Positions 1 to 64,000 of a stretch of 64,000 bases of DNA are shown in pieces; the first letter of the stretch is position 1; every line of letters starts with the position of its first letter. This stretch comes from Halorubrum coriense DSM 10284 (lineage in GTDB: Archaea; Halobacteriota; Halobacteria; Halobacteriales; Haloferacaceae): contig NZ_AOJL01000060.1 of assembly GCF_000337035.1 (NCBI RefSeq), forward strand, positions 159,410 to 223,409, in the 5' to 3' direction. The translations under genes were made by a program, and so were the position numbers. The notes under the pieces are model-generated. The model was not told the origin of the DNA and ran no database searches. It saw only the letters and a program-made list of their open reading frames with translations.

Positions 1-33
1 CCTCGCGCCATCAGAGATGTGTATAAGAGACAG
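1..33. other. Sequencing adapter remnant (454 primer A end + Nextera mosaic end)
   Basis: Positions 15-33 read AGATGTGTATAAGAGACAG, the 19-bp Tn5/Nextera mosaic end. Positions 1-14 (CCTCGCGCCATCAG) match the last 14 bases of the Roche/454 GS FLX primer A. Together they are the layout of a 454-compatible Nextera adapter. The genome begins at about base 34, a few bases after the S4e stop codon, so the contig end is artificial and anything downstream of S4e is missing. Confidence 0.96.
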
Positions 34-38
34 CGGCT

Positions 39-752
39 TCACTCATCCGCATCACCCTCGTCGTCGATGAACTTCTCGTCGATGACGACCACGTACTCCT
101 CGACCGTCTCGTAGCCGCCGTCCTCGCTGGCGACGGTCACGGTGTTGTCTCCGGAGCCGAGCGTCACGTCGATGTCTTCGATCTCGCCGATCTGGCCGGC
201 GTGCTGGCCGGCGACGGCGGTCACGAGCTCGCCCTCCTCGTACTCGAAGTGGGCGACGATCTCCTTCGTCTCGTTGTCGACGACGATCGAGTCGTTCGTC
301 TCGTAGTCCGCGTCGTCGTCGACGCGGACGTTCGTCCCGTCGTGGAGCGTCAGCTGGACGACCCCGCCGGGGACGACGGTCTTGTTCGTGATCTTCCCGA
401 GCCGGCTGCCCGCGGCGTCCTCGTCGACGGGGGTCAGCGCGAGCCGACCGCCCTCGTCGGGGAAGACGCGGAAGTACTCCCCGCGCTCGGGGAACGCCAG
501 GATGTCGAACATCCCGATCGGACGCTGTTCGTCCGAGACGGCGTCCCCGTTGACGAGGATCGAGTCGTTGTTCAGCGCGTAGCGCGCCTCCTTCGTCGAG
601 TCGACGTAGCCGAGCACGTCCCGCAGCAGGACGACGAGCGGAACGCCCGCCTCGCCGTGCGGGCCCGCGCCCGCCTTCACGGTGAACGTGTTCGTCTTGC
701 GCTCGACCGGCCAGGAGTTCGGTACCGACAGTCGCTTCTGGTGTCGCGTCAT
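39..752 (-). CDS. rps4e: 30S ribosomal protein S4e
   Basis: Archaeal/eukaryotic-type small-subunit protein of 237 aa. It has the S4e N-terminus ([15 protein letters not shown]), an S4-like RNA-binding stretch at about residues 40-100 and a KOW-type segment near residues 175-215 ([14 protein letters not shown]), with the acidic tail expected in a halophile. The start ATG overlaps the L24 stop as ATGA, so translation is probably coupled. It is the last gene visible of the ribosomal operon; its stop lies only 5 bases from the adapter boundary, so L5, S14 and later genes are simply not in the contig. Confidence 0.97.
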
Positions 753-1105
753 TCGTTATCCTCCTGGAGCCGCGCCTCGCGGCGCTCGTCCTCGAGGTCC
801 AGTTCGGTCACCCGGACGTTGCTCGCCGGAAGCGGGCGGGGAACCTCTTCCCCGTCCGCCTTCTCGACGGTGACGTCCTCGACCGTGATCCGCTCGGCGG
901 ACAGGTCGACGGAGACGACCTCCGCCTCCGTGCCGGCCGCGTCGCCGCGAAGCACCTCGACGGTGTCGCCGGCGTTGACGCGGACGTTCCGCTGTCCGTA
1001 CTCCTCGCGGAGGTCTTCGGTGAGGGTGGCCCGGACCTGATTCTGCCGCTCGTGGAGCGGCGCGGTCTCCGACCGTTTTCGTTGTTTGCGTGGCTGTTTC
1101 GTCAT
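749..1105 (-). CDS. rpl24: 50S ribosomal protein L24
   Basis: 118-aa L24 (uL24) of the large subunit, which initiates 50S assembly. The N-terminus is basic ([20 protein letters not shown]), and a KOW motif follows at about residues 43-62 ([15 protein letters not shown]). Acidic residues increase at the C-terminus. It lies 2 bp after L14 and overlaps S4e by 4 bp, in the standard archaeal order L14-L24-S4e. Confidence 0.97.
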
Positions 1106-1107
1106 AG

Positions 1108-1506
1108 TTAGACGATCATCGTCGCGGTCGAGGCGATGCTCCCGAATCGTTCGGCGACCTCGCGGGCGACGGGGCCTTTGATCTCCGTGCCCCGCGGCTC
1201 CTCGAGGTCGTCGATGATGACGGCCGCGTTGTCCTCGAACTTCACGCGCGTGCCGTCCGGACGGCGGATCGGCTTGCGCTGACGGACGACGACCGCCTCC
1301 AGCACCTGCCGCCGCATCTCCGGGGTCCCTTTCGTGACCGAGACGGTCACCTTGTCGCCGATCCCCGCCTTCGGGTGGCGGTTCTTCGTGCCGGAGTAGC
1401 CCGACACGGAGATCACCTTCAGCTCACGCGCGCCGGTGTTGTCGGCGCACGTGATCAGCGAGCCCTTCGAGAGCCCCTGCGTGACGTCGGCCTTGAGCGC
1501 CTCCAT
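1108..1506 (-). CDS. rpl14: 50S ribosomal protein L14
   Basis: 132-aa uL14, a 50S protein at the subunit interface. Signature stretches are [19 protein letters not shown] near residues 17-35 and the [11 protein letters not shown] strand. An in-frame GTG sits just before the ATG; I chose the ATG at 1506 because it gives the usual [10 protein letters not shown] start and a tight TGATG junction with the S17 stop. Fully conserved, with no oddities. Confidence 0.97.
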
Positions 1507-1850
1507 CACTGATCACCCGAGCGGATCTCGACGACGACGTGGGACTTCGTCTTCGAGAGCGGTCGCGTCTCCGCGATTGTCACTTCGTCACCGACTTCGA
1601 GCGAGTCGAGCACGCCCGGCACGTGGGCCGGGATGCGCGAGCGACGCTTCATGTACCGATCGTATTTCGGTACGAACACGTCGTACTCTCGCTCGACGAT
1701 GACGGTCTTTTCCATATCCGTCGACACGACCGTTCCCTCGCGGGTCTGGCCGCGGACGGAGAGCTGCCCGTAGAACGGGCACTTCTCGTAGTCGTAATCC
1801 TCCGGGTTGTCTGGCTCCGGAGGCGTGGGTACGTCGATTCCTATCGCCAT
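1506..1850 (-). CDS. rps17: 30S ribosomal protein S17
   Basis: 114-aa uS17, a 16S rRNA-binding OB-fold protein. It has the archaeal N-terminal extension ([13 protein letters not shown]...), then [19 protein letters not shown] around residues 55-75. The frame stays open 84 bp further upstream, but that stretch is basic and unlike S17, so I set the start at the ATG at 1850. This start lies inside the end of rnp1 (10-bp overlap). Confidence 0.96.
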
Positions 1851-2299
1851 TGTGTGGCACCTCGTTCGGTGCGTTCGGCGGGCCGATATCGCAACCGATC
1901 GCCATCCACCGTCGCGTAGACCGCGTCTTTGCACTCGCCTCGTCGGCTCGCCGGACCCGCGTCGTCACCGTCGACGACGCTTGTGGACCCGGACGGGCCA
2001 GACTGACGGGGGCGGACCCCCGTAGTATCCGACCCGAGTTGGGACGCGGACCCCGGCGACAGTCCGTCGCCGGCGGCTTCATCTGTGCGAGCGGTCGGCG
2101 TCTCGACGACGCCGAACTCGAACGTCGCGCCCGACTTGGGCACGCGTTTGTCCCCCGACCCCGTTCGGACCACGAGGGTTCCGAACGTCTCGTCGAGCAC
2201 GCGACCGGCGATGCCCACGTGGGCGTCGCTGTCGTCGTCGACCACCCGAACCGGGAGGCCGACGAGCTCGTGCCGGACGAGTGTGTCGGGGGATATCAT
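1841..2299 (-). CDS. rnp1: Ribonuclease P protein component 1 (Rpp29/Pop4 family)
   Basis: 152-aa protein subunit of archaeal RNase P, which matures tRNA 5' ends. The Sm-like core is recognisable: LVRHELVGLPVRVV at about residues 8-21, GIAGRVLDETFGTLVVRT at about 29-46 and KRVPKSGATFEF at about 51-62; the final strands (VDGDRLRYRPAERTER) are at about 130-146. Between the two halves, at about residues 68-124, is a roughly 55-residue Ser/Gly/Asp-rich low-complexity stretch not expected in the compact family. The location between L29 and S17 is standard for archaea. The RNase P RNA gene is also in this window at about 44.5 kb. Confidence 0.93.
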   Translation of the reverse strand: MISPDTLVRHELVGLPVRVVDDDSDAHVGIAGRVLDETFGTLVVRTGSGDKRVPKSGATFEFGVVETPTARTDEAAGDGLSPGSASQLGSDTTGVRPRQSGPSGSTSVVDGDDAGPASRRGECKDAVYATVDGDRLRYRPAERTERGATQWR

Positions 2300-2300
2300 C

Positions 2301-2519
2301 TTACGCTTCGTCCTCGTCGAAGTCGCCTTCTTCGGCCTGGATCGTCTTGATCCGCGCGATCGTCTTCTTCAGCTCGTTGACGCGGCCCGGGCTCTCCGGC
2401 ATCCCGCCGGCCGCCCGCTGCGCCTTCGAGTTGAGCAGCTCGGTCTCGAGCTCCTCCAGTTCGACCTGCCGCTCCGCCGCGGTCATGTCGCGGATCTCGT
2501 CGGTGTAGAGGATGGCCAT
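2301..2519 (-). CDS. rpl29: 50S ribosomal protein L29
   Basis: 72-aa uL29, a small two-helix protein at the peptide exit tunnel. It shows the family pattern [22 protein letters not shown], then [16 protein letters not shown], with an acidic end. The start ATG shares one base with the S3 stop (TAATG), and rnp1 follows 1 bp after its stop. Confidence 0.96.
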
Positions 2520-3457
2520 TATTCGTCCTCCTCCTCGTCCTCGTCGGCCGCCTCCATCTCCGCGACGAGGTCGGCCGCCTCGGACTCGATCTCTTCGTCG
2601 AGCTCGTCGAGTTCGTCGGCCTCGACATCCTCGTCGACCGGCTCCTCCGCGGCGACGTCCGTCGCCTCGGCGGCCGTCTCCTGCGTCTCCTCGACGACCT
2701 CTTCGACGACCTCCTCGTCGATGACCTCCGTGGGGTCCTCGTCGGGGACGTCGACGTCGTCGGCAGCCCCCACGTCGGGGACCTCGTCGGGGTCCTCTTC
2801 GAGCAGCGACTCGACGCCCTCGTCGGCGTCGACCGCCGCCTGCTCGACCTCCGGGACCTCGGCGTCCTCCCGGATCTCGAAGTCGTCGGGCAGGGTCGCG
2901 CCCGGCGGGATGATCTTCACGTTGACGCCGATCGTCCCGAGCTTCATGACGGCGACGCCTTGCCCGTGGTCGACGACCTCCTCGGCGGGCTCACCGTTGT
3001 GCTTGATGTAGCCGCGGTTGAACTTCTCGACGCGCGAGCGAGCGCCGGTGACCTTCCCGGACAGGACGATCTCCGCGCCCAGCGCGCCCGCGTCCATGAT
3101 GCGGTCGATCGTCGTGTGGCCGGCCTTCCGGAAGTACCAGCCGCGCTCGAGGGCGTTCGCCAGACGGTCCGCGACGATCTGGGCGTTCAGGTCGGGCTCG
3201 TCGACCTCCTGAACGTCGATCTGCGGGTCGTCCATGTCGAAGCGCTCCTCGAGCTCGGTGGTGATCTTGCGGATATTCTTCCCGCCCTTCCCGATCACCA
3301 TGCCGGGCTTTTCGGCCTTCAAGACGATCTGCGTGCCCATCGGCGTCTGGGCGACGTCCATCCCGCCGTAGCCGGCGCGGCCGAGCTCGTCCGCGAAGAA
3401 CTCGTTGATCTGGGAACGGCGCAGGCCGTCCTCGATGAATTGGTGTTCGTCAGCCAT
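2519..3457 (-). CDS. rps3: 30S ribosomal protein S3
   Basis: 312-aa uS3 at the mRNA entry side of the 30S. It has an N-terminal KH domain with the GKGGKNI loop at about residues 57-63 and the C-terminal S3 domain to about residue 205 ([34 protein letters not shown]). A very long acidic tail fills residues 206-312, almost entirely Asp, Glu, Val and Ala. Such tails occur in haloarchaeal S3, but this one makes the protein about a third longer than a bacterial S3. It overlaps L22 by one base. Confidence 0.97.
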
Positions 3458-3921
3458 TAGTTATCAGCCTCCGGCTCCTCGATGATCAGTTCGACGTCCG
3501 CGAGCGTGGTGTTCCACTCCGTCGCGCCCGCGGCGCGTGGGTTCCGACCGGGTCGCTCGCCGACTTTGTGCGGGGCGACGTGTTTGATGACCATCGCTTC
3601 GCCGTCGAACCCCTGCTCGTCAGCGTTGTTCTTGACGTTCTCCAAGAGCTTGAGGAAGTCCTTGGCGGCCTTCTCGGGGTATCTCCCCGCGTCCCAGCCG
3701 TCGATGTCGGAGCGGTGGCCCGCGCCGGCGTTGTGCTGGCGCATCGGCACCGAGGTCTCCTCGTCGATGACCTCCTGGAGGAACTCCTCCGCGTCGGCGA
3801 CCGTCTCGCCTTTGATCTCTCGGGAGATCTCCTTGCTGTCCTTCACGCTGATGGGCCGGTCGCGGAGCATCCCCTTGGCGGTGGTCTCCGGGTCGGCCTC
3901 GACGCTGTAGTTGATTCCCAT
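3457..3921 (-). CDS. rpl22: 50S ribosomal protein L22
   Basis: 154-aa uL22, which lines the exit tunnel. Recognisable stretches are [18 protein letters not shown] near residues 15-32, the loop [33 protein letters not shown] in the middle and the [15 protein letters not shown] segment near the C-terminus. The product is acidic at its end. Stop and S3 start overlap as TAATG; S19 ends 3 bp upstream. Confidence 0.97.
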
Positions 3922-3924
3922 GGG

Positions 3925-4350
3925 TTACTTGAGGGGCACGAACTTCGAGGACCGGGTCGCGCCGATGCCGGCCTGACCGTGTTCGACGGTGCTTCGCGTG
4001 AGGTGGAACTCACCCAGGTAGTGCCCGATCATCTCGGGCTCGACCTGAACGCGCTCGAAGCTGTGTCCGTTGTACACGGAGAAGGTGACGCCGACGAACT
4101 CCGGGAGGATCGGCATGTCGCGTAGGTGCGTCCGGATCGGGTCGTCCGCCGTCGTCTCCTTGTCGCGGCCGCGGACCGTCTCCAGCAGCTTCTGCTGTTC
4201 GGTGCCGAGTCCGCGAACGATGCTTCGCCGCTGGCGTGCGGGGAGCAGTTCCGCGACCTCGTCTACGTCCATCTCCTGCAGCTCGTCGAGCGAGTGACCG
4301 CGGTAGGCGAACTCCTTGCCCTCGCGGCCGGTTCGGTAATCTGAACTCAT
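3925..4350 (-). CDS. rps19: 30S ribosomal protein S19
   Basis: 141-aa uS19 of the 30S head. It carries the archaeal N-terminal extension ([17 protein letters not shown]) and the conserved C-terminal core [21 protein letters not shown] and [13 protein letters not shown], near residues 84-121. It overlaps L2 by 4 bp (ATGA). Confidence 0.97.
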
Positions 4351-5069
4351 TTGTTGCCACCTCGTCCGGTGCGCTTGGATGCGATGTCACCGACCTTGCG
4401 TCCCGGCGGGGCGTCCCGCGAGACGGACTTCGGCTGGCCGGGGTGTTGGCGACCACCGCCACCGAAGGGGTGGTCGACGGCGTTCATCGCGACGCCGCGC
4501 ACGCGCGGGTATTTGGTGCCGCGCGCTTTCATCTTGTGGTGCTTGTTGCCGGCCTTGACGAAGGGCTTCTCCGTCCGGCCGCCGCCCGCGACCACGCCGA
4601 TCGTGGCGCGGCACTGGGGGTCGAGTCGCTTCACTTCGCCGCTGGGGAGCTGGACGACCGCGACGTCGCGGTCGTGGGTGAGGAGCGTCGCCGACACGCC
4701 GGAGGCGCGCGCGAACTTCCCGCCGTCCCCGCGGTTGCTCTCGACGTTACAGACCGGGACGCCCTCGGGGATCTCCGCCAGCGGGAGCGTGTTGCCCGGC
4801 TTGATCTCCGCCGAGACGCCGACTTGGATCGTCTCGCCCACGCGCACGCCTTCCGGCGCGAGCACGAGCCGACGGTCGTCGTCCTCGAACTCGACTTCCG
4901 CGAGGGGAGCCGAGCGGGCGGGGTCGTGTTCGATCCCGACGATCTCGCCGGTGATCGTGTCCACGTCTTCGAGCTTCTTGTGCGACAGTTCCGCCTTGTA
5001 ACGGTGGGAGGGGGCCCGGAACGTCGGGCCGCCGCGTCCGCGCCGTTGTCCTTGGATTCGTCGTCCCAT
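4347..5069 (-). CDS. rpl2: 50S ribosomal protein L2
   Basis: 240-aa uL2, a core 23S-binding protein needed for peptidyl-transferase centre assembly. The N-terminus is [20 protein letters not shown]; the C-terminal hallmark [17 protein letters not shown], at about residues 192-208, includes the conserved His of the peptidyl-transferase region. Its length matches other archaeal L2. It lies 1 bp after L23. Confidence 0.98.
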
Positions 5070-5070
5070 C

Positions 5071-5325
5071 TCAGAACACCCCGATGCGCGAGGCGATTTC
5101 GGTCGCGTCGTCGTCTTCGGACAGGGTGACGATCGCCTTCTTCTCGCCCTGCGGCGTCACCTGCGTGTTCACGTCGACGACGCCCACGTCGTATCGCTCG
5201 GCGACCTCGGAGCGGATCTCCGGTTTGGCCGCGTCGACGTCGACGAGGAACAGCAGCTTGTTGTTGAAGTCCATCTCGTTCATCGCCTGCTCGGTGACGA
5301 TCGGATGCTCGATGATCGAGTTCAT
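5071..5325 (-). CDS. rpl23: 50S ribosomal protein L23
   Basis: 84-aa uL23 at the tunnel exit, docking site for SRP and secretion factors. It has the usual archaeal short length with IIEHPIVTEQAMNEMDFNNKLLFLVD and the C-terminal TPQGEKKAIVTLSED. The reading frame continues far upstream as an artefact of high GC; the ATG at 5325 is fixed by the ATGA overlap with the L4 stop and the family N-terminus. Confidence 0.97.
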   Translation of the reverse strand: MNSIIEHPIVTEQAMNEMDFNNKLLFLVDVDAAKPEIRSEVAERYDVGVVDVNTQVTPQGEKKAIVTLSEDDDATEIASRIGVF

Positions 5326-6068
5326 CGGTCGGCCACCTCGGCGACGGCGCTCTCGGTCCACAGCGTGAGTCGGCCCGGGTGCGCGCCGGGCGCGAGGTCC
5401 TCCGCGTTGACCTCGCGAGCGGTCGCGACGTCGACGCCCGCGAGGTTGCGGGCGGCGCGGGACGGCTCCTCGCTGGTGACGACGAGGACGGACTTGGGCT
5501 GGCGGTACTTGCGGCCGCGGGCCTTGCCCTGTCCGGCGCGGACGGAGCGGCCCTCCTCGGCGCGCTCGATGTCGGCGTCGGCGCCGACCGCTTCGAGCAC
5601 GCCCAGAGCGTCCTGCGTCTTGTCGAGGTCCTCGAACTCGTCGCTCACGACGAGCGGGAGGTCGAGGGCCTCGTCGAACGCGTGGCCGCGCTCGGCGACG
5701 AGCTCGGCCTCGGTCGTGGCCGCGATGGCCGACTGGATCGCGAGCTGTCGCTCCTTGTCGTTCAGTTTCTTCGTCTGGTCCTTCTCGGCCTTCGGCGGGT
5801 GCGCGGCGCGGCCCGACACGGCGTGCGGGACGCGACGGGCGACGTTCTCGGAACGTGGCACGTGCGCGAGCCCGCGGCCGGAGCCGAACGACTCGGCGGG
5901 CGTCCGCAGCCCGGCGAACTCGTCGGCCCCGTAGGCCTGCTTCCGGTTGGCCTGAGCGGCGTCGACCGCGCGACCGATGAGGTCCGGTCGGAACGCGGTC
6001 TCGAAGACGGCCGGCAGCTCGACGCTGCCCGCCTCCTCGCCGTCCAGGTCGTGTACTGTTGCGTTCAT
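5322..6068 (-). CDS. rpl4: 50S ribosomal protein L4
   Basis: 248-aa uL4 (eukaryotic L4/L1 type) whose long loop reaches the exit tunnel. Recognisable elements are FRPDLIGRAVDAAQANRKQAYGAD near residues 26-49, GSGRGLAHVPR, and a C-terminal half with RAGQGKARGRKYRQPKS. It is flanked by L3 (3-bp gap) and L23 (4-bp overlap). Confidence 0.97.
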   Translation of the reverse strand: MNATVHDLDGEEAGSVELPAVFETAFRPDLIGRAVDAAQANRKQAYGADEFAGLRTPAESFGSGRGLAHVPRSENVARRVPHAVSGRAAHPPKAEKDQTKKLNDKERQLAIQSAIAATTEAELVAERGHAFDEALDLPLVVSDEFEDLDKTQDALGVLEAVGADADIERAEEGRSVRAGQGKARGRKYRQPKSVLVVTSEEPSRAARNLAGVDVATAREVNAEDLAPGAHPGRLTLWTESAVAEVADR

Positions 6069-6071
6069 TGG

Positions 6072-7088
6072 TTATCCCTGGTTGGATTCGGTGGAAACGT
6101 ACCGGACCTCGGGGTCGAGGCGCGGCTGGTCGTTCGGCCGGATGGCCGGGCGGAACCGCAGCAGGCGCTGGTCCGGACCGGGCAGCGAGCCCTTGATGAG
6201 CGCGTACTCGCCGTCGACCTCGCCGTAGTTGACGAAGCCGCCGTCGACGGAGGCGTCGTCGCCCTCGCCGAAGTCGATGAGGCGCTTGTTGAGCTCGGTG
6301 CGCTGGTGGTAGCCGGTCTGCCCCTGCTGGGGGACGGTGGAGCGGACGCGGGAGGGGTTCCACGGACCGAGGTTCCCGATCCGACGCCGCCATCCCTGAC
6401 GGGCGTGTTTGCCCTTCCGCTTCTGAACGCCCCAGCGCTTGACGGGACCCTGCGTCCCCTTCCCCTTCGTGATGCCGGAGACGTCGGTGTACTGGCCCGC
6501 GCGGAAGACGTCGCCGAACTCGTGAGCGCCGCCCTCGGCGACGAGGTCCAGCGCGAAGTCGACGCGCTCCTCGAGGGAGCCGCCGCCGACGCGCGTTTCC
6601 ATGACGTCCGGCTTCTTCTTCGGGACGTTGGAGAGGTCCGAGGGGGCCGTGTGCGTGATGACGCGCACGTCGTCGACGACGTCGTCGTCGAGCAGCGCGC
6701 GGAGTTCGTCGGCGTCCGCCTCGAATGTTTCCTCGGCCGGGAGGTCGAGCGCGCGGTCGAGCTCCTCGTGGAACTCGGTCGCCCAGACCTCTTCGACCGG
6801 CTTCTGTCCGTACGGCGTGTTCTCGTAGGCGCGCACGGCGACGGCGTACATCTGCGGCGTCTCGACGACGGTGACGGGGACGGCCTCTTCCATCCCTTCA
6901 CGCGGCGAGTTCGCCTCGTCGTTGACCATCATGACGTGGGTCATCCCGGCCTTGTAGCCGGCGAATCCCTGCAGCGCAGGGGCCCCATCGTCTTCTGGCC
7001 ACGAACGGATGCGCGGCACCTCGCTCTCTGCGCGGGTGCGCGGGCCGTAGCCCAGCGAGCCTTTTCGTGGTCGGCTTGGTTGTGGCAT
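6072..7088 (-). CDS. rpl3: 50S ribosomal protein L3
   Basis: 338-aa uL3 (archaeal/eukaryotic type) with the N-terminus MPQPSRPRKGSLGYGPRTRA, GFAGYKAGMTHVMMV near residues 43-57, the conserved stretch GITKGKGTQGPVKRWGVQKRKGKHAR, and the HQRTELNKRLI segment. The frame is open for 69 bp upstream, but that part overlaps the preceding gene and is not L3-like, so the ATG at 7088 is used. It starts 4 bp after the SPOUT methyltransferase stop. Confidence 0.97.
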   Translation of the reverse strand: MPQPSRPRKGSLGYGPRTRAESEVPRIRSWPEDDGAPALQGFAGYKAGMTHVMMVNDEANSPREGMEEAVPVTVVETPQMYAVAVRAYENTPYGQKPVEEVWATEFHEELDRALDLPAEETFEADADELRALLDDDVVDDVRVITHTAPSDLSNVPKKKPDVMETRVGGGSLEERVDFALDLVAEGGAHEFGDVFRAGQYTDVSGITKGKGTQGPVKRWGVQKRKGKHARQGWRRRIGNLGPWNPSRVRSTVPQQGQTGYHQRTELNKRLIDFGEGDDASVDGGFVNYGEVDGEYALIKGSLPGPDQRLLRFRPAIRPNDQPRLDPEVRYVSTESNQG

Positions 7089-7092
7089 GTGT

Positions 7093-7959
7093 TTACTCCG
7101 TGAGTGTGAGCGAGCCGAGGGTCGCGAACAGAGCCTCCTCCGTCCGGACGACCTCACTCGCCTGTGCCGGGATCGTGTTCAGCCAGAGGTCGAACCCCGG
7201 ATCGGGTTCGACCGGACGGCCGTCGGCGACGGCCGACCGAATGCGGTCGGGCGAAAGCCCGAGCATCTCCGGAAGCCCCCGCTCGGGCGCGCCGAAGGCG
7301 ACGGTGTAACCGCCGGCCTCGCGGGCGTCCGAGACGAGGTCGCCGAGCCGCGAGACGGAGAGTTCCCCTCCGTGTCGCGACGTCGCGACGGCCAGTCCGT
7401 CGCCGGCGAGCGCTTCCGACAGGTCCGCGGCCGCGACCTGGAAACCGACCTCCGGCTTCCCGGTGATGCGGGCGCGGACCGGTTCTCTCGAAGAGACCCT
7501 GATGGTGACGCGCTCCCCCCGCACGACCTCCATTCCGGAGGGGACGAGCAGGGAGATCGGGTGTTCCCGCAGCGGGGAATTGACCCGGACGCGGCCTTCA
7601 GGTCCGACCTCGGTCACGAGTCCCTGTGTTTTCGACTCTTCCCCGCTAGGGGTCGAGCCGGTCCGCCACGGCACGCGGAGCGGGGGGAGCACACCGACGT
7701 ACCGGAGTTCGTCGCGTTGCCCCCAGAGGTCCTTTCGGAGCTCCGGCGGCGTCGCGGCGTACCCCAGCACGGTGCGGACGTACTCCCCGCCCCGTCGCCC
7801 GTCGCCTTCCCGGTCAGGGAAGACCACGAGCCGATCCGCCCGGAACACCGCCGCCGCACGGGCGACGTAGCCGAGTTTGCGAGTCGCCTCGCGGTCGTCC
7901 TCGGCTTCCCGGACGAGCGAAGACGGAACACAGATCGTGAGTCCGTCTTCGGTACGCAT
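7093..7959 (-). CDS. Putative SPOUT-type RNA (uridine N3) methyltransferase
   Basis: 288-aa protein of the COG2106-type SPOUT superfamily (relatives of human SPOUT1/CENP-32), predicted to methylate rRNA uridine with S-adenosylmethionine. Seen here: an N-terminal strand/helix unit (TICVPSSLVREAED...GYVARAAAVFRADRLVVFPD), a middle OB-like part with VTEVGPEGRVRVNSPL near residues 150-165, and the knot region GYTVAFGAPERGLPEMLGLS near residues 233-252, typical of the trefoil-knot cofactor site. It is the first gene of the L3 ribosomal operon, a position conserved in haloarchaea. The frame is open further upstream; the ATG at 7959 matches the family and lies behind a TATA-like element. Confidence 0.88.
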   Translation of the reverse strand: MRTEDGLTICVPSSLVREAEDDREATRKLGYVARAAAVFRADRLVVFPDREGDGRRGGEYVRTVLGYAATPPELRKDLWGQRDELRYVGVLPPLRVPWRTGSTPSGEESKTQGLVTEVGPEGRVRVNSPLREHPISLLVPSGMEVVRGERVTIRVSSREPVRARITGKPEVGFQVAAADLSEALAGDGLAVATSRHGGELSVSRLGDLVSDAREAGGYTVAFGAPERGLPEMLGLSPDRIRSAVADGRPVEPDPGFDLWLNTIPAQASEVVRTEEALFATLGSLTLTE

Positions 7960-7995
7960 CGTGGCGAGACTGTACACCTCGATTCCGGACGCCAC

Positions 7996-8006
7996 CGTAA
8001 AAGGAT
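7996..8006 (-). promoter_or_regulatory. TATA-like box for the ribosomal operon
   Basis: On the minus strand CCTTTTACGG is centred about 42 bp upstream of the SPOUT gene ATG, predicting transcription start near 7975 and a short leader. No comparable element is seen inside the tightly packed operon down to S4e, so this is the likely main visible promoter of the ribosomal run. Confidence 0.5.
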
Positions 8007-8118
8007 AGCGGTCCCGATATCCGGCTGTGCCGCGTTCACACGGTGTTTTCCGGGGGATTCGGCCCGCGGCTCCGAGCCAACACGTCACACGGATCGGCGC
8101 TGCCGCGGACCCGCCCCC

Positions 8119-9381
8119 TCACGCCGGGACGATCCGCGCGACCGGCGCGTCGGCGTCGTCGACGGCGGCGTAGAGGTGTCCCGTGTCCGGTTCGACCGCG
8201 ACCGCGCGCATGCGCCACCCCCGGTCGGCGAGCAGCGGCTCCCGCTCGGTGACGGTCGCGTCGAGACCGGTCCCGTCGACCGCGAACCGGCCGAGGTACT
8301 GCGCGGCGAGCGTGCCGGCGAACAGGTCGCCCCGCCACTCGGGGAACGCGTCGCCGTCGTAGAAGACCGCGCCGCTCGGCGGGAAGCCGCCGGAGCCGCA
8401 CGGCCAGAAGTGGACCGGCGCGATCACGCCGTCGCGCTCGCCGTGGGCCGGCGCGAAGGGGTCGTCGGTCCCGTAGCGGCACGCCTCGCTGGCGACCGGC
8501 CACCCGTAGTTCCCGCCGCGCTCGACGACGTTGATCTCGTCGCCGTCCTCCTCGCCGTGCTCGCACTGCCAGATCCGGCCCGTCTCGGGCCGCACCGCCA
8601 TCGCCTGCGGGTTCCGGTGCCCGTAGCTGTACAGCGCGTCCGCGGCGTCCGGGTCGTCGACGAACGGGTTGTCCGGGTGGGGGTCGCCGTCCGACGTCAG
8701 TCGCAGCGTCGCACCGAGTTCGGTCGACCGGTCCTGCGAGACGTGGTCGGGTCCGAAGTCCGTGTCGCGCCGGTCACCGACCGTGACGTACAGCGACCCC
8801 TCGGGGCCGAACGTCGCCCGCGACCCGAAGTGGTTCGAGCCGCCGCGGAACGGCTCGGCGACGCGGATCGGTTCGAACCCGGCTAACCCCGGCGCGTCGT
8901 CGCCGTCGAGCGAGAGCCGGCCGGCCCCGACGTGCGTCGTCGCCTCGCCCGCGTCGTTCGTCGCCGCGTACGTGAGATAGACGCGCGGGTCGTCCGGGTA
9001 GTCCGGATGGAGGGCGACGTCGAGCAGGCCGCCCTGTCCCTCCGCGAACACCTCGGGCGCGCCCGCGACCACCTCGACGGTCCCGTCCGCGGGGTCGACG
9101 AGCGAGAGCCCGCCCGTCCGCTCGGTGATCAGCAGGCGGCCGTCGTCGGGGAGAAAGGCGAGCCCCCACGGGTTCTCGAACCCCGTCGCGACGGTCTCGA
9201 CGTCGTACGCGACGTCCGCGCCGTCGTCCGGCGGGGCGTCGTCGTCGTCGGAGCCGTCGGTACCGTCGCTGCCGGAGTCGCCGAGGCAGCCGGAGAGCGC
9301 CGGGAGGGTGGTCGCTCCGGCGAGGCCGCCGGCCGCGCGGAGGGCGGTGCGTCTGTCGATTCGATCGAGACCGTCCGTCAT
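8119..9381 (-). CDS. PQQ-dependent sugar dehydrogenase-like lipoprotein (sGDH beta-propeller)
   Basis: 420-aa exported six-bladed beta-propeller of the soluble glucose/aldose sugar dehydrogenase family. The N-terminus carries a twin-arginine signal (DRRTALRAAGGLAGA) followed by a lipobox LSGC at about residues 29-32, then an acidic Asp/Ser linker, so a Tat-exported lipid-anchored protein is expected. Family motifs: ATGFENPWGLAFLPDDGRLLITER, LLDVALHPDYPDDPRVYLTY, LYVTVGDRRD, YSYGHRNPQAMAVRPETGRIWQCEHG and EINVVERGGNYGWP. PQQ is the family cofactor, but haloarchaeal homologues have not all been shown to use it and the substrate cannot be read from sequence. It stands alone, divergent from tRNA-Gly. 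Confidence 0.9.
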   Translation of the reverse strand: MTDGLDRIDRRTALRAAGGLAGATTLPALSGCLGDSGSDGTDGSDDDDAPPDDGADVAYDVETVATGFENPWGLAFLPDDGRLLITERTGGLSLVDPADGTVEVVAGAPEVFAEGQGGLLDVALHPDYPDDPRVYLTYAATNDAGEATTHVGAGRLSLDGDDAPGLAGFEPIRVAEPFRGGSNHFGSRATFGPEGSLYVTVGDRRDTDFGPDHVSQDRSTELGATLRLTSDGDPHPDNPFVDDPDAADALYSYGHRNPQAMAVRPETGRIWQCEHGEEDGDEINVVERGGNYGWPVASEACRYGTDDPFAPAHGERDGVIAPVHFWPCGSGGFPPSGAVFYDGDAFPEWRGDLFAGTLAAQYLGRFAVDGTGLDATVTEREPLLADRGWRMRAVAVEPDTGHLYAAVDDADAPVARIVPA

Positions 9382-9438
9382 GGTTCACAGGTGAGGACGC
9401 GGGACCGATGACCCTTCCGCCGACCGTCGTTCGGAACC

Positions 9439-9446
9439 CTTATATC
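9439..9446 (+). promoter_or_regulatory. TATA-like box of tRNA-Gly
   Basis: CTTATATC is centred about 36 bp upstream of the mature tRNA-Gly 5' end, the expected spacing for an archaeal box A with a short 5' leader removed by RNase P. Confidence 0.65.
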
Positions 9447-9478
9447 TCCGACCCGGGCTACGATCGAATGCGAAGCAC

Positions 9479-9549
9479 GCACCGGTAGTGTAGTGGTATC
9501 ACGCAACCTTGCCATGGTTGCAACCCGAGTTCAAATCTCGGCCGGTGCA
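9479..9549 (+). tRNA. tRNA-Gly (anticodon GCC)
   Basis: A complete cloverleaf of 71 nt without encoded CCA. The acceptor stem GCACCGG (9479-9485) pairs with CCGGTGC (9542-9548), with discriminator A at 9549. The anticodon stem CAACC/GGTTG encloses the loop TTGCCAT with anticodon GCC. The T-arm is CCGAG-TTCAAAT-CTCGG (9525-9541). It is followed directly by an inverted repeat (TTTTGC...GCAAAA, 9550-9572) that may end transcription. Confidence 0.97.
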
Positions 9550-9699
9550 TTTTGCGAACGAAGTGAGCAAAATCACCGAGAGAGATTTGAACGCTATCAG
9601 TCGCGCGCAGTGAGCGGTGCGAGTACCTCGACTGCGAGCGGCGAAGCCGCGAGCCATGAGCGAGCACGTCTGATTCTGAGTTCAAATCTCGGCCGGTGC
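9527..9699 (+). repeat. 22-bp direct repeat of the tRNA-Gly 3' end flanking a 129-bp insert (att-like)
   Basis: The last 22 bases of the tRNA before the discriminator (9527-9548) recur exactly at 9678-9699. The 129 bp between them also hold an inverted 11-bp copy of the T-loop (9582-9592 versus 9529-9539) and a piece resembling the dispersed repeat that follows. A duplicated tRNA 3' end is the usual footprint of tyrosine-integrase elements (attL/attR). Here the space is far too small for a live element, so this is a scar, an attachment remnant or a landing site. No integrase gene is visible nearby. Confidence 0.75.
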
Positions 9700-9759
9700 C
9701 GTTCCTAACGTCGTGAGTCGACCCGGAGGGTGGTTCGTGTCAGTCGCAGTTACCGCGGA

Positions 9760-9938
9760 AACACGGGTTCGCTCGCGGACCGCACAGCACCTCACGCCAC
9801 CCCAGCCTCGTCGCTCGCTGCTCGCGGTTTCACCGCTCGCAGTCGAGGTGCTCGCTTCGCTCGCACCTCGCACCGCTCGCGACTTCCTCGCGCGTGCGAC
9901 TCGCAGCCTGACGGCTGCTCGTCGGTACGCGCCACCGC
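9760..9938 (-). repeat. Dispersed structured element, copy C
   Basis: On the minus strand this stretch has the same frame as copies A (31.6 kb) and B (44.9 kb): the left motif GCGGTGGCG (9930-9938), CACGC (9892-9896), a conserved GCGAGGAA loop strand, GTCGC (9879-9883), a variable hairpin-rich interior, GCGAC (9810-9814), the conserved loop strand GAGGCTGGGGTG and closing GCGTG (9793-9797). The right end found in A and B is mostly absent. Long frames across it are GC artefacts. It fills most of the 300 bp between the tRNA scar and the aldo/keto reductase. Confidence 0.75.
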
Positions 9939-9990
9939 ACGAAGTTCTCCGACCGGTAGTTTCAATCGGCGATCCGGCGAACGCCCTCGC

Positions 9991-10833
9991 GTGACCGTAC
10001 CAACGAAGACGCTCCCGAGCGGCGCCGAGATGCCGGCACTCGGACTGGGCACGTACGACCTCGACGACGGCGAGACGGCCGACAGCGTCCGCGCGGCGCT
10101 CGACGCCGGCTACGGGCACGTCGACACTGCGGAGGGGTACCGCAACGAGGCGGCCATCGGCGACGCCCTCGCGGCGAGCGACGTCGACCGCGACGACGCC
10201 TTCCTCACCTCGAAGGTGCTCGCGAAGAACCTCAACTACGAGTCGGTGATCGAATCGTGCGAGGCGTCGCTCAACCGGCTCGGCACCGACTACCTCGACC
10301 TGTACCTGATCCACTGGCCGAACCCGGCCATCTCCCTGCGCGAGACGCTCCGAGCGATGGCCGAACTGCGCGACCGCGGGCTCGTCCGCGACGTCGGCGT
10401 CTCGAACTTCAGCGCGTACCAGCTGAGCTGCGCGCACCACGTCTCCGACGTGCCGATCGCGGTCAACCAGATCGAGTTCCACCCGTGGTTCCAGCGCCCG
10501 GATCTCGTCGACTACTGCCGCGAGACCGACACCGTGATCGAGGCCGCGGCCCCCTTAGCGCGGACGGACGTGTTCGGCGACGATGTCGTCGCCGAGCTGG
10601 CCGAGAAGTACGACAGACACCCCGCGCAGGTCGTCGTCCGGTGGGCGATCGACAGCGGCGTTGTCCCGCTGCCGCGCTCGTCGACCCCGGCCCACGTCCG
10701 CGCCAACGCCGACCTCGACTGGGAGCTCGACGAGGCCGACCGCCGGCGGCTCGACGACCGCGACCGCGACGCGCCGGTGTACGACACGCCGGCCCGCGAC
10801 TGGACGAGCGACGTGTGGGGGATCGAGCAGTAG
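9991..10833 (+). CDS. Aldo/keto reductase
   Basis: 280-aa cytosolic NAD(P)H-dependent carbonyl reductase with the AKR TIM barrel. The catalytic tetrad is visible as D and Y in GYGHVDTAEGYRNE (residues about 41-54), K in FLTSKVL (about 76) and H in YLIHWPNP (about 107). The late barrel motif VPLPRSSTPAHVRANAD binds the cofactor phosphate in the family. The frame is open upstream through the repeat, but the GTG at 9991 gives the normal family N-terminus. The substrate is unknown. It is convergent with the Gfo/Idh/MocA gene, whose product may act on related sugars or aldehydes. Confidence 0.9.
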   Translation: MTVPTKTLPSGAEMPALGLGTYDLDDGETADSVRAALDAGYGHVDTAEGYRNEAAIGDALAASDVDRDDAFLTSKVLAKNLNYESVIESCEASLNRLGTDYLDLYLIHWPNPAISLRETLRAMAELRDRGLVRDVGVSNFSAYQLSCAHHVSDVPIAVNQIEFHPWFQRPDLVDYCRETDTVIEAAAPLARTDVFGDDVVAELAEKYDRHPAQVVVRWAIDSGVVPLPRSSTPAHVRANADLDWELDEADRRRLDDRDRDAPVYDTPARDWTSDVWGIEQ

Positions 10834-10869
10834 GTCGGCGGCCGCTCGCCCTCCTCCCTAAACCGCGAC

Positions 10870-11961
10870 TCAGTCCCCGAGTTCGACCGGCCGCCCGGTC
10901 TCGGCCGACTCGTAGACGCCGGCGAGCGCGCGCATGTCCGTGAGCGCGTGCTCGCCGTCCGGGTGGAACGGCTCGTCCGCCAGCAGCTGGTGGCCGAAGT
11001 AGGCGAACTCCTCTTCGATCTGGTGGACCTGCTCGAAGTCGACGTCGACCCGGGTCCCGCCGCGGACGACGGCGAACCCGCGGTCCTCGCGCTCGTAAAA
11101 CGCCGGGTCCAAGATGAGTCTCGCGTCCGTCCCGGTGACCTCCAAGCGGCTCGCGTGCTGCGCGTTCTGGCTCACCGTACAGAACGCGTCGACGTCGCCC
11201 GGGAACGCCAGTCGGAACGAGGCGTGCTCGTCGACGTCGGCGAACGCCTCGTGCGCCGAGCGGGTGCGCCCGGACGCCCGGACGGGGTCCGCGCCGAGCG
11301 CGAACCGCGTCGTGTTGAGCGGGTAGACGCCGAGGTCCATCACCGCGCAGCCGCCGGACAGCTCGGGGTCGAGCCGCCACTGGTCCGTGTCGCCGCCGAG
11401 CTCGCCGAGCATCGTCTGCGACATCGTCGCGTGGATGTGGGTCACCTCGCCGGCGACGCCCGCGTCGAGGAGGTCGCGGAGCCGCCGGACCGCGGGGTCG
11501 GTCTGCATCCGGTAGCCGACCATCAGCGGGACGTCGGCGTCGCGGCAGGCCGCCACCAGCTTCCGCGCGCGCTCCGGCGTCACCTCCAACGGCTTCTCGC
11601 AGAGGACGGCTTTCCCCTGCGCCGCGGCGGCCTCGACGTACTCCAAGTGGGTCGCGTTGGGCGTCGCGACGTAGACGGCGTCGTACTCGTCCGCGGCGGC
11701 CCCCGAACGCAGTTCCTCGGGCGTGACGCCCGTCAGGTCGCGCTCGGCGGCGACCCCCTCGACCGCGGCGGCGTCGACGTCGCTGACGACGGTCGCCTCG
11801 GTGTACGCCGACCGCGCGATGCCGGGCAGCGCCCACTCCCGGGCGAACCAGCCGAGGCCGACGACCGCGACCCTGACCGGGTCGGCGACGGCGTCCGGGT
11901 CGAGCGTCTCCCAGTCACGGCGCGCAAACTCGTCGAGGTACTCCGCGAAGGCGGCGTCCAT
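10870..11961 (-). CDS. Gfo/Idh/MocA-family oxidoreductase
   Basis: 363-aa NAD(P)-dependent dehydrogenase. A Rossmann fold begins at DPVRVAVVGLGWFAREWALPGI near residues 27-48; the family EKP motif is in KAVLCEKPLEVTPERA, and the C-terminal alpha/beta domain includes GCAVMDLGVYPLNTTRF. The layout resembles haloarchaeal D-xylose 1-dehydrogenase/Gfo6-type enzymes, but the substrate is inferred only at the level of a sugar. A TTATTTGA box about 28 bp before the ATG at 11961 supports a leaderless start there rather than at the upstream TTG. Confidence 0.87.
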   Translation of the reverse strand: MDAAFAEYLDEFARRDWETLDPDAVADPVRVAVVGLGWFAREWALPGIARSAYTEATVVSDVDAAAVEGVAAERDLTGVTPEELRSGAAADEYDAVYVATPNATHLEYVEAAAAQGKAVLCEKPLEVTPERARKLVAACRDADVPLMVGYRMQTDPAVRRLRDLLDAGVAGEVTHIHATMSQTMLGELGGDTDQWRLDPELSGGCAVMDLGVYPLNTTRFALGADPVRASGRTRSAHEAFADVDEHASFRLAFPGDVDAFCTVSQNAQHASRLEVTGTDARLILDPAFYEREDRGFAVVRGGTRVDVDFEQVHQIEEEFAYFGHQLLADEPFHPDGEHALTDMRALAGVYESAETGRPVELGD

Positions 11962-12040
11962 GCCGCCCCCTCCGCGCGGGGGCGTCAAATAACCCCGGCG
12001 CGGTCCCGGACCACGGCGGAGTCACCGTCCCACGGCGCGC

Positions 12041-12589
12041 TCACCACGGGCCGTCGTAGTCCACCCGCGGTCGGTCGACGTCGAGGCCGAGGTCGCGGAG
12101 CGTCTCGGCCGCGCGCTCGACGGGCGCGGGGTCGGCGCGGTCGAGGGGGTCGTCGGTCGCCGCGGCGAAGCGAACGGTCCAGTCGCCGTCGATCACGACC
12201 GCCGCGCGCCGCGGGACGGCGGAGTGTCCCTCCCACGAGTCGGCGAGGAGGTCGTACGAGTCGGCGACGCCGCCGTGGAAGTCGGCGACGACCGGGAACG
12301 GGAGGGCGAACCGGTCGGCGTACGCGAACGCCGCGTACAGCGAGTCGCCGGTGAGCGCGACGACGGCGAGGTCGTCGCGGTCGTGCCAGCCGGCGTCCCG
12401 GACCGCGGCGAGCGCCGCGGTACAGGTCGGGACGAACGTCGCGGGCGCGACGCAGAGGACGACGGCGTCGTGCGCCTCGACGAGGCGGAACAACGCCAGT
12501 TCGGTGGCGGTGCGCTCCGCGTCGCCGCCGTGGGCGGCTCCGACCGCGGGCGCGGCGAAGTCGGGGGCGGTGTCGCCGACGGTGACCAT
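12041..12589 (-). CDS. Peroxiredoxin/redoxin-domain protein
   Basis: 182-aa thioredoxin-fold protein of the AhpC/TSA/Bcp group, expected to reduce peroxides. It starts VGDTAPDFAAPAV and has a putative peroxidatic Cys at about residue 56 within APATFVPTCTAAL. In the usual PxxxTxxC motif the Thr that polarises the peroxide is Val here, so activity may be weak or altered. A second Cys (about 46) precedes it. A TATTTATC element about 25 bp upstream supports the ATG at 12589. Confidence 0.8.
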   Translation of the reverse strand: MVTVGDTAPDFAAPAVGAAHGGDAERTATELALFRLVEAHDAVVLCVAPATFVPTCTAALAAVRDAGWHDRDDLAVVALTGDSLYAAFAYADRFALPFPVVADFHGGVADSYDLLADSWEGHSAVPRRAAVVIDGDWTVRFAAATDDPLDRADPAPVERAAETLRDLGLDVDRPRVDYDGPW

Positions 12590-12725
12590 ACGTCCATGAG
12601 GTGCGCGGCCGATAAATAGCCACCCCGGCCCGGAGCGGAGACCGCGACCGGGAGCGCGGAGCGGTCTGACGGGTGTGAGCAGCCGGCTCGGGGGGTGTTT
12701 TACCCGTGGGCCGCGGAGGACGGTC

Positions 12726-13274
12726 GTGATCGGAGCCCACGCGGAGACGGCGCTCGCCCTGGTCGGTACCTACGGCGCCGCGGCGGTCTTCGTCGTCTTC
12801 GCGCTCGAAGGCGCGCTGGTGGGGAAACTGCTGCCGGCGCGGACGCTGTTCGTCGCGGCGGTCGTCGCCGCGGGCGTCGACGCGGTGGCGGTGGTCCCGG
12901 TGTTCGTCGCGGCGGTGGCCGGGGCGACGACCGGCCAGTCGCTCCTCTTCGTCGCCGTCCGCCGGTTCGACGTGGACCCGACGGCGTCGAGGGTCGTCCC
13001 GGTCGACGCGGGGCGACTCGACGGCGCGGCGCGCTGGCTCGACCGGTGGGGGCTCCCGGCGGTCGCCGCCTCGAACGCCGTCCCCGGGACGCGCGGGTGG
13101 CTCGCGGTGCCCAGCGCGAGCGCCTCGTCGGTGTCCGCGCCGCGGTTCGCCGCCGCGTCGCTGCTCGGATCGGCCGCCTACGCCGGCGCGCTGCTCGGGG
13201 TCGGGCTGGCCGTCGCGCTCGGCGTCGAGAGCGCCGTCGGGCTGTTCGGCGGCGACCTCGTCGCGGCGCTGTAA
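12726..13274 (+). CDS. DedA/SNARE-associated-like membrane protein
   Basis: 182-aa protein with four or five hydrophobic segments. DedA-like traits are VFVVFALEGALVGKLLPARTLFVAAVVAAG near the N-terminus and LDRWGLPAVAASNAVPGTRGWLAVPSASA in the middle, where bacterial homologues have the conserved Arg/Gly motif. The family is linked to lipid scrambling and membrane homeostasis. The GTG at 12726 follows a GTTTTACC box by about 26 bp, so the 17 upstream in-frame residues were left out. The assignment is by pattern only. Confidence 0.65.
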   Translation: MIGAHAETALALVGTYGAAAVFVVFALEGALVGKLLPARTLFVAAVVAAGVDAVAVVPVFVAAVAGATTGQSLLFVAVRRFDVDPTASRVVPVDAGRLDGAARWLDRWGLPAVAASNAVPGTRGWLAVPSASASSVSAPRFAAASLLGSAAYAGALLGVGLAVALGVESAVGLFGGDLVAAL

Positions 13275-13304
13275 GCCGGCTCCGACTCGGTTTCGCCGCG
13301 CCGG

Positions 13305-15110
13305 CTACAGGATCGTCCCGTGCTTCTTGTCCGGCAGGTCCTTCTGAACGTCCTCGTAGAAGTCGAACCGCGCGGCGAGTTCGGCGCGGAGGTCCGAGGG
13401 CGGGATTATCTCGTCGATGACCACCTCGCTGGCCATCCGGTGGACGTCGATCCCCTCGCGGTACTCCTCGCGCAGGCGCTCCTCCTCGGCGGCGCGCTCC
13501 TTCGGGTCGTCGATCGCGGCGAGCTTCCGCGCGTAGACCGCGTTGATCGCGGCCTCGGGACCCATGATGCCGATCTCGCCCGAGGGGAGCCCGATGACGC
13601 TCTCGGGGTCGTACGCCGGGCCGCCCATCGCGTAGATGCCCGCGCCGTACGCCTTCCGGACGACGACGGTCTGTTTCGGCACCGTCGCCGAGGAGGTGGC
13701 GTAGATCATCTTCTTCCCCTTCTCTAAGATGGCGTCCTTCTCCACCTGCGAGCCGGCCATGAATCCGGGGGTGTCACAGAGGTACAGCAGGGGGATCTCG
13801 TAGGCGTCGCAGGTCCAGATGAACTCCGCGGCCTTCTCGGCGGCGTCCGGGAAGATCGCGCCCGACCGCTCCGTCGGCTGGTTGGCGACGACGCCGACCG
13901 GCCGCCCGTCGATCCGGCAGAACGCCGTGACTATCTCCGGGCCGTACCCCTCCTTCAGCTCGAACACCGACTCGGCGTCGGCGATCCGGTCGATCAGGTC
14001 GTGGGCGTCGTACGGCCGGTTCGGGGACTCGGGGATCAGCTCGTCGATCCCCTCGGGCGAGAACTTGGGCGGCTTCGTCTCGCGTTTCGGGGGCTTCTCG
14101 CCGGCCCGGTCCGGGAGGTAGCCGATCAGCTCCGCCACCAGTTCGCGGGCGTGCTCCTCGTCGCGCGCGACGAGGTCGGCGGAGCCGGACTCCTCGGCGT
14201 GGACGCGGGGGCCGCCGAGGTCGTCCAAGTCGATCTCCTCGCCGGTGACCATCTCCACCATCCGGGGGGAGGCGATCGCCATCGCGGACATCCCCTCCAC
14301 CATCACGGTGAAGTCCGCGAAGACGGGCGTGTAGGCGGCCCCGGCGATACAAGGGCCGTAGAGGACGCAGATCTGCGGCACCGCGCCGGAGAGCATCGAG
14401 TGGTTGTAGTAGTACTTCCCGATCCCCTCGCGGTTGGCGAAGAAGCCGGTCTGCTGGTCGATCCGGCCGCCGGAGGAGTCCATCAGGTAGAGGACGGGGT
14501 TCCCCGTCTTCAGTGCGCGCTGTTGCATCCGGAGGAACTTCTCGACGCCCTTCGACGCCATCGACCCCGCCTTCACGGTGAAGTCGTTGGCCATGAAGTG
14601 GACGTCGCGCCCCTCGAACTCGGCCGCGCCCGTCAGCAGGCCGTCGCCCGGGAGGCGGTCGCCGCCGCGCTCGTTCTCCTCCCCGTCCTCGCCGGCGGGC
14701 GCGTCGGGGTGCCAGTCGTCGAAGGCGGCGAACTTCCCGTCCTCGAACTTCACGCCCGCGGGGTCGCCGTCGCCCGCGTCGCCCGTCCCCCGCGTCCCAT
14801 CCTCGCCGCCGAACCAGAGGTTGAGGCGGTCGCGGACGAACAGCTTCCCCTGCTCCGAGAGCCGGTCGCGGTACTTCTCCGGCCCGCCCTCGCGGATGTC
14901 GGCTATCTCGGCGCGCAGGTCGCGCTCGCGGTCCGTGGGACCGAGGTCGTCGTCGAGCGGGTAGCTCGGCTCCGACGGCTCGGCGCTGGCGGCCGGCGTC
15001 TCCGCGTCCCCGACGTGGACGTCGACGTCGACGCCGAGGTGTTCGGCGAGCGACTTCGCGATCGCTTCGGCCTCCTCGGGGGTCGCCGCCGCGCCGACGT
15101 GGACTTTCAT
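13305..15110 (-). CDS. Acyl-CoA carboxylase carboxyltransferase (beta) subunit with N-terminal epsilon-like domain
   Basis: 601-aa biotin-dependent carboxyltransferase, probably for propionyl-/acetyl-CoA. From about residue 75 it has the crotonase-like carboxyltransferase halves: MANDFTVKAGSMASKGVEKFLR, LMDSSGGRIDQQTGFF, GPCIAGAAYTPVFADF, then NQPTERSGAIFPDAAEKAAEF and LYLCDTPGFMAGSQVEKDAI. Residues 1-35 (MKVHVGAAATPEEAEAIAKS...) are an extra unit resembling the small epsilon subunit of actinobacterial acyl-CoA carboxylases, joined by a linker rich in acidic residues. Alpha and biotin subunits are not in this window. The ATG at 15110 is supported by a TTTAGG box 27 bp upstream. Confidence 0.92.
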   Translation of the reverse strand: MKVHVGAAATPEEAEAIAKSLAEHLGVDVDVHVGDAETPAASAEPSEPSYPLDDDLGPTDRERDLRAEIADIREGGPEKYRDRLSEQGKLFVRDRLNLWFGGEDGTRGTGDAGDGDPAGVKFEDGKFAAFDDWHPDAPAGEDGEENERGGDRLPGDGLLTGAAEFEGRDVHFMANDFTVKAGSMASKGVEKFLRMQQRALKTGNPVLYLMDSSGGRIDQQTGFFANREGIGKYYYNHSMLSGAVPQICVLYGPCIAGAAYTPVFADFTVMVEGMSAMAIASPRMVEMVTGEEIDLDDLGGPRVHAEESGSADLVARDEEHARELVAELIGYLPDRAGEKPPKRETKPPKFSPEGIDELIPESPNRPYDAHDLIDRIADAESVFELKEGYGPEIVTAFCRIDGRPVGVVANQPTERSGAIFPDAAEKAAEFIWTCDAYEIPLLYLCDTPGFMAGSQVEKDAILEKGKKMIYATSSATVPKQTVVVRKAYGAGIYAMGGPAYDPESVIGLPSGEIGIMGPEAAINAVYARKLAAIDDPKERAAEEERLREEYREGIDVHRMASEVVIDEIIPPSDLRAELAARFDFYEDVQKDLPDKKHGTIL

Positions 15111-15197
15111 GGACGCAAGATTTGCGGTGGATCCTAAACAGTTTTCCATGCGAGATTCGGCGGTGGCGCGGGACCGCCGTCCCTCGCGCGACCGCTG

Positions 15198-16091
15198 CTA
15201 TCCGGAGTCCACGGCGGCTTCCAGCCGCTCGATCAGCGCCTCGTTGCCGACGTACACCGGCGTGCGCTGGTGGACCGCCTCGGGCTCGACGTCGAGGATC
15301 GACCCGGTCCCGTCCGAGGACGCGCCGCCCGCGCGCTCGATCACGTAGGCGATGGGGTTCGCCTCGAACTGGAGCCGGAGCTTCCCCGCCGGCGCGCTCC
15401 GGAGGGCGGGGTAGGCGAACACGCCGCCGTAGGTGAGCACCTGGTTCACGTCGCCGACCATCGCGCCGCCGTACCTGAGCTTCAGGTCGTCTTCGATCGA
15501 CCGGGCGTACGCGCGGAAGTCCGCGGGCCAGTCGGGGACCCGACCTCCGAACCCGTAGACGGTCGGCGTCGCCGGGAGCGTCAGGTCCGCCTCGACGACG
15601 GACCTGTCGACGCCGTCGCCGTCGGCCGTGACCACCTCCTCGCGGACGCCCGCCTCGTCGGCGACGACCATCGTCGTGATCGGCCCGTAGAGGACGTAGC
15701 CGGCGGCGACGAGGTCGCGGCCGCTCGCCGGGAGCGGCGCGTCGTAGACCCCGACGACGGTCCCCATCGCGTTGTTCGACCGGAGGTTCGACGAGCCGTC
15801 GAGGGGGTCGATCGCGACGGCGTACGCCTCGTCCGCGCCGCCCCCGACCGCGCCGCCCGCGTCGACCGCGGTCTCCCGCTCCTCGCTGACGAACGAGCCG
15901 ACGCCGTCGACCGCGGTGATCGCGTCGCCGAGCAGCTCGTCGGCGTACAGGTCGCCCGCCAGCACCGACTCGCCGGAGGCGTTCTCGGTCCCGCTCTCGA
16001 CGCGGCGGCCGGGCAGCGCGGCGCGGATCTCGGGGGCCGTCGCCGCGACCGCGTCGAACACCGCGTCGACGGTCGAGTCGGGAGACGCCAT
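15198..16091 (-). CDS. fbp: Class I fructose-1,6-bisphosphatase
   Basis: 297-aa phosphatase of the FBPase/inositol monophosphatase superfamily, removing the 1-phosphate of fructose-1,6-bisphosphate in gluconeogenesis. It shows FVSEERETA (metal-binding Glu), IDPLDGSSNLRSNNAMGTVVGVY near residues 92-114, LKLRYGGAMVGDVNQVLTYGGVFAYP and QFEANPIAYVIERAGG, the classical FBPase pattern. Its ATG overlaps the aldolase stop as ATGA, so the two gluconeogenic enzymes are translationally coupled. Confidence 0.94.
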   Translation of the reverse strand: MASPDSTVDAVFDAVAATAPEIRAALPGRRVESGTENASGESVLAGDLYADELLGDAITAVDGVGSFVSEERETAVDAGGAVGGGADEAYAVAIDPLDGSSNLRSNNAMGTVVGVYDAPLPASGRDLVAAGYVLYGPITTMVVADEAGVREEVVTADGDGVDRSVVEADLTLPATPTVYGFGGRVPDWPADFRAYARSIEDDLKLRYGGAMVGDVNQVLTYGGVFAYPALRSAPAGKLRLQFEANPIAYVIERAGGASSDGTGSILDVEPEAVHQRTPVYVGNEALIERLEAAVDSG

Positions 16092-16894
16092 CAGTCGTCG
16101 CTCTCGGCGATGGCCAGCGCCTCGGCCGGGTCCGCCTCCTGGAAGATAACGGCCTCCAGGGCGTCGAGGATGCGCTCCGGCTCGTCGCGCTGGAAGACGT
16201 TCCGGCCGACGGCGATGCCGGTGGCCCCCGCGTCGATGGCGTTCGAGACGTTCCGGAGGAACGCCTTGTCGTCGCGCATCGTCCCGCCGGACATGACGAC
16301 GTCCGCGGGGCCGGCCATCTCGACGGCGTCGCCCATCGCCTCGGCGGAGCCGGGGTACTTCACCTTCACCACGTCGGCCCCGAGCTCCAAGCCGAGCCGC
16401 GCGCCGTACGAGATGACGTCCGGGCTCCCGTCGTTGCGGAGCCCCTGGCCGCGCGGGTACGACCACATGACGACCGCCATGTCGTGTTCGCGGGCGCCCT
16501 CCTGCGCCTCGCGGAACTCCTCGGCCATCTCGATCTCGTGGTTCGACCCGCCGTAGATCGTGAACCCGACCGCGTCGGCCCCCAGTCCGGCCGCGTACTC
16601 CGCCGTACAGTTGACCGCGCTGTTCGGCTCGCCCATCCAGAGGTTCGAGGTCCCGTTGAGCTTCAACAGGAGGTTTACCTCGTCCTCGTAATCCGGGTAG
16701 TACGCCTCGGCGAGCCCCTTCTGGACGGCCAGCGAGGTGACCGCCTCGTGGGTGGCGAGCTCGAAGATCCGTTCCGGGTCCGCCGTGTCCGGGTTCGGCT
16801 CGAAGTCGACCGGCCCGTGTTCGAGGCCGTGGTCGTACGCGAGGATGAGCGACTTACCGTCCCGCGAGATGTCGTCGGCGGCGTGTGGAAGCAT
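16091..16894 (-). CDS. fba: Class I fructose-bisphosphate aldolase, archaeal DhnA type
   Basis: 267-aa TIM-barrel aldolase (FbaB/DhnA family) for reversible condensation of DHAP and glyceraldehyde-3-phosphate. Motifs: LILAYDHGLEHGP near residues 16-28, the Schiff-base Lys region GADVVKVKYPG (Lys177/Lys179) and the phosphate-binding VVMSGGT. A TTTTTATC box about 27 bp upstream indicates a leaderless transcript. It forms a two-gene operon with fbp. 2-amino-3,7-dideoxy-heptulosonate synthase is a related family, but the pairing with fbp favours aldolase. Confidence 0.9.
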   Translation of the reverse strand: MLPHAADDISRDGKSLILAYDHGLEHGPVDFEPNPDTADPERIFELATHEAVTSLAVQKGLAEAYYPDYEDEVNLLLKLNGTSNLWMGEPNSAVNCTAEYAAGLGADAVGFTIYGGSNHEIEMAEEFREAQEGAREHDMAVVMWSYPRGQGLRNDGSPDVISYGARLGLELGADVVKVKYPGSAEAMGDAVEMAGPADVVMSGGTMRDDKAFLRNVSNAIDAGATGIAVGRNVFQRDEPERILDALEAVIFQEADPAEALAIAESDD

Positions 16895-17107
16895 CAGTTC
16901 GTAGTTCCGTTACATAGATAAAAAGGGCTGTGGTGGAACCGCCGGACGTAAAGAAACCGAGCCACCGGTAGATCGGCCGCTCGCGCCGGTCACCGAACGA
17001 TCGAGGAGAGACACTCGTTACTACTCATATTGTTAATTTCTCCGCGCTCCGCGCGTTCGACGGACGCTTTCGCAATACTTACCACCCGCGGCGCGGCAGC
17101 GGTCCGC

Positions 17108-17965
17108 ATGCGAACGCTATCCGAGGTCGACGTCGTCGGCGTCGTCGGGGCCGGGACGATGGGGAACGGGATCGCGCAGGTCGCGGCGGCGGCGGGGTAC
17201 GACGTGGTGCTGCGCGACGTCGAGGACGAGTACGTCGAGCGCGGGCTCGACGCCGTCGAGGACAGCCTCGACCGGCTGGCCGGGAAGGGGGCGCTCGACG
17301 AGGACCCCGACGCGGTCCGCGACCGGATCGCGGGGACGACCGCCCTCGACGACCTCGCGGACGCCGACCTCGTCGTCGAGGCCGTGATAGAGGACCTCGA
17401 CGTGAAACGCGACGTGTTCGGGGACTTAGACCGCGTCACCGACGACGACGTCGTCCTCGCGACGAACACCTCCACGCTGTCGATCACGACCATCGCGAGC
17501 GCCACGGACCGCGCGAGCGACGTGGTCGGCCTCCACTTCATGAACCCCGTCCCGATCATGGACGGCGTCGAGGTCGTCGTGGGCGAACGCACCGACCCGG
17601 CGGTCGTCGACTTCGCGCACGCCTTCGCCGAGGCCCTCGGCAAGGAGACGTGGGAGGCCGACGACAAGCCCGGCTTCGTCACCAACCGCATCCTGATGCC
17701 GTGGATAAACGAGGGGATCCGCGCGTACGACGAGGGCGTCGCCGACAAGGCCGACATCGACCGCGGGATGAAACTCGGCACGAACGTCCCGATGGGCCCG
17801 CTCGAACTCGCCGACCACATCGGCCTCGACGTGGCGCTCGACGCCAGCGAGACGCTCCACGACGAGCTCGGCGACCGCTACAAACCCGCCTACCTCCTCA
17901 AGCGCAAGGTTGAGGCGGGCGACCTCGGCAAGAAGACCGGTCGCGGCTTCTACGAGTACGATTGA
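17108..17965 (+). CDS. 3-hydroxyacyl-CoA dehydrogenase
   Basis: 285-aa NAD-dependent beta-oxidation enzyme. The Rossmann motif VVGAGTMGNGIAQVAAAAGY is near residues 12-31, the catalytic-His motif GLHFMNPVPIMDGVEVV is near the middle, and the C-terminal domain has DKPGFVTNRILMPWINEGI and GTNVPMGPLELADHIGLD. A CTTACC box sits about 27 bp before the ATG at 17108; the in-frame sequence further upstream is not family-like. An acyl-CoA dehydrogenase at 28.0 kb and a carboxylase at 13.3 kb suggest fatty/branched acid catabolism, though not in one operon. Confidence 0.94.
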   Translation: MRTLSEVDVVGVVGAGTMGNGIAQVAAAAGYDVVLRDVEDEYVERGLDAVEDSLDRLAGKGALDEDPDAVRDRIAGTTALDDLADADLVVEAVIEDLDVKRDVFGDLDRVTDDDVVLATNTSTLSITTIASATDRASDVVGLHFMNPVPIMDGVEVVVGERTDPAVVDFAHAFAEALGKETWEADDKPGFVTNRILMPWINEGIRAYDEGVADKADIDRGMKLGTNVPMGPLELADHIGLDVALDASETLHDELGDRYKPAYLLKRKVEAGDLGKKTGRGFYEYD

Positions 17966-18003
17966 CATCCTCCCCGCGCTGAAGCGCGAGGCTTTCTCCT
18001 CGA
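17964..18003. repeat. Hairpin resembling an IS200/IS605 (TnpB) right-end remnant
   Basis: GACATCCTCCCCGCGCTGAA followed by GCGCGAGGCTTTCTCC matches the look of haloarchaeal IS605/TnpB element right ends: a GACATCCTCCCC lead, a GCGC-TGAA-GCGC hairpin and a pyrimidine-rich tail. It begins inside the stop codon of the 3-hydroxyacyl-CoA dehydrogenase. No transposase or TnpB is nearby, so it would be a solo end or a co-opted terminator. Confidence 0.5.
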
Positions 18004-18032
18004 CTCTCCGTAACGTCCGACGACCCCGGCGC

Positions 18033-18713
18033 TCACGCGCCCTCCGCCTTGCCGTCGCGGTCGTCGTCCGCCGTCCACCGACGCGCACCGGGCAGCAGGC
18101 CGACCAGCTTCGTCACGTAGCCGAAGCGGAACAGGCCCAGCTGCGAGAGCGCCCCGAGGACGAACACCGCGAGGAACGCCGGCGCGGAGAGGTCGAAGAG
18201 GAGGGGCTCGACGGTCGTCTCGGCGGCGGCGGTCTCGAAGTTCGCCGGGGTGAGCGACCGCGAGGCGAACGCCGCGCCGATGAGCGCCGTCGAGACCACG
18301 AGCGTCGTCCGCGTGAGGACGAAGCCGAACAGCGCGCCGACCGCGACGCCCGCGAGCGTCGCGCCGACGAGCAGGACCGTCCCCTCGATCCCCGCGGCGT
18401 CCGCCGCGTACAGCGGGCCCACCGCGAACCGTCCGGCGAAGCCACCGACGACGCCGCCGATCCCCAACACCGCGAAGGAGAGCCCGGCGTAGGCCAGAAA
18501 GCCGCCGAGGAGGCCGCCGACGGCGACCGCCCCGGCGGTGAGGACGGCCCCGTCGACCGCGACGAGGCCGACGACGTTCGGGGCGAAGAGGTAGCCGGCA
18601 CCGGCCCCGACGAGCAGCCCCGTCAGCGTCACCGCGTAGACCGAGACCGCCGCGCCGACGAACGCGAGCGCCAGCCCGACGAATATCAGACCGCCGTTGA
18701 GTGGGGAGAGCAC
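18033..18713 (-). CDS. DUF4203-like multi-spanning membrane protein
   Basis: 226-aa protein with about seven hydrophobic segments rich in Gly, Ala and Val (GGLIFVGLALAFVGAAVSVYAVTLTGLLVGAGAGYLF at the start), ending in a basic then acidic tail (RRWTADDDRDGKAEGA). The look is that of DUF4203 integral membrane proteins, whose function is unknown. The start is the GTG at 18713, about 27 bp below a TTTAAG box, which fits a leaderless transcript; the frame extends much further upstream without protein-like character. Confidence 0.7.
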   Translation of the reverse strand: MLSPLNGGLIFVGLALAFVGAAVSVYAVTLTGLLVGAGAGYLFAPNVVGLVAVDGAVLTAGAVAVGGLLGGFLAYAGLSFAVLGIGGVVGGFAGRFAVGPLYAADAAGIEGTVLLVGATLAGVAVGALFGFVLTRTTLVVSTALIGAAFASRSLTPANFETAAAETTVEPLLFDLSAPAFLAVFVLGALSQLGLFRFGYVTKLVGLLPGARRWTADDDRDGKAEGA

Positions 18714-18784
18714 ATCCGTATCGTGGCGGTCGCTGGCACTTAAATCGTCACGCCCGAGGCGACGCGAAGGCCGCGACCGGCGGG

Positions 18785-19063
18785 TCACCGCGCCCGACTT
18801 GCCGCCTGCCGGTCGAGGTAGCGCGTGTACCCGCCGACGGCGAGGCCGAAGCCGACGACGAGCAGGACGAACCCGAGGAGCCGGCTCGTCCCGACGCTCA
18901 TCACGGCGAGGACGACGCCGAACAGCAGCGCGAACACGCCGGCGACGACGACGCCGACGTCGAGCAGCGGCGAGGGCTGAATGGCGCGGCAGTACGGGCA
19001 GATCCGCGCGTCGGTCGGGATCGGCTCGCGGCACTCCACGCAGTGGACGCGGTCGCTCGGCAC
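18785..19063 (-). CDS. Small zinc-ribbon membrane protein
   Basis: 92 aa. Residues 8-26 form a double-Cys zinc ribbon (CVEC...CPYC), followed by two hydrophobic helices (about 35-58 and 63-80) and a basic C-terminus. It starts with GTG. Proteins of this design are common in haloarchaea and have no assigned function. It lies 71 bp upstream of the DUF4203-like gene in the same direction and may share its transcript. Confidence 0.7.
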   Translation of the reverse strand: MPSDRVHCVECREPIPTDARICPYCRAIQPSPLLDVGVVVAGVFALLFGVVLAVMSVGTSRLLGFVLLVVGFGLAVGGYTRYLDRQAASRAR

Positions 19064-19175
19064 GCGTCCGCGTTCGGCCGCGGCGGGTATGGGTCTGTTG
19101 ACGGGCGAAGCCCGAGCGGAGCCGGCCTCGACGACCGGCTCCGCTCCGTCGGTCCGCCCCCGTCGCCGCGCTCCG

Positions 19176-20492
19176 TCAGTCCGCCCCCGCCGCGGCGGCC
19201 GGCTCGTCTCCCACGTCCAGCGTCTCCTCGACCTGCGTGAACACCGCGACCAGCGCGACCGCCGCGGCCGCGGCCCCGACAGCGAAGGGGACGACGAACC
19301 CGAAGCCGTAGAGCCAGCCGGACGCCAGCGGCCCGAGCGCGACGCCGAAGCCGAACCCCATCGTGAGCACCGACAGCGTGGTCCCCGACTCGCCCTCCCG
19401 CGCGAGGTCGCCGGCGAGCGCGAGCGACGGCGCGAACACGCACGCGACCGCGACCCCCTGCCCGAGCCGGACGAGCATCATCAGCGCCGGCTCCGTCACG
19501 ATCCCCTGGAGCAGCGTCGTCGGGACGAGGAGGACGAAGCCGGCGAGCAGGAACGGCCGGCGACCGATCCGGTCGCTGGCGCGCCCCACCGGCACCTGGA
19601 AGATCACGTTGGCGATCGTGACGGCCGCGAACTGCGCCCCGAACCACACCGGCGGCTGGTCCAGCCGGACGTTCACCTGATTCTGGAGGGTCGCGAACAG
19701 GGCGATACACGCCCCCATCGCGACGGTCGCGAGCCCGAGCGTGAACACGGGGTCGAGCAGGCGGTCCTCGCCGCGGACTCGGATCGACACGTCGTCGCCC
19801 GCCTCGGCGGTGTCGTCGGCGTCCCTGACGAGGAGGAACACCAGCGCGAAGCTGAGATACGCCCCCGCACAGGCCGCGACGAAGGCGGCGTCGAACCCGT
19901 CGATGACCGGGAGTCCGACGGGAGAGAGGTCGTACGGTCCGCGCGCGACGACCGCGCCCGCGAGGACCGGTCCGAAGCCGAACCCGATGAGTCGGAACGT
20001 GTTGTACACCCCGAAGTTCCCGCCGCGGTCGGCGTCGCTCGCCGCGTACTCGTTCACCAGGGCGACCGTGGCGGGGATGATGAGCGCCGCGCCGAGCCCC
20101 TGGATCGCGCGGAGCACGACCAACGCGGGGTAGCTCGTCGCCACCGTGTACAGTCCGCTGGCGGTCCCCAAGAGGAGGATCCCGGCGAGGACGAAGGGGC
20201 GCCGCGCGCCGACGCGGTCGGAGAGCCGCCCGGTGAACGGCTGCGAGAGGCTGTTGAGGAAGCCGAAAAGCGAGAGGACGACCCCGATGAGCAGCGGTTC
20301 GGTCAGCGTGACCGCGGCCGCGCCGACGCCGACCTCGACGCCGAGTAACCCCTCGATGTCGACGAGGTCGCTGGTGATGTACAGCGGGAGGACGACGATG
20401 AGAAAGGAGTTCCCGGCCGCGCCGACCATCCGCGCGAGCGCCAACACGATCACGCGGCTGTCGGTGTCGGTGACGCCGGAGAGGATCCCCAT
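19176..20492 (-). CDS. MFS transporter
   Basis: 438-aa 12-helix major facilitator. The loop 2-3 signature appears as GRLSDRVGARRPFVLAG near residues 89-105 and is mirrored in the second half by GRASDRIGRRPFLLAGF, as expected for drug/metabolite exporters of the DHA type. The substrate is not evident. A CTTTATGAT box is about 25 bp upstream of the ATG and overlaps an inverted repeat (20497-20516), so local repression is plausible. Confidence 0.9.
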   Translation of the reverse strand: MGILSGVTDTDSRVIVLALARMVGAAGNSFLIVVLPLYITSDLVDIEGLLGVEVGVGAAAVTLTEPLLIGVVLSLFGFLNSLSQPFTGRLSDRVGARRPFVLAGILLLGTASGLYTVATSYPALVVLRAIQGLGAALIIPATVALVNEYAASDADRGGNFGVYNTFRLIGFGFGPVLAGAVVARGPYDLSPVGLPVIDGFDAAFVAACAGAYLSFALVFLLVRDADDTAEAGDDVSIRVRGEDRLLDPVFTLGLATVAMGACIALFATLQNQVNVRLDQPPVWFGAQFAAVTIANVIFQVPVGRASDRIGRRPFLLAGFVLLVPTTLLQGIVTEPALMMLVRLGQGVAVACVFAPSLALAGDLAREGESGTTLSVLTMGFGFGVALGPLASGWLYGFGFVVPFAVGAAAAAVALVAVFTQVEETLDVGDEPAAAAGAD

Positions 20493-20496
20493 TTAT

Positions 20497-20516
20497 TGAT
20501 CGTTCGGAACGGATCA
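20497..20516. promoter_or_regulatory. Inverted repeat over the MFS promoter (possible operator)
   Basis: TGATCGTTCGGAACGGATCA is an imperfect palindrome around GTTCGGAAC, lying between and partly over the MFS box A and start codon. Its position suits a repressor. No regulator gene is adjacent. Confidence 0.4.
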
Positions 20517-20590
20517 TAAAGGCGCTTGTGAACGGGGGGAGTCGATCCGCTTTCCGGCCGGCGGGTGCGGTCGCGGCGACGCCGGTCGCC

Positions 20591-22375
20591 TCAGTGGGTC
20601 GCCGGCGTCCGCTTGTCGACCCCGCGTACCTCGAACCGCGCGCCGCCGTCGGCGGCGGTCGTGGCCTCGACGGACCAGCCGTGCGCCGTGGCTATCTCTT
20701 GGACGATCGTGAGACCAAACCCGGTGTTGCCCGCGGTGCCGCTCTCGCCCGGCTCGAAGAGGGAGTCGGCGACCGCGGGGTCGATCCCTGGGCCGTCGTC
20801 CTCGACGAAGAACCCGTCGGGCAGGTCGCCGACCCGGATCGACACGTCCTCGCCGGCGTGGTCGACGGCGTTGCGCATCAGGTTCTCGAAGAGGTTCCGG
20901 AGGCGGTCGGGGTCCGCGAGCACCCCGCGGTCGGTCTCGACGGAGAGCGTCGCCGCCCCCGTGTCGACGGTCGACCAGCTGTCGTCGGCGACGTCGGCGA
21001 GGTCGACGTGCTCCGGGTCCCCGACCGTGTCGCCCTCGCGGGCGAGCGCGAGCGTGCGCTCGACGATCGACTCCATCCGGTCGAGCGCGTCGAGGGCGGC
21101 GTCCAAGTTCTCCGCGTCGTCGGAGAGGTCTCGCGCCAGCTGGACGCGCCCCTGCGCGACGTTCAACGGATTGCGCAGGTCGTGGGAGACGATGCTGGCG
21201 AAGGAGTCGAGCCGGTCGTTCTGTCGTTCGAGGGCCGCCTCGCGCTGTTTGAACTCCGTGATGTCCTCCTGGAAGCCGACCCAGTGCGTGACGGAACCGT
21301 CCGCGTCGCAGATCGGGGCGATGCTGACTCGGTTCCAGAACTCTGTCCCGTCCTTCCGGTAGTTCAACAGCTCGACGGTCGTCGGGTCGTCGGCGTCGAT
21401 CGCGTCGCGGAGCTCCTGGACGGACGCCTCCTCGGTGTCCGGGCCCTGGAGGAACCGGCAGTTGACGCCGATCGACTCCTCGCGGTCGTAGCCGGTCATC
21501 TCGACGAACCGGTCGTTGACGTACACCATCGGATTGTCCTCCTGTTCGGGGTCCGTGACGGTGATCCCGACCGGTGCCTCGTCGAGCGCGCGCGTCTTCG
21601 TCTCCAGCTCCTCGCGGCGCTCCCGCTCGTCGGAGACGTCTCGGAGGATGCCGACGCTGCCGTCGAAGGTGTCGCCCTCGTACGGGAGCGCCGCCATGTG
21701 GTCCCGACACGGGATGGGCTCCCCCTCCTTCGGGAAGATGTCGACGCCGAAGTGCTGGACATCGGGGCCCGAGGACGAGAGGATCGTGCCGAGCCGGTCT
21801 TCGGCCTCTTGGACCGCCGCGTCGTCCTTGATGAATCCGGGCTTCTCCCCGATGATCTCCTCGCGGTCGTAGCCGGTGAGCTCGGCGAACGGCTCGTTGA
21901 CGAAGCGGAACTCGCCGGTCTCGTCGACGACGTAGACGGGGTAGCCGAGCGCCTCGATGACCGTCGAGTAGCGCTCCGCGATCGCCTTGGTCCGGTACTC
22001 GTCGACGGCCTGGTCGACGCGGTTCGCGAGCCGGCGGAGCTGCTCGGGGCCGCCCTTCTGGAAGTAGCCGGTGACCCCGGCGTTTATCGCCTGGCTCGCG
22101 ATCTCCTCGGATCCCTTGCCGGTGTACAGCACGAAGGGTATCTTCTGGTACTGCTCCGGGATCGCGTCGAACAGCTCCAGCCCGTCCATCGCGGGCATGT
22201 CGTAGTCGCTGACCACGCAGTCGAAGGTGTCCTCGTCGAGCCGGTCTAAGGCGGTCTCGGGGTCGGTCACGCTCGTCACCGCCACCCAATCGAGCTCCCG
22301 CTCCAAGTACGCCTCCGTGAGGTCCAGGACCGACGGATCGTCGTCGACGTGTAGCACGTCGATCGCTGCGGACAT
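20591..22375 (-). CDS. Receiver-PAS-LOV hybrid histidine kinase
   Basis: 594-aa cytosolic signalling protein. Order: receiver domain 1-120 (acidic pocket HVDDD at 9-13, phospho-Asp57 in SDYDMP), PAS at about 135-250, a second PAS at about 265-380 carrying the LOV flavin signature GVNCRFLQG with adduct Cys306, HisKA with His398 in IVSHDLRNPL, then HATPase (N box FENLMRNAVDHA, G box DDGPGI, GFGLTIVQEI). LOV domains bind FMN and form a cysteinyl adduct in blue light, so this is a predicted photosensor. No transmembrane segment. A TTTATTC box 25 bp upstream supports the ATG at 22375. The output partner is unknown. Confidence 0.9.
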   Translation of the reverse strand: MSAAIDVLHVDDDPSVLDLTEAYLERELDWVAVTSVTDPETALDRLDEDTFDCVVSDYDMPAMDGLELFDAIPEQYQKIPFVLYTGKGSEEIASQAINAGVTGYFQKGGPEQLRRLANRVDQAVDEYRTKAIAERYSTVIEALGYPVYVVDETGEFRFVNEPFAELTGYDREEIIGEKPGFIKDDAAVQEAEDRLGTILSSSGPDVQHFGVDIFPKEGEPIPCRDHMAALPYEGDTFDGSVGILRDVSDERERREELETKTRALDEAPVGITVTDPEQEDNPMVYVNDRFVEMTGYDREESIGVNCRFLQGPDTEEASVQELRDAIDADDPTTVELLNYRKDGTEFWNRVSIAPICDADGSVTHWVGFQEDITEFKQREAALERQNDRLDSFASIVSHDLRNPLNVAQGRVQLARDLSDDAENLDAALDALDRMESIVERTLALAREGDTVGDPEHVDLADVADDSWSTVDTGAATLSVETDRGVLADPDRLRNLFENLMRNAVDHAGEDVSIRVGDLPDGFFVEDDGPGIDPAVADSLFEPGESGTAGNTGFGLTIVQEIATAHGWSVEATTAADGGARFEVRGVDKRTPATH

Positions 22376-22518
22376 ACGGCGTAACACGGGCGCGCCGAAT
22401 AAACGACTACCGACCCGGCTATCGGATTTGGATCTGTGATCGGAGACGGCCCGGACCCGCGTTCAGTTCCGCCGCGCGTGGCTGATTCTTAAGTCCGCGG
22501 AGCGCGGAGTCTGGGGCA

Positions 22519-23976
22519 ATGACCGGCGGGACGCCAGTCGCCGGGGAGACGCTCCCGGGTGCCGGCGGCGGGGACGACGACGCCGCGGACCGCGTCGTCT
22601 GCCACGTCGACATGGACTGCTTTTACGCCTCCTGCGAGCGGCTGCGTCACCCCGACCTCGCGGGCGAGCCCGTCGTGGTCGGGATGGGGTACGAGCCGGG
22701 CGAGTCTATCGGCGCGGTCGCGACCGCGAGCTACGAGGCCCGCGAGTTCGGCGTCGAGAGCGCGATGCCGATCTCGAAGGCGCTGGAGCTGCTCCCCCGC
22801 CGCGCCGACGCGGACCCGGACGACCCCGACGCGCCGGACCCGGCGGACGCCGGCCGGTACGTCCCGGTCGACCTCGACTTCTACGAGGACGTGGCGAGCG
22901 AGGTGAAGGAGGTGCTTCGCGACTGCGCCGACACCCGCCGCGAGGTGAGCATCGACGAGGCGTACCTCGACGTCACCGACCGGACCGCGTGGACGGTCGC
23001 GGGCGACGACCCGGCCGACCCGCCGCCGAGCGCCGCGGCCGGGCCCGCCGAGGCGCGGACGCTCGCGGAGGGGTACGCCCGGTACGTGAAAGACCGGATC
23101 GAGCGCGAGGCCGGCGTGCCCGCGAGCGTCGGCGTCGCGCCCAACATGTCGGCCGCGAAGGTGGCGAGCGACGCCGACAAGCCGGACGGCCTCGTCGTCG
23201 TGCCGCCGGGGTCGGCGGCCGAGTTCCTCGCGCCGCTGCCGACCGCCGACGTCCACGGGGTCGGGCCCGTGACCGAGGCGACGCTGGCCGACTTGGGAAT
23301 CGAGACCGCCGGCGACCTGGCCGCCGCCGACCGCGACCGGCTCGCCGACGCGCTCGGCGAGCGCGGCCCCGAGCTCTCCCGGCGCGCCGCCGGCGACGAC
23401 GACCGGGAGGTGACGCCGACCGGCCTCCCGAAGAGCCTCTCGCGGGAGTCGGCGCTGCCGACGACCGCCGACGGGGCGACGAAGCGGGAGACGGTGTCGG
23501 CGCTCGCGGCCGACGTGGCCCGCCGCGCCCGCGAGCGGGGCTGCCTCTACCGCACCATCGGGATCAAGGCGGTCGAGCCGCCGTTCGACGTGAACACCCG
23601 CGCCCGGAGCCTCCCCGGCCCGGTCGACGACCCGGACCTCGTCGAGGAGGTGGCGCTCGACCTGCTCGCCGAGTTCGACGAGACCCGCGTCCGGAAGCTC
23701 GGCGTGCGCGTCTCGAACCTCGACTTCGCCGAGACCGACCAGGCGACGCTCGGCGGGTTCGACGCGGACGACGGGCGGGGAGAGGGGGACCGCGGGGCGG
23801 GCGACGACGCCCGCGGGGCCGGCGCTCGGACGACCGCCACCGACGGCGACGGCGGGAAGCTCACCGACTGGGTCGACGGGAAGCCCGAGTCGGAAGCGGC
23901 GGAGGGCGACGCGACGGCGCGCGACGCCGAGCGCCGGACCGCCGACGGACAGGCGTCGCTCGGCGACTGGTCGTGA
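22519..23976 (+). CDS. dinB: DNA polymerase IV (Y-family)
   Basis: 485-aa translesion polymerase. The catalytic carboxylates are in VCHVDMDCFYASCE (about residues 27-40) and VSIDEAYLDVTD (about 142-153); the thumb has HhH-like VHGVGPVTEATLADLGI and the little finger KSLSRESALP. The last 50 residues are low-complexity and end in QASLGDWS, which looks like a PCNA-interacting (PIP) box. The N-terminus has about 25 extra Gly/Asp residues. A TTCTTAAG box lies about 27 bp upstream. Confidence 0.95.
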   Translation: MTGGTPVAGETLPGAGGGDDDAADRVVCHVDMDCFYASCERLRHPDLAGEPVVVGMGYEPGESIGAVATASYEAREFGVESAMPISKALELLPRRADADPDDPDAPDPADAGRYVPVDLDFYEDVASEVKEVLRDCADTRREVSIDEAYLDVTDRTAWTVAGDDPADPPPSAAAGPAEARTLAEGYARYVKDRIEREAGVPASVGVAPNMSAAKVASDADKPDGLVVVPPGSAAEFLAPLPTADVHGVGPVTEATLADLGIETAGDLAAADRDRLADALGERGPELSRRAAGDDDREVTPTGLPKSLSRESALPTTADGATKRETVSALAADVARRARERGCLYRTIGIKAVEPPFDVNTRARSLPGPVDDPDLVEEVALDLLAEFDETRVRKLGVRVSNLDFAETDQATLGGFDADDGRGEGDRGAGDDARGAGARTTATDGDGGKLTDWVDGKPESEAAEGDATARDAERRTADGQASLGDWS

Positions 23977-24025
23977 GCCGCTCCCGGGGCGTGGATTTAT
24001 CACTCGGTCGAAACGATCCAGGACC

Positions 24026-24481
24026 ATGTCCCTCGCTCGCCGCGTCCTCCTCGGTGCGACCCCGGACGACTCGTCGCGTCGGTATCGGCTCCTCGTCCCG
24101 CCGCTGCTGTTGCTCGTCTCCTTCGCCGGCTACGCGCTGGGCGTCTTCTCCCACGCCGGCGGGGTGGTGTTCCTCGCGATCGACGCCGCGACCGTCGGCG
24201 TCCTCGCGGCCGCGGTCCTCGCCTACCGGCGGGCCGGGATCGCGCTCGCGTGGGGGGCCGTCTACGGAGCGCTGCTCGGGGCCAACGCCGACCACTACCT
24301 GCTGGGCCTCTCCGGTCGGTCCCTCGGGGAGCGCGTCGGCGCGCTCGGCGAGCTCGACGGCCTCGTCTTCGTCGGGGTCGAGGCGCTCGCGCTGGGGGCG
24401 ATCGCGTGGGTCGCCGGCGCGGTCGCGGGGCGGGCGGTCGCCGAGGTCAGAGACCGGCGACGGGACGCGGCCGCGGAATGA
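24026..24481 (+). CDS. Four-helix membrane protein, unknown function
   Basis: 151 aa with four predicted helices (about residues 22-40, 45-66, 70-88 and 109-132) and Arg-rich ends (SSRRYR; VRDRRRDAAAE), suggesting cytoplasmic termini. I do not recognise a family. A GATTTATC box about 27 bp upstream supports the ATG. It is followed within 70 bp by the Nudix gene. Confidence 0.65.
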   Translation: MSLARRVLLGATPDDSSRRYRLLVPPLLLLVSFAGYALGVFSHAGGVVFLAIDAATVGVLAAAVLAYRRAGIALAWGAVYGALLGANADHYLLGLSGRSLGERVGALGELDGLVFVGVEALALGAIAWVAGAVAGRAVAEVRDRRRDAAAE

Positions 24482-24547
24482 CGCGCCCGGCGAGTGACGC
24501 GCCCGCGGAGTACGGGGATTAAGACGCCCGAGCGCCGATCCGAACGC

Positions 24548-25132
24548 ATGGACGACCTCGCGTGGGAGACGCTCGACACCGACATCGACTACGCCTGCCC
24601 CGGCTTCGACGTGCGACGCGACGAGGTGCGGTTCCCGGACGGGGAGACCGACGGGTTCCACTACGTCGACGAGCCGCCGGCGGTCGTGGTGCTCCCGCTG
24701 ACGCCCGACGGCGACGTCGTCGTCATCGACGAGTGGCGGCAGGCGGTCGGGCGGGTGAACCGCGGGATCCCCGCCGGGACGATGGAGGCGGAAGACGGTG
24801 ACGCGGAGTCCGCGGGCGAGGGGGAGGCCGCGACGACCGACGCGATCGAGCGCGCCGCGGCCCGCGAGCTCGCCGAGGAGACGGGGTACGAGGCCGACGC
24901 CTTCGAGCGGTTGACCACCGTCGAGCCCACGAACGGGATGGCCAACGCGGTCCACCACCACGTGCTGGCGACCGGCTGCGAGCCGACCGCCGAGCGCGAG
25001 TTGGACCACAACGAGTCGATCGCGGTCGAGACGGTGCCGTACGACGACCTCCTCGCCGCGGTCGTCGACGACGAACTGCGCGACGGGCGGGCCGTCACCG
25101 CGGTGCTGTGGTACGAGCTGCTCCACCGATAG
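24548..25132 (+). CDS. Nudix hydrolase (ADP-ribose pyrophosphatase-like)
   Basis: 194-aa Nudix enzyme. The box is GTMEAE...AARELAEETGY at about residues 78-117, with an acidic insertion of about 15 residues between the leading Gly/Glu and the REL-EE core. VDEPPAVVVLPLTPDGDVVVIDEWRQAVGRVNRGIPAG and EPTNGMANAVHHHVLA resemble ADP-ribose/NDP-sugar hydrolases. A GATTAAGA box about 26 bp before the ATG at 24548 sets the start over an upstream in-frame ATG. Confidence 0.88.
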   Translation: MDDLAWETLDTDIDYACPGFDVRRDEVRFPDGETDGFHYVDEPPAVVVLPLTPDGDVVVIDEWRQAVGRVNRGIPAGTMEAEDGDAESAGEGEAATTDAIERAAARELAEETGYEADAFERLTTVEPTNGMANAVHHHVLATGCEPTAERELDHNESIAVETVPYDDLLAAVVDDELRDGRAVTAVLWYELLHR

Positions 25133-25232
25133 CGGGCGGCGGGCGGTTCGTGAGCTACCGGTCGGCCGAGGGTCGACGCCGGCCGCTTCCGACACGGACA
25201 ATCATTTTGCCGCGGGGGCCCTACCCGAGACG

Positions 25233-26111
25233 ATGACAGATCCCTCCAGCGGCGATCCGACTCCGGACGGCGGGGTCCCCGAAGAGTTCGACGAGGTCGA
25301 CCCGGACGCCGTCTCCGACGACGCCGGCGGCCCCGGGACGACCGGCGGCTCGCCGGGTGTCGCGGTGGCGACGGCGCTGGTCCTCGGCGTCCTCGGCCCC
25401 GTGATCGCGATCGCGAGCGGCGGGATCATCTTCGCCATCAGCGCGTTGACCGGGGGGCTCTCGCTGGCGGCGAGCGTCGTCCTGACCCTGATATTCGGCC
25501 AGTACGTCGCGTTCGGCGGGCTGGCGATCGCCTACCTCGCGTGGCGCGGGTTCGACCGCGAGGGGATCGTCTCGTACCTCGGCGTCCGGGTGCCGAGCCT
25601 CAAGGAGATCGGGATCGTCCTCGGCAGCTGGGTCGTGATCCTGATACTGGTCCTCGTGATCTCGACGATCGTCCAGCTGCTCGGGACGGAGACGGCGGCG
25701 AACCAGAGCGCGGAGCTGGCGATGGGGAACCCGGCGATCATCCCGCTCTTTATCGCCGCCTCGTTCCTCGTCATCGGCCCCTGCGAGGAGATCCTCTACC
25801 GCGGCGTCGTCCAGGGGCGGCTCCGCGAGTCGCTGCCCGCGGCCCCGTCGATCGTGCTCTCGGCCGCGATCTTCGCGGTCATTCACGTGATGGCGCTGAC
25901 CGGGGGGCTCTCCGCGCGGCTGACGACGATCGGCATCCTGTTCGTGCCGAGCCTCGTGTTCGGCGCGGTGTACGAGTACACCGAGAACCTCGTCGTCCCC
26001 GCGCTGCTCCACGGCCTCCACAACGCCGTGATCTTCACCATCCTCTACGTCACCGTCACGCAGGTCGGTCCGGACGCGATGCCGGCGGTGATCGGCTTCC
26101 TCCCGGTCTGA
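25233..26111 (+). CDS. CPBP-family intramembrane metalloprotease
   Basis: 292-aa protein with an acidic, Pro/Gly-rich N-terminus and about seven to eight helices. Family motifs: EE-x3-R in GPCEEILYRGVVQGRLRE, H in AAIFAVIHVMAL and the C-terminal LLHGLHNAVIF. These form the glutamate/histidine site of the Abi/CAAX protease-like fold (Rce1 relatives). Homologues act in prenyl-protein processing, bacteriocin immunity or unknown roles; nothing nearby narrows this. Confidence 0.9.
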   Translation: MTDPSSGDPTPDGGVPEEFDEVDPDAVSDDAGGPGTTGGSPGVAVATALVLGVLGPVIAIASGGIIFAISALTGGLSLAASVVLTLIFGQYVAFGGLAIAYLAWRGFDREGIVSYLGVRVPSLKEIGIVLGSWVVILILVLVISTIVQLLGTETAANQSAELAMGNPAIIPLFIAASFLVIGPCEEILYRGVVQGRLRESLPAAPSIVLSAAIFAVIHVMALTGGLSARLTTIGILFVPSLVFGAVYEYTENLVVPALLHGLHNAVIFTILYVTVTQVGPDAMPAVIGFLPV

Positions 26112-26132
26112 TCCGCGAGCGGTCGAGCGCCC

Positions 26133-26939
26133 TCAGTACAGGTCGCCCAGTTCCTCCTCGACGTGCGAGTGTTCCTCCGCGGGGAACTCGCCGCTGGTCA
26201 CGGCCGCCTCGTACGCCTCGACGGCGTCGACCATCTCGCCGCGCACGTCCCCGAACCGCTTCGCGAACGGCGGCGACCACTCGCCGAGCCCGACCGCGTC
26301 GTTGATCACGAGCACCTGCCCGTCGCAGTCGGGGCCCGCGCCGATGCCGATCGTCGGGACGTCGAGCGCCTCGGTCACCGCGCCCGCGAGGTTCGCGGGG
26401 ACGTGTTCCAACACGAGGGCGAACGCCCCGGCGTCGGCGTGCGCCCCCGCGAGGTCGATTATCTCCTCGGCCGCGTCCTGCTCGGTCCCCTGCCGGGTGT
26501 AGCCGCCGAGGCGGTTCACGTGCTGCGGCGTCAGGCCGAGGTGCGCCATCACCGGGATCCCGACCTCGGTCATGCGCCGGGTGGTCTCGACGGTGTGCGG
26601 GCCGCTCTCGATCTTCACCGCGTCCGCGTTCGCCTCCTTCAGCAGGCGGCCCGCGTTGCGGACGGACTCGGCCTCGTCGACGCCGAAGGAGAGGAACGGC
26701 ATGTCGGCGACGACCAGCGCGTCCTCGGTCGCGCGCGCCACCGCCGCGGTCCGGCCCGCCACCTCGTCGAACGTGACGGGGAGCGTGGAGTCGTAGCCGA
26801 GGGCGGCGTTGCCCATGCTGTCGCCGACGAGGACGACATCGATCCCCGCCTCGTCGACGATCGCCGCCGTCGGGGCGTCGTAGGCGGTCAACATCGTGAT
26901 CGGGTCCTCGCGCTCCCACAGCCCCCGCGTCGTGGTCAT
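26133..26939 (-). CDS. panB: 3-methyl-2-oxobutanoate hydroxymethyltransferase
   Basis: 268-aa TIM-barrel enzyme that adds a hydroxymethyl group from methylene-THF to 2-oxoisovalerate, making ketopantoate for coenzyme A. Motifs: MLTAYDAPTAAIVDEAGIDVVLVGDSMGN (16-44), VADMPFLSFG, AVKIESG, VMAHLGLTPQHVNRLGGY and IGIGAGPDCDGQVLVINDAVGL. All catalytic segments are intact. It is a single gene, convergent with the CPBP protease. Confidence 0.95.
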   Translation of the reverse strand: MTTTRGLWEREDPITMLTAYDAPTAAIVDEAGIDVVLVGDSMGNAALGYDSTLPVTFDEVAGRTAAVARATEDALVVADMPFLSFGVDEAESVRNAGRLLKEANADAVKIESGPHTVETTRRMTEVGIPVMAHLGLTPQHVNRLGGYTRQGTEQDAAEEIIDLAGAHADAGAFALVLEHVPANLAGAVTEALDVPTIGIGAGPDCDGQVLVINDAVGLGEWSPPFAKRFGDVRGEMVDAVEAYEAAVTSGEFPAEEHSHVEEELGDLY

Positions 26940-27073
26940 GTCTCGGAGTCACCCGCGCGACGCCGTAAAATCGTCGGGAACCGGAAAGGCGGGGCGGCAC
27001 GTCCGAACGGCGTGGCGGGCCCGGACCGCCGCCGACCGCCACCGATTTGCCGCTCGGCCGCCGAGTCGGTCGC

Positions 27074-27439
27074 GTGCAACCAGTCGAACGGGCCGAGTAC
27101 GAGGGGGTCGACTACGCGTGGGTGATGCAGACGACGTTCGTCGTCACCATCCTCGTGGGGGCTCCCGTCGTGGCGCTGCTGTCGACGCTCGTGACGCTGG
27201 AGACGTGGGGCGCGCGCGCCGCGTTCGCGGTCCGGGTCGGCGCACCCATCTGGTTCGTCACCGCGGTCGCGGTCGCGCTGTACGCGCGGCGGGCCGAGGC
27301 CGGCGACGGCGGCTCGAACGGCGACGCTGCCGGCGGAACGGAGCGAGACGGCGACGACGACGGCGCGGCCGGAGAGGACGGGTCGGAGTCCGTCGACTCG
27401 ACCGCCGACCCGACCGACGAGACCGAGAGAGCCGACTGA
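27074..27439 (+). CDS. Small two-helix membrane protein (DUF5822-like)
   Basis: 121 aa. It begins QPVERAEYEGVDYAWVMQTT, then two hydrophobic helices (about 19-43 and 54-72), then a long Asp/Glu/Ser tail. The N-terminal pattern resembles a small haloarchaeal family I remember as DUF5822; the name is from memory and unverified. The start is the GTG at 27074. Confidence 0.65.
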   Translation: MQPVERAEYEGVDYAWVMQTTFVVTILVGAPVVALLSTLVTLETWGARAAFAVRVGAPIWFVTAVAVALYARRAEAGDGGSNGDAAGGTERDGDDDGAAGEDGSESVDSTADPTDETERAD

Positions 27440-27464
27440 ACCGCGAGCGGCGCGGTACGGGTCG

Positions 27465-28034
27465 CTACTCGGCGAGCAGGTCCGAGACCCACGCGAAGTC
27501 GACGTCACCGCGCTCGGCGGCCACCGCGTCGGTCCGCGAGTCGCCGACGAACAGCGCGTCCGCCGGGGGGGCCCCGAGCCGGTCGATCGCCGCGAGCAGC
27601 GACGCGGGGTCGGGCTTGTGGCTCCCGACGGTGTCGCGGCCGACGATCGCGTCCGCGACGAGCGCGTCGTCGAGCCCGTGCGTCTCGGCCGCGATCCGGC
27701 ACGCCGCCTCGCAGTTGAGCGAGCAGACGCCCGCGGGCGGGTGGGGGGCGTCGCCGTCCGCGAGTCGCTCGGCGAGCGGGAGCCGCGTCGAGCCGCGGGC
27801 GCCGGGGCGCTCGTGGCCCGCGATCGCCTCCTCGACCGCGTCCCGGATCCCGTAGTCGTCGGCCGCCCCGAGGAGCCCCCACAGCTCCTCGGTCGGCGGG
27901 ATGAGCGCGTGTTCGGCGTACACGTCGAGGACCGCGTCGGCGACCGCGTCCCAGTCGACCGCGAGCTCGACGAGCGTCCCGTCGAGGTCGTAGACGACCG
28001 CGTCGTACGCGGCGAGCCGGGACCCGTCGCTCAC
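27465..28034 (-). CDS. HAD-family hydrolase (phosphoglycolate phosphatase-like)
   Basis: 189-aa haloacid-dehalogenase phosphatase. Motif I is VVYDLDGTLVEL (residues about 13-24), motif II may be the CSLNCEAA region, motif III is HKPDPASL (Lys) and motif IV is ALFVGDSRTDAVAA. A helical cap lies between motifs I and II. The GTG start overlaps the acyl-CoA dehydrogenase stop (GTGA), so it is coupled to that gene, though no metabolic link is evident. Substrate unknown. Confidence 0.87.
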   Translation of the reverse strand: MSDGSRLAAYDAVVYDLDGTLVELAVDWDAVADAVLDVYAEHALIPPTEELWGLLGAADDYGIRDAVEEAIAGHERPGARGSTRLPLAERLADGDAPHPPAGVCSLNCEAACRIAAETHGLDDALVADAIVGRDTVGSHKPDPASLLAAIDRLGAPPADALFVGDSRTDAVAAERGDVDFAWVSDLLAE

Positions 28035-29218
28035 TCGCCGAACACCCCCCGAGCGACGATCGTCTTCTGGACCTCCGTGGTCCCCTCGTATATCTCCGTG
28101 ATCTTCGCGTCGCGGTAAAGGCGCTCGACGTCGAACTCGGTCGTGTAGCCGTAGCCGCCGTGGATCTGGATCGCCTCGTTCGTCACCGACATGGCGGCCT
28201 CGCTGGCGCGGTACTTCGCCTTCGAGGCGGCGACGCGGTAGTCCTCGCCCGCCTCCGCCTGCCGGCACGCCTCGCGGACGAGCAGCCGTGCGGCCGACAC
28301 GTCGGTCGACATCTCCGCGAGCTTGTGCCGGATCGTCTGTATCTCCGCGATCGGCCGGTCGAACTGCTCGCGCTCCTCCGCGTACGATTTCGCCTCGTCG
28401 AGCGCCGCCTGCGCGACGCCGACCGCCTGCGCCGCGATGCCGATCCGGCCCTCGGTGAGCGTCCGGAAGGCCGCGGATAGCCCCTTCCCCGGCTCAGTAA
28501 GCCGGTTCTCGGCGGGGACCCGGCAGTCGTCGAAGCTGATTCCGGTCGTGTCCGACGCGCGGAGCCCGAGCTTCTCCTCCTTCTTGCCGACCTCGAAGCC
28601 GTCCGTGTCGGCCGGCACGAGGAACTGCGTGATCGCGTCGTCGGGGTCGCTGGCGTCGTCGCCGTCGCGTGCCTCGTCGTCGACCTTCGCGAAGACGATG
28701 GCGACGCCGCCGCGCTTCCCGTTCGTGATCCACTGCTTCTCGCCGTTCAGGACGTACTCGTCGGTCTCGGGGTCGTACGTCGCGGTCGTCGACATCTCCG
28801 CGGGGTTCGAGCCCGCGTGCGGCTCGGAGAGACAGAACATCCCGACCGGTCTGCCGGTCTCGGCCATCTCGGGGAGCCACGCCTCGCGCTGGGCCTCGCT
28901 GCCGAACTCGGCGATACAGGAGGTGGCGAGGCAGTGGACGGAGAGCGCGGTCGCGACCGCGAGCGACCCGTGCGCCAGCGCCTCGTTGGCGACCGCGTAG
29001 GTCGTCTCGTCGGCCCCGAACCCGCCGTACTCCTCGGGGACCGTCAGTCCCGTCAGGCCCAGCTCCGCGAGCCCGTCCCACACGTCCTCCGGGAACGTCT
29101 CCGTCTCGTCGGCTTCGGCCGCGGTCGGTCGGACCTCCGCGGCCGCGAACTCCTCGACGAGGTCGTGGACCGCCTGCTGTTCGTCGGTGAGCGCCGAGCC
29201 GACGCGTGCTCCGGTCAT
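28031..29218 (-). CDS. Acyl-CoA dehydrogenase
   Basis: 395-aa FAD enzyme for alpha,beta-dehydrogenation of acyl-CoA. It carries both family signatures (GMFCLSEPHAGSNPAEMSTTA near 126-146; QIHGGYGYTTEFDVERLYRDAKITEIYEGTTEVQK near the end), with the catalytic Glu in YEGTTE. Substrate chain type cannot be read from sequence. A CCTTTTTC box about 27 bp upstream supports the ATG. It heads an operon with the HAD hydrolase. Confidence 0.95.
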   Translation of the reverse strand: MTGARVGSALTDEQQAVHDLVEEFAAAEVRPTAAEADETETFPEDVWDGLAELGLTGLTVPEEYGGFGADETTYAVANEALAHGSLAVATALSVHCLATSCIAEFGSEAQREAWLPEMAETGRPVGMFCLSEPHAGSNPAEMSTTATYDPETDEYVLNGEKQWITNGKRGGVAIVFAKVDDEARDGDDASDPDDAITQFLVPADTDGFEVGKKEEKLGLRASDTTGISFDDCRVPAENRLTEPGKGLSAAFRTLTEGRIGIAAQAVGVAQAALDEAKSYAEEREQFDRPIAEIQTIRHKLAEMSTDVSAARLLVREACRQAEAGEDYRVAASKAKYRASEAAMSVTNEAIQIHGGYGYTTEFDVERLYRDAKITEIYEGTTEVQKTIVARGVFGE

Positions 29219-29302
29219 GTCACCGACTTCGGTCCCTCACCGAAAAAGGTGAGCGATCCGCGGGACCGTCCGCCTCGGTGTCCCGGACGGCGTCGACGCC
29301 GC

Positions 29303-30340
29303 CTACTCGCCCGAGTCGCGCGCCGCCCAGAGCGGGTACAACTCGTCGCGGGGCGGCTCGGTGAGCGCCTCCCCGCCGAGTCGGACGGTGCCCGCGGCGT
29401 GACCGGCGGCCGCGTCGTCGGCCGAGTCGGCGTCCCCGGTCGCGGCGGCCTCGACGACGCCGATCTCCGCGCCCGCGATCCCGGCCGCGTCGAGGGCGTC
29501 GAGCGCGTCGTCGACCCGCGCCGGCGGGACGGCGGCCAGCAGCGCGCCGGAGCCGAACGTCGCGAGCGGGTCGACGCCGAGCGCGTCACAGCAGGCCCGC
29601 GTCTCGGGGCGGACCGGGACCGCGCCCCGGTCGACCGCGAAGACCGCCTCGCTCGCCGCCGCCATCTCGACGAGGGCGGTCGCGACGCCGCCCTCCGTCG
29701 GGTCGTGGAGCGCGGTCGCGGCGTCGCGGACCGCGGCCGCGTCGGGGACGACGCTCACCTCGTCGAGGAAGTCCGCGGCGGCGTCGAGCGTCGCGGGAGC
29801 GACGCCGGCCGCCAGACACTCCTCGCGGAAGTCGGTCGCGAGGATGGCCGTCGCCTCGATCGCCGCGCCCTTCGTGAGCAGGAGGCGGTCGCCCGGCTCG
29901 GCCCCGCCGCTCGACACGAAGCGGTCCGTCGTCCCCATCGCCGTCATCGAGCAGAGCGGGCGGTCGAGCGCGTCCAGCACCTCGGTGTGGCCCCCGACGA
30001 CCGACGCGCCGAGGGCGCTCGCGGTCGCGTCGACCTGGTCGACGACGGCCCGGAGTCGGTCGGGATCGTCGTCCGGCAGGAAGAGCGTGTGCGTGAGCCA
30101 CCGCGGGTCGGCCCCGCTCGCGGCGACGTCGTTACAGGCGACGTGGACCGCTAGCGTCCCGACCGACTCGGCCGCCAGCGACAGCGGGTCGGCCGCGACG
30201 ACGAGCGTCTCGCCCGCGCCGCGCAGGTCGATCGCGGCCGCGTCCTCGCCGTAAGCCGGTCCCTGCGTCACCGCGGCGTCGGGCGCGCCGGTCGCCGCGA
30301 GCGCCGCGGCGAGCGCCTCGGGGCCCAGCTTCCCGGTCAT
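29303..30340 (-). CDS. AIR synthase/HypE-like ATP-binding protein
   Basis: 345-aa member of the PurM/HypE/ThiL/SelD superfamily. Signatures: YGEDAAAIDL, VVAADPLS, VHVACNDVAASGADPRWLTHTLFLPDD, VVGGHTEVLDAL, LLTKGAAIEAT and HDPTEGGVATALVEMA, as in the AIR synthase and HypE N- and C-domains. No purine or hydrogenase genes are nearby. Its ATG overlaps the AlaX stop (ATGA), so it is coupled to a tRNA-editing enzyme; a role in cofactor or RNA modification chemistry is speculation. Confidence 0.85.
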   Translation of the reverse strand: MTGKLGPEALAAALAATGAPDAAVTQGPAYGEDAAAIDLRGAGETLVVAADPLSLAAESVGTLAVHVACNDVAASGADPRWLTHTLFLPDDDPDRLRAVVDQVDATASALGASVVGGHTEVLDALDRPLCSMTAMGTTDRFVSSGGAEPGDRLLLTKGAAIEATAILATDFREECLAAGVAPATLDAAADFLDEVSVVPDAAAVRDAATALHDPTEGGVATALVEMAAASEAVFAVDRGAVPVRPETRACCDALGVDPLATFGSGALLAAVPPARVDDALDALDAAGIAGAEIGVVEAAATGDADSADDAAAGHAAGTVRLGGEALTEPPRDELYPLWAARDSGE

Positions 30341-31572
30341 CGCTCGCGGAGCCACGCCGCGACGGCCTTCGGGTCCGCGTCGAGGCCGCCGCCCTGCGCG
30401 AACGTCGGGCCGCCGCCGCCCCCGCCGCCGAACTCGTCGGTGACCGCGCCGACGGCGTCGCCCGCGTCGACGGTCGCGTCGCCGGCGGCCGCGACCACGA
30501 CGAAGGGGGCGTCGCCCGCGCCGACCGCGGCGAGGGCGTCGAGGTCGTCGTCCGGTCCGCCCGAGTCGCCGTCGACGATTGCGGTCGCCGGCTCCCGGAG
30601 CTCGTTCGGTTCGGCGTCGGCGACGGTCCCGATCGCCCACCGCGCGCCGTCGACCTCGACGGTCGGGAGGTCCCGCAGGCGGGCGGCGAGCAGCTCTCCC
30701 CGCGCCTCCCGGAGGTCCGCCTCCAGCCGGTCGGCCTCGTCGCGGAGGCGGGAGACGGCGTCGGGGAGGTCGCCGACGCGGGCGTCCAGCGTCGTCGCGG
30801 CGTCGAGCGCGGCGGCGTGGACCGCGCCGATCTCGTCGATGGCGGTCGGCCCGACCGCGAACTCGACGCGGGTCACGCCCTCGCCCGGGTTCGACCGGTC
30901 CAGCACCGCGATCGGTCCGATCTCGGCGGTGTTCGCGACGTGGGTCCCGCCGCAGGCGGCGACGTCCCACGGGTCGTCCGCGTCGCCGACCGTCACGACA
31001 CGGACCGCGCCGCCGCTCATCGCGCCCTCCTCGGTTTTGGTGTTGAACGCGATCCCGTCGACGTCGCGGGCCTCCTCGGCCGAGTGCGTCGCCCACGAGA
31101 CGGGCAGCGAGTCCCAGACGGCGCGGTCGGCGAGCCGCTCTAACTCGACCAGGTCGCCGTCGTCCAGCGGCTCGGCGGTCGTCAGGTCGACGCGGACCTT
31201 CGTCTCCGAGATGTCGAAGCCGGCGTAACCGAGGTCCTCGGCGATCCGGCGCGCGGCCCCGTACAGCACGTGGGAGGCGGTGTGCGCGCGGGCGCAGTAG
31301 GTCCGGAACGCGTCGTTGATCAGGCCCGCGACCTCGTCGCCGGGCGCGAGGTCGGGGTCCGCGTCGGGGTCGAGCGCGTGGACCACGTCGCCGTCCCGCT
31401 CGGTCACGTCGGCGACGAGGTGGCCGTCGAGCGTCCCCCGGTCGGCCGGTTGGCCGCCCGATTCGGGGTAGAAGTACGTCTCGTCGAGGACGACCTCGCG
31501 GCCGTCGACGCGGTCGACCGTCGCTTCGAACTCCCGGACCGTCGGCTCGGCCGGCGCGCGTGAAGCGGTCAT
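30337..31572 (-). CDS. alaX: Alanyl-tRNA editing protein (AlaX-L type)
   Basis: 411-aa trans-editing deacylase that hydrolyses mischarged Ser/Gly-tRNA-Ala. The N-terminal tRNA_SAD-type part has YFYPESGGQPADRG; zinc ligands are HTASH (near residue 95) and CGGTHV (near 205). The C-terminal half is helical, then a DHHA1-like end with a seven-Gly run and PTFAQGGG, as in AlaRS. The frame runs further upstream through repeat copy A, but the ATG at 31572 sits about 27 bp below a CTATTTAC box. Confidence 0.92.
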   Translation of the reverse strand: MTASRAPAEPTVREFEATVDRVDGREVVLDETYFYPESGGQPADRGTLDGHLVADVTERDGDVVHALDPDADPDLAPGDEVAGLINDAFRTYCARAHTASHVLYGAARRIAEDLGYAGFDISETKVRVDLTTAEPLDDGDLVELERLADRAVWDSLPVSWATHSAEEARDVDGIAFNTKTEEGAMSGGAVRVVTVGDADDPWDVAACGGTHVANTAEIGPIAVLDRSNPGEGVTRVEFAVGPTAIDEIGAVHAAALDAATTLDARVGDLPDAVSRLRDEADRLEADLREARGELLAARLRDLPTVEVDGARWAIGTVADAEPNELREPATAIVDGDSGGPDDDLDALAAVGAGDAPFVVVAAAGDATVDAGDAVGAVTDEFGGGGGGGPTFAQGGGLDADPKAVAAWLRER

Positions 31573-31634
31573 TGCCGGGTCGTGGGCGCGGGCGGGTAAA
31601 TAGGTGACCGCCGCCGCATAGCTGATAACCGACT

Positions 31635-31940
31635 GCGGTGGCGTCGCCGGCGGCTCTGCCGCCGGCTGTAAGAGGCGCGTCGCGCCTCTCTGCGTGCCTC
31701 CGAGTGGCCGCCGAAGGCGGCCGCGAGGCGCACGCGCGAGGGAGTCGCTGGCGGCGGGAGCCGCCGGCGACGAGGCTGGGGAGGCGTGAGGCTGCGGAGC
31801 TGTGCGGGGCGGGGCTTCGGTGGTGGTACTGGCGGTGCCGGCAATGTACGACCGAACGACTGGGCCTCGCGGTACTCGTCGACGATCCGTGGGGATCAAT
31901 TCGTAAACGGACGCCGGCACCGCTAGCGGCTACTCATAAA
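31635..31940 (+). repeat. Dispersed structured element, copy A
   Basis: Intergenic element between alaX and dodecin, about 385 bp without a gene. It has the left motif GCGGTGGCG, GCGTGCCTCCGAG, outer stem CACGC (31731-31735)/GCGTG (31784-31788), conserved loop strands GCGAGGGA and GAGGCTGGGGAG, an inner stem 31744-31755/31760-31771 with one T·G pair, then GGGGCTTCGGTGGTG and the right end AGCGGCTACTCATAAA (31925-31940). Extra perfect hairpins lie before the core (for example 31647-31664 and 31670-31689). No protein-like reading frame. Confidence 0.78.
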
Positions 31941-31958
31941 TGGCGAGAACCGCCGAGC

Positions 31959-32159
31959 TCACCCCTCCAGTTCGAACGCGACCTCGACTTCGGCCTGATA
32001 CTCGCGGTCGGTCGCGCCCTGTAACTCGACGCCGAACTCCTCGACTTCGACCCAGTAGACGTTGTCCAGCGTGTCCTCGGCGCGGTCGATGGCGTCGTCG
32101 GCCGCGGCGTCGAAGCTCTCCTCGCTCGTCCCGATCAGCGTGATCTTCTTGAACACCAT
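31959..32159 (-). CDS. Dodecin (flavin-binding)
   Basis: 66-aa dodecin, which forms hollow dodecamers that bind riboflavin/FMN and buffer free flavin. It matches Halobacterium dodecin closely: [31 protein letters not shown], then NVYWVEVEE with the flavin-stacking Trp at residue 36 and the conserved Gln in [21 protein letters not shown] box about 33 bp upstream drives it. The window also encodes an FMN-dependent LOV sensor and an FAD enzyme, but no operon connects them. Confidence 0.95.
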
Positions 32160-32251
32160 GTCACGTGCTGGTAGGACACACGGGGGGATAAAAATAGGCG
32201 TCTCCGGGGGCGAAGTGGGGGCGACCCCCGTCTCCGGCGTCGCTCAGCCGG

Positions 32252-32686
32252 CTACCTGCCCACGGTCGCGCGACCGGTGACGGTCTCCATCCGCAGTTCG
32301 TAGAGGTCGAACGCGACGTCCTCGACCGCTTCGTCGAAGAGCCGGAACGGCTGGAACCACTCGTTGAGCGTCGCCTCGTCGACATCGCGCTCGTACCGCC
32401 TGATCGGCCCGCGGACGTGGACGCTCCACGACTCGTCCGTCGACCCCTCGTAGCACACGAACGTGGCGGTGTCGGTCGCCTCGATGAACCGGCCCTTCTC
32501 GCCGTCGCCGTCGTGTGCGCTCACGCGGAGGAGGAGGCGGTCGCCGTCGTAGTGGTAGCTGAGCGGGACGGCGTACGCGTCGTCGCCGTTCGCCAACCCC
32601 AGAACGCCGTGTTCGCCGGCCCGGAGGCGGGCGTCGATAGCCGACTCGGTCATGCCGCTGGTGTAGACGTACTCGACGTGTTCCAT
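32252..32686 (-). CDS. Pyridoxamine 5'-phosphate oxidase-family flavoprotein
   Basis: 144-aa split-beta-barrel protein of the PNPOx-like/FMN-binding group. It contains GVLGLANGDDAYAVPLSYHYDGDRLLLRVSAHDGDGEKGRFIEATDTATFVCYEG, the usual beta-barrel sequence with the substrate-free HDG...K motif. Small haloarchaeal relatives are uncharacterised; FMN, F420 or heme binding are all possible. A GGTATTTG box about 26 bp upstream sets the start. Confidence 0.85.
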   Translation of the reverse strand: MEHVEYVYTSGMTESAIDARLRAGEHGVLGLANGDDAYAVPLSYHYDGDRLLLRVSAHDGDGEKGRFIEATDTATFVCYEGSTDESWSVHVRGPIRRYERDVDEATLNEWFQPFRLFDEAVEDVAFDLYELRMETVTGRATVGR

Positions 32687-32734
32687 GAGGACCGTACGCG
32701 ACGGGGCCGCAAATACCCGTAGCCGCGGGGGCGG

Positions 32735-33073
32735 TCAGGGGCTTCCCGGCGCGCCTTCCATCACGGCGAAGTCCTCGCCGTCGTGGTCGACGCCGATGAC
32801 GGCCCAGTCGTAGGGGGGTTTCGAGGTGACGAGCCGTTCCTGGAGGTCGGCCGCGCGGTCGCGCCACGTGACGAAACACCGGAGCCGAGCCGCGTCACCG
32901 CCGTCTGCGAGATACGGGTCGAGGTCGTCGTCGTCCATACACAGCACCGTCACGAACACGCGCCGCCACTTGCGTTCCGCGACGAACTCTCGTCCGCCGT
33001 CGGAGACGGTGTATCCCAGTTCGCGGAAGACGTCTCTGGCCTCGGTCGTCGGGGGGATGCTCGCAGTGGCCAT
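32735..33073 (-). CDS. Haloarchaeal conserved protein (DUF7116-like)
   Basis: 112-aa acidic soluble protein: VFRELGYTVSDGGREFVAERKWRRVFVTVL, a DDDDLDPY acidic patch, LRCFVTWRDRAADLQERL and YDWAVIGVDHDGEDFAVME. It is widespread in haloarchaea as a hypothetical; the DUF7116 name is from memory. No catalytic motif is obvious. An ACTTTATC box lies about 30 bp upstream. Confidence 0.65.
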   Translation of the reverse strand: MATASIPPTTEARDVFRELGYTVSDGGREFVAERKWRRVFVTVLCMDDDDLDPYLADGGDAARLRCFVTWRDRAADLQERLVTSKPPYDWAVIGVDHDGEDFAVMEGAPGSP

Positions 33074-33190
33074 CTACCTCGGAGTTCGGTTCCATCCGTG
33101 ATAAAGTTTCTCACGATTTCGGATGCGGAGAATCGTCGGTGCGACCGGGAACGGTCGGGAGAGCCGCGAGCGCGGCTCGTCGCCGGAGAC

Positions 33191-33436
33191 TCACTCGTGG
33201 GCCGCGTCCCAATCGTCCGGCTTCCGGAGGTTGCCGCACTCGGTACACTGGATCCGGCCCATCGTGTCCATCGCCGTGTCGAACGAGCCGCAGTTGCCGC
33301 AGCGGAACCCCCAGCGGGACTCGGCCGCCTCGTCGGCGAACACGAGGTAGAAGGGGCCGTCCGCGCCGCGTTCCGTGCGCGACCGGTCGGTGTACACCCG
33401 CTCCCCGCTCGGCGTCGTCGTCGCTTCCAGACTCAT
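33191..33436 (-). CDS. Small zinc-binding protein (DUF5816-like)
   Basis: 81 aa. A soluble N-terminus (RGADGPFYLVFADEAAESRWGF) is followed by a four-Cys zinc knuckle, CGNC and CTEC at about residues 46-68, with invariant-looking GSFDTAMDTMGR between the pairs. The DUF5816 label is from memory. The frame is open upstream, but the ATG at 33436 has a CTTAAG box 25 bp before it, so the shorter protein is correct. It lies upstream-to-downstream with iscA on the same strand, but with its own promoter. Confidence 0.78.
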   Translation of the reverse strand: MSLEATTTPSGERVYTDRSRTERGADGPFYLVFADEAAESRWGFRCGNCGSFDTAMDTMGRIQCTECGNLRKPDDWDAAHE

Positions 33437-33531
33437 GAGAGCCCGTACCCGCCCGAGCGACTTAAGCGGCGGACTCGCGGGTCGCGGAACGGGGAGGTCG
33501 AAAACAGGAGATCGAACCGCGAACGGGGCCG

Positions 33532-33906
33532 TTACGTCCGGAAGGACTCGCCGCAGCCGCACTCGGAGACGACGTTCGGGTTCTCGACCTCGAAGCCGGC
33601 CGCCTGGAGCCCGTGTTCGTAGTCGAGCGTGCTCCCGCCGATGTAGTTCCGGCTCGCGGGGTCGACGAACACGCGGAGCCCGTGGTGTTCCACGACGAGG
33701 TCGTCCTCCTCCGGCTCGGTGTCGAAGCGCATGCCGTACGACAGCCCCGCGCAGCCGCCCTGCTGGACGAACAGCCGCAGTCCGGCGATGTCGGTGTCGA
33801 GCCCCTCGCCCGCCAGGAGCGAGAGCGCCTCCTCGGCGGCGTCCGGCGTCACCTCGATCGCCGGGTCGTTCCCCTCGGTCCCGGTGTCGGCCGGTTCGGT
33901 ACTCAT
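33532..33906 (-). CDS. Iron-sulfur cluster insertion protein (HesB/IscA/ErpA family)
   Basis: 124-aa A-type carrier that hands Fe-S clusters to apoproteins. It has an acidic N-terminal extension of about 17 residues and then the family fold (VTPDAAEEALSLLAGEGLD). The three conserved Cys are in GGCAGLSYGM and in the C-terminal ECGCGESF. A TTTTGAG box about 27 bp upstream supports the ATG at 33906. Confidence 0.93.
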   Translation of the reverse strand: MSTEPADTGTEGNDPAIEVTPDAAEEALSLLAGEGLDTDIAGLRLFVQQGGCAGLSYGMRFDTEPEEDDLVVEHHGLRVFVDPASRNYIGGSTLDYEHGLQAAGFEVENPNVVSECGCGESFRT

Positions 33907-33957
33907 GCGAACGCGTTCGGCGTCGACACTCAAAACCCTGCCGGCGGAGGCGACCCG

Positions 33958-35100
33958 TCAGGTCGCTGCGTCAGCGCTCGGATCCGCGTCGGTGTTCGGG
34001 TCCGACTCGGGTTCGGGCGCGCCGTTGCGAGCGGCCGCGGCAGGGCCGACGGCCCCGCTGACCGTCACGTCGCGCTTCGGGTACGGGATCTCGATGCCGG
34101 CCTCCTGAAGCGCCACGTACAGCGCGCGGTTGAGTTCGTGTTGCGCGCGCCGGCGACGGGTGGGCCCGTTCACCCAACAGAGGATCTCGTACCGGAGTGA
34201 CGAGTCGCCGAACGACCGGAACCGCGCCCGCGGCTTCGGGGAGTCGAGGACCAGCGGTTCGGCCTCCACAACCGCCATCGCGAGCGCCTCGAACTCGTCC
34301 ACGTCCGTCCCGTAGGCGACGCCGATCGGGACCCGGACGCGGCGGCGGCGCTGGGGCGCGGACTCGTTCGTCACCTTCGAGGCGTTGAGCGCCGCGTTCG
34401 GAACCGTCACCAGCACCTCGTCGCGGGTGAGCAGCGTCGTCGAGCGCACGCCGACCTTGATCACCGTGCCGGCGGTGCCGTCGTCCAAGACGATGTAGTC
34501 GCCGATCTTGTAGGTGTCGTCGAAGTACAGCGCGATCCCGCCGAAGAAGTTCGCGACGGTGTCCTTCGCGGCGAAGCCGACCGCGATGCCCGCGACCCCC
34601 GCCGCGCCGAGCAGGGGCGTGATCTCGATACCCCACAGCCACAGGAGGGTGCCGACGCTCCCGACGAGCACCGCGAGCGTCCAGACGTTCGAGAACACGG
34701 GCGCGAAGTCGAACCGGCCGCCCTCGGCGTTGACCGCGGCGACAAGTCGGTTCACGACGGTGTTCGCCCCGTACGCCCAGACGAGGGCGATGACCGACAG
34801 CGACGGCCGCCCGAACGCCGCGTCGAGCAGTTCGGGGCTCACGAGCACCGACGACCGGACCGACGGCACCTGCGTGAGGAGGAACACGCCGGCGAGCGCG
34901 GCGGTGACGACGAGCGGCGCGCGGAGCGAGGAGACGACGATGTCGTCGTACGCGGAGTCGGTGCTCGCGACGTACCGGCGGGCGGCCCGCAGGATCGCGT
35001 ACTCCATCCCCACGGCGGCGACGACCGAGACGACGAGGACCGCGACCGTCGCTTCCAGCGCCGTGAACCCCTCGAACAGCGTCAGCGGCGACGGAAACAT
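33958..35100 (-). CDS. Mechanosensitive ion channel, MscS family
   Basis: 380-aa membrane channel that opens under hypo-osmotic tension. Four hydrophobic segments precede the pore helix and beta domain: LLGAAGVAGIAVGFAAKDTVANFFGGIALYFDDTYKIGDYI (about 160-200) is the TM3/upper vestibule signature, followed by VRSTTLLTRDEVLVTVPNAALNASKVTN. The last 40 residues are acidic and disordered. A GGTTATG box lies about 27 bp upstream. Confidence 0.94.
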   Translation of the reverse strand: MFPSPLTLFEGFTALEATVAVLVVSVVAAVGMEYAILRAARRYVASTDSAYDDIVVSSLRAPLVVTAALAGVFLLTQVPSVRSSVLVSPELLDAAFGRPSLSVIALVWAYGANTVVNRLVAAVNAEGGRFDFAPVFSNVWTLAVLVGSVGTLLWLWGIEITPLLGAAGVAGIAVGFAAKDTVANFFGGIALYFDDTYKIGDYIVLDDGTAGTVIKVGVRSTTLLTRDEVLVTVPNAALNASKVTNESAPQRRRRVRVPIGVAYGTDVDEFEALAMAVVEAEPLVLDSPKPRARFRSFGDSSLRYEILCWVNGPTRRRRAQHELNRALYVALQEAGIEIPYPKRDVTVSGAVGPAAAARNGAPEPESDPNTDADPSADAAT

Positions 35101-35161
35101 ACCGTTCCGAGGCGGTTCCGTGACATAACCGTTGCTGCCCGCCGAACCGCCGGACGCGCGG

Positions 35162-36439
35162 CTACTCGAACCGCTTCCGGACGCTCTCGGCGTGCGCGTC
35201 CAACCCCTCCGCCTCGGCGAGCGTCGTGACCGTCTCGGAGAGGTCGGCGAGCGCGTCGCGGTCGAGCCGCTGGACCGTCGACGATCGGAGGAACGTGTCC
35301 ACGGAGAGTCCGCCGTACCGCTTCGCGCCGCCGTTCGTCGGCAGCACGTGGTTCGTCCCGGCCGCGTAATCGCCCGCGGCGACGGGCGAGTACGGCCCGA
35401 GGAAGACGGAGCCGGCGTTGGTGATCCGATCTAAGAGCGCCTCGTCGTCGGCGGCGACGATCGAGAGGTGCTCGGCGGCGTACTCCTCGGCGAACAGCAC
35501 GGCCTCGGGCATCGACCGCGCGCGGAGGACGCCGGAGGCCTCGTTGTCGAGGGCGGCCCGGATCGTCTCCTCGCGCTCGCGCTCTGCCGCCTGCGCGTCG
35601 ACCGCGTCGACGACCGCGTCGGCGAGGTCGGCGTCGTCGGTGACAGCGACCACGGAGGCGTTCGGGTCGTGTTCGGCCTGCGCGACGAGGTCGGCCGCCA
35701 CGAGGTCGGGGTCCGCCGTCTCGTCCGCGAGGACCAGCACCTCGCTCGGCCCGGCGAGGAAGTCGATCTCCACGTCGCCCTGAACGATCGACTTCGCCGC
35801 GGTGACCCACTTGTTCCCGGGCCCCACGATCTTCTGGGTCCGCGTCACCGTCTCCGTGCCGTACGCGAGCGCGGCGATGGCCTGCGCGCCGCCGACCTGG
35901 TACACCGCGTCGGCCCCCGCCTCGTGGATCGCCGCGAGGGTGACCGGGTTCAGGTCCGCCGCCGGCGGCGTGGCGACCGCGACGTGGTCGACGCCGGCGA
36001 CGACCGCGGGGATGACGCCCATCAGCGCGCTGGAGGGGTACGCGGCCGCGCCGCCGGGCACGTACACCCCGACGCGGTCGATCGGGCGGAAGCGCCGGCC
36101 GAGCTCTCGGCCGCCGAAGTCGTCGCGCCAGTCTTCCGGTCGCTGTCGTTCGTGGAACTCGCGGACGTTCGCGGCCGCCTCTCGGACGGCGTCGAGGACC
36201 GGATCGTCCGCGTCGGCGAGCTCCTCGTGCGCCCGCGCCGCGTCGTCGGTGATGTCCACGTTGCCGACGGCGACCCCGTCGAACTCCTCGGCGAACTCGC
36301 GGACCGCGACATCGCCCTCCTCGCGGACCCGGTCGACGATCTCCCGCACGTCTTCGCGGACCCCCTCGACGCCGGCGTCGCGCTCGAAGAAGGCGCGCCG
36401 TTCGGCCGGCGAGAGGTCCGCGACGGTTCGTACGTCCAT
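35162..36439 (-). CDS. hisD: Histidinol dehydrogenase
   Basis: 425-aa zinc enzyme for the last two oxidations of histidine biosynthesis. Family stretches: VGVYVPGGAAAYPSSALMG, YQVGGAQAIAALAYGTETV, KIVGPGNKWVTAAK, GPSEVLVLADE, DLVAQAEHDPNAS (zinc Gln/His) and SVFLGPYSPVAAGDYAAGTNHVLPT (catalytic and zinc residues). Length is standard. It is not near other his genes, as is common in haloarchaea. Confidence 0.96.
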   Translation of the reverse strand: MDVRTVADLSPAERRAFFERDAGVEGVREDVREIVDRVREEGDVAVREFAEEFDGVAVGNVDITDDAARAHEELADADDPVLDAVREAAANVREFHERQRPEDWRDDFGGRELGRRFRPIDRVGVYVPGGAAAYPSSALMGVIPAVVAGVDHVAVATPPAADLNPVTLAAIHEAGADAVYQVGGAQAIAALAYGTETVTRTQKIVGPGNKWVTAAKSIVQGDVEIDFLAGPSEVLVLADETADPDLVAADLVAQAEHDPNASVVAVTDDADLADAVVDAVDAQAAEREREETIRAALDNEASGVLRARSMPEAVLFAEEYAAEHLSIVAADDEALLDRITNAGSVFLGPYSPVAAGDYAAGTNHVLPTNGGAKRYGGLSVDTFLRSSTVQRLDRDALADLSETVTTLAEAEGLDAHAESVRKRFE

Positions 36440-36511
36440 ACGCGTCGTGGGGGACCGCGGGGCAAGGGCGTTCCGACTCGGTCGGACCGCCCGGGCCGAC
36501 CGCGCCGGCGC

Positions 36512-36721
36512 TCACGTCAGCGGTCGGATCCCGGTGACGTCGAGCAGTGCGAGGACGAGGAGCGCGGCCAGCAGCGCCGCCGCCGCGAAGAGGACGGGGG
36601 CGGACGCGGCGACGGCGACCCCGTACGGGGCCACCAGTCGCGTCGTGCCGCGGATGAGGAAGGAAATGAACACGAGGCCGAACGCGGCGAACGCGAGCGC
36701 GACGAACCGGGAGCGATCCAT
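36512..36721 (-). CDS. Two-helix membrane protein (unknown)
   Basis: 69 aa: a short basic N-terminus (MDRSR), helix 1 at about 7-24, helix 2 at about 37-61. It starts 9 bp after the phytoene synthase stop and so probably shares its transcript. I do not recognise a family; the frame is open upstream inside crtB but is not protein-like there. Confidence 0.6.
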   Translation of the reverse strand: MDRSRFVALAFAAFGLVFISFLIRGTTRLVAPYGVAVAASAPVLFAAAALLAALLVLALLDVTGIRPLT

Positions 36722-36729
36722 CCGGGCGC

Positions 36730-37695
36730 TCAGTCCGTCTGGGGGACGCCGGTCCCGTGGGGGCCGTGGCCGTGGGGCTCGCGGCTGGGGTCGAAGTCGG
36801 TACACATGTCGTAGAACACCGCCTCGGGGTCGCGGTTCCACTGCCACTTCCAGCGGGTTCGGACGAGCAGCGACAGCTTCCGCGTGAGCGACAGCTCCGG
36901 GGTGGTCGAGACGGTGTCGTACCCGAGGTCGCGGATGAGTCGGTGGTGGTCGACGTACAGCACCGCCGCGAGCAGCACCGCGAGCTGACAGTCCTCGGGG
37001 AGGTACTTGATCCCTGCGACGCCCTCCTCGTAGAGGCGCTCGGTGCGGGCCATCTCATCGCGGATCGCGGCCGCGACGTCCTCGCCGAACTCCAGGTCGA
37101 GGATCTGCTCCTCGCTCACGCCGTGGCGGCGGAGGGTCTCCAGCGGGAGGTAGATCCGGTCGCGCTCGACGACGTCCTCGCGGACGTCCCGGAGGAAGTT
37201 CGTCATCTGGAACGCCTCGCCGAGCTTCGTGGCGTGCGGGAGCGCCTCGGCCTCCTCCTCGGGGCCGAGGTCCATGATCGCCGTCATCATCCGCCCGACG
37301 GCGGCCGCGGAGCCGTCCATGTACGTCTCCAACTCGGCGTACGTCTCGTACCGGTCGGTGTCGATATCGCTCGCCATCGCGTCCACGAACGAGTGGACGT
37401 CCTCGTCGCGGATCCCGTTGCGCTCGCGCACCTCGGCGAACGCCTCCAACACGGGGTCGTCGGTCGACTCCTCGCCGAGCGCGGCGGCCCGGAGCCGGTC
37501 GAGTTCGGCCCGCTGCTCGGCGGGCGGCGCGGTGTCTTCGGCGTCGACAACCTCGTCGGCGATCCGGAAGAATCCGTACAGCACGTACGTCGGATGGCGA
37601 ATCCGCTGTGGCAGCAGCCGGGTGGCGACGTGGAAGGTCTTCCCGGTGCGGCGCTGGATCCGCTTGCTCCGGGCAACCTGGTTTTGCTCTACCAT
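36730..37695 (-). CDS. crtB: Phytoene/squalene synthase family protein (phytoene synthase)
   Basis: 321-aa head-to-head prenyl transferase that joins two GGPP to phytoene for bacterioruberin and retinal carotenoids. The two Asp-rich motifs are FFRIADEVVDAED (near 42-54) and NFLRDVREDVVERDRIYLP (near 166-184). The N-terminal FHVATRLLPQRIRHPTYVLYGFFR is typical of CrtB. The CTTTTATG box is about 54 bp upstream, implying a leader of roughly 25-30 nt. Confidence 0.93.
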   Translation of the reverse strand: MVEQNQVARSKRIQRRTGKTFHVATRLLPQRIRHPTYVLYGFFRIADEVVDAEDTAPPAEQRAELDRLRAAALGEESTDDPVLEAFAEVRERNGIRDEDVHSFVDAMASDIDTDRYETYAELETYMDGSAAAVGRMMTAIMDLGPEEEAEALPHATKLGEAFQMTNFLRDVREDVVERDRIYLPLETLRRHGVSEEQILDLEFGEDVAAAIRDEMARTERLYEEGVAGIKYLPEDCQLAVLLAAVLYVDHHRLIRDLGYDTVSTTPELSLTRKLSLLVRTRWKWQWNRDPEAVFYDMCTDFDPSREPHGHGPHGTGVPQTD

Positions 37696-37854
37696 GCTGA
37701 CCTCGGGCGGTCGGCAAGGAGGGTCACGTACGGGTCGCCCATCATAAAAGAAAAGTCGGCCTCCAAGAACATAACAGTTCGCACAACACAGTTCGGGTCT
37801 CGGCCGGACCGGGGAATTCCGGCGACCGCCGCGACGCGCGAGGCGACCGGCGGC

Positions 37855-37986
37855 TCAGTAGAAGGTGTCGCTACAGTCGTAGACGACGCCGTGAGCCGGG
37901 CAGACGTACTTACAGTGCCGGTGGTACATCGGGGTCTCACAGAGCGGACAGGGGCGGCCGCCGTCTCGGGCGCGTTCGTCGCTCAC
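37855..37986 (-). CDS. HVO_2523-like zinc-finger micro-protein
   Basis: A 43-aa protein starting with GTG at 37986. It begins MSDERARDGG, has CPLC at residues 13-16, HRHCKYVC at 22-29, CPAHGVVYDC at 29-38 and ends DTFY. The spaced Cys/His residues form a one- or two-site zinc finger, and the block is nearly invariant in the haloarchaeal family I recall as HVO_2523. A GTTTTG box lies about 27 bp upstream. Function unknown; too short for default gene callers. Confidence 0.82.
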   Translation of the reverse strand: MSDERARDGGRPCPLCETPMYHRHCKYVCPAHGVVYDCSDTFY

Positions 37987-38073
37987 GGGCGGACTTCGCG
38001 GTCGAGAGACAAAACGCTATCCGACGGCCGCCCGCCCAGACCCTGACCAGTCAGCGTCCGGCCGGCGACGGGG

Positions 38074-38625
38074 TCACTCGTCCGCCAGCCTGTCGTACAC
38101 GGACCGGGCGACCGACTCCTCGCCGAACGGGAGCGTCAACACGCCCTCCCACTCGGACCCGGTGAGCGCGTCGACCGTCTGGCGGTCGAGTTCGACGCGC
38201 CGCACCTCGGTCCCGTCGAGCGTCATCGACACGACGAACGCCGCCGGGTCGTCCGTCGCGCCGGCCTCGTCGAGGCGGGTCCGGAACGACTCGACGCCCG
38301 CGTCGGGGAGCGCGACCTGGACGAGGTACTCGCCGTCCTCGGCGAAGACCCCCTTGACGCGGTCGAGGTCGCCCGCGTCGAACAGCAGCGCGTCGGTCCC
38401 GTCGTCGCCGGTCAGGCGCGCGACGAACGGCGCGTCCGGGTCGACGGCGGCCGATCGCGGGCCGGCGTCGGCGTCGGAACCGCCGCCCGTCGGTCCGGGT
38501 CCGTCGCCGCCGACGCCGGCGAGCGCCTCGCCGTCCGTCACCCTGGCCGCGCCCGCGAAACCGACGGCACCGACCGCGCAGACCGCGCCGAGGCCGCCGA
38601 GCACGCCCCGTCGAGAGATGTCCAT
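38074..38625 (-). CDS. Tat-exported protein with SecD P1-like fold (putative)
   Basis: 183 aa. The N-terminus SRRGVLGGLGAVCAVGAVGFAGAA is a twin-arginine signal without a clear lipobox. A Gly/Asp/Pro linker follows to about residue 58. The rest (LVQVALPDAGVESFRTRLDEAGATDDP...FVVSMTLDGTEVRRVELDRQTVDALTG) resembles the periplasmic head seen in SecD-type proteins by pattern; I cannot confirm this. A CTTTTCA box about 27 bp upstream supports the start. Confidence 0.65.
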   Translation of the reverse strand: MDISRRGVLGGLGAVCAVGAVGFAGAARVTDGEALAGVGGDGPGPTGGGSDADAGPRSAAVDPDAPFVARLTGDDGTDALLFDAGDLDRVKGVFAEDGEYLVQVALPDAGVESFRTRLDEAGATDDPAAFVVSMTLDGTEVRRVELDRQTVDALTGSEWEGVLTLPFGEESVARSVYDRLADE

Positions 38626-38725
38626 ACCCCGCGGTTTCGGCGAGCGGTGAAAAGGATTACACGCCGATTTCCGCGCGCGATAATTACGGATATCCGGAAC
38701 GTTCGCCGCCGGGGGGGCTCTCCGA

Positions 38726-39304
38726 TCACGCGGACGCGAAGGCGACGTCGTCGCGGGTCGCCGTCTCGCCGAACAGCCAGTCGGCGTGGTCGACGGCGTA
38801 CTCGCGGTGTCCCTCGGTGATGTAGCCGAGCGCGTCCTCGACGACGACCGGGCGGTAGTCCCGGAGGCCAGCGCTGCCGGCGGTGTGGAGGACGCAGACG
38901 TTCGCGAGCGTGCCGCAGATCAGCAGGTCGTCGATCCCGTGCGCGTCGAGGTGTCCCTCTAGGTCCGTGCGATAGAAGGCGTCGTAGGTGTGCTTCTCGA
39001 CGACGTGGTCCCCGTCGCGGACGTCGAGGTCGCCGACGAGTTCGGCGTCCCACGACCCCTCGACGACGTGTTCGCCCCACCGGTCGAACTCGTCGTAGTA
39101 GTGGGTCTCGTCGAACTGCTCGGGCGGGTGGACGTCGCGGGTGTAGACGACGGACGCGCCGGCCTCGCGGGCGGGGTCGACGAGCGCCGTCACCGGTTCG
39201 ATGGCCGCCTCGCTCGGCTCGGCGTAGAGGCTCCCGTCGGGGTGGCAGAACCCGTTTTGCATGTCGACGACGACCACCGCGGTTGCTGTCGGATCGAACG
39301 CCAT
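38726..39304 (-). CDS. Isochorismatase-family cysteine hydrolase (nicotinamidase-like)
   Basis: 192-aa alpha/beta hydrolase with the Asp-Lys-Cys triad: D in VVVDMQNGFCHPDGSLY (near 13), K in VVEKHTYDAFYRTDL (near 104) and C in GTLANVCVLHTAGSAGLRDY (near 140), with the cis-peptide TLANVC. The pattern fits nicotinamidase/PncA or a related amidohydrolase. The nicotinate phosphoribosyltransferase gene is 2 kb away, on the other side of a surface-protein gene, which favours a nicotinamide salvage role. Confidence 0.88.
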   Translation of the reverse strand: MAFDPTATAVVVVDMQNGFCHPDGSLYAEPSEAAIEPVTALVDPAREAGASVVYTRDVHPPEQFDETHYYDEFDRWGEHVVEGSWDAELVGDLDVRDGDHVVEKHTYDAFYRTDLEGHLDAHGIDDLLICGTLANVCVLHTAGSAGLRDYRPVVVEDALGYITEGHREYAVDHADWLFGETATRDDVAFASA

Positions 39305-39487
39305 ACCGGCGGTTGGCGCGCGAGGGCAAAAAGCGTCGTCCGCGCCGCGGGATCCGCCGGCCGGCGCCCCGTCGCGGCGGCGGCGCGCGACGCGGGCACG
39401 GGGCGGCTCGCCGGGCCGAAAAAATCCGCCGGCCGCGGCGGCGAAGGAACCGACAAACTACTTACCGGCGCGTCCGGTACGATATGT

Positions 39488-41245
39488 ATGCGACGGGTTC
39501 TCACCCCCGCGAACGCGACCGCGATCGCCGTCGCGGTCGCCGTCCTGTGCGTCGTTTTCACCGCCGGCGTCGCCGCCGCTGCGGACGCCGGCTCGGTCGC
39601 CTCCGCGTCCGGGAGCGGGCCGGCAGCGCCGGGCGTCGCGCCCTCCGTCTCCGCCGACGAGTGCGGCCCCGGCGACGGCACCGAACTGGTCGGCTGTTGG
39701 AACGGGACCCACTACGAGGAGTCCGTGAACTTCGCGGAGACCGACGGACTCAACGAGACGCAGCTGGAGGCCCTGACGGACCTGACGATGGCGCGCGTCG
39801 AACACGTCCGCCAGCGTCCCTTCAAGAAGGACGTGCCGGTCGAGACGGTCAGCCGGAGCGAGTACGTCAACGACACCGCGAGCGGGAACGGCTCCGAGGC
39901 GTTCCGGCGCTGGAACGACCAAGTGTGGGAGGCGCTGTTCGTCGTCGGCGAGGGGACGGACGCCAACAGCGAGATCGACTCGGTGTTCGGCGGCGCGGTC
40001 TCCGGTTTCTACTCGCCGTCGCAGGACCGTATCGTCATCGTCGTCCCCGACGGGGAGTCGCCCGACATCGATCCCTCGACGCTCGCCCACGAGCTCCTCC
40101 ACGCGATGCAAGACCAGTACCACGACCTCACCGACCCGCGCTACGTCGGCGTCACGCAGGACGGCGACCTCGCCGTCGACGGCATCATCGAGGGGGAGGC
40201 GGTCCACGTCGAGGAGCGCTACGCCGCCCGCTGTGACGCCAACTGGACCTGCGCCGAAGCGCCCGAGGGCGACGGCGGGGGCGGCGGCGGGCAGGAGTTC
40301 AACTTCGGCATCCTCCAGACCGTCCTCCAGCCGTACGGCGACGGGGCCGTGTACGTCCGCGAACTCCGCGACGAGGGCGGCTGGGCCGCCGTCAACGCGA
40401 CGATGAACGACCCGCCGGCGTCGACGGCGGAGGTCATCCACCGGAACCCCGACTACGAGGAGGGCAACGTCTCGTTCGAGGACGCCGCGACCGGCGGCTG
40501 GGAGACGTACGCGGACCAGGGGGCCGACGGCGCGGAGACCGCCGGCGAGGCGTCGATGTTCGTGATGTTCTGGTACCAGAGCCTGGAGTACGAGTACGCC
40601 GTGTTAGAGCCCGGCGCGACCGTTCGGGAGAACGTCCAGATCCACCTCGATTCGGGGCCCCGGCTCCAGACCCGGGCGAGCTACAACTACGCGCACCCGG
40701 TGACCGACGGCTGGGCCGGCGACGAGCTGTACCCCTACCGGAACGGCGACCGCGACGGCTACGTCTGGGCGACCGAGTGGCAGACCGAGGACGACGCCGC
40801 GGCGTTCCGCGACGCCTACGTCCGGATGCTGACCGCGCACGGCGAGGACGACTACGCCGACGGGGCCGTGTACGAGATCGGCGAGGAGAGCGACTTCCCC
40901 GGCGCGTACGGCGTCGAGCGCAACGGGACGAGCGTGACGATAACGCACGCGCCCTCGCCGGCGGGCGTCCTCGAACTCCGACCGGACGCCGACCTCGCGC
41001 TCCCGGACGCCGGCGACGGAGCCGACGACGGAACGGACGGCGACGACGGCGGGAACACCACCGACGGCAACGGGACCGACGGTGACGATGAGAACGTCAC
41101 CGACGAAGACGGCGGCGACGGGACCGACGGCGGCGACGGCGACGACGGGGAGAGCACCGAGGGCACCACCCCGGGGTTCGGCGTCGCGGCGGCGCTCGTC
41201 GCCCTCGTGGCGGTGCTCGCGCTGGGCGCGCGGCGGACCGCGTAG
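39488..41245 (+). CDS. Hvo_1808-like surface protein with HExxH motif and PGF-CTERM anchor
   Basis: 585-aa secreted protein. A Sec signal covers residues 1-31; the mature part is acidic with many NxS/T sites. STLAHELLHAMQDQYHDLTD near residues 197-216 is a gluzincin-like HExxH...; downstream IIEGEAVHVEERYAAR could supply the third ligand Glu. A long Asp/Gly/Thr-rich stalk (about 500-555) leads to TPGFGVAAALVALVAVLALGARR, a PGF-CTERM signal cut by archaeosortase ArtA. So it is a wall-anchored, probable metallopeptidase. A CTACTTA box about 27 bp before the ATG at 39488 fixes the start. Confidence 0.88.
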   Translation: MRRVLTPANATAIAVAVAVLCVVFTAGVAAAADAGSVASASGSGPAAPGVAPSVSADECGPGDGTELVGCWNGTHYEESVNFAETDGLNETQLEALTDLTMARVEHVRQRPFKKDVPVETVSRSEYVNDTASGNGSEAFRRWNDQVWEALFVVGEGTDANSEIDSVFGGAVSGFYSPSQDRIVIVVPDGESPDIDPSTLAHELLHAMQDQYHDLTDPRYVGVTQDGDLAVDGIIEGEAVHVEERYAARCDANWTCAEAPEGDGGGGGGQEFNFGILQTVLQPYGDGAVYVRELRDEGGWAAVNATMNDPPASTAEVIHRNPDYEEGNVSFEDAATGGWETYADQGADGAETAGEASMFVMFWYQSLEYEYAVLEPGATVRENVQIHLDSGPRLQTRASYNYAHPVTDGWAGDELYPYRNGDRDGYVWATEWQTEDDAAAFRDAYVRMLTAHGEDDYADGAVYEIGEESDFPGAYGVERNGTSVTITHAPSPAGVLELRPDADLALPDAGDGADDGTDGDDGGNTTDGNGTDGDDENVTDEDGGDGTDGGDGDDGESTEGTTPGFGVAAALVALVAVLALGARRTA

Positions 41246-41355
41246 GCTCGTCCGTCTCGCGCGCGGGTCCGCTGGGAGCGTCGGGCGGGCGCTCCGTCGC
41301 TGCGGCGACGGCGCGACACGGGTGGCTTTTCGTCCCCGCGGTCGAACCACCGACC

Positions 41356-42516
41356 ATGAGCGAGTTCGACATCGTCGACGCGGCCGCGATCCGGGACGGC
41401 CGCGCGACCGACGCGTACTTCGAGCGGACCGAGGCGGCGCTGGAGGCGGCGGACCGGAACCCCCGCGTCGTCGCCGAGGTGACCGCGGACCAGTTCCCGG
41501 ACGGGGAGTTCGAGGTGTTCGCCGGGCTCGGCGACGCCGTCGAACTGCTCGCCGGCCGCGACGTCGACGTGGACGCGGTCCCGGAGGGCCACCTGTTCGA
41601 CGGCGGCCCGGTGATGCGGATCGAGGGGCCGTACCTCGCGTTCGCGCGGCTCGAGACGTCGCTGCTCGGCTTCGTCTCGCACGCGTCGGGGATGGCGACG
41701 GCGGCGCTCGACTGCCGGGTCGCCGCGCCGGAGTCGCAGATCCTCTCGTTCGGCGCGCGCCACGTCCACCCCGCGATAGCCGCGGCGGTCGAGCGGTCGG
41801 CGCTCGTCGGCGGGTTCGACGGCTTCTCGCACGTCGCCGCCGGCGAACTGCTCGGGCGCGAGGCGTCCGGGACGATGCCCCACGCGCTCGCCATCTGCTT
41901 CGGCCGCGGCGAGCAGGAGGCCGCGTGGCGCGCCTACGACGAGGGCGTGCCGGCGGACGCGCCCCGGATCGCGCTGTGTGACACCTACTCCGACGAGGTC
42001 GACGAGGTGCTGCGGGCCGCGGAGACGCTCGGCGACGACCTCGACGGCGTCCGCCTCGACACGACCGGCTCCCGTCGCGGCGACTTCCGCCACATCGTTC
42101 GCGAGGTCCGGTGGGAGCTCGACGTCCGCGGCCACGGCGACGTCGACGTGTACGCCTCCGGCGGGCTCGGTCCCGCGGACCTCCGAGAGCTGCGCGACGT
42201 CGTCGACGGGTTCGGCGTCGGCGGATACGTCTCCAACGCGGACCCGGTCGACTTCGCGCTCGACATCGTCGAAGTGGACGGCGAGCCGGCCGCCAAGCGG
42301 GGGAAGCTCTCGGGCGCGAAGTCGGTCTACCGCACCGCCGATGGGGGCCACGCGGTCGGGCTCGCGGACCGCTCGGGGCCGGCGGGCGCGGAGTCGCTCA
42401 TGGAGCCCGTGATCCGCGGCGGCGAGGTCGTCGACGGCGACGCGGGCGACCTGTCGGCGGCGGCGGAGCGGGCGCTCGCGGACGCGGAGGCGGCGGAGTA
42501 CGGGAGCGATCGGTAG
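41356..42516 (+). CDS. Nicotinate phosphoribosyltransferase
   Basis: 386-aa type II phosphoribosyltransferase of NAD salvage (nicotinate + PRPP to NaMN). Family segments: VAEVTADQFPDGEFEVFAGL, FARLETSLLGFVSHASGMATAA, GARHVHPAIA, ALCDTYSDEVDE, GVRLDTTGSRRGDF and VYASGGLGPADLRELRD, as in the archaeal short NAPRTase/QPRTase-like clade. With the isochorismatase-family gene it would complete nicotinamide salvage. Confidence 0.92.
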   Translation: MSEFDIVDAAAIRDGRATDAYFERTEAALEAADRNPRVVAEVTADQFPDGEFEVFAGLGDAVELLAGRDVDVDAVPEGHLFDGGPVMRIEGPYLAFARLETSLLGFVSHASGMATAALDCRVAAPESQILSFGARHVHPAIAAAVERSALVGGFDGFSHVAAGELLGREASGTMPHALAICFGRGEQEAAWRAYDEGVPADAPRIALCDTYSDEVDEVLRAAETLGDDLDGVRLDTTGSRRGDFRHIVREVRWELDVRGHGDVDVYASGGLGPADLRELRDVVDGFGVGGYVSNADPVDFALDIVEVDGEPAAKRGKLSGAKSVYRTADGGHAVGLADRSGPAGAESLMEPVIRGGEVVDGDAGDLSAAAERALADAEAAEYGSDR

Positions 42517-42601
42517 GTCCGGGTCTCACGCCTATTTTCGCGGACCGCCGCCGGCGACCGGTGTTCAGGGAGGGACGACGCGAGCGGCTACTCAGTGCGG
42601 G

Positions 42602-42742
42602 TCACTCCGAGTCGGTCGCGGCGTCGTCGCTCGGCTCGTCGCCGCGGTCGTCGACGCGTTCGCCGTCCGGTTCGGAGAGGGCGAGACAGGCCCACGCCCA
42701 GCCGCGGGCCCGGACGCGGCGCGGCGAGTCGGACACGGTCAC
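42602..42742 (-). CDS. Possible 46-aa protein coupled to the DUF7260-like gene
   Basis: The frame starts with GTG, overlapping the stop of the upstream gene as GTGA. It encodes MTVSDSPRRVRARGWAWACL, a Trp-rich core, then an acidic tail (DDRGDEPSDDAATDSE). The overlap and halophile-like composition argue that it is real, but chance frames of this size are common at this GC content. Confidence 0.42.
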   Translation of the reverse strand: MTVSDSPRRVRARGWAWACLALSEPDGERVDDRGDEPSDDAATDSE

Positions 42743-43566
42743 GCCCTCCGGACGAGGTGGTCGCGGACCGCGCGCCCGCACTCGCGGAGCGTCTCGACGA
42801 GGCGCGTGACGGTCGAGAGGACGGGATGTGACACCGGGAAGTCGTCGTACAGGTACGCGACGGTCGACCGCTGCCGGAGCCCGACCGAGGCCCCGCGGCT
42901 CGCGGTGCGGTCGAGGTCGCTCTGCCGGTCCGCCAACAGCGTCTCGCAGGCCTCGATGCGTTCGCCGAGCGCCTCGTGGCGGCGGCGCAGGTCGTCGAAT
43001 CCGAGCGCCGAGAGCGGCGTCTCGTCCGCGGTCGACAGCCAGTCGGTGACCCCGTGGACCGTCTCGCCGGCCGACCGGAGCGACGCCGCCTCGCGCTCCA
43101 GAGTTCGGTCGAACACCGCGAGCTCCGCAAGCCGGTCGTCGACGGCGGACTCGACAGCGGACGCGACCGGCCGCGTGAAGTCGTGGTCCGTCTTCGGCGA
43201 GAGCGCGACGGCGACGGAGTCGCCGAGTTCCTCGCGGACCGTCGCGAGCAGCGGTTCGCCGCCGGAGCCGTCGGGCACGCTGTGAGGTCGCACCGTCTCG
43301 GCGAACGCCTCGCGGACGCGGCGGCAGCCGTCGGTCGACGACGCGTTCGCCCCGCCGGCGACCGCGCGAACGCCGCCGCCGACCGGTCCCGAGCCGGTCC
43401 CGGCGCCGAACCCGTTGCCGGCGCTTCCGCCGTCGCCCGCGGCGACGGTGGGAACCGACGCGACCGCCGACCGGAACCGCTCGTAGGCGCGCCGCTCGTC
43501 CGCGGTCGCGTCGCGCTCAGCGGCCACGCGGTCGCGGGCGCGGTCGACGTGCGTCTCGACGGTCAC
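42739..43566 (-). CDS. DUF7260-like haloarchaeal protein, iron-box controlled
   Basis: 275 aa, soluble and mostly helical: VDRARDRVAAERDATADERRAYERFRSAV at the N-terminus, a Gly-rich linker (about 43-72), then helical segments with ESAVDDRLAELAVFDRTLEREAASL and DLRRRHEALGERIEACETLLADRQSDLDR, suggesting coiled coils. The DUF7260 name is from memory. It starts with GTG coupled to the stop of an 18-aa leader frame. Two TTAGG-N4-CCTAA palindromes in the promoter imply control by a DtxR-type metal-dependent repressor. Function unknown; iron-limitation response is inferred. Confidence 0.7.
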   Translation of the reverse strand: MTVETHVDRARDRVAAERDATADERRAYERFRSAVASVPTVAAGDGGSAGNGFGAGTGSGPVGGGVRAVAGGANASSTDGCRRVREAFAETVRPHSVPDGSGGEPLLATVREELGDSVAVALSPKTDHDFTRPVASAVESAVDDRLAELAVFDRTLEREAASLRSAGETVHGVTDWLSTADETPLSALGFDDLRRRHEALGERIEACETLLADRQSDLDRTASRGASVGLRQRSTVAYLYDDFPVSHPVLSTVTRLVETLRECGRAVRDHLVRRA

Positions 43567-43619
43567 CGCGGATCACCGCCGTCGAAGCGCCAGACGCGTG
43601 CGTTGCCCGTGTTCGTCAT
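43563..43619 (-). CDS. 18-aa leader peptide frame upstream of the DUF7260-like gene
   Basis: ATG at 43619 encodes MTNTGNARVWRFDGGDPR and stops at 43563, with its TGA inside the GTGA start of the next gene. A CTTTTTGA box is centred about 27 bp before this ATG, the exact haloarchaeal leaderless spacing, so the transcript should begin at this codon. The peptide, or just its translation, may set up reinitiation at the GTG. Confidence 0.5.
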   Translation of the reverse strand: MTNTGNARVWRFDGGDPR

Positions 43620-43624
43620 AGGGA

Positions 43625-43674
43625 TTAGGCTAACCTAAAACATCAAAAAGCCACCGGTTTTTAGGACGGCCTAA
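43625..43674 (-). promoter_or_regulatory. Two DtxR/Idr-like iron boxes flanking the TATA element
   Basis: TTAGGCTAACCTAA (43625-43638) and TTAGGACGGCCTAA (43661-43674) are TTAGG-N4-CCTAA palindromes with centres 36 bp apart. Read on the minus strand, the first is TTAGGTTAGCCTAA, part of the classical DtxR consensus. The TATA-like CTTTTTGA (43643-43650) lies between them, so repressor bound at either box would block TBP/TFB or polymerase. Both serve the minus-strand operon ending at 42602. Confidence 0.78.
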
Positions 43675-43804
43675 GAAAACTGCGGGCCAGCGAGGTGTCG
43701 GAGAGCGGGCGCGAGCGGGACGGGCGGGGAGGCGGGAGAGCGGTGCCGCGGCTCGGCGGTGCGCGTCGAGCGGAAAGGAAGCGGTCCGCGAGGGGTCGGT
43801 CGGC

Positions 43805-44407
43805 CTACAGCTCTTCGACGGCGCCGCCGTCGGCGCGCTCTCGGAACACCTGTCCCTCGATGAGCGTCACCATCGTGTCCTCGTCCTGCCAAGCGGTCGG
43901 CGACAGCTTCGCCTTCCGGCAGGTGCGCGAGAGGAACTCCGCGCCGGACCAGCCGTTCTCGACCGGGACCGTCGGGTAGAGCCAGCCGTGGGCGTTACCG
44001 CTGTCGACGGCGACCCCGTGAGTGCCGATCCGGAGATCGTCGAGGGGGTCGTTCGTGAGGACGGTGTTCGAGACGACGAACACCGAGACGGTGATGTTGT
44101 CGAGCTCCTTCGGCTCGACCTCGGAGCCGCAGGAGTCGCCGGACGCCGCCTTGATCGCGGCCTCGACGATGGCGTGACCGAGCTGATCGGAGGTGTCCCA
44201 CGCGCCGGCGCAGCCGCGGAGACGGCCCCGACCCCGAGTCGACTGGAGGCGGACGAAGGCTCCGGTGCGAGCGTAGAACGCCTCTCGCATGCTTCCGGGC
44301 TGTTCGCGTTGCCCGTGTCGAACGAACGACTCCACCGCCTCCCGCGCGAGTTCGACCGCTCGTGCACCGTCGTCGTACGACAGCTGAACGGTCTGGGCCT
44401 CGGACAT
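43805..44407 (-). CDS. AMMECR1-domain protein (TIGR00296)
   Basis: 200-aa conserved archaeal/eukaryotic protein. It shows GAFVRLQSTRGRGRLRGCAG (the LRGCIG-type signature, about 50-69), VEPKELDNITVSVFVVSN, GTHGVAVDSGNAHGWLYPTVPVENGWSGAEFLSRTCRKA and PTAW. The molecular function is unknown; the conserved Cys and strands suggest catalysis. It is divergent from the RNase P RNA gene. Confidence 0.92.
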   Translation of the reverse strand: MSEAQTVQLSYDDGARAVELAREAVESFVRHGQREQPGSMREAFYARTGAFVRLQSTRGRGRLRGCAGAWDTSDQLGHAIVEAAIKAASGDSCGSEVEPKELDNITVSVFVVSNTVLTNDPLDDLRIGTHGVAVDSGNAHGWLYPTVPVENGWSGAEFLSRTCRKAKLSPTAWQDEDTMVTLIEGQVFRERADGGAVEEL

Positions 44408-44530
44408 GAGAGACTATTACGTTGCTGACGACTTGAACGCTTCCCTTGTGGCACCGCTCTCGCGGCGCTCGCGCCGTCTCGGCCGAGAGGCGGCCGACCG
44501 AACCGCTTATTCGCCGGCGGGCGCAACGAC

Positions 44531-44871
44531 GGACCGGACAGAGGGAGCCCGACTCCCGTGCCTCTGGCATGAGGAAAGTCCCCCCACCGGCCGGACAGGC
44601 GACCGGGCACACGCCCGGAGTCGGAGACGGCTGGCTCTGGAACAGCAACGACACCCCCCGCCCCGACCGATGATCCGTGCGAACCGACCCGCAAGGGAAG
44701 GGAGTTAACCCGGAGAGGGTGCGTGGATTTCCCACGCCACGGACGGGCGGGAACGGATGGAACGGCGAATCCTCGCCGGTGCAAGTCCGCGCCACAAGGT
44801 AGTCCGGCCGCGGCGCGGACGCTCAGCCGAATGTCGGGACGAACCGAAGGGGGCTTACTCCCCTCAGTCCG
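44531..44871 (+). ncRNA. rnpB: RNase P RNA
   Basis: A roughly 340-nt type A archaeal RNase P RNA. Seen: GAGGAAAGTCC (44571-44581, CR-I), a GGCCGGACAGGCGACCGGGC-like cruciform region, AACGGCGAATCCTCGCCGGTGCAAGTC in the specificity-domain side, CCACAAGGTAG, and the 3' CGAACCGAAGGGGGCTTACT segment (CR-V). A stem formed by GGAC-A-GAGGG (44536-44545) and CCCTC-A-GTCC (44861-44870) would be P1. CTTATTCG at 44503-44510 is a fitting TATA element. Ends are estimated to within a few bases. Confidence 0.92.
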
Positions 44872-44925
44872 CTCGCACCGACCAGCGGCGCGACCGTCCC
44901 GCGATTATTTGTGACTGAACGAGAG

Positions 44926-45259
44926 GCGGTGGCGCGTGCCTGCGAGGCCGCCCCGCGGCCGAGCCGCACGCGCGAGGGAGTCGCTGGCGGCTGACGCCGC
45001 CAGCGACAGGACGAGAGCGAAGCTCTCGCTTGAAACCGGACGTAGTCCGGTGACGAGGCTGGGGAGGCGTGGGGTGCGGCCACGGTGTGGGGTGGGACTC
45101 GAAGGGGCAGCCGCGAGGCGGACAGAGGCGACGTAAGCACCGCAGGAGCGAGTGAAACGAGCGACAAGGAGCGCAGCGAGCGTCTGTCCGCCTCGCGGCT
45201 GGGGCTTCGGCGGTGTTCGTGGTCAAGCCGCGGTCAGCGGCTTACGGGCTACCCATAAA
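44926..45259 (+). repeat. Dispersed structured element, copy B
   Basis: Largest copy, between RNase P RNA and htpX: about 410 bp without a protein gene. GCGGTGGCGCGTGCCTGCGAGG starts it; the outer stem CACGC (44967-44971)/GCGTG (45067-45071) and loop strands GCGAGGGA and GAGGCTGGGGAG are as in copy A. The inner stem 44980-44991/44996-45007 is fully paired, with loop TGAC. A 44-bp insertion with two more hairpins (GAGAGCGAAGCTCTC; CCGGACGTAGTCCGG) follows. The right end holds GGGGCTTCGGCGGTG and CAGCGGCTTACGGGCTACCCATAAA. A TTATTTG box about 25 bp before the left motif could drive transcription. Confidence 0.78.
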
Positions 45260-45280
45260 ATCCGGTAATCAGATTCCGTA

Positions 45281-46150
45281 TCAGGCCGTCTCCATCTCTT
45301 TTTCCAGCTCGCGGAGCCGCTCGATGCGGTTCTCCGTCGAGGGGTGCGTCGAGGCGATCTTGCCGACGAAGCCGGCCTTGATCGGGATGATGAAGAACGC
45401 GTTCATCTCCGCCTCCTCGCGGAGGTCCTCCTTGGGAACCTTGTCCATCCGGCCGTCGATGGTCATCAGCGCCGAGGCGAGCGCGCCGGGCTTCCCGGTG
45501 ATGAGCGCCGCGCCGCGGTCGGCGGAGTACTCGCGGTACCGCGAGAGCGCCCGGATGAGCAGGAACGAGACGACCCAGACGACGAGCGACACGAGGATCG
45601 CCACGATGACGGGCGCGCCCTGCCGGTTGTCGCCGCCGAGCAGCCACCCCCACCGCACGATGAAGAAGGCGATCGTCGAGAGGAACGACGCGATGGTCAT
45701 CACCATCACGTCGCGGTTCTTCACGTGGGCGAGCTCGTGGGCGAGCACGCCGTCGAGCTCGTCCTCGTCGAGGCTCTCCAAGAGTCCGGTCGTCACCGCG
45801 ACGGTCGCGTTCTTCTTGTTCCGGCCGGTCGCGAACGCGTTCGGGACGCGGGTGTTCGCGACCGCGACCGTCGGCTTCGGCAGGTCGGCCTGCTGGCTCA
45901 GGCGCTCGATCCGGCGGTGGAGGTCCGGGTACTCGTCGGGGTCGACCTCGCGGGCGCCCATGCTGCGCAGCGCGAGCTTGTCGCTGAAGAAGTACTGCGC
46001 GACCGCGAACCCGCCGAGCATGATCAGCGGGAAGAGGAAGTCGCCGAAGTACACCGTCAGGGCTCCGACGAACACGACGTAGAGGGCGAACAGGAGGAAC
46101 ATCGTGAACGCCATCCGTCCACGCAACCCCCAGTCTGTCTTCCAGTCCAT
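45281..46150 (-). CDS. htpX: M48-family zinc metalloprotease HtpX
   Basis: 289-aa membrane protease for damaged membrane proteins. Two N-terminal helices (about 14-34, 38-55), the zinc motif LAHELAHVKNRDV near residues 136-148, two further helices (about 151-170, 180-205), and the third ligand Glu in RYREYSADRGAALITG. STHPSTENRIERL is the usual C-terminal block. A GCTTTAACG box about 27 bp upstream fits a leaderless start. Confidence 0.95.
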   Translation of the reverse strand: MDWKTDWGLRGRMAFTMFLLFALYVVFVGALTVYFGDFLFPLIMLGGFAVAQYFFSDKLALRSMGAREVDPDEYPDLHRRIERLSQQADLPKPTVAVANTRVPNAFATGRNKKNATVAVTTGLLESLDEDELDGVLAHELAHVKNRDVMVMTIASFLSTIAFFIVRWGWLLGGDNRQGAPVIVAILVSLVVWVVSFLLIRALSRYREYSADRGAALITGKPGALASALMTIDGRMDKVPKEDLREEAEMNAFFIIPIKAGFVGKIASTHPSTENRIERLRELEKEMETA

Positions 46151-46291
46151 GCCATTGAGTTACCGTTCGGCGCGTTAAAGCCTGCCGGAGCGGGAAGGCG
46201 TGGTCGTCGATCGACGGTCCGGACCGACGGCGGATCCCGTCGCGAACGCGGCGAGCAACGACCTTTTGCCCGCGCTGCGCGAGGCGTCCGC

Positions 46292-47230
46292 ATGGACACC
46301 GTTCTCGTCACCGGCGGCCGGGGCGCGTCCGGGCGCTGGGTCGTCGACCGCCTCGCCGGCGACTACGAGGTCGTCGTCGTCGACTACGACCATCCCGGGC
46401 TCGGCGTCGACCCCGCGCCGCACGTCTCGTTCCGCGCTGCCGACCTCGCCGAGCGCGACCAAGCGCTCGACGTCGTCGCCGCCGTCGACCCCGACGCGGT
46501 GGTCCACTGGGCGGCGATCCCCGTCGCCGGCACGCACCCGGAGGGGCGGGTGTTCGAGACGAACGCGCTCGCCGCGAAACACGTCCTCGACGCCGCGGGG
46601 CGGGCCGAGGCCCCGGTCGTTCAGGCCTCCAGCGACGGCGCGTACGGCTTCTTCTTCGCCGACCCGACGCCGTTCCCGGACGAGCTGCCGGTCACCGAGG
46701 CCCACCCGCTCCGCCCGGAGGACCCGTACGGGCTCTCGAAGGTGACGGCGGAGGCGGCGGCGGGCGCGGCCGCGCGCCGCCACGGCGTTCCCGCGGTCTC
46801 GGTCCGGCCCTCGTGGATCCAGTACCCCGGCGCGTACGCCTGTCGCGCGGACGACTACGTGACCGACCTCGCCGCGGGCGCGGGCAACTTCTGGTCGTAC
46901 GTCGACGTCCGCGACGTCGCCGACCTCGTCGCGGCCGCGCTCGCGGACCTCCTCGGAGAGCGTCCGACCGTCGCGCCCGGCGCCCACGAGGCGGTCAACT
47001 GCGTCGCGGCCGACAACGCGCTCGGTCGTCCGCTGCTCGAACTCCTGCGCGAGTCGTACGGCGAGGTCCCCGACGGCTGCGCGGTCGACGAGAGCGCGCT
47101 GGCCGAGGGCGACGACCGCGGCGCGTACGCGGTCGCGAAGGCGGAGCGGCTGTTCGGGTGGACGCCGTCGCGGTCGTGGCGCGACGCGGCCGACGAGGCG
47201 GTCGCCGAGCCGACGCTGTTCGAGGGGTGA
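46292..47230 (+). CDS. NAD-dependent epimerase/dehydratase (extended SDR)
   Basis: 312-aa SDR with VLVTGGRGASGRW (GxxGxxG, 4-16), VVDYDHPG for NAD ribose binding, VHWAAIPVAGTHPEG, the active-site SSDGAYG and YGLSK (Tyr and Lys near residue 150), and a C-terminal substrate domain. It resembles UDP-glucose 4-epimerase-like haloarchaeal enzymes, but the sugar cannot be named. It sits alone, convergent with the arl operon. Confidence 0.9.
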   Translation: MDTVLVTGGRGASGRWVVDRLAGDYEVVVVDYDHPGLGVDPAPHVSFRAADLAERDQALDVVAAVDPDAVVHWAAIPVAGTHPEGRVFETNALAAKHVLDAAGRAEAPVVQASSDGAYGFFFADPTPFPDELPVTEAHPLRPEDPYGLSKVTAEAAAGAAARRHGVPAVSVRPSWIQYPGAYACRADDYVTDLAAGAGNFWSYVDVRDVADLVAAALADLLGERPTVAPGAHEAVNCVAADNALGRPLLELLRESYGEVPDGCAVDESALAEGDDRGAYAVAKAERLFGWTPSRSWRDAADEAVAEPTLFEG

Positions 47231-47268
47231 CCGGGGTCGGGTCCGAGGGAGACGCAACGAGTCCGCCG

Positions 47269-49005
47269 TCAGATCGACAGGATCGCGTTGACGAGCGTCC
47301 GCGTCGCGATGGCGGTCACGGAGCCGAGCCACGTCAGAAGGACGAAGTGGATGTAGCCGTTCGCGGGGTTGCCGCCGTCGATCCGGCGGATCATCTGCGA
47401 GGAGAGCGCCGCGTTGAACAGCACGACGGTGAGGAGGAGGTACTCGATGAGCGGGATGTCGTAGGCGCCGGGGTAGACGATCTGGGCCATGTCCATCTGT
47501 TCGAGGCCGAAGTCAGCGGTCAGGTCCGCCAGGATCGCGACGACCTCCAGCCCGATGAAGAAGGCGAACGTCGCCGCCGCGGTGATCCCGTACAGCAGCC
47601 CGATGAACGTCATCGCCGCCTGCCGGCGCTGCTCGCGGAGCTGGTTGACGGCGTTCATGTTCTTCGAGATCAGCTCGCCGAGCATCTTCGGGTCGCCGCC
47701 CATCCGCCGGCCGACGAGGTACATCTCGGAGAACTTCTGGATGAGGTACGAGCGCGTGTCGCGCGTGAACGCCCGCCACGCGCCCTCCGTGCTGATCCGC
47801 ATGTTGAGCCGGCGGTAGAGCCGCTCGATGGAGTCGGAGAGCTCGCCGAAGTTCTTGTCGCGCAGCGTCGTCAACACGTCGGTGGTCGTCGACTGCTTCG
47901 CGCTCTCGGTCGCCCCCAGCGCGCGCACGAACGACGGGAACTCGCCGTCGCGGGCGGTGATCGCCTGCTCCTCGCTCCGGAGGACGACGCCGGTGACGAT
48001 GAGCGGCGAGATGGGGACCGCGAGGTACAGCGGCAGCCGGACGTCGTCGATGAAGAAGAGCAGGCCGGGCAGCCCGGGCCCGTATCCGAACATCCCGGCG
48101 GCCGTGATCCCGATGAGGAGGAACGAGAGCGCGCCGCCGCCGATCAGCGACCCCCACAGCTTGAGGTCGCCCGGGGCCCGCTCCTCGGGGTGGTACCAGA
48201 TCGGGTCGTACGGCGAGGTCGCGCGGATCATCGCGTAGAAGCCGAGCTGGACGAAGACGAACAGCACGATGACGGCCGCGACCGTCGCGGTCGGGTCGTT
48301 GCCGGTGAGGATCGGGAGGACGACGGCGAAGACGAGGGCGAACGTCATCGAGAGGATCATCGACATGTAGAGGTCCTTCATCACCTCCAGGTTCGAGAGC
48401 GCGGACTCGTAGCGGGTCTCGTACTGCGCGAGCATGACGTCCTGCTCGGAGACGAGGAACTCCTCTAACGACTGCCCCGCGCCCATCGTGTAGCCGAGGC
48501 GGTCGAAGAAGTCGGCCATCGCGTCGGAGGGGACCTCCTGCGCGCGCCGGCGACACGCGTCGTCGAGGCTCTGGTTCCACGTGTCGACGAGGTGGACGAC
48601 GCGACCGATCTCCTCGGCGGCGACGCCGTACTCCTCCTCTTTCGCCAGCGTCCGGAACACCTCCATCCGGTCGATGTTCGTCGTCGACAGCACCGTCATG
48701 TGCGTCATCACGAGGTGTAGCTGGTTGTCGATCTTCGTCTCCAGGCCGGAGAGGTAGATCTTCGGGTAGATGACGGCCGCGAACAGCACGAGCCCGCCGA
48801 ACATCGGGATCGGAACCCGGGCGGCGAAGGGGAGCGGCAGCGCGACCAGCCCGACGACGCTGCCGAGGAAGACGAACACGGCCGGCACCAACACGAGGCC
48901 GACGTACTTCCCCTTGGAGATATCGAGCTGCTCGTACGACTCCATGACCTCGGCGGTCAGCTTGGCGGCCGTCGCGAGCCCGTCGCCCATCTGTTTCACG
49001 GCCAT
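47269..49005 (-). CDS. arlJ: Archaellum membrane platform protein ArlJ
   Basis: 578-aa polytopic protein of the GspF/TadC-like family that anchors the archaellum motor. Two type II secretion F-like cytoplasmic domains alternate with groups of helices: first FGGLVLFAAVIYP and a helical domain with GYTMGAGQSLEEFLVSEQDV, then LSMTFALVFAVVLPIL; second domain RALGATESAKQSTTTDVLTTL and IGLLYGITAAATFAFFIGL. It is the last gene of the arlCDE-F-G-H-I-J run, 49 bp after arlI. Confidence 0.95.
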   Translation of the reverse strand: MAVKQMGDGLATAAKLTAEVMESYEQLDISKGKYVGLVLVPAVFVFLGSVVGLVALPLPFAARVPIPMFGGLVLFAAVIYPKIYLSGLETKIDNQLHLVMTHMTVLSTTNIDRMEVFRTLAKEEEYGVAAEEIGRVVHLVDTWNQSLDDACRRRAQEVPSDAMADFFDRLGYTMGAGQSLEEFLVSEQDVMLAQYETRYESALSNLEVMKDLYMSMILSMTFALVFAVVLPILTGNDPTATVAAVIVLFVFVQLGFYAMIRATSPYDPIWYHPEERAPGDLKLWGSLIGGGALSFLLIGITAAGMFGYGPGLPGLLFFIDDVRLPLYLAVPISPLIVTGVVLRSEEQAITARDGEFPSFVRALGATESAKQSTTTDVLTTLRDKNFGELSDSIERLYRRLNMRISTEGAWRAFTRDTRSYLIQKFSEMYLVGRRMGGDPKMLGELISKNMNAVNQLREQRRQAAMTFIGLLYGITAAATFAFFIGLEVVAILADLTADFGLEQMDMAQIVYPGAYDIPLIEYLLLTVVLFNAALSSQMIRRIDGGNPANGYIHFVLLTWLGSVTAIATRTLVNAILSI

Positions 49006-49054
49006 CGTCAGTGCCCCTCCGTCCCCATCGCGGGTGAGTCGCTCCCGAGCATCG

Positions 49055-50728
49055 TCACATCGTGTTCCGGTGCATGTCGAAGGGGAGCCCCTCGACGCCG
49101 TCGCGCTGGAAGGAGTTGATCGCGTCGTTCACCTCGTGGTAGCCCAGGATTCCCTCCTGGATCATCCGCTCGATCAGCTCCGCGCGGAAGTCGAGGTCGT
49201 CGTAGATGTCGCGGGTGTCGGCGTAGCCGAGCAGCGTCGCGATCTGCTCTTCTAACACGTAGGAGTTGTTCATCCCCTGGAAGACGATATCGTCTTCCAC
49301 GGGGTCCCAGCTGAACACCTCCCGGGTGACGACCCCCTCCATCTCCTTGGAGTACCCCTCGATCTCCTGGACGCTCGTCACGCGGCGCAGGACGTCATCG
49401 CCCTGTTTCACGCGGTTCTGGAACAGCGCCACGTCGGCGTTGTCCATGAACGTCTCCGGGACGTTGATCGGCTCGGAGGGGAACCGCTGGATCATCGAGA
49501 CGATGTCGGACGCGTGGAACGTCAGCATGACCGGGTGGCCGGTCTGGGCCGCCTGGAACGCCATGCGCCCCTCCGCGCCGCGGACCTCGCCCACGATGAT
49601 GTAGTCGGGGCGCGACCGCAGCGCGGCCGCGACCAGGTCGAACATGTCGACGTCGGTGGACCCCTCGTCGCCGCCCTCGCGGGTCAGCAGCTGCTGCCAG
49701 GTGTTGTGCGGCGGAATGACCTCCGCGGTGTCCTCCGCGGTGTAGATCTTCGAGTCGTCGGGGATGTACGAGAGGATGGCGTTCAGCGTCGTCGTCTTCC
49801 CGGACGCCGTCTCTCCGACCACGAACACCGTCTGTTCGTTCTCTAGACAGAGCCAGAGGTACGCCGCCAACTGCGGCGAGAGCGTCCCCCAATTGGTGAT
49901 CTGGTTGATGGACAGCGGCACCTCGTCGCCCTGCCGGATCGTGAGCGAGGAGCCCTTCAGCGACACGTCGTCGGAGTAGATGATGTTGATACGCGACCCG
50001 TCGGGCAGGGTGGAGTCGACGATCGGGTCGGAGTCGGAGAGGGGGTCGCCCATCCGCTCGCCCATGTTTCGCAGCCAGTTGTCGAACTCCTGGGGCGTGC
50101 CGAAGTCGACGGTCGTCTCCAGCATGCCGTACGTGCCGTGGTCGACGTGACACTCCTTGGGACCGATGACGTGGATGTCCTCGTTGGCCGGGTCGCGCAT
50201 GATCGGTTCGAGGGGCCCGAGCCCGACGATGTCGCGGTTGAGCCGGTATCGGATGTTCTCGTACGTCTCCTCCGTGACGGAGAGTTTCCCCATGTTCAGG
50301 ACCTTCGAGAGGTTGCCTCGCAGTCCGCCGTTCTGCTCGTCGATGTGCGTGACCTCCTCTAACAGTTCCTCGATCAGATCGTCGTACTCGGCCTCGTTCT
50401 CCGGTGCGGTGTGCTGGCCGCTCACGGTGAGGAGCCGGTTTTTCACCTCGTTGAGGATCTTCGCCTGCGAACCGGAGAGCTCCGGCTCGATGGCGTAGTA
50501 CTTCGTGTCCTGTCCGAGGTCGCCGTAGATGTGGCTGTAGATGGGGCCGCCGACCGGGTAGATGACGTTCGGCCGGTTGGACTCGTACTCGTCTTTCGGC
50601 TCCTCGATGAACTGGGGGAACTCCCCCGTGATCTGTTTGAACTCGCGGAGGTGCTCCCGGAGGTGGGGCCGTCGCATGGCGGCCTTGCGGAGCTCTTCTG
50701 ACGGTTGGGCGGTGCCGTGTTCGGTCAT
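49055..50728 (-). CDS. arlI: Archaellum motor ATPase ArlI
   Basis: 557-aa secretion-superfamily ATPase that powers assembly and rotation. Walker A VGETASGKTTT is at about 304-314, the Asp box near IYTAEDTAEV, the Walker B region RPDYIIVGEVRGAEG at about 373-387 and the His box QTGHPVMLTFHASD at about 395-408. The N-terminal part (1-200) is the usual variable ArlI domain that contacts ArlJ and ArlH. All catalytic motifs are intact. Confidence 0.97.
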   Translation of the reverse strand: MTEHGTAQPSEELRKAAMRRPHLREHLREFKQITGEFPQFIEEPKDEYESNRPNVIYPVGGPIYSHIYGDLGQDTKYYAIEPELSGSQAKILNEVKNRLLTVSGQHTAPENEAEYDDLIEELLEEVTHIDEQNGGLRGNLSKVLNMGKLSVTEETYENIRYRLNRDIVGLGPLEPIMRDPANEDIHVIGPKECHVDHGTYGMLETTVDFGTPQEFDNWLRNMGERMGDPLSDSDPIVDSTLPDGSRINIIYSDDVSLKGSSLTIRQGDEVPLSINQITNWGTLSPQLAAYLWLCLENEQTVFVVGETASGKTTTLNAILSYIPDDSKIYTAEDTAEVIPPHNTWQQLLTREGGDEGSTDVDMFDLVAAALRSRPDYIIVGEVRGAEGRMAFQAAQTGHPVMLTFHASDIVSMIQRFPSEPINVPETFMDNADVALFQNRVKQGDDVLRRVTSVQEIEGYSKEMEGVVTREVFSWDPVEDDIVFQGMNNSYVLEEQIATLLGYADTRDIYDDLDFRAELIERMIQEGILGYHEVNDAINSFQRDGVEGLPFDMHRNTM

Positions 50729-50796
50729 CTCTCACTCCGTGTCGGGGTAGTCGCGGTCCGGCCGTCCGGACCGACTGTGCGTCGGCGGGGCATGCG

Positions 50797-51546
50797 TTAG
50801 GCGACGCTCCGGCTCTCGATGACGATTCCGGTTCCGGAACGCACCGAGAACCCGATCGTGTCGCCGACCTGTTCGCCCATGCCCGCGAACCGCTTCACGT
50901 TGATCTGCCGGCGGATGTCGTTGCCGACCTCGATCATCTCCAGTTCGAGGAACACGTCGGCGATGGAGCGGAACGGCCCGATCGCCTCGTCGTCGACCGC
51001 CGAGGGGTCGACCGTGAGCACCACCACCTTCCCCTGCGAGATGATCTCGCGGAAGAAGGAGATGATCTCCAGGGCGGCCTGCCGCTCCTCGTTCTTCCGG
51101 ACGAGGGCCTCGAACGTGGGGTCGTTCCGGAAGATGGCGTCGAACGTGTCGAGGAAGACGACGTCGGAGTTCCACATCGCCTCGGCGTTCATCAGGCGCT
51201 TGAGCAGCTCCTTGCGCTCGCCGTCGCCGTCGGAGAACGCGCCCCCGGAGTCGAAGTCGGCGTGGAGGAAGAGCAGCTCCTCCTGGAGGAGCGGCTTCAC
51301 CATGTCGTACTCCAGCGAGTGCATCTGGTCGATGAACCCGCGGACGGTGAGCTCCGTCGACATCATCGTCACCGACGCGCCCTCTTCGACGAGCCCGTAG
51401 GCGAACCGCTGGGAGATGGCGCTCTTGCCGGCCCCGTAGTCGCCCTCCATGAGAACGATGCTGCCGCGGGGGACGCCGCCGCCCAGCTCCTTGTTGAGTC
51501 GGTCCCGCTCGCCGAGCCCCAGGGAGAGGAGGTTGTCGTGGGGCAT
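50797..51546 (-). CDS. arlH: Archaellum ATP-binding protein ArlH
   Basis: 249-aa RecA-fold/KaiC-like protein that regulates ArlI and sits inside the ArlCDE ring. Walker A is MEGDYGAGKSAISQRF (33-48) and Walker B VVFLDTFDAIF is near the middle; YGLVEEGASVTMMSTELTVRGF is the conserved strand between. The Walker B Asp is followed by Thr, as usual for KaiC-like ArlH with low ATPase activity. Between arlG (1 bp) and arlI (68 bp). Confidence 0.95.
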   Translation of the reverse strand: MPHDNLLSLGLGERDRLNKELGGGVPRGSIVLMEGDYGAGKSAISQRFAYGLVEEGASVTMMSTELTVRGFIDQMHSLEYDMVKPLLQEELLFLHADFDSGGAFSDGDGERKELLKRLMNAEAMWNSDVVFLDTFDAIFRNDPTFEALVRKNEERQAALEIISFFREIISQGKVVVLTVDPSAVDDEAIGPFRSIADVFLELEMIEVGNDIRRQINVKRFAGMGEQVGDTIGFSVRSGTGIVIESRSVA

Positions 51547-51547
51547 C

Positions 51548-52042
51548 TCAGTTACCCCCCTCCACGCGGAACTGGAACAGCTCCTCGTCTCCGTTCACCG
51601 AGAGGAACACCCGGTGGTCGCCGTCGGCGAGGCCGCTGTCCCCGTCGATCTGGTTGGTGTCGATCGTGAGCCGGAGCACGTCGCCGCGGCTCCACGCGTT
51701 CGCGCCGTCGACGGAGACGATCTCTCCCGAGGTCGCGTTCGGCCGGACGTACGCGCCGTCGAAGACGACGTCGAGGTCGGAGCCGTCGGGAGCCAACCGG
51801 TACGTGCCGGTGTTCTTTATCAGCAGCGTCACGTTCTGATTACCGCTCGCGTTGTACACCCCCGCGCTCGGGTCGGAGATGATCGTCACGTCGGTCCGGA
51901 GCTGTTCCGTCGCGTCGAGGCCCGCGTCGTCGACGGCCGCGCTCACCCGGTCGACGCCCGTGGTGATCGTGCCGACGACGCCGGCGGCGATGACCAGGCT
52001 CGCGATGAACAGGATGAGGTGCGAGACGGGGACGCTGGCCAT
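51548..52042 (-). CDS. arlG: Archaellum protein ArlG
   Basis: 164-aa single-span protein of the stator/anchor pair. Helix at about 6-28 (VSHLILFIASLVIAAGVVGTI), then a beta-sandwich pseudoperiplasmic domain (LLIKNTGTYRLAPDGSDLDVVFDGAYV; VLRLTIDTNQID; HRVFLSVNGDEELFQFRVEGGN). ArlG caps and ArlF anchors to the S-layer in studied species. The N-terminus resembles archaellin but there is no prepilin cleavage site. Confidence 0.93.
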   Translation of the reverse strand: MASVPVSHLILFIASLVIAAGVVGTITTGVDRVSAAVDDAGLDATEQLRTDVTIISDPSAGVYNASGNQNVTLLIKNTGTYRLAPDGSDLDVVFDGAYVRPNATSGEIVSVDGANAWSRGDVLRLTIDTNQIDGDSGLADGDHRVFLSVNGDEELFQFRVEGGN

Positions 52043-52519
52043 CTACGCGCCCACCTCCGTCACGGTGGCGGCGTCGCGGACGCCGGACTCGACGACGAGG
52101 ACCACGCGGGTCTCGCCGCCGACGATGTCGGTCTCCACGGCGGCGTCGTCGACCGTGACCGACAGCGTCTCGTCACCCAGCCAGAGCGCGGTGTCGGCGT
52201 CGCCGTCGACGGTCGTGGCAGCGTTCGAACCCCCGACGTCGACGTACTCGTTGCCGACGACGAGCGTCGCGTCGTCGGCGACGAGCCCGATCGACCCCTC
52301 GTTGGTGGCGTTGATCGTGAGGTTGCCGGTCCCGGCGTCGTAGGTCGCGTTCGTCACCGCGAAGTCGGTGTTCTGCCGTTCGAGCGCGCGCTCGTTGATG
52401 CCGTGTTGCGCGTCGGAGACGCGGTCGAGCCCGTTGGCCGCCACGGGGTAGAACGTCGTGAACGCGAAGAACAGCCCCGCGACGATGATGGCCGTGGACG
52501 CGGAGACGCTAACGCCCAT
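52043..52519 (-). CDS. arlF: Archaellum protein ArlF
   Basis: 158-aa single-span protein, partner of ArlG. Helix SASTAIIVAGLFFAFTTFYPVA (6-27), then a beta-domain (FAVTNATYDAGTGNLTINATNEGSIGL...ATLVVGNEYVDV; VDGDADTALWLGDETLSVTVDDAAV). In Sulfolobus ArlF binds S-layer protein. The start lies 11 bp inside the arlCDE stop region, so translation is coupled. Confidence 0.93.
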   Translation of the reverse strand: MGVSVSASTAIIVAGLFFAFTTFYPVAANGLDRVSDAQHGINERALERQNTDFAVTNATYDAGTGNLTINATNEGSIGLVADDATLVVGNEYVDVGGSNAATTVDGDADTALWLGDETLSVTVDDAAVETDIVGGETRVVLVVESGVRDAATVTEVGA

Positions 52520-54464
52520 CTCCCCACCCTCCGTCGGCCGGATCGGCGCGGTCGGAACGGGGATTCGGGTCGTTCATCGGTCGCGTGGAGCCGTTCCGGT
52601 CGCGCCGGTCGTCGCGGTGGCCGTTGTCGTGGCGGGACGCGTCCGCCTCGGGCGTCGCGTCGCCGCGCTCCGTCGCGTCGTGGTCCGCACCGTTCGTTCG
52701 CCGTTCGCGTCCGTCGGGCGCGTCGCGGCGACCGGACGAGTCGTGGCCGTTCCGGCTCGGCTCGGGTCGGTCGCGCCGACCGTTCCGGCCGTTCCGACCC
52801 GCGTCCGCGCGCCCGCCGCGACGGCCGCCGCGGCGACCGCGGACGGGCCCGCCGCCGACGATCGAGCCGCCGGCGAGGTCGTCCCAGCGGTCGAGGAGGA
52901 CGGTGTGGCTGCTGGTCCCGTTGAGCTGGGTCACGTACCGCAGGCTGCGGGTGTGGTGCTCGCGGACGAGCCGGTCGGTGCCCGGTCGGTCGACGAGGTT
53001 GCGGTCGATCGTGCCGAACCCGGAGAGGAAGTCCCGGAGCCGCGCGGCGGCGTCGGGACCGATCCACTCGATCCGCTCGTAGTAGTTGATGGCGCGCACC
53101 GCGTCGGTGACGTCGCTCTCGGAGACGAGAAACTCCAGCCACTCCATCACGAGGAGGTCGCCGACGTAGTCGCCGGGGAGCTCCGTGAGGTACGGCTTGC
53201 CGCGGCCGCTGCCCCCCGAGAGGTCGTCCTCGCCGACGTACTCGAAGCCGCCGGCGGCCTCTGCTGGGTCCCCGCCGGCCCGCCGGTCGGGGGCGGGCTC
53301 CGGGTCGACCGCGCTCGCCGGCTCCGGATCGACCGCACCCGTCGGCTCTGGGTCCGCGGGTTCGTCGAAGCCGACGCCGTCGTCCTCGACGCCGCCGAGG
53401 TCGTCGTCCCCGAAGCCGTCGCCCGCGTCGCCGAGCGAGTCAGTTTCGTCTGCGGGGTCGTCGAACGAGTCTTCCCCGTCCTCGAACGGGTCGTCGTCCG
53501 CGGCGTCGTCGCCCTCCTCGGCCCAGTCGGCCTCCCCGGAGTCGTACTCTTCTTTCAGTTCGCTGAAGCTCTTTCCGTCGTCGTTCATATCGTCTCCGTC
53601 GTCCGCCGTTTCGGTCTCGGACGCGGCGTCGTCCGTGCTGTCGTCGTCCAGTTCCTCGAAGTCGTCGTCGAGGTCGTCGAAGCCGCCGTCGTCGAGATCC
53701 TCGTCGAGGTCGTCGAAGCCGTCGTCGTCGAGGTCCTCGTCGAGGTCGTCGAAACCGTCGTCGTCGCTCTCGAACTCGTCCGCCTCCGCGTCGTCCTCCT
53801 CGTCGAGGAGGTCGTCGTCGAAGAAGCCGTCCGCGTCGGCGTTCGCGACGTCCTCGTCGAGGTCCTCCTCCTCGCCGCCGTCCTCGTCGTCGAAGATGCC
53901 GAACGACCCCTCGCCGCCGCCGGCGACGCTGTCGAAGCCGCCGGAGTCGTCGACGAAGGGGTTGATGCCGCGGGTGACCATCTCGTAGATGTCGAGGAGG
54001 TTGCGGACGTCCTCCTCGATGTCGTCGACGGCGTTCGAGATCTCCTCGTTCTCAGAGCGGACCGTCGAGACGGTCGAGGAGAGCGACGCGACCTCGTTTT
54101 CGAGCTCGTCGAGCCGGTTTTCGAGTTCGTCGGTGGCCGCGCCGCCGCCGCCACCGCCGCCACCGCCGTCGTCGAACTCGTCGTCCCACTCGTCCATGCC
54201 GTCGAAGTCGTCGAAGCCGTCGCCGCCGCCACCGCCGCCCATGCCGCCGCCCATCCCTCCGCCGCCCATGTCGCCGCCACCCATGTCGCCGCCGCCCATG
54301 TCGCCGCCGAAGGGATCGTTATCGCCGTCCATACCACCGGAACCGTCGTCGTCGGATCCGTCGTCGTCGAGGAACCTGTCGAGGACGCTCGCACCGACGA
54401 GCCCCAGCGTGGCGACTGCCCAGGCGGCGGTTGGAGCTCCCCACACCGGTAGTTCGAGGCCCAT
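52509..54464 (-). CDS. arlCDE: Fused archaellum switch/scaffold protein ArlCDE with N-terminal membrane helix
   Basis: 651 aa; euryarchaeal ArlC/D/E form the cytoplasmic ring coupling chemotaxis to the motor. Order: helix 10-28 (PTAAWAVATLGLVGASVLD), a Met/Gly-rich repeat at about 54-80 (GDMGGGDMGGGDMGGGGMGG), coiled coil 110-155, the ArlC core VRNLLDIYEMVTRGINPFV (152-170), an acidic tract with GFDDLDEDL repeats (about 250-310), the ArlD/E-like domain GKPYLTELPGDYVGDLLVMEWLEFLV near 430-455, then a basic/Asp tail. The membrane helix and Met/Gly repeat are unusual for a cytosolic ring. The frame could start at an upstream codon; the ATG at 54464 gives the helix. Confidence 0.9.
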   Translation of the reverse strand: MGLELPVWGAPTAAWAVATLGLVGASVLDRFLDDDGSDDDGSGGMDGDNDPFGGDMGGGDMGGGDMGGGGMGGGMGGGGGGDGFDDFDGMDEWDDEFDDGGGGGGGGGAATDELENRLDELENEVASLSSTVSTVRSENEEISNAVDDIEEDVRNLLDIYEMVTRGINPFVDDSGGFDSVAGGGEGSFGIFDDEDGGEEEDLDEDVANADADGFFDDDLLDEEDDAEADEFESDDDGFDDLDEDLDDDGFDDLDEDLDDGGFDDLDDDFEELDDDSTDDAASETETADDGDDMNDDGKSFSELKEEYDSGEADWAEEGDDAADDDPFEDGEDSFDDPADETDSLGDAGDGFGDDDLGGVEDDGVGFDEPADPEPTGAVDPEPASAVDPEPAPDRRAGGDPAEAAGGFEYVGEDDLSGGSGRGKPYLTELPGDYVGDLLVMEWLEFLVSESDVTDAVRAINYYERIEWIGPDAAARLRDFLSGFGTIDRNLVDRPGTDRLVREHHTRSLRYVTQLNGTSSHTVLLDRWDDLAGGSIVGGGPVRGRRGGRRGGRADAGRNGRNGRRDRPEPSRNGHDSSGRRDAPDGRERRTNGADHDATERGDATPEADASRHDNGHRDDRRDRNGSTRPMNDPNPRSDRADPADGGWGDGR

Positions 54465-54610
54465 TACCGTGTACGACCCGCAGAACACACTTCAATTCAC
54501 CCCTCAAAATATCAACCGTGAGAAAACACGTCACGGGACGGCGATCGGCCGCGGTCGAGTCGGGGCGAGAGAGCCGGGCGGCGAAGGCCTCTCCCGGAGA
54601 GCGACGGGCG

Positions 54611-55198
54611 TCAGATAGCCCGTTCGAAGCCGTCTGCGGCGCGGACGACGAGTCGACCGTCCGGGTCGAACCTGACCGTCCGCCCCACCGTGTCGCCGAC
54701 GTCGCTGGCGACGATCGGGACGCCGGCGCGGTCGAGCACCTCGCCGACCCGCTCGACGTTTCGCGGGCCGACCGCGTCGGTGAGGTCGAGCATCTCGGCC
54801 CCGCCGGCGACGCGCGCCTCCAAGCGGCGGGGGTCCGCGCCGGCGTCGTCGAGCGCGCCGATCAGCGAGTCGATGCCGGTGTCGACGTACTTCGCGGGCC
54901 GCGAGGCGGCGGTCGTCCGCCCCTCGCCCGCGGGCAGCATGGCGTGGAGGAGTCCGCGGACGCCCGCTCGCTCGTCGACGAGCGCGACCGCGACGCAGGA
55001 GCCGAGCCCGCTGGTCGTCAGCGTCGACTCGTCCGTCGTGACGGCGAGTTCGCCCACGCCGACCTTGATGCGTCCGCGGTCGTCCGCACCCGGGCCGCCG
55101 GTGACGGCGGCGGGATCGGCGTCGTCGACCGCGTCCCCGTCGCTCTCCGCCGGTTTCGCCGAGTCGTCCGGTCGGTCGTCGGAGAGCGAGCGGGTCAC
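54611..55198 (-). CDS. cheD: Chemoreceptor glutamine deamidase CheD
   Basis: 195-aa deamidase of receptor Gln residues, also a CheC partner. About 43 acidic N-terminal residues precede the core: VGVGELAVTTDESTLTTSGLGSCVAVALVDE with the catalytic Cys in GLGSC, the His in GLLHAMLPAGEG and the Thr strand RLEARVAGGAEML. Its start overlaps the cheC stop by 4 bp, consistent with their known interaction. Confidence 0.93.
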   Translation of the reverse strand: MTRSLSDDRPDDSAKPAESDGDAVDDADPAAVTGGPGADDRGRIKVGVGELAVTTDESTLTTSGLGSCVAVALVDERAGVRGLLHAMLPAGEGRTTAASRPAKYVDTGIDSLIGALDDAGADPRRLEARVAGGAEMLDLTDAVGPRNVERVGEVLDRAGVPIVASDVGDTVGRTVRFDPDGRLVVRAADGFERAI

Positions 55199-56385
55199 GA
55201 CTCCGAGAGTCGGTCGAGGGCCCGGGCCAGTTCGCGCTCGTCGGGGAGCGCGTACACGTCACAGCGCGCCTGAATCCCCTCCGTCTGTATCGCGGTGTCG
55301 ATCACGAAGCCGTAGTCCTGTCGCTCGCTGAGCTTCGCGACGAGCGGACTGATCGTCGACGCGCCGATGTCGTGGACGAACTCCGGCGGCGAGTGGGTGA
55401 TGGTCGTGCCGAGCACGTTGGCCCACCCGTCGATGAACCCGCTCGTCATCACGTTACCGAGCTCGCAGAGCGCGTTCTCCGCCATGTCGCCGAGCGGCTC
55501 GTCCGTCTCCATCGGGAGCATCGCGTCGGCGACCGCCGCCGCCGAGGACTCCTCGAAGAGGATGGCGAGGTAGCCGCTCGGTTCGCCCTGAAGCTCGAAC
55601 ACCGTCCCCGCGTGGGGCTCGGTGCCGACCTCCGCGGGAACGTCCGCGAGCGGCACGAACCGGAGCCGGCTCACGTCGACGCTCGTCTCCAGCCCGGTCA
55701 TCATCGCGATGTTGTCGGCGGCGTTGGCCGACCCGCGCTTCGCGAGCGACGAGAACGTCGACAGCGACTCGTAGGGCACCGCCGTGCTCGTCGTGCCGCC
55801 GTCCGCCTCGCCGCCGGCCGTCACTGCGGGCGCGGTCTTCCCGACGATGAGGTCGCGGAAGGGGCCCGAGTCGGGCAGCATGTAGATGGAGAAGTCGAGG
55901 TCGGTCGTCGTCGCGTCGAGGCGGCTCTCGAAGAGGAACACGCCGTCGCCGGCGAGCGCGCCGTCCGGCAGCACCGCCGCGCCGTCGGCCTCAAAGTAGC
56001 GCGGCGGCGACATGTCGATCGCCTTGCCGAGGTAGTTCGCCCACCCGTCGAGGAAGCCGCCGAGCGCGATGTTGCCGACCTCCGTCACCGCGCTGCGCCC
56101 CATCGACTGCCCGCCGGGGAGCAGCGAGAGCAGGGCGTCGGCGTTGACGGCGTCGAACGCGAGGACCGCCTCGCCGTCCAGCCCGCCCCGGAGGCCGACG
56201 CTCACGCCGATCGACTCCCGGCCCGCGAACGACTCCGCGAGGTCCTCGCCGCTGGCGACGCTCGCGCCCGTCACCTCCACCGCCAAGTCGGTCCCGGTCA
56301 GGTCCGAGAGCGCGCCGGCGGCCTGTTTCGCCCCCCGCTCCGCGAGGCGGTTACAGGCGCCCAGCGCGCGGACGTCGACGCGCAT
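55195..56385 (-). CDS. cheC: CheC-family protein with two CheC modules (CheY-P phosphatase type)
   Basis: 396 aa: two tandem CheC/FliY-type halves. Each carries the phosphatase-like motif, AVTEVGNIALGGFLDGWANYL near residues 100-120 and MAENALCELGNVMTSGFIDGWANVL near 302-326. Each half has the FLFE or ILFEES strand. CheC dephosphorylates CheY-P and is stimulated by CheD in studied species. The ATG at 56385 shares one base with the cheY stop (TAATG). Haloarchaea often have two separate CheC proteins; here they are joined. Confidence 0.92.
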   Translation of the reverse strand: MRVDVRALGACNRLAERGAKQAAGALSDLTGTDLAVEVTGASVASGEDLAESFAGRESIGVSVGLRGGLDGEAVLAFDAVNADALLSLLPGGQSMGRSAVTEVGNIALGGFLDGWANYLGKAIDMSPPRYFEADGAAVLPDGALAGDGVFLFESRLDATTTDLDFSIYMLPDSGPFRDLIVGKTAPAVTAGGEADGGTTSTAVPYESLSTFSSLAKRGSANAADNIAMMTGLETSVDVSRLRFVPLADVPAEVGTEPHAGTVFELQGEPSGYLAILFEESSAAAVADAMLPMETDEPLGDMAENALCELGNVMTSGFIDGWANVLGTTITHSPPEFVHDIGASTISPLVAKLSERQDYGFVIDTAIQTEGIQARCDVYALPDERELARALDRLSES

Positions 56386-56741
56386 TATACCGCCGATCCG
56401 ATGGCGTCGAGCACGTTCGGCTTCTGGAACGGCTTCGTGATGTACCCCTCCGCGCCCGCCTTGATGGCCGCCTTCATCTTCTCCTCCTGCCCGACGCTGG
56501 TACACATGATCACCGTCGCGTCGGGGTTCTCCTCGAGGATCTCGGTCGTCGCCTCGATCCCGTCGCGGATCGGCATCACGATGTCCATCATCACGAGGTC
56601 CGGGCCGTGCTCTTCGTACATGTTGACCGCCTCCACGCCGTTCTCCGCCTCCCCGACGATCTCGAACTCGCCTTCGAGGATCTCCCGGAGGAGGTTCCGC
56701 ATGAACTCCGAGTCGTCGGCGATGAGTACCCGCGTAGCCAT
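56385..56741 (-). CDS. cheY: Chemotaxis response regulator CheY
   Basis: 118-aa single-domain receiver. Acidic pocket ADD at 8-10, phospho-Asp53 in VMMDIVMPIRDG, Thr81/Ser82 in MCTSVG and Lys103 in YITKPF. In archaea CheY-P binds the motor through CheF and ArlCDE. It is the first gene of cheY-C-D, and a GATTAAGTG box about 30 bp upstream can drive it. Confidence 0.97.
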   Translation of the reverse strand: MATRVLIADDSEFMRNLLREILEGEFEIVGEAENGVEAVNMYEEHGPDLVMMDIVMPIRDGIEATTEILEENPDATVIMCTSVGQEEKMKAAIKAGAEGYITKPFQKPNVLDAIGSAV

Positions 56742-56951
56742 TGTTGTCTGAAGCGGGGGAAAGCGAACACTTAATCGCTCCCCCGCGGTTCTCAGCTCTG
56801 AGAATGGCGCGACGGGACGGCGAACCGGGTGAACGGTCGAAATGAGGTCCGCGTGGCGGCCGGAGAAGGCTTGGAGAAGTGAGTGGTCAGCGAAAGGCAC
56901 CGTCGACGAGAATCGGGAACCGTCCTAGGCGCGTCCTAGGTGACCGAGAGA

Positions 56952-59291
56952 TTAGACCCAGTGCCCGAGAAGGTGGACGGCCCCGACAAGGATGGTCCCA
57001 CCGAACGCCTCGCGCGTCCCGAACGGAAGCGGAAGCATGCCCACACTTTGAGACGCGCCACCGTCCGGCGTCTCGTTGGCGGGCGCGTCGTCGTTTGTCG
57101 TCCCGTTGGACGCTCCCTCCTCGTCGGAGCCCTCGTCAGTGTCAGACGTGTTGCCGGTGTCCGCTCCCGACTCGTCCTCGTCGGACGTCTCATTCCCCGT
57201 GTCACTGTTATTTTCTCCGTCCTCGCTTGCTCCGCCGCTGTCGGAATCGGACGTTTCGTCGTCGATCGTCGTCTTGGCCGGGTCGGCCTCGACGACGAGG
57301 GTGCCACTGTGAGTGTCACCGTCGAGTCGAAGCGTGAAGGGGTACGTGCCGGGGTCGAGGTCGGCAGTCACGGAGCCGAACCCGTACGTTCGGGACTCGT
57401 CCGGCGCGAGCTTGACCCCCCACGAGCCGATGACGCTCCTGTTGTCAACGGTGAGGTTGAGCTCGCCCTCACCTTTGATACCGCCAGCGTTGCGCGTCGT
57501 TGCGCGGATCGACGATAGGTTCGCGCCTTCGGAAACGGTGACGTTCTCGGGGGCGTCCTCAATCACCAGCTCGTCTGGGTTGCCGATGTCGCTGACGACG
57601 ATAGCCGTCCGACTGTCCTGAAGTGCTACCCCATGATATAGTTCGTAGTTCAATCGGGTGCCGGGCTTGGTCCCGTTGAGGTCAGCATTAACCGAAAAGT
57701 TTCCTTCAGAGACGTTGAGCGATGTTTGTGTCCTGAAGGGGGTATCGCTGGCATCGTTTACGAACGTCGCTGATAGTTCAGGGACAGATAGTAGCGATGT
57801 CGATCCGGTGATACGCCCATCTCCAGCCTCAACGAGTATCTCCCCGTCGTCAGTGACGTGATCGTACCGAACGTATCGCTCACGGACGGTGAACGAAGTC
57901 TCAACTCGTGCCGTGCTATCCGCCGCCTCCCAATACGGGAACTGTGCTGGGGCGTCGTCGACCGCGTCGAACGCAGCCGGCGGCTCAGCGCTGTCTGCGA
58001 ATGAGTACCGCTGTCCCTCTACGCCTTCCAGTGCGAGTTCGACGGCAAATTCGTCACCTGGTTCGGGGTTATGTGTGAACGCCCCTTCGTCGCTCGTATC
58101 AATCACGAGGTAGAACCGCCCTGGTGCGTCAGGTGTCTCCAGTGCCGTCGCGTCCGCTGTGAAGAGTTTCACGTCGTTCGAGTCGGCGTACGAGAGGTCG
58201 AGTTCCGACCGCTTCTCGTTTCCACTAAGATTGGTCTGTCGGACCTGGAGCGACACCCCTTCTTCCGCCGTCAGGAGGTCAGCTAGCACTCGGTGGTCGA
58301 CCGCCTGGCCGGCCTCGATCGGCTCCGTTGAGCGCTTCGCCGCAAAGTGCGAGAGTGCGCCCCAGATGCCGGTTGACTCGAACCCGAGGACGATCCGGTT
58401 TCCCTTCGTCACCGCGGTTCGGTCGAGTCTGTTGGCCCGAATCACATCGAGCGAGTTGGCCTTGTCGTCGTCGAGAGCGCTCGGGTCGGGGGTGGTGAAC
58501 ACCCCAATCTCATCCCGGAGCTGCGGCTTCTTTAGCACGAGGTCGGCCTGGTCCGCGCTCTTGCTCGGCGTCACTACGCCAGCGTCGTCCACGACGAACG
58601 TTCCGTTGGTGATCGCGAGCCGGTAGCGCTGCGGGACCAGCGGCCGGGCTAGTCCACCCGCGCCGGTTGCGCTCGGGAGCCCGCTGAGGTTTTTGGCGAC
58701 GGTGTCTCCATCCTCGTCGATAAACTCCAAGTTACATGACGTGTTCTCGCGACCACAACTATCCACGTTAGTGGCGTCAGTGCCGATCGTCCGGGTGTTG
58801 ATCGTCGTCTCGCTTGACCCCGAAATCTTAATAACATCCACAAAATCGACAGGCTCGCCGGTGTCGCTGAGTCGGTTGCCGCCGACGAGGAGGTACACAT
58901 CCCCGTCCAAGTTGTCGGCGGTATAGCGTATCCTGACCGGGTCGCCCGCGACGCCGGTGTACGTCGGCCGAGAGAAGCCGCCGCTGACTTCGGGACGGTC
59001 GTTGGGACCGGCCGAGCCGGAGGGGTCGATCGCGGTGGTCTCAGATGCTCCGGCGTCGACGGACGGAGCGGAGGGACCGGGCGACACGCCGGTCACGGCC
59101 GGAGCAGTCGCGACGACACCGCCGATCGCGATGATGAGCGTTAGCCCGATCACGCTCACCTGGAACGCCGACAGTTCGGGTAGCGTCAGCCGGCGTCGCT
59201 GGTCTACGTCGGAAACAGCCGTGCGGTCGCTGCTGGTGTCCGTCGAGCGGGTCGTGGCGGTGTCGGTGGTGTCGTCGTGTTCCATCGTCAT
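56952..59291 (-). CDS. Large exported surface protein (BGTF-like) in the motility locus
   Basis: About 779 aa, visibly AT-richer than its neighbours. The N-terminus has a Thr/Asp-rich stretch, then RRRLTLPELSAFQ and a hydrophobic segment (about 38-62), so it is a signal anchor or an atypical signal. The long ectodomain has beta-rich repeats such as GDPVRIRYTADNLDGDVYLLVGGNRLSDTG and many Asn sequons. It ends in an Asp/Glu/Ser/Thr stalk (about 670-745) and a final ILVGAVHLLGHWV without the PGF-CTERM signal expected here. I take it as BGTF-type from memory of haloarchaeal families. The start may be 59345, 59291 or 59285; 59291 is used. Its place between che and archaellin genes is unexplained. 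Confidence 0.78.
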   Translation of the reverse strand: MTMEHDDTTDTATTRSTDTSSDRTAVSDVDQRRRLTLPELSAFQVSVIGLTLIIAIGGVVATAPAVTGVSPGPSAPSVDAGASETTAIDPSGSAGPNDRPEVSGGFSRPTYTGVAGDPVRIRYTADNLDGDVYLLVGGNRLSDTGEPVDFVDVIKISGSSETTINTRTIGTDATNVDSCGRENTSCNLEFIDEDGDTVAKNLSGLPSATGAGGLARPLVPQRYRLAITNGTFVVDDAGVVTPSKSADQADLVLKKPQLRDEIGVFTTPDPSALDDDKANSLDVIRANRLDRTAVTKGNRIVLGFESTGIWGALSHFAAKRSTEPIEAGQAVDHRVLADLLTAEEGVSLQVRQTNLSGNEKRSELDLSYADSNDVKLFTADATALETPDAPGRFYLVIDTSDEGAFTHNPEPGDEFAVELALEGVEGQRYSFADSAEPPAAFDAVDDAPAQFPYWEAADSTARVETSFTVRERYVRYDHVTDDGEILVEAGDGRITGSTSLLSVPELSATFVNDASDTPFRTQTSLNVSEGNFSVNADLNGTKPGTRLNYELYHGVALQDSRTAIVVSDIGNPDELVIEDAPENVTVSEGANLSSIRATTRNAGGIKGEGELNLTVDNRSVIGSWGVKLAPDESRTYGFGSVTADLDPGTYPFTLRLDGDTHSGTLVVEADPAKTTIDDETSDSDSGGASEDGENNSDTGNETSDEDESGADTGNTSDTDEGSDEEGASNGTTNDDAPANETPDGGASQSVGMLPLPFGTREAFGGTILVGAVHLLGHWV

Positions 59292-59377
59292 GAGGGCGTG
59301 TTCGACGGGGGCGGACCGGACCGCGGCCCGCGGTCTATTAAACATGGTTCGGCAAGTCACCGACTAAAGAGTACCCA

Positions 59378-59390
59378 CCTGATTATCAGG
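59378..59390. promoter_or_regulatory. 13-bp perfect palindrome upstream of the surface protein
   Basis: CCTGATTATCAGG lies about 10 bp upstream of a TATA-like TCTTTAGTC (minus strand) and about 95 bp before the surface-protein start. It is in the AT-rich divergent region (59292-59500), so a regulator of either gene could bind. Confidence 0.4.
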
Positions 59391-59500
59391 ACATGTAACT
59401 AGAGACGAGGCGAGCATGCCAAAAATCCGAGAATCGCCCGACTCGAGCGGAGTCCTCGGTCCGAAGAATTAAGCCCGGTCGCCACCCGATACATGCCAAG

Positions 59501-59950
59501 ATGCCATCGTGTCCCCGCTGTGACGCTCCGGTCGGCGAAGAGGCGCGGTACTGCGCGCAGTGCGGTGCCCCGCAGACGGAGGACGCGGCCGAGGAGCTGG
59601 ACGAGTACGTTCAGCGGCAGGCGGAGCAGGTCGCCGGCAGCGGGGGTGGCGGATCGGGAGGGACCGAGTCGAGCGCGAGCGACGCGTTCCCGTCGACCGA
59701 GGACCTGACCGACCGCGAACAGCTCTGGCGGCGGGGGTCGTACGTCCTCGGGTACGGGACGATCGTCGTCGCACTCACGCGAGTGCCGGCCGCAGAGTCG
59801 TGGCCACTGCTCCTCGGGGGGATCGCGATCCTCCCGCCGATCCGACGGCTCACCGCCGAGCCGCTCGGCAGCCCGCTGAAACGGGAGGTGATGGCGGGGA
59901 TCTACGCGGTGTTCGCGCTGATCGGTATCGCGCTGTTCGTTCTGTTATAA
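59501..59950 (+). CDS. Zinc-ribbon membrane protein
   Basis: 149 aa. Double zinc ribbon CPRC...CAQC in residues 4-21, a 60-residue acidic/Gly-Ser linker, and three hydrophobic segments from about residue 83 on. It runs opposite to the surrounding motility genes. The family is a haloarchaeal hypothetical with no known role; the position suggests, but does not show, a link to archaellum assembly. Confidence 0.72.
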   Translation: MPSCPRCDAPVGEEARYCAQCGAPQTEDAAEELDEYVQRQAEQVAGSGGGGSGGTESSASDAFPSTEDLTDREQLWRRGSYVLGYGTIVVALTRVPAAESWPLLLGGIAILPPIRRLTAEPLGSPLKREVMAGIYAVFALIGIALFVLL

Positions 59951-59986
59951 TCGAGACGAGCCGTTCGACGAGGCGTTCCCGCCGGA

Positions 59987-60802
59987 TCAATCGATCCGGA
60001 AGCCGCCCGCGTCCTCGGCGGCGCGCACCAAGTCGCCGATGCTGTCGCTCGCGGAGAGCCCCTGGCTCGCCGCAAACCGCTTGATCATCACCGGCGGGAG
60101 GTCGACGGTGGTCTCCGAGGCCGCGAGCAGCAGGCCGATCGCCTCCGGCGTCGGCGAACTCGGGCCGGCGTTCGACGCGAACCACGAGACGAGCGTGTCA
60201 AACGTCGCCGTCACGTCGTTCGATACCATTCGCTGGCGGGTGGTGTCGCCGTTCGCGTGGAGCGTCGCGTCGATGCCGTAGTCGAAGCCGTCACCGTCGA
60301 AGGAGTTCGCCAGCCACCGGCTCACCGCCTGGCGGTCGACAGTGTTCCCACCGGTCTCGGTCCCGGATCGCTGTAACCCACTACCGCGCGCGCCGCTCGG
60401 CGGGGGTTGGCCGCCGCCAGACGATCGGCCGCCGCCGCGTTCGCGCCCCGCGGCGTGGTCGCCGCCGGGCTGCCCGCCCGCAGCGCCGCCTCTCGACGGC
60501 TGCTCGTTCGCGGGGGGGCCGCGCTCGCCGACGCCGGGGCTGGCCGCGCTCGCACGAGGGTCGTCGCCCGCAGGGCGACGCTCGTCGGGGTTCGCCGGGT
60601 CGGCCGCGGTGAAGCCGGAGTCGTCCTCGGGCGGCGCGCGGCGCTGGCCGCGAGACCGCCGGACGTTGGGGCGGCCGTTCGTCCCGACGACGTAGCGACC
60701 CTCCCCGATCTCGACGACGCTCTCGTCGTCGGTGAAGTCGAGCTCGTCCGGATCGGCCGGCATCGCGTCCGCGTCGTTCGCCGGCGGATCGTGGTCACTC
60801 AT
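59987..60802 (-). CDS. Archaellum-locus protein with Gly/Pro linker (DUF7500-like)
   Basis: 271 aa. The N-terminus (about 1-50) is acidic (DPDELDFTDDESVVEIGEGRYVVGTNGRPNVRRSRG), the middle (about 55-150) is Gly/Pro/Ser/Arg disordered, and the C-terminal 115 residues are a compact helical domain (QAVSRWLANSFDGDGFDYG; FDTLVSWFASNAGPSSPTPEAIGLLLAASE). I recall DUF7500 proteins in haloarchaeal arl clusters, unverified. It lies 84 bp beyond archaellin and has its own CTATTTTA box, leaderless start at 60802. Confidence 0.7.
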   Translation of the reverse strand: MSDHDPPANDADAMPADPDELDFTDDESVVEIGEGRYVVGTNGRPNVRRSRGQRRAPPEDDSGFTAADPANPDERRPAGDDPRASAASPGVGERGPPANEQPSRGGAAGGQPGGDHAAGRERGGGRSSGGGQPPPSGARGSGLQRSGTETGGNTVDRQAVSRWLANSFDGDGFDYGIDATLHANGDTTRQRMVSNDVTATFDTLVSWFASNAGPSSPTPEAIGLLLAASETTVDLPPVMIKRFAASQGLSASDSIGDLVRAAEDAGGFRID

Positions 60803-60886
60803 GAGTCGTGGTAGCGCACGCCGTAAAATAGGTGTTGCGGGCGGCCGAGCCGCCAACGTTGTGGTTACCGCGCTGTTCGAGGCCCG

Positions 60887-61540
60887 TTAGAGCCGAACCG
60901 CTTCGCCTGTCTTGCTGAACAGGTCAGGAGCGGTCAGGTCGACGGAGGTCGTCGCGCCGGACGGCGAAACAATGTCAAGCGACGAGGTGTCGCTTTCACC
61001 GAACGTGGTGGATTCACCGGTGACACCGAAGGGATCCTGTTCAGGATTGAATACGAGCGTGAACGAGTTGCTCGAGTTGAGCACAGCCTCCGATGACTGA
61101 ACGAAGTCGCCGGAACTGTTCTCTACGGCGAACTCACCGTCATCAATGGCAGTCGCCGACTCACCGGCACTCCGGTCCAGATCGAAGGTGAGTGTCGCTT
61201 GGCCGTTCGGACCGACTGCTTGAATCGTTGTTTTGTTTAGATCGATCTGGTCAGCTCCTGCGGCACCAGAGACACCAACACGGATCGAGGTGAGATTCTC
61301 AGGGTTTCCGTCACCCGCGCTCGATTCGACGATACCCACAGTGCTTGTCACGTCGATCCGCTCGGAGACGAGGTCGGTACTTTCCTGACCGGTTGCTTCT
61401 GCTTGGGACTGAAGGAACCCGGCCGTGTTGATCAGGACGCCAGCGGCAATCGCTGCCACCAGCACCATCGCGATGAACACGATGAGAGTCCCGATTCCAA
61501 CTTGGCCGCGGTTTTCCTCACTTGATATTTTTTCGAACAT
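60887..61540 (-). CDS. arlA2: Archaellin (second of two)
   Basis: 217-aa filament subunit with class III prepilin signal [12 protein letters not shown], cut by PibD before [22 protein letters not shown]. The C-terminal beta-domain has N-glycosylation sequons (NLTS, NKTT, NSSG, NSSN). It begins 2 bp after the arlA1 stop, so the two form a bicistronic unit. Nucleotides 61401-61505 are nearly identical to the N-terminal coding part of arlA1. Confidence 0.95.
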
Positions 61541-61542
61541 TT

Positions 61543-62163
61543 TTACAGCCTCACGGAGCTCTGGTCACTGGTAAGCGTCGTCGGGACGCGGATTTCTTTC
61601 GTCGTCGAGGCACCCGATGCCGTGGTGAAAGTGACGGTGAGGTCTTCGCCCGGATCGAGCGCACCGTAGTTGTCGAAATCCCCACCGGTTGTATCGGAAT
61701 TACTCAGGTCGTTCGAACTAACGTTCAGGTAAATAGCAGCACGGTCGCTGTTATCAGTGAGAACATTGTTTTCAACATCCAAGATGCTACTTGTTGTAAG
61801 ATCCGAGACCTGTGTGCTATTCTGGCCCTGATCACCGATGATTTGTATCGTAGTCTCGTCTAAATCAACGTTTCCAGCACCCGGCGCCTTGGCGACGACA
61901 AATGTGACATTGTCAACCACAAAATTTCCCGTTGATGATCCAGTCTCAGTCACATTCCCGGAGGTACTCACAACCTGAATCCGGTCAGAGACCTGACTTG
62001 TACTTTCTTCGCCCGTTGCTTCTGCCTGCGTCTGAAGGAACCCGGCGGTGTTGATCAGGACGCCGGCGGCGATCGCTGCCACCAGCACCATCGCGATGAA
62101 CACGATGAGGGTCCCGATCCCCACTTGACCGCGCTCTTCTTCGTCCAGTATGGTTTCGAACAT
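61543..62163 (-). CDS. arlA1: Archaellin (first of two)
   Basis: 206-aa filament subunit. Signal [12 protein letters not shown], cleavage before [22 protein letters not shown], identical to arlA2 in the hydrophobic helix; the globular part differs and carries sequons (NVTE, NVTF, NSTQ, NVSS). The gene is AT-richer than the rest of the window. It follows a 316-bp upstream region with strong TATA-like elements, as expected for a highly expressed operon. Confidence 0.95.
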
Positions 62164-62479
62164 TGGTTGTGTTGCGTTGGCCCCCGGCCTTCCCGGCGGG
62201 CGTTATCGTTCACGATGGGGATTTCCTACTTAAGATCACGTACCCGGTTATTCAGATTGATAAAGTACTCAAGTCGTGCGGTTTTCGGGTTGTTTTGAGA
62301 GGATTAGTTACAGAATATATCAACGATATCGCCGAGCGGCTATCAGATCTGGATCCGTCACGGAGCGCGGATACCGAGGGGTCTGCGTCACGAATTCGGT
62401 GTGCGGACGAGTGGCTACCCGATCGAGAGGGAAACCGTTCGGCGGTGACGCGGAGTGCGGCGAGAGATAGGGGAGAGAC
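62164..62479 (-). promoter_or_regulatory. Archaellin operon upstream region
   Basis: 316 bp without a gene. CTTAAGTAGG (62229-62238, minus strand) is a box-A candidate predicting a leader of about 40 nt; TACTTTATCAATC (62256-62268) lies just upstream. The stretch is AT-rich (62220-62335) relative to the window. I see no clear palindromic operator, tRNA or small protein. Confidence 0.5.
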
Positions 62480-63064
62480 TCAGCGCTCGCGGGCGGGCGA
62501 GACGGATTCGGTCGGCTCGGAGCGGTCGACCTCGGAGCGGTCGCGGTCGTCGGTGGCGGCCAGCAGTCGGTCGAGCCGGCGCTCGAACTCCGCGTCGGTG
62601 ATCTCGCCCTCGACGTAGCGATGCTTGAGCCGCTCGACCGGGGACGCGGTCGCCTCGCGGTCCGTGTCCGCCCGTGACGCGCGGTCCGCGGCGATTCGGT
62701 CGGCGAGGTAGCCGCCGAGCGCGCCGCTGCCGACGACGTACGCCGCGCCGACGAGCGTGAGCGCGAGGACGCCGACGGTCGCCGCGGGCGACACCGCGGC
62801 GGCGACCCAGACCGCGAAGAACGTCAGCGGCAGCGACAGCAGCGCGACCAGCGCGCCCGTCGCCGCGCCGATCTGCGGGCCACGGGCGGTCGCGGACTCG
62901 TCGGTCCAGCTCGCCACGCCGGCTCCGACCGCGGGCGCGATCAAGCCGATGACGGGCAGGACGCTCACGAGCACCGTGACCCCGGCTCCGACGCCGGCGC
63001 GCGCGGCGAGGTCCGAGAGGCGAGCGACGGTCGAGCGACCGCCTGAGGGGTCGGCGTGGCTCAT
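62480..63064 (-). CDS. SHOCT-domain membrane protein
   Basis: 194 aa. Three hydrophobic segments (about 25-50, 65-92, 95-117), then a linker and the C-terminal SHOCT motif SPVERLKHRYVEGEITDAEFERRLDRLL near residues 143-170. SHOCT is a short oligomerisation motif found at ends of many haloarchaeal membrane proteins. Function unknown. The following 240 bp up to 63305 hold no gene I can support. Confidence 0.75.
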   Translation of the reverse strand: MSHADPSGGRSTVARLSDLAARAGVGAGVTVLVSVLPVIGLIAPAVGAGVASWTDESATARGPQIGAATGALVALLSLPLTFFAVWVAAAVSPAATVGVLALTLVGAAYVVGSGALGGYLADRIAADRASRADTDREATASPVERLKHRYVEGEITDAEFERRLDRLLAATDDRDRSEVDRSEPTESVSPARER

Positions 63065-63305
63065 CGGCGGCGAGCTGAACGGGACGGCGATGGGGCGGGT
63101 CGGTGCGTTCCGGGAGCGAGCCGCGAGCGCGGCGTCGCTCGCCCGTCTCGGCAGCGGTCTAACATGGAAGAATCTACGAGACGCGCGCGCAAAAGCGCGT
63201 CGGGGGTGGGGGTTGTGGCGGGGGTGGTTCGGTGGTCATGACCCAGACGTGAACGCTCCGAGAGGGGCCGTGTCGGCTCGCCGGCTCAGGACGCCCGTCG
63301 GGGTG

Positions 63306-63650
63306 TCAGTCGCCGCGGTCGCGCAGCCGCGACAGCTCCGACTCCGGGATCACGAACTCCTGCGTGCCGGGTTCGTAGACGGCGAGGCTACCGGCGACGA
63401 GCGCCATCGACGCCGCGAGCAGGCCGCTGTTGATCAAGAGCAGCCCCTCGGCGTTGGCGAAGCCGGTCCAGAAAGCGGCCGCGGGGGTCGCCACCGCCGC
63501 GACGACGACGAGTCCGAATCCGACCGCCAGATACGCCATCGCCGTGCGACCGGACGACCGGTACGCCGCGATCGCGAACGCGACGAGCGTCGCGCTCGCG
63601 CCGGCCACCACGGTGGTCGTCATCAGGTACAACCCCTCGATGAGCTCCAT
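63306..63650 (-). CDS. DUF7521-like membrane protein
   Basis: 114 aa with three helices: ELIEGLYLMTTTVVAGASATLVAFAIAAY, AMAYLAVGFGLVVVAAVATPAAA and EGLLLINSGLLAASMALVAGSLAVY, ending in a charged RDRGD tail. The pattern matches the haloarchaeal DUF7521 type (name from memory), which usually sits beside a winged-helix regulator, as here. A TTTATGA box about 27 bp upstream sets the ATG at 63650. Confidence 0.75.
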   Translation of the reverse strand: MELIEGLYLMTTTVVAGASATLVAFAIAAYRSSGRTAMAYLAVGFGLVVVAAVATPAAAFWTGFANAEGLLLINSGLLAASMALVAGSLAVYEPGTQEFVIPESELSRLRDRGD

Positions 63651-63836
63651 ACCCACTCTGTACGAACAGCGGTCATAAACCCACGGGAGCGGGTATCAGC
63701 GGCGATAACACGACGCGATCGCACGGCGTCCGAAACGGAGGCTGGACCCGGGTCTAACGCCGGACTGGGGGGATTCGTCGAGACACGCAATCACCGGTAC
63801 TCTTATAATACATAAAAATCAATCTCGATAACGTGA

Positions 63837-64000
63837 ATGGTGGGGGACGATCTGATCACCGTACTCGGTAACAAATACAACACTGACATCCTGACGGCGA
63901 CGGGCGACGCGAAGTCGGCGCAGGACCTCAGCGACCAGTTGGACGTCCCGATCGCCACGTGTTATCGACGGATCAACGAACTGGAGGAGGCGGACCTCCT
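63837..64000 (+). CDS. Winged-helix (ArsR-like) transcription regulator, partial
   Basis: The first 54 residues before the window ends. ITVLGNKYNTDILTATGDAK and AQDLSDQLDVPIATCYRRIN form an HTH of the ArsR/HTH_20 group, with ELEEADLL beginning the wing. The ATG at 63837 follows a CTTATAATA box by about 30 bp. Divergent from the DUF7521-like gene, a pairing recurrent in haloarchaea, so it may sense or regulate that membrane partner. Confidence 0.82.
   Translation, partial: MVGDDLITVLGNKYNTDILTATGDAKSAQDLSDQLDVPIATCYRRINELEEADL

Follow-up and report, generated by a model that had tools for sequence, protein, structure and literature searches.

The half-sites TTAGG and CCTAA are those of DtxR/IdeR boxes, and the bacterial iron box recognised by IdeR and DtxR is a 19-bp sequence, TTAGGTTAGSCTAACCTAA. 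In Haloferax volcanii, a ferR signal was reported before all fhu operons (PMC11349517). Leaderless transcripts account for 72% of the protein-coding transcripts of the same organism, and for HVO_B0198, one of its siderophore ABC genes, a 31-aa upstream frame was reported in the 5'-UTR (PMC4983044, Table 2). The present analysis concerns an operon of Halorubrum coriense DSM 10284 which encodes a protein of the DUF7260 family; it is contained in a stretch of 64,000 nucleotides, the whole of which is called the window. Judged from its sequence and from comparisons with related loci, this operon is very probably a member of a FerR/DtxR-type iron regulon with a twin-box operator architecture.

The twin-box promoter

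The features of promoter and operon are given below. Promoter positions are numbered on the minus (coding) strand, +1 being the A (43619) of the ATG that opens the mini-ORF.

43661-43674: distal iron box TTAGG-ACGG-CCTAA, TTAGGACGGCCTAA, exact, at -55 to -42
43641-43649, minus strand: TATA-like element TTTTTGATG (consensus reading), at -30 to -22, between the boxes
43625-43638: proximal iron box TTAGG-CTAA-CCTAA, TTAGGCTAACCTAA, exact, at -19 to -6, between TATA and predicted start
43563-43619, minus strand: mini-ORF of 18 codons, putatively leaderless, MTNTGNARVWRFDGGDPR; its ATG is the predicted transcription start, and its stop overlaps the DUF7260 start (GTGA)
43571-43577, minus strand: Shine-Dalgarno-like GGTGATC inside the mini-ORF, 4 nt before the DUF7260 GTG, exact in 6 of 7 orthologues
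42739-43566, minus strand: DUF7260 gene, 275 aa, GTG start, PF23921 with E 1.2e-72, iron-box clade
42602-42742, minus strand: frame of a 46-aa microprotein VTVSDSPRRVRARGWAWACLALSEPDGERVDDRGDEPSDDAATDSE, start overlapping the DUF7260 stop (GTGA)

Two exact TTAGG/CCTAA palindromes thus flank the TATA-like element, their starts being 36 bp apart; the element includes a TTTTTG stretch (43649-43644, minus strand, -30 to -25). An earlier note on this DNA had described twin TTAGG-N4-CCTAA boxes 36 bp apart with a TATA-like box between them, an 18-aa frame whose stop overlaps the GTG of DUF7260, and a GTGA overlap linking a 46-aa frame. This observation was correct in each detail (boxes, TATA-like element, both frames, DUF7260 gene); the 18-aa frame also recurs in relatives, and the 46-aa frame is moreover a conserved small protein there. 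No further TTAGG-N4-CCTAA was found in the 64-kb window, even with 1 mismatch allowed. Dinucleotide shuffles contained on average 0.12 boxes (≤1 mismatch) compared with the two of the window, a number which was reached in 0 of 100 shuffles. Since the upstream neighbour, an AMMECR1 gene (43805-44407, minus strand), is co-directional with the DUF7260 operon and the downstream neighbour, a gene of the QPRTase/nicotinate phosphoribosyltransferase family (41356-42516, plus strand), is convergent, the boxes would serve the DUF7260 operon alone. Just past the AMMECR1 gene, an archaeal RNase P RNA (RF00373, 179.7 bits) was noted at 44537-44869 of the plus strand.

Distribution of the iron box

The 3.6-Mb genome of H. 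coriense contains 14 copies of TTAGG-N4-CCTAA versus 1 copy of the reversed control pattern. Assignable boxes are situated mostly 5' of siderophore/Fe3+ ABC transporter genes and their neighbours, and iron acquisition genes at loci L001, L002, L004 and L005 are fronted by the same operator as the DUF7260 operon. The following targets were recorded:

L004, 4822: Peripla_BP_2 siderophore-binding lipoprotein
L005, 9334: Peripla_BP_2 siderophore-binding lipoprotein
L005, 4878: another lipoprotein
L002: ABC ATPase
L001, 7077: extracellular solute-binding protein
L001, 4692: LPG_synthase_TM protein

FAD or GMC oxidoreductases are also among the genes preceded by a box, and a DUF7552-DUF7551 gene adjoins siderophore genes. 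As in the window, the first ATG often follows the start of the other genomic boxes at a distance of 17-19 nt. DtxR-family regulators are encoded in the genome (six PF01325 matches over cut-off); no autoregulatory box was present within 1.5 kb of its DtxR genes.

Other boxes of this genome have less expected surroundings. At L001 13773-13786 a box lies 19 nt before the ATG of a Gluconate_2-dh3 subunit frame, which is followed by a GMC oxidoreductase, and these two are candidates for unexpected members of the iron regulon. The box at L003 4633-4646 fronts a minus-strand frame with a small acidic protein, which by eye resembles amphi-Trp domain proteins. A second iron operon (L004, ~4800-8300) consists of a box, a siderophore-binding protein, an FAD oxidoreductase, DUF7551/7552 and DUF7260; the DUF7551 match contains TAG and TAA, the DUF7260 is split over two frames, and this copy appears to be decayed.

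Within the genus, box pairs with a gap of 20-24 were detected in 36 of 52 genomes (1-4 per genome), the reversed control in 0 of 52. Of 46 close pairs of boxes, 29 have a spacing of 36, and an A/T-rich element is found at the same place inside the box pairs of relatives. The DUF7260 gene of the window has an orthologue in only 7 of the 52 genomes, H. coriense included, and is therefore an accessory gene; the other six orthologues are 75-87% identical. Relatives named by a contig search with a single protein were Halorubrum ezzemoulense and H. tebenquichense. All seven orthologous loci possess an exact proximal box with varying N4 cores (TTAG, CTAG, CGGG, TTGG); an exact distal box is found in five and one with 1 mismatch in L042, whereas L037 (H. 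ezzemoulense) has lost it. Half-sites that stay constant while the cores change are characteristic of an operator that is bound. It is this comparison of sequences which demonstrates the boxes, their conservation and their geometry; the earlier note had made its case dependent on conservation of the palindromes in relatives, and the operator is kept in the orthologues.

The search for palindromes upstream of DUF7260 homologues comprised 143 collected genes, with 1.5 kb scanned before each (214 kb; ≤1 mismatch). Boxes preceded 42 of the genes, 76 boxes in total, compared with 0, 0, 0, 1, 1, 2 and 3 occurrences of seven control palindromes of the same kind in the same regions. In a tree constructed from 137 sequences, the genes that have a box or a DUF7551/7552 gene upstream, 52 in number, all belonged to one clade of 55 genes (SH-aLRT 100), and the remaining 82 members had neither. 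Three members of this iron clade, L017 among them, are without box or DUF7551/7552 neighbour.

On plasmids of Halobellus, Halobaculum and Halostagnicola, iron-clade DUF7260 genes are found within iron-siderophore ABC operons; in the L066 plasmid, three ABC substrate-binding and two FAD oxidoreductase genes are followed by DUF7260 and then by a DtxR gene. DtxR-family genes adjoin iron-clade DUF7260 in Haloferax, Halobaculum, Haladaptatus and Halostagnicola, and PF01325 was confirmed for these genes in five of five plasmid records. Siderophore ABC genes and FAD oxidoreductases are the commonest neighbours across genera, and comparison of the loci demonstrates an association with siderophore operons throughout the clade. 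A scan of IMG/VR yielded no relative.

A chance origin of functionless palindromes, in favour of which no point was found, is ruled out for practical purposes by the enrichment, the conserved half-sites with variable cores and the fixed 36-bp spacing. It is also improbable that the palindromes are read by a transcription factor that does not belong to the DtxR family, with an indirect link to iron. The attribution of the motif to DtxR, Idr or FerR does come from the literature and from gene context, but half-sites of TTAGG and CCTAA are established as DtxR/IdeR type, DtxR-family genes adjoin DUF7260 in the five plasmid records, and the genes under the box are siderophore uptake genes. Control of the iron type by a TTAGG/CCTAA repressor, as proposed in the earlier note, is strongly supported by comparison, with conserved boxes and the same geometry before siderophore transporters in this genome and in other haloarchaea. 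From its half-sites and the shared targets and gene context, the box of the window would appear to be the ferR signal of Leyn and Rodionov 2015.

Mini-ORF, microprotein and DUF7260 protein

Transcription is predicted to start at the ATG of the mini-ORF. Of 40 distinct loci, 37 have an ATG 18-20 nt downstream of the proximal box start (27 of them at exactly 19 nt), and an ATG is hardly ever seen at another offset. At some loci this ATG serves as the start codon of DUF7260 itself or of a transporter gene. At many it begins a frame of 14-97 codons, and the stop of this frame in most cases overlaps the following start or comes shortly before it. The seven orthologues have kept position, length (17-18) and overlap of the mini-ORF with DUF7260, its peptide sequence not being conserved; comparison in this way recovers the small frame in front of DUF7260, as it does the one behind it (see below). 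Between lineages the peptides are unrelated. Within the genus, codons 2-12 have 8, 8 and 6 variable columns of 11 at the three codon positions, with 91 nonsynonymous versus 29 synonymous single differences, and only the last codons, which hold the Shine-Dalgarno-like GGTGATC, are conserved.

In many lineages the start codon recurs at this position and the stop again adjoins the following gene, which might point to a regulatory leader peptide controlling DUF7260 translation by attenuation or nascent-peptide metal sensing, and the 31-aa frame before HVO_B0198 of Haloferax volcanii (PMC4983044, Table 2) could be regarded as a parallel. Such a peptide is quite unlikely, however, because codons 2-12 are free of coding constraint and vary about equally at all positions; a conserved leader sequence was not found between lineages, and conservation is confined to the Shine-Dalgarno-like end. 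Since the peptide varies while the placement of start and stop and the Shine-Dalgarno-like end are kept, the mini-ORF is best read as a ribosome landing site coupled to the next gene, and the 18-aa frame is probably positional architecture, not a functional peptide.

The 46-aa frame, judged by its homologues, is a conserved small protein. Behind DUF7260 in ~16 iron-clade loci, homologues share the core RRxRAxxWAWxYLxLFG and an acidic tail, and a profile search retrieved further copies that follow a DUF7551 gene or come directly after an iron box. A box was present within ~1.5 kb in 16 of 20 fetched microprotein loci, the weakest profile matches being uncertain and five of the loci also belonging to the profile seed. 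Some profile matches (L164, L165, L174, L175, L176) are located ≤~200 bp from an iron box, with no DUF7260 or DUF7551 hit; this suggests that stand-alone microproteins are members of the iron regulon, the weaker matches being uncertain.

The DUF7260 protein matches the PF23921 profile over its full length (244.7 bits, gathering cut-off 27). Its structure model, for which the prediction rested on 3 sequences only, consists of helices only (pLDDT 69.7), and Foldseek found no match for it at E < 1. Likeness to spectrin repeats (VIA-align Z 9.1, rmsd 4.1 over 183) and to PhoU-like proteins (Z 7.0, rmsd 3.9 over 130) was discarded, these scores being at the level expected of any helical bundle. A PDB sequence search gave no convincing relative and no solved structure, and DUF7260 was not mentioned in any of the papers searched. 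Clade-specific positions were defined by residues occurring in ≥85% of the iron clade and in about ≤5% outside; four of the 12 picked are His or Cys (H197, H232, C263, H270), H197 having 9% outside the clade and H232 being Gln in the window protein. C207 is also almost fixed in the iron clade. The binomial estimate for four of 12 is ~0.0006, with a background of 3.5% and cut-offs that were chosen after seeing the data. If helices 190-225 and 246-274 formed an antiparallel hairpin, H197/H270 and C207/C263 would be brought level, as a hypothetical metal site of H197, C207, C263 and H270.

A role in iron sparing or storage, which the earlier note had suggested as possible, is not supported as first choice, since the neighbours are mainly genes for siderophore-iron uptake, though in five of the seven orthologous loci (L012, L038, L039, L041, L042) the DUF7260 operon is directly followed by dpsA (ferritin family, PF00210), which is also situated near DUF7260 in Haladaptatus and Halostagnicola. 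At the downstream position, the window lacks dpsA, as does H. ezzemoulense. The dpsA neighbours are the reason for retaining storage as a rival: the boxes would be real DtxR-family operators, but instead of uptake the operon would serve iron storage, detoxification or sparing, possibly in response to Mn or oxidative stress. In line with this reading, the operon's orthologues in Halorubrum are located apart from transporter genes, and the clade-specific H197, C263 and H270 could bind metal. We consider this reading unlikely, as the commonest neighbours across genera are of the uptake type, no ferritin-like profile match was obtained for the DUF7260 protein, and repressor-type boxes beside a TATA element predict expression at low iron, contrary to storage. 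Accessory handling of siderophore iron is preferred as the biochemical role, albeit tentatively, its probability being not quite even.

Proposed mechanism and comparison with described systems

We infer repression by a DtxR protein, a response to iron, a leaderless start and translational coupling. The operon, in the order mini-ORF, DUF7260, microprotein, would be driven by a haloarchaeal operator-promoter of the DtxR family (FerR/Idr type). With sufficient iron, each palindrome (-55/-42 and -19/-6) would carry a metal-loaded repressor dimer, and the two dimers, bracketing BRE and TATA, would block TBP/TFB and polymerase. Under iron scarcity the boxes would be empty and the operon transcribed, with the RNA 5' end at or beside the mini-ORF AUG. 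Having loaded on this leaderless AUG and translated the 18 codons, ribosomes would move over to the GTG of DUF7260 that overlaps the stop, perhaps aided by the Shine-Dalgarno-like GGTGATC; the GTGA coupling would likewise carry translation on to the microprotein. Both proteins would then most likely be cytoplasmic accessory factors of ferri-siderophore uptake, for example in the release or hand-over of iron beside the FAD-dependent oxidoreductases of the same operons.

A more far-reaching proposal, which is possible but doubtful, is that DUF7552/7551, the DUF7260 of the iron clade and the microprotein of 45-60 aa with RRxRAxxWAWxYLxLFG constitute an unrecognised cytoplasmic iron-handling module, which would be induced by iron starvation and release or deliver siderophore iron, with DUF7260 holding metal via His197, Cys207, Cys263 and His270, and expression being launched from sequence-free leaderless mini-ORFs set by operator geometry. 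For the removal of iron from siderophores inside haloarchaeal cells, the DUF7260 branch, DUF7551/7552 and the microprotein are concrete candidates. Their occurrence in low-iron, siderophore-linked operons, which span several haloarchaeal families, is possibly the first functional context for them. The recurrent mini-ORF behind the iron box should also provide a clean system for studying translational coupling on leaderless archaeal mRNAs.

The DUF7260 operon would thus join a known regulon, to which it would bring two additions that seem to be undescribed: a microprotein that is conserved, and a sequence-free mini-ORF that recurs behind iron boxes. As in the haloarchaeal FerR/Idr/SirR/TroR (DtxR-family) regulon, in which TTAGG-N4-CCTAA lies over siderophore ABC promoters, the same geometry occurs in the window; unlike the targets of that regulon, DUF7260 and the microprotein are without a known role in iron metabolism. 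The bacterial IdeR/DtxR box has the same half-sites, whereas the palindrome of the window is 14 bp long, its N4 core is free, and a second copy is often found 36 bp away, on the other side of an archaeal TATA element. With the DUF7260 family (PF23921) the window protein shares the full-length match and the conserved residues E17, E113, E159, Q215, Y240 and P248; it differs in belonging to a distinct clade with F88, W176, H197, C263, R268 and H270 and in its iron-operon context, the other 82 sampled members being without boxes or DUF7551/7552 neighbours. Haloarchaeal upstream ORFs in 5'-UTRs (PMC4983044) are similarly short frames between promoter and main gene, one of them before a siderophore ABC gene; the mini-ORF is distinguished from them by beginning at the predicted transcription start, by a stop which overlaps the next start, and by its recurrence behind iron boxes with unrelated peptides.
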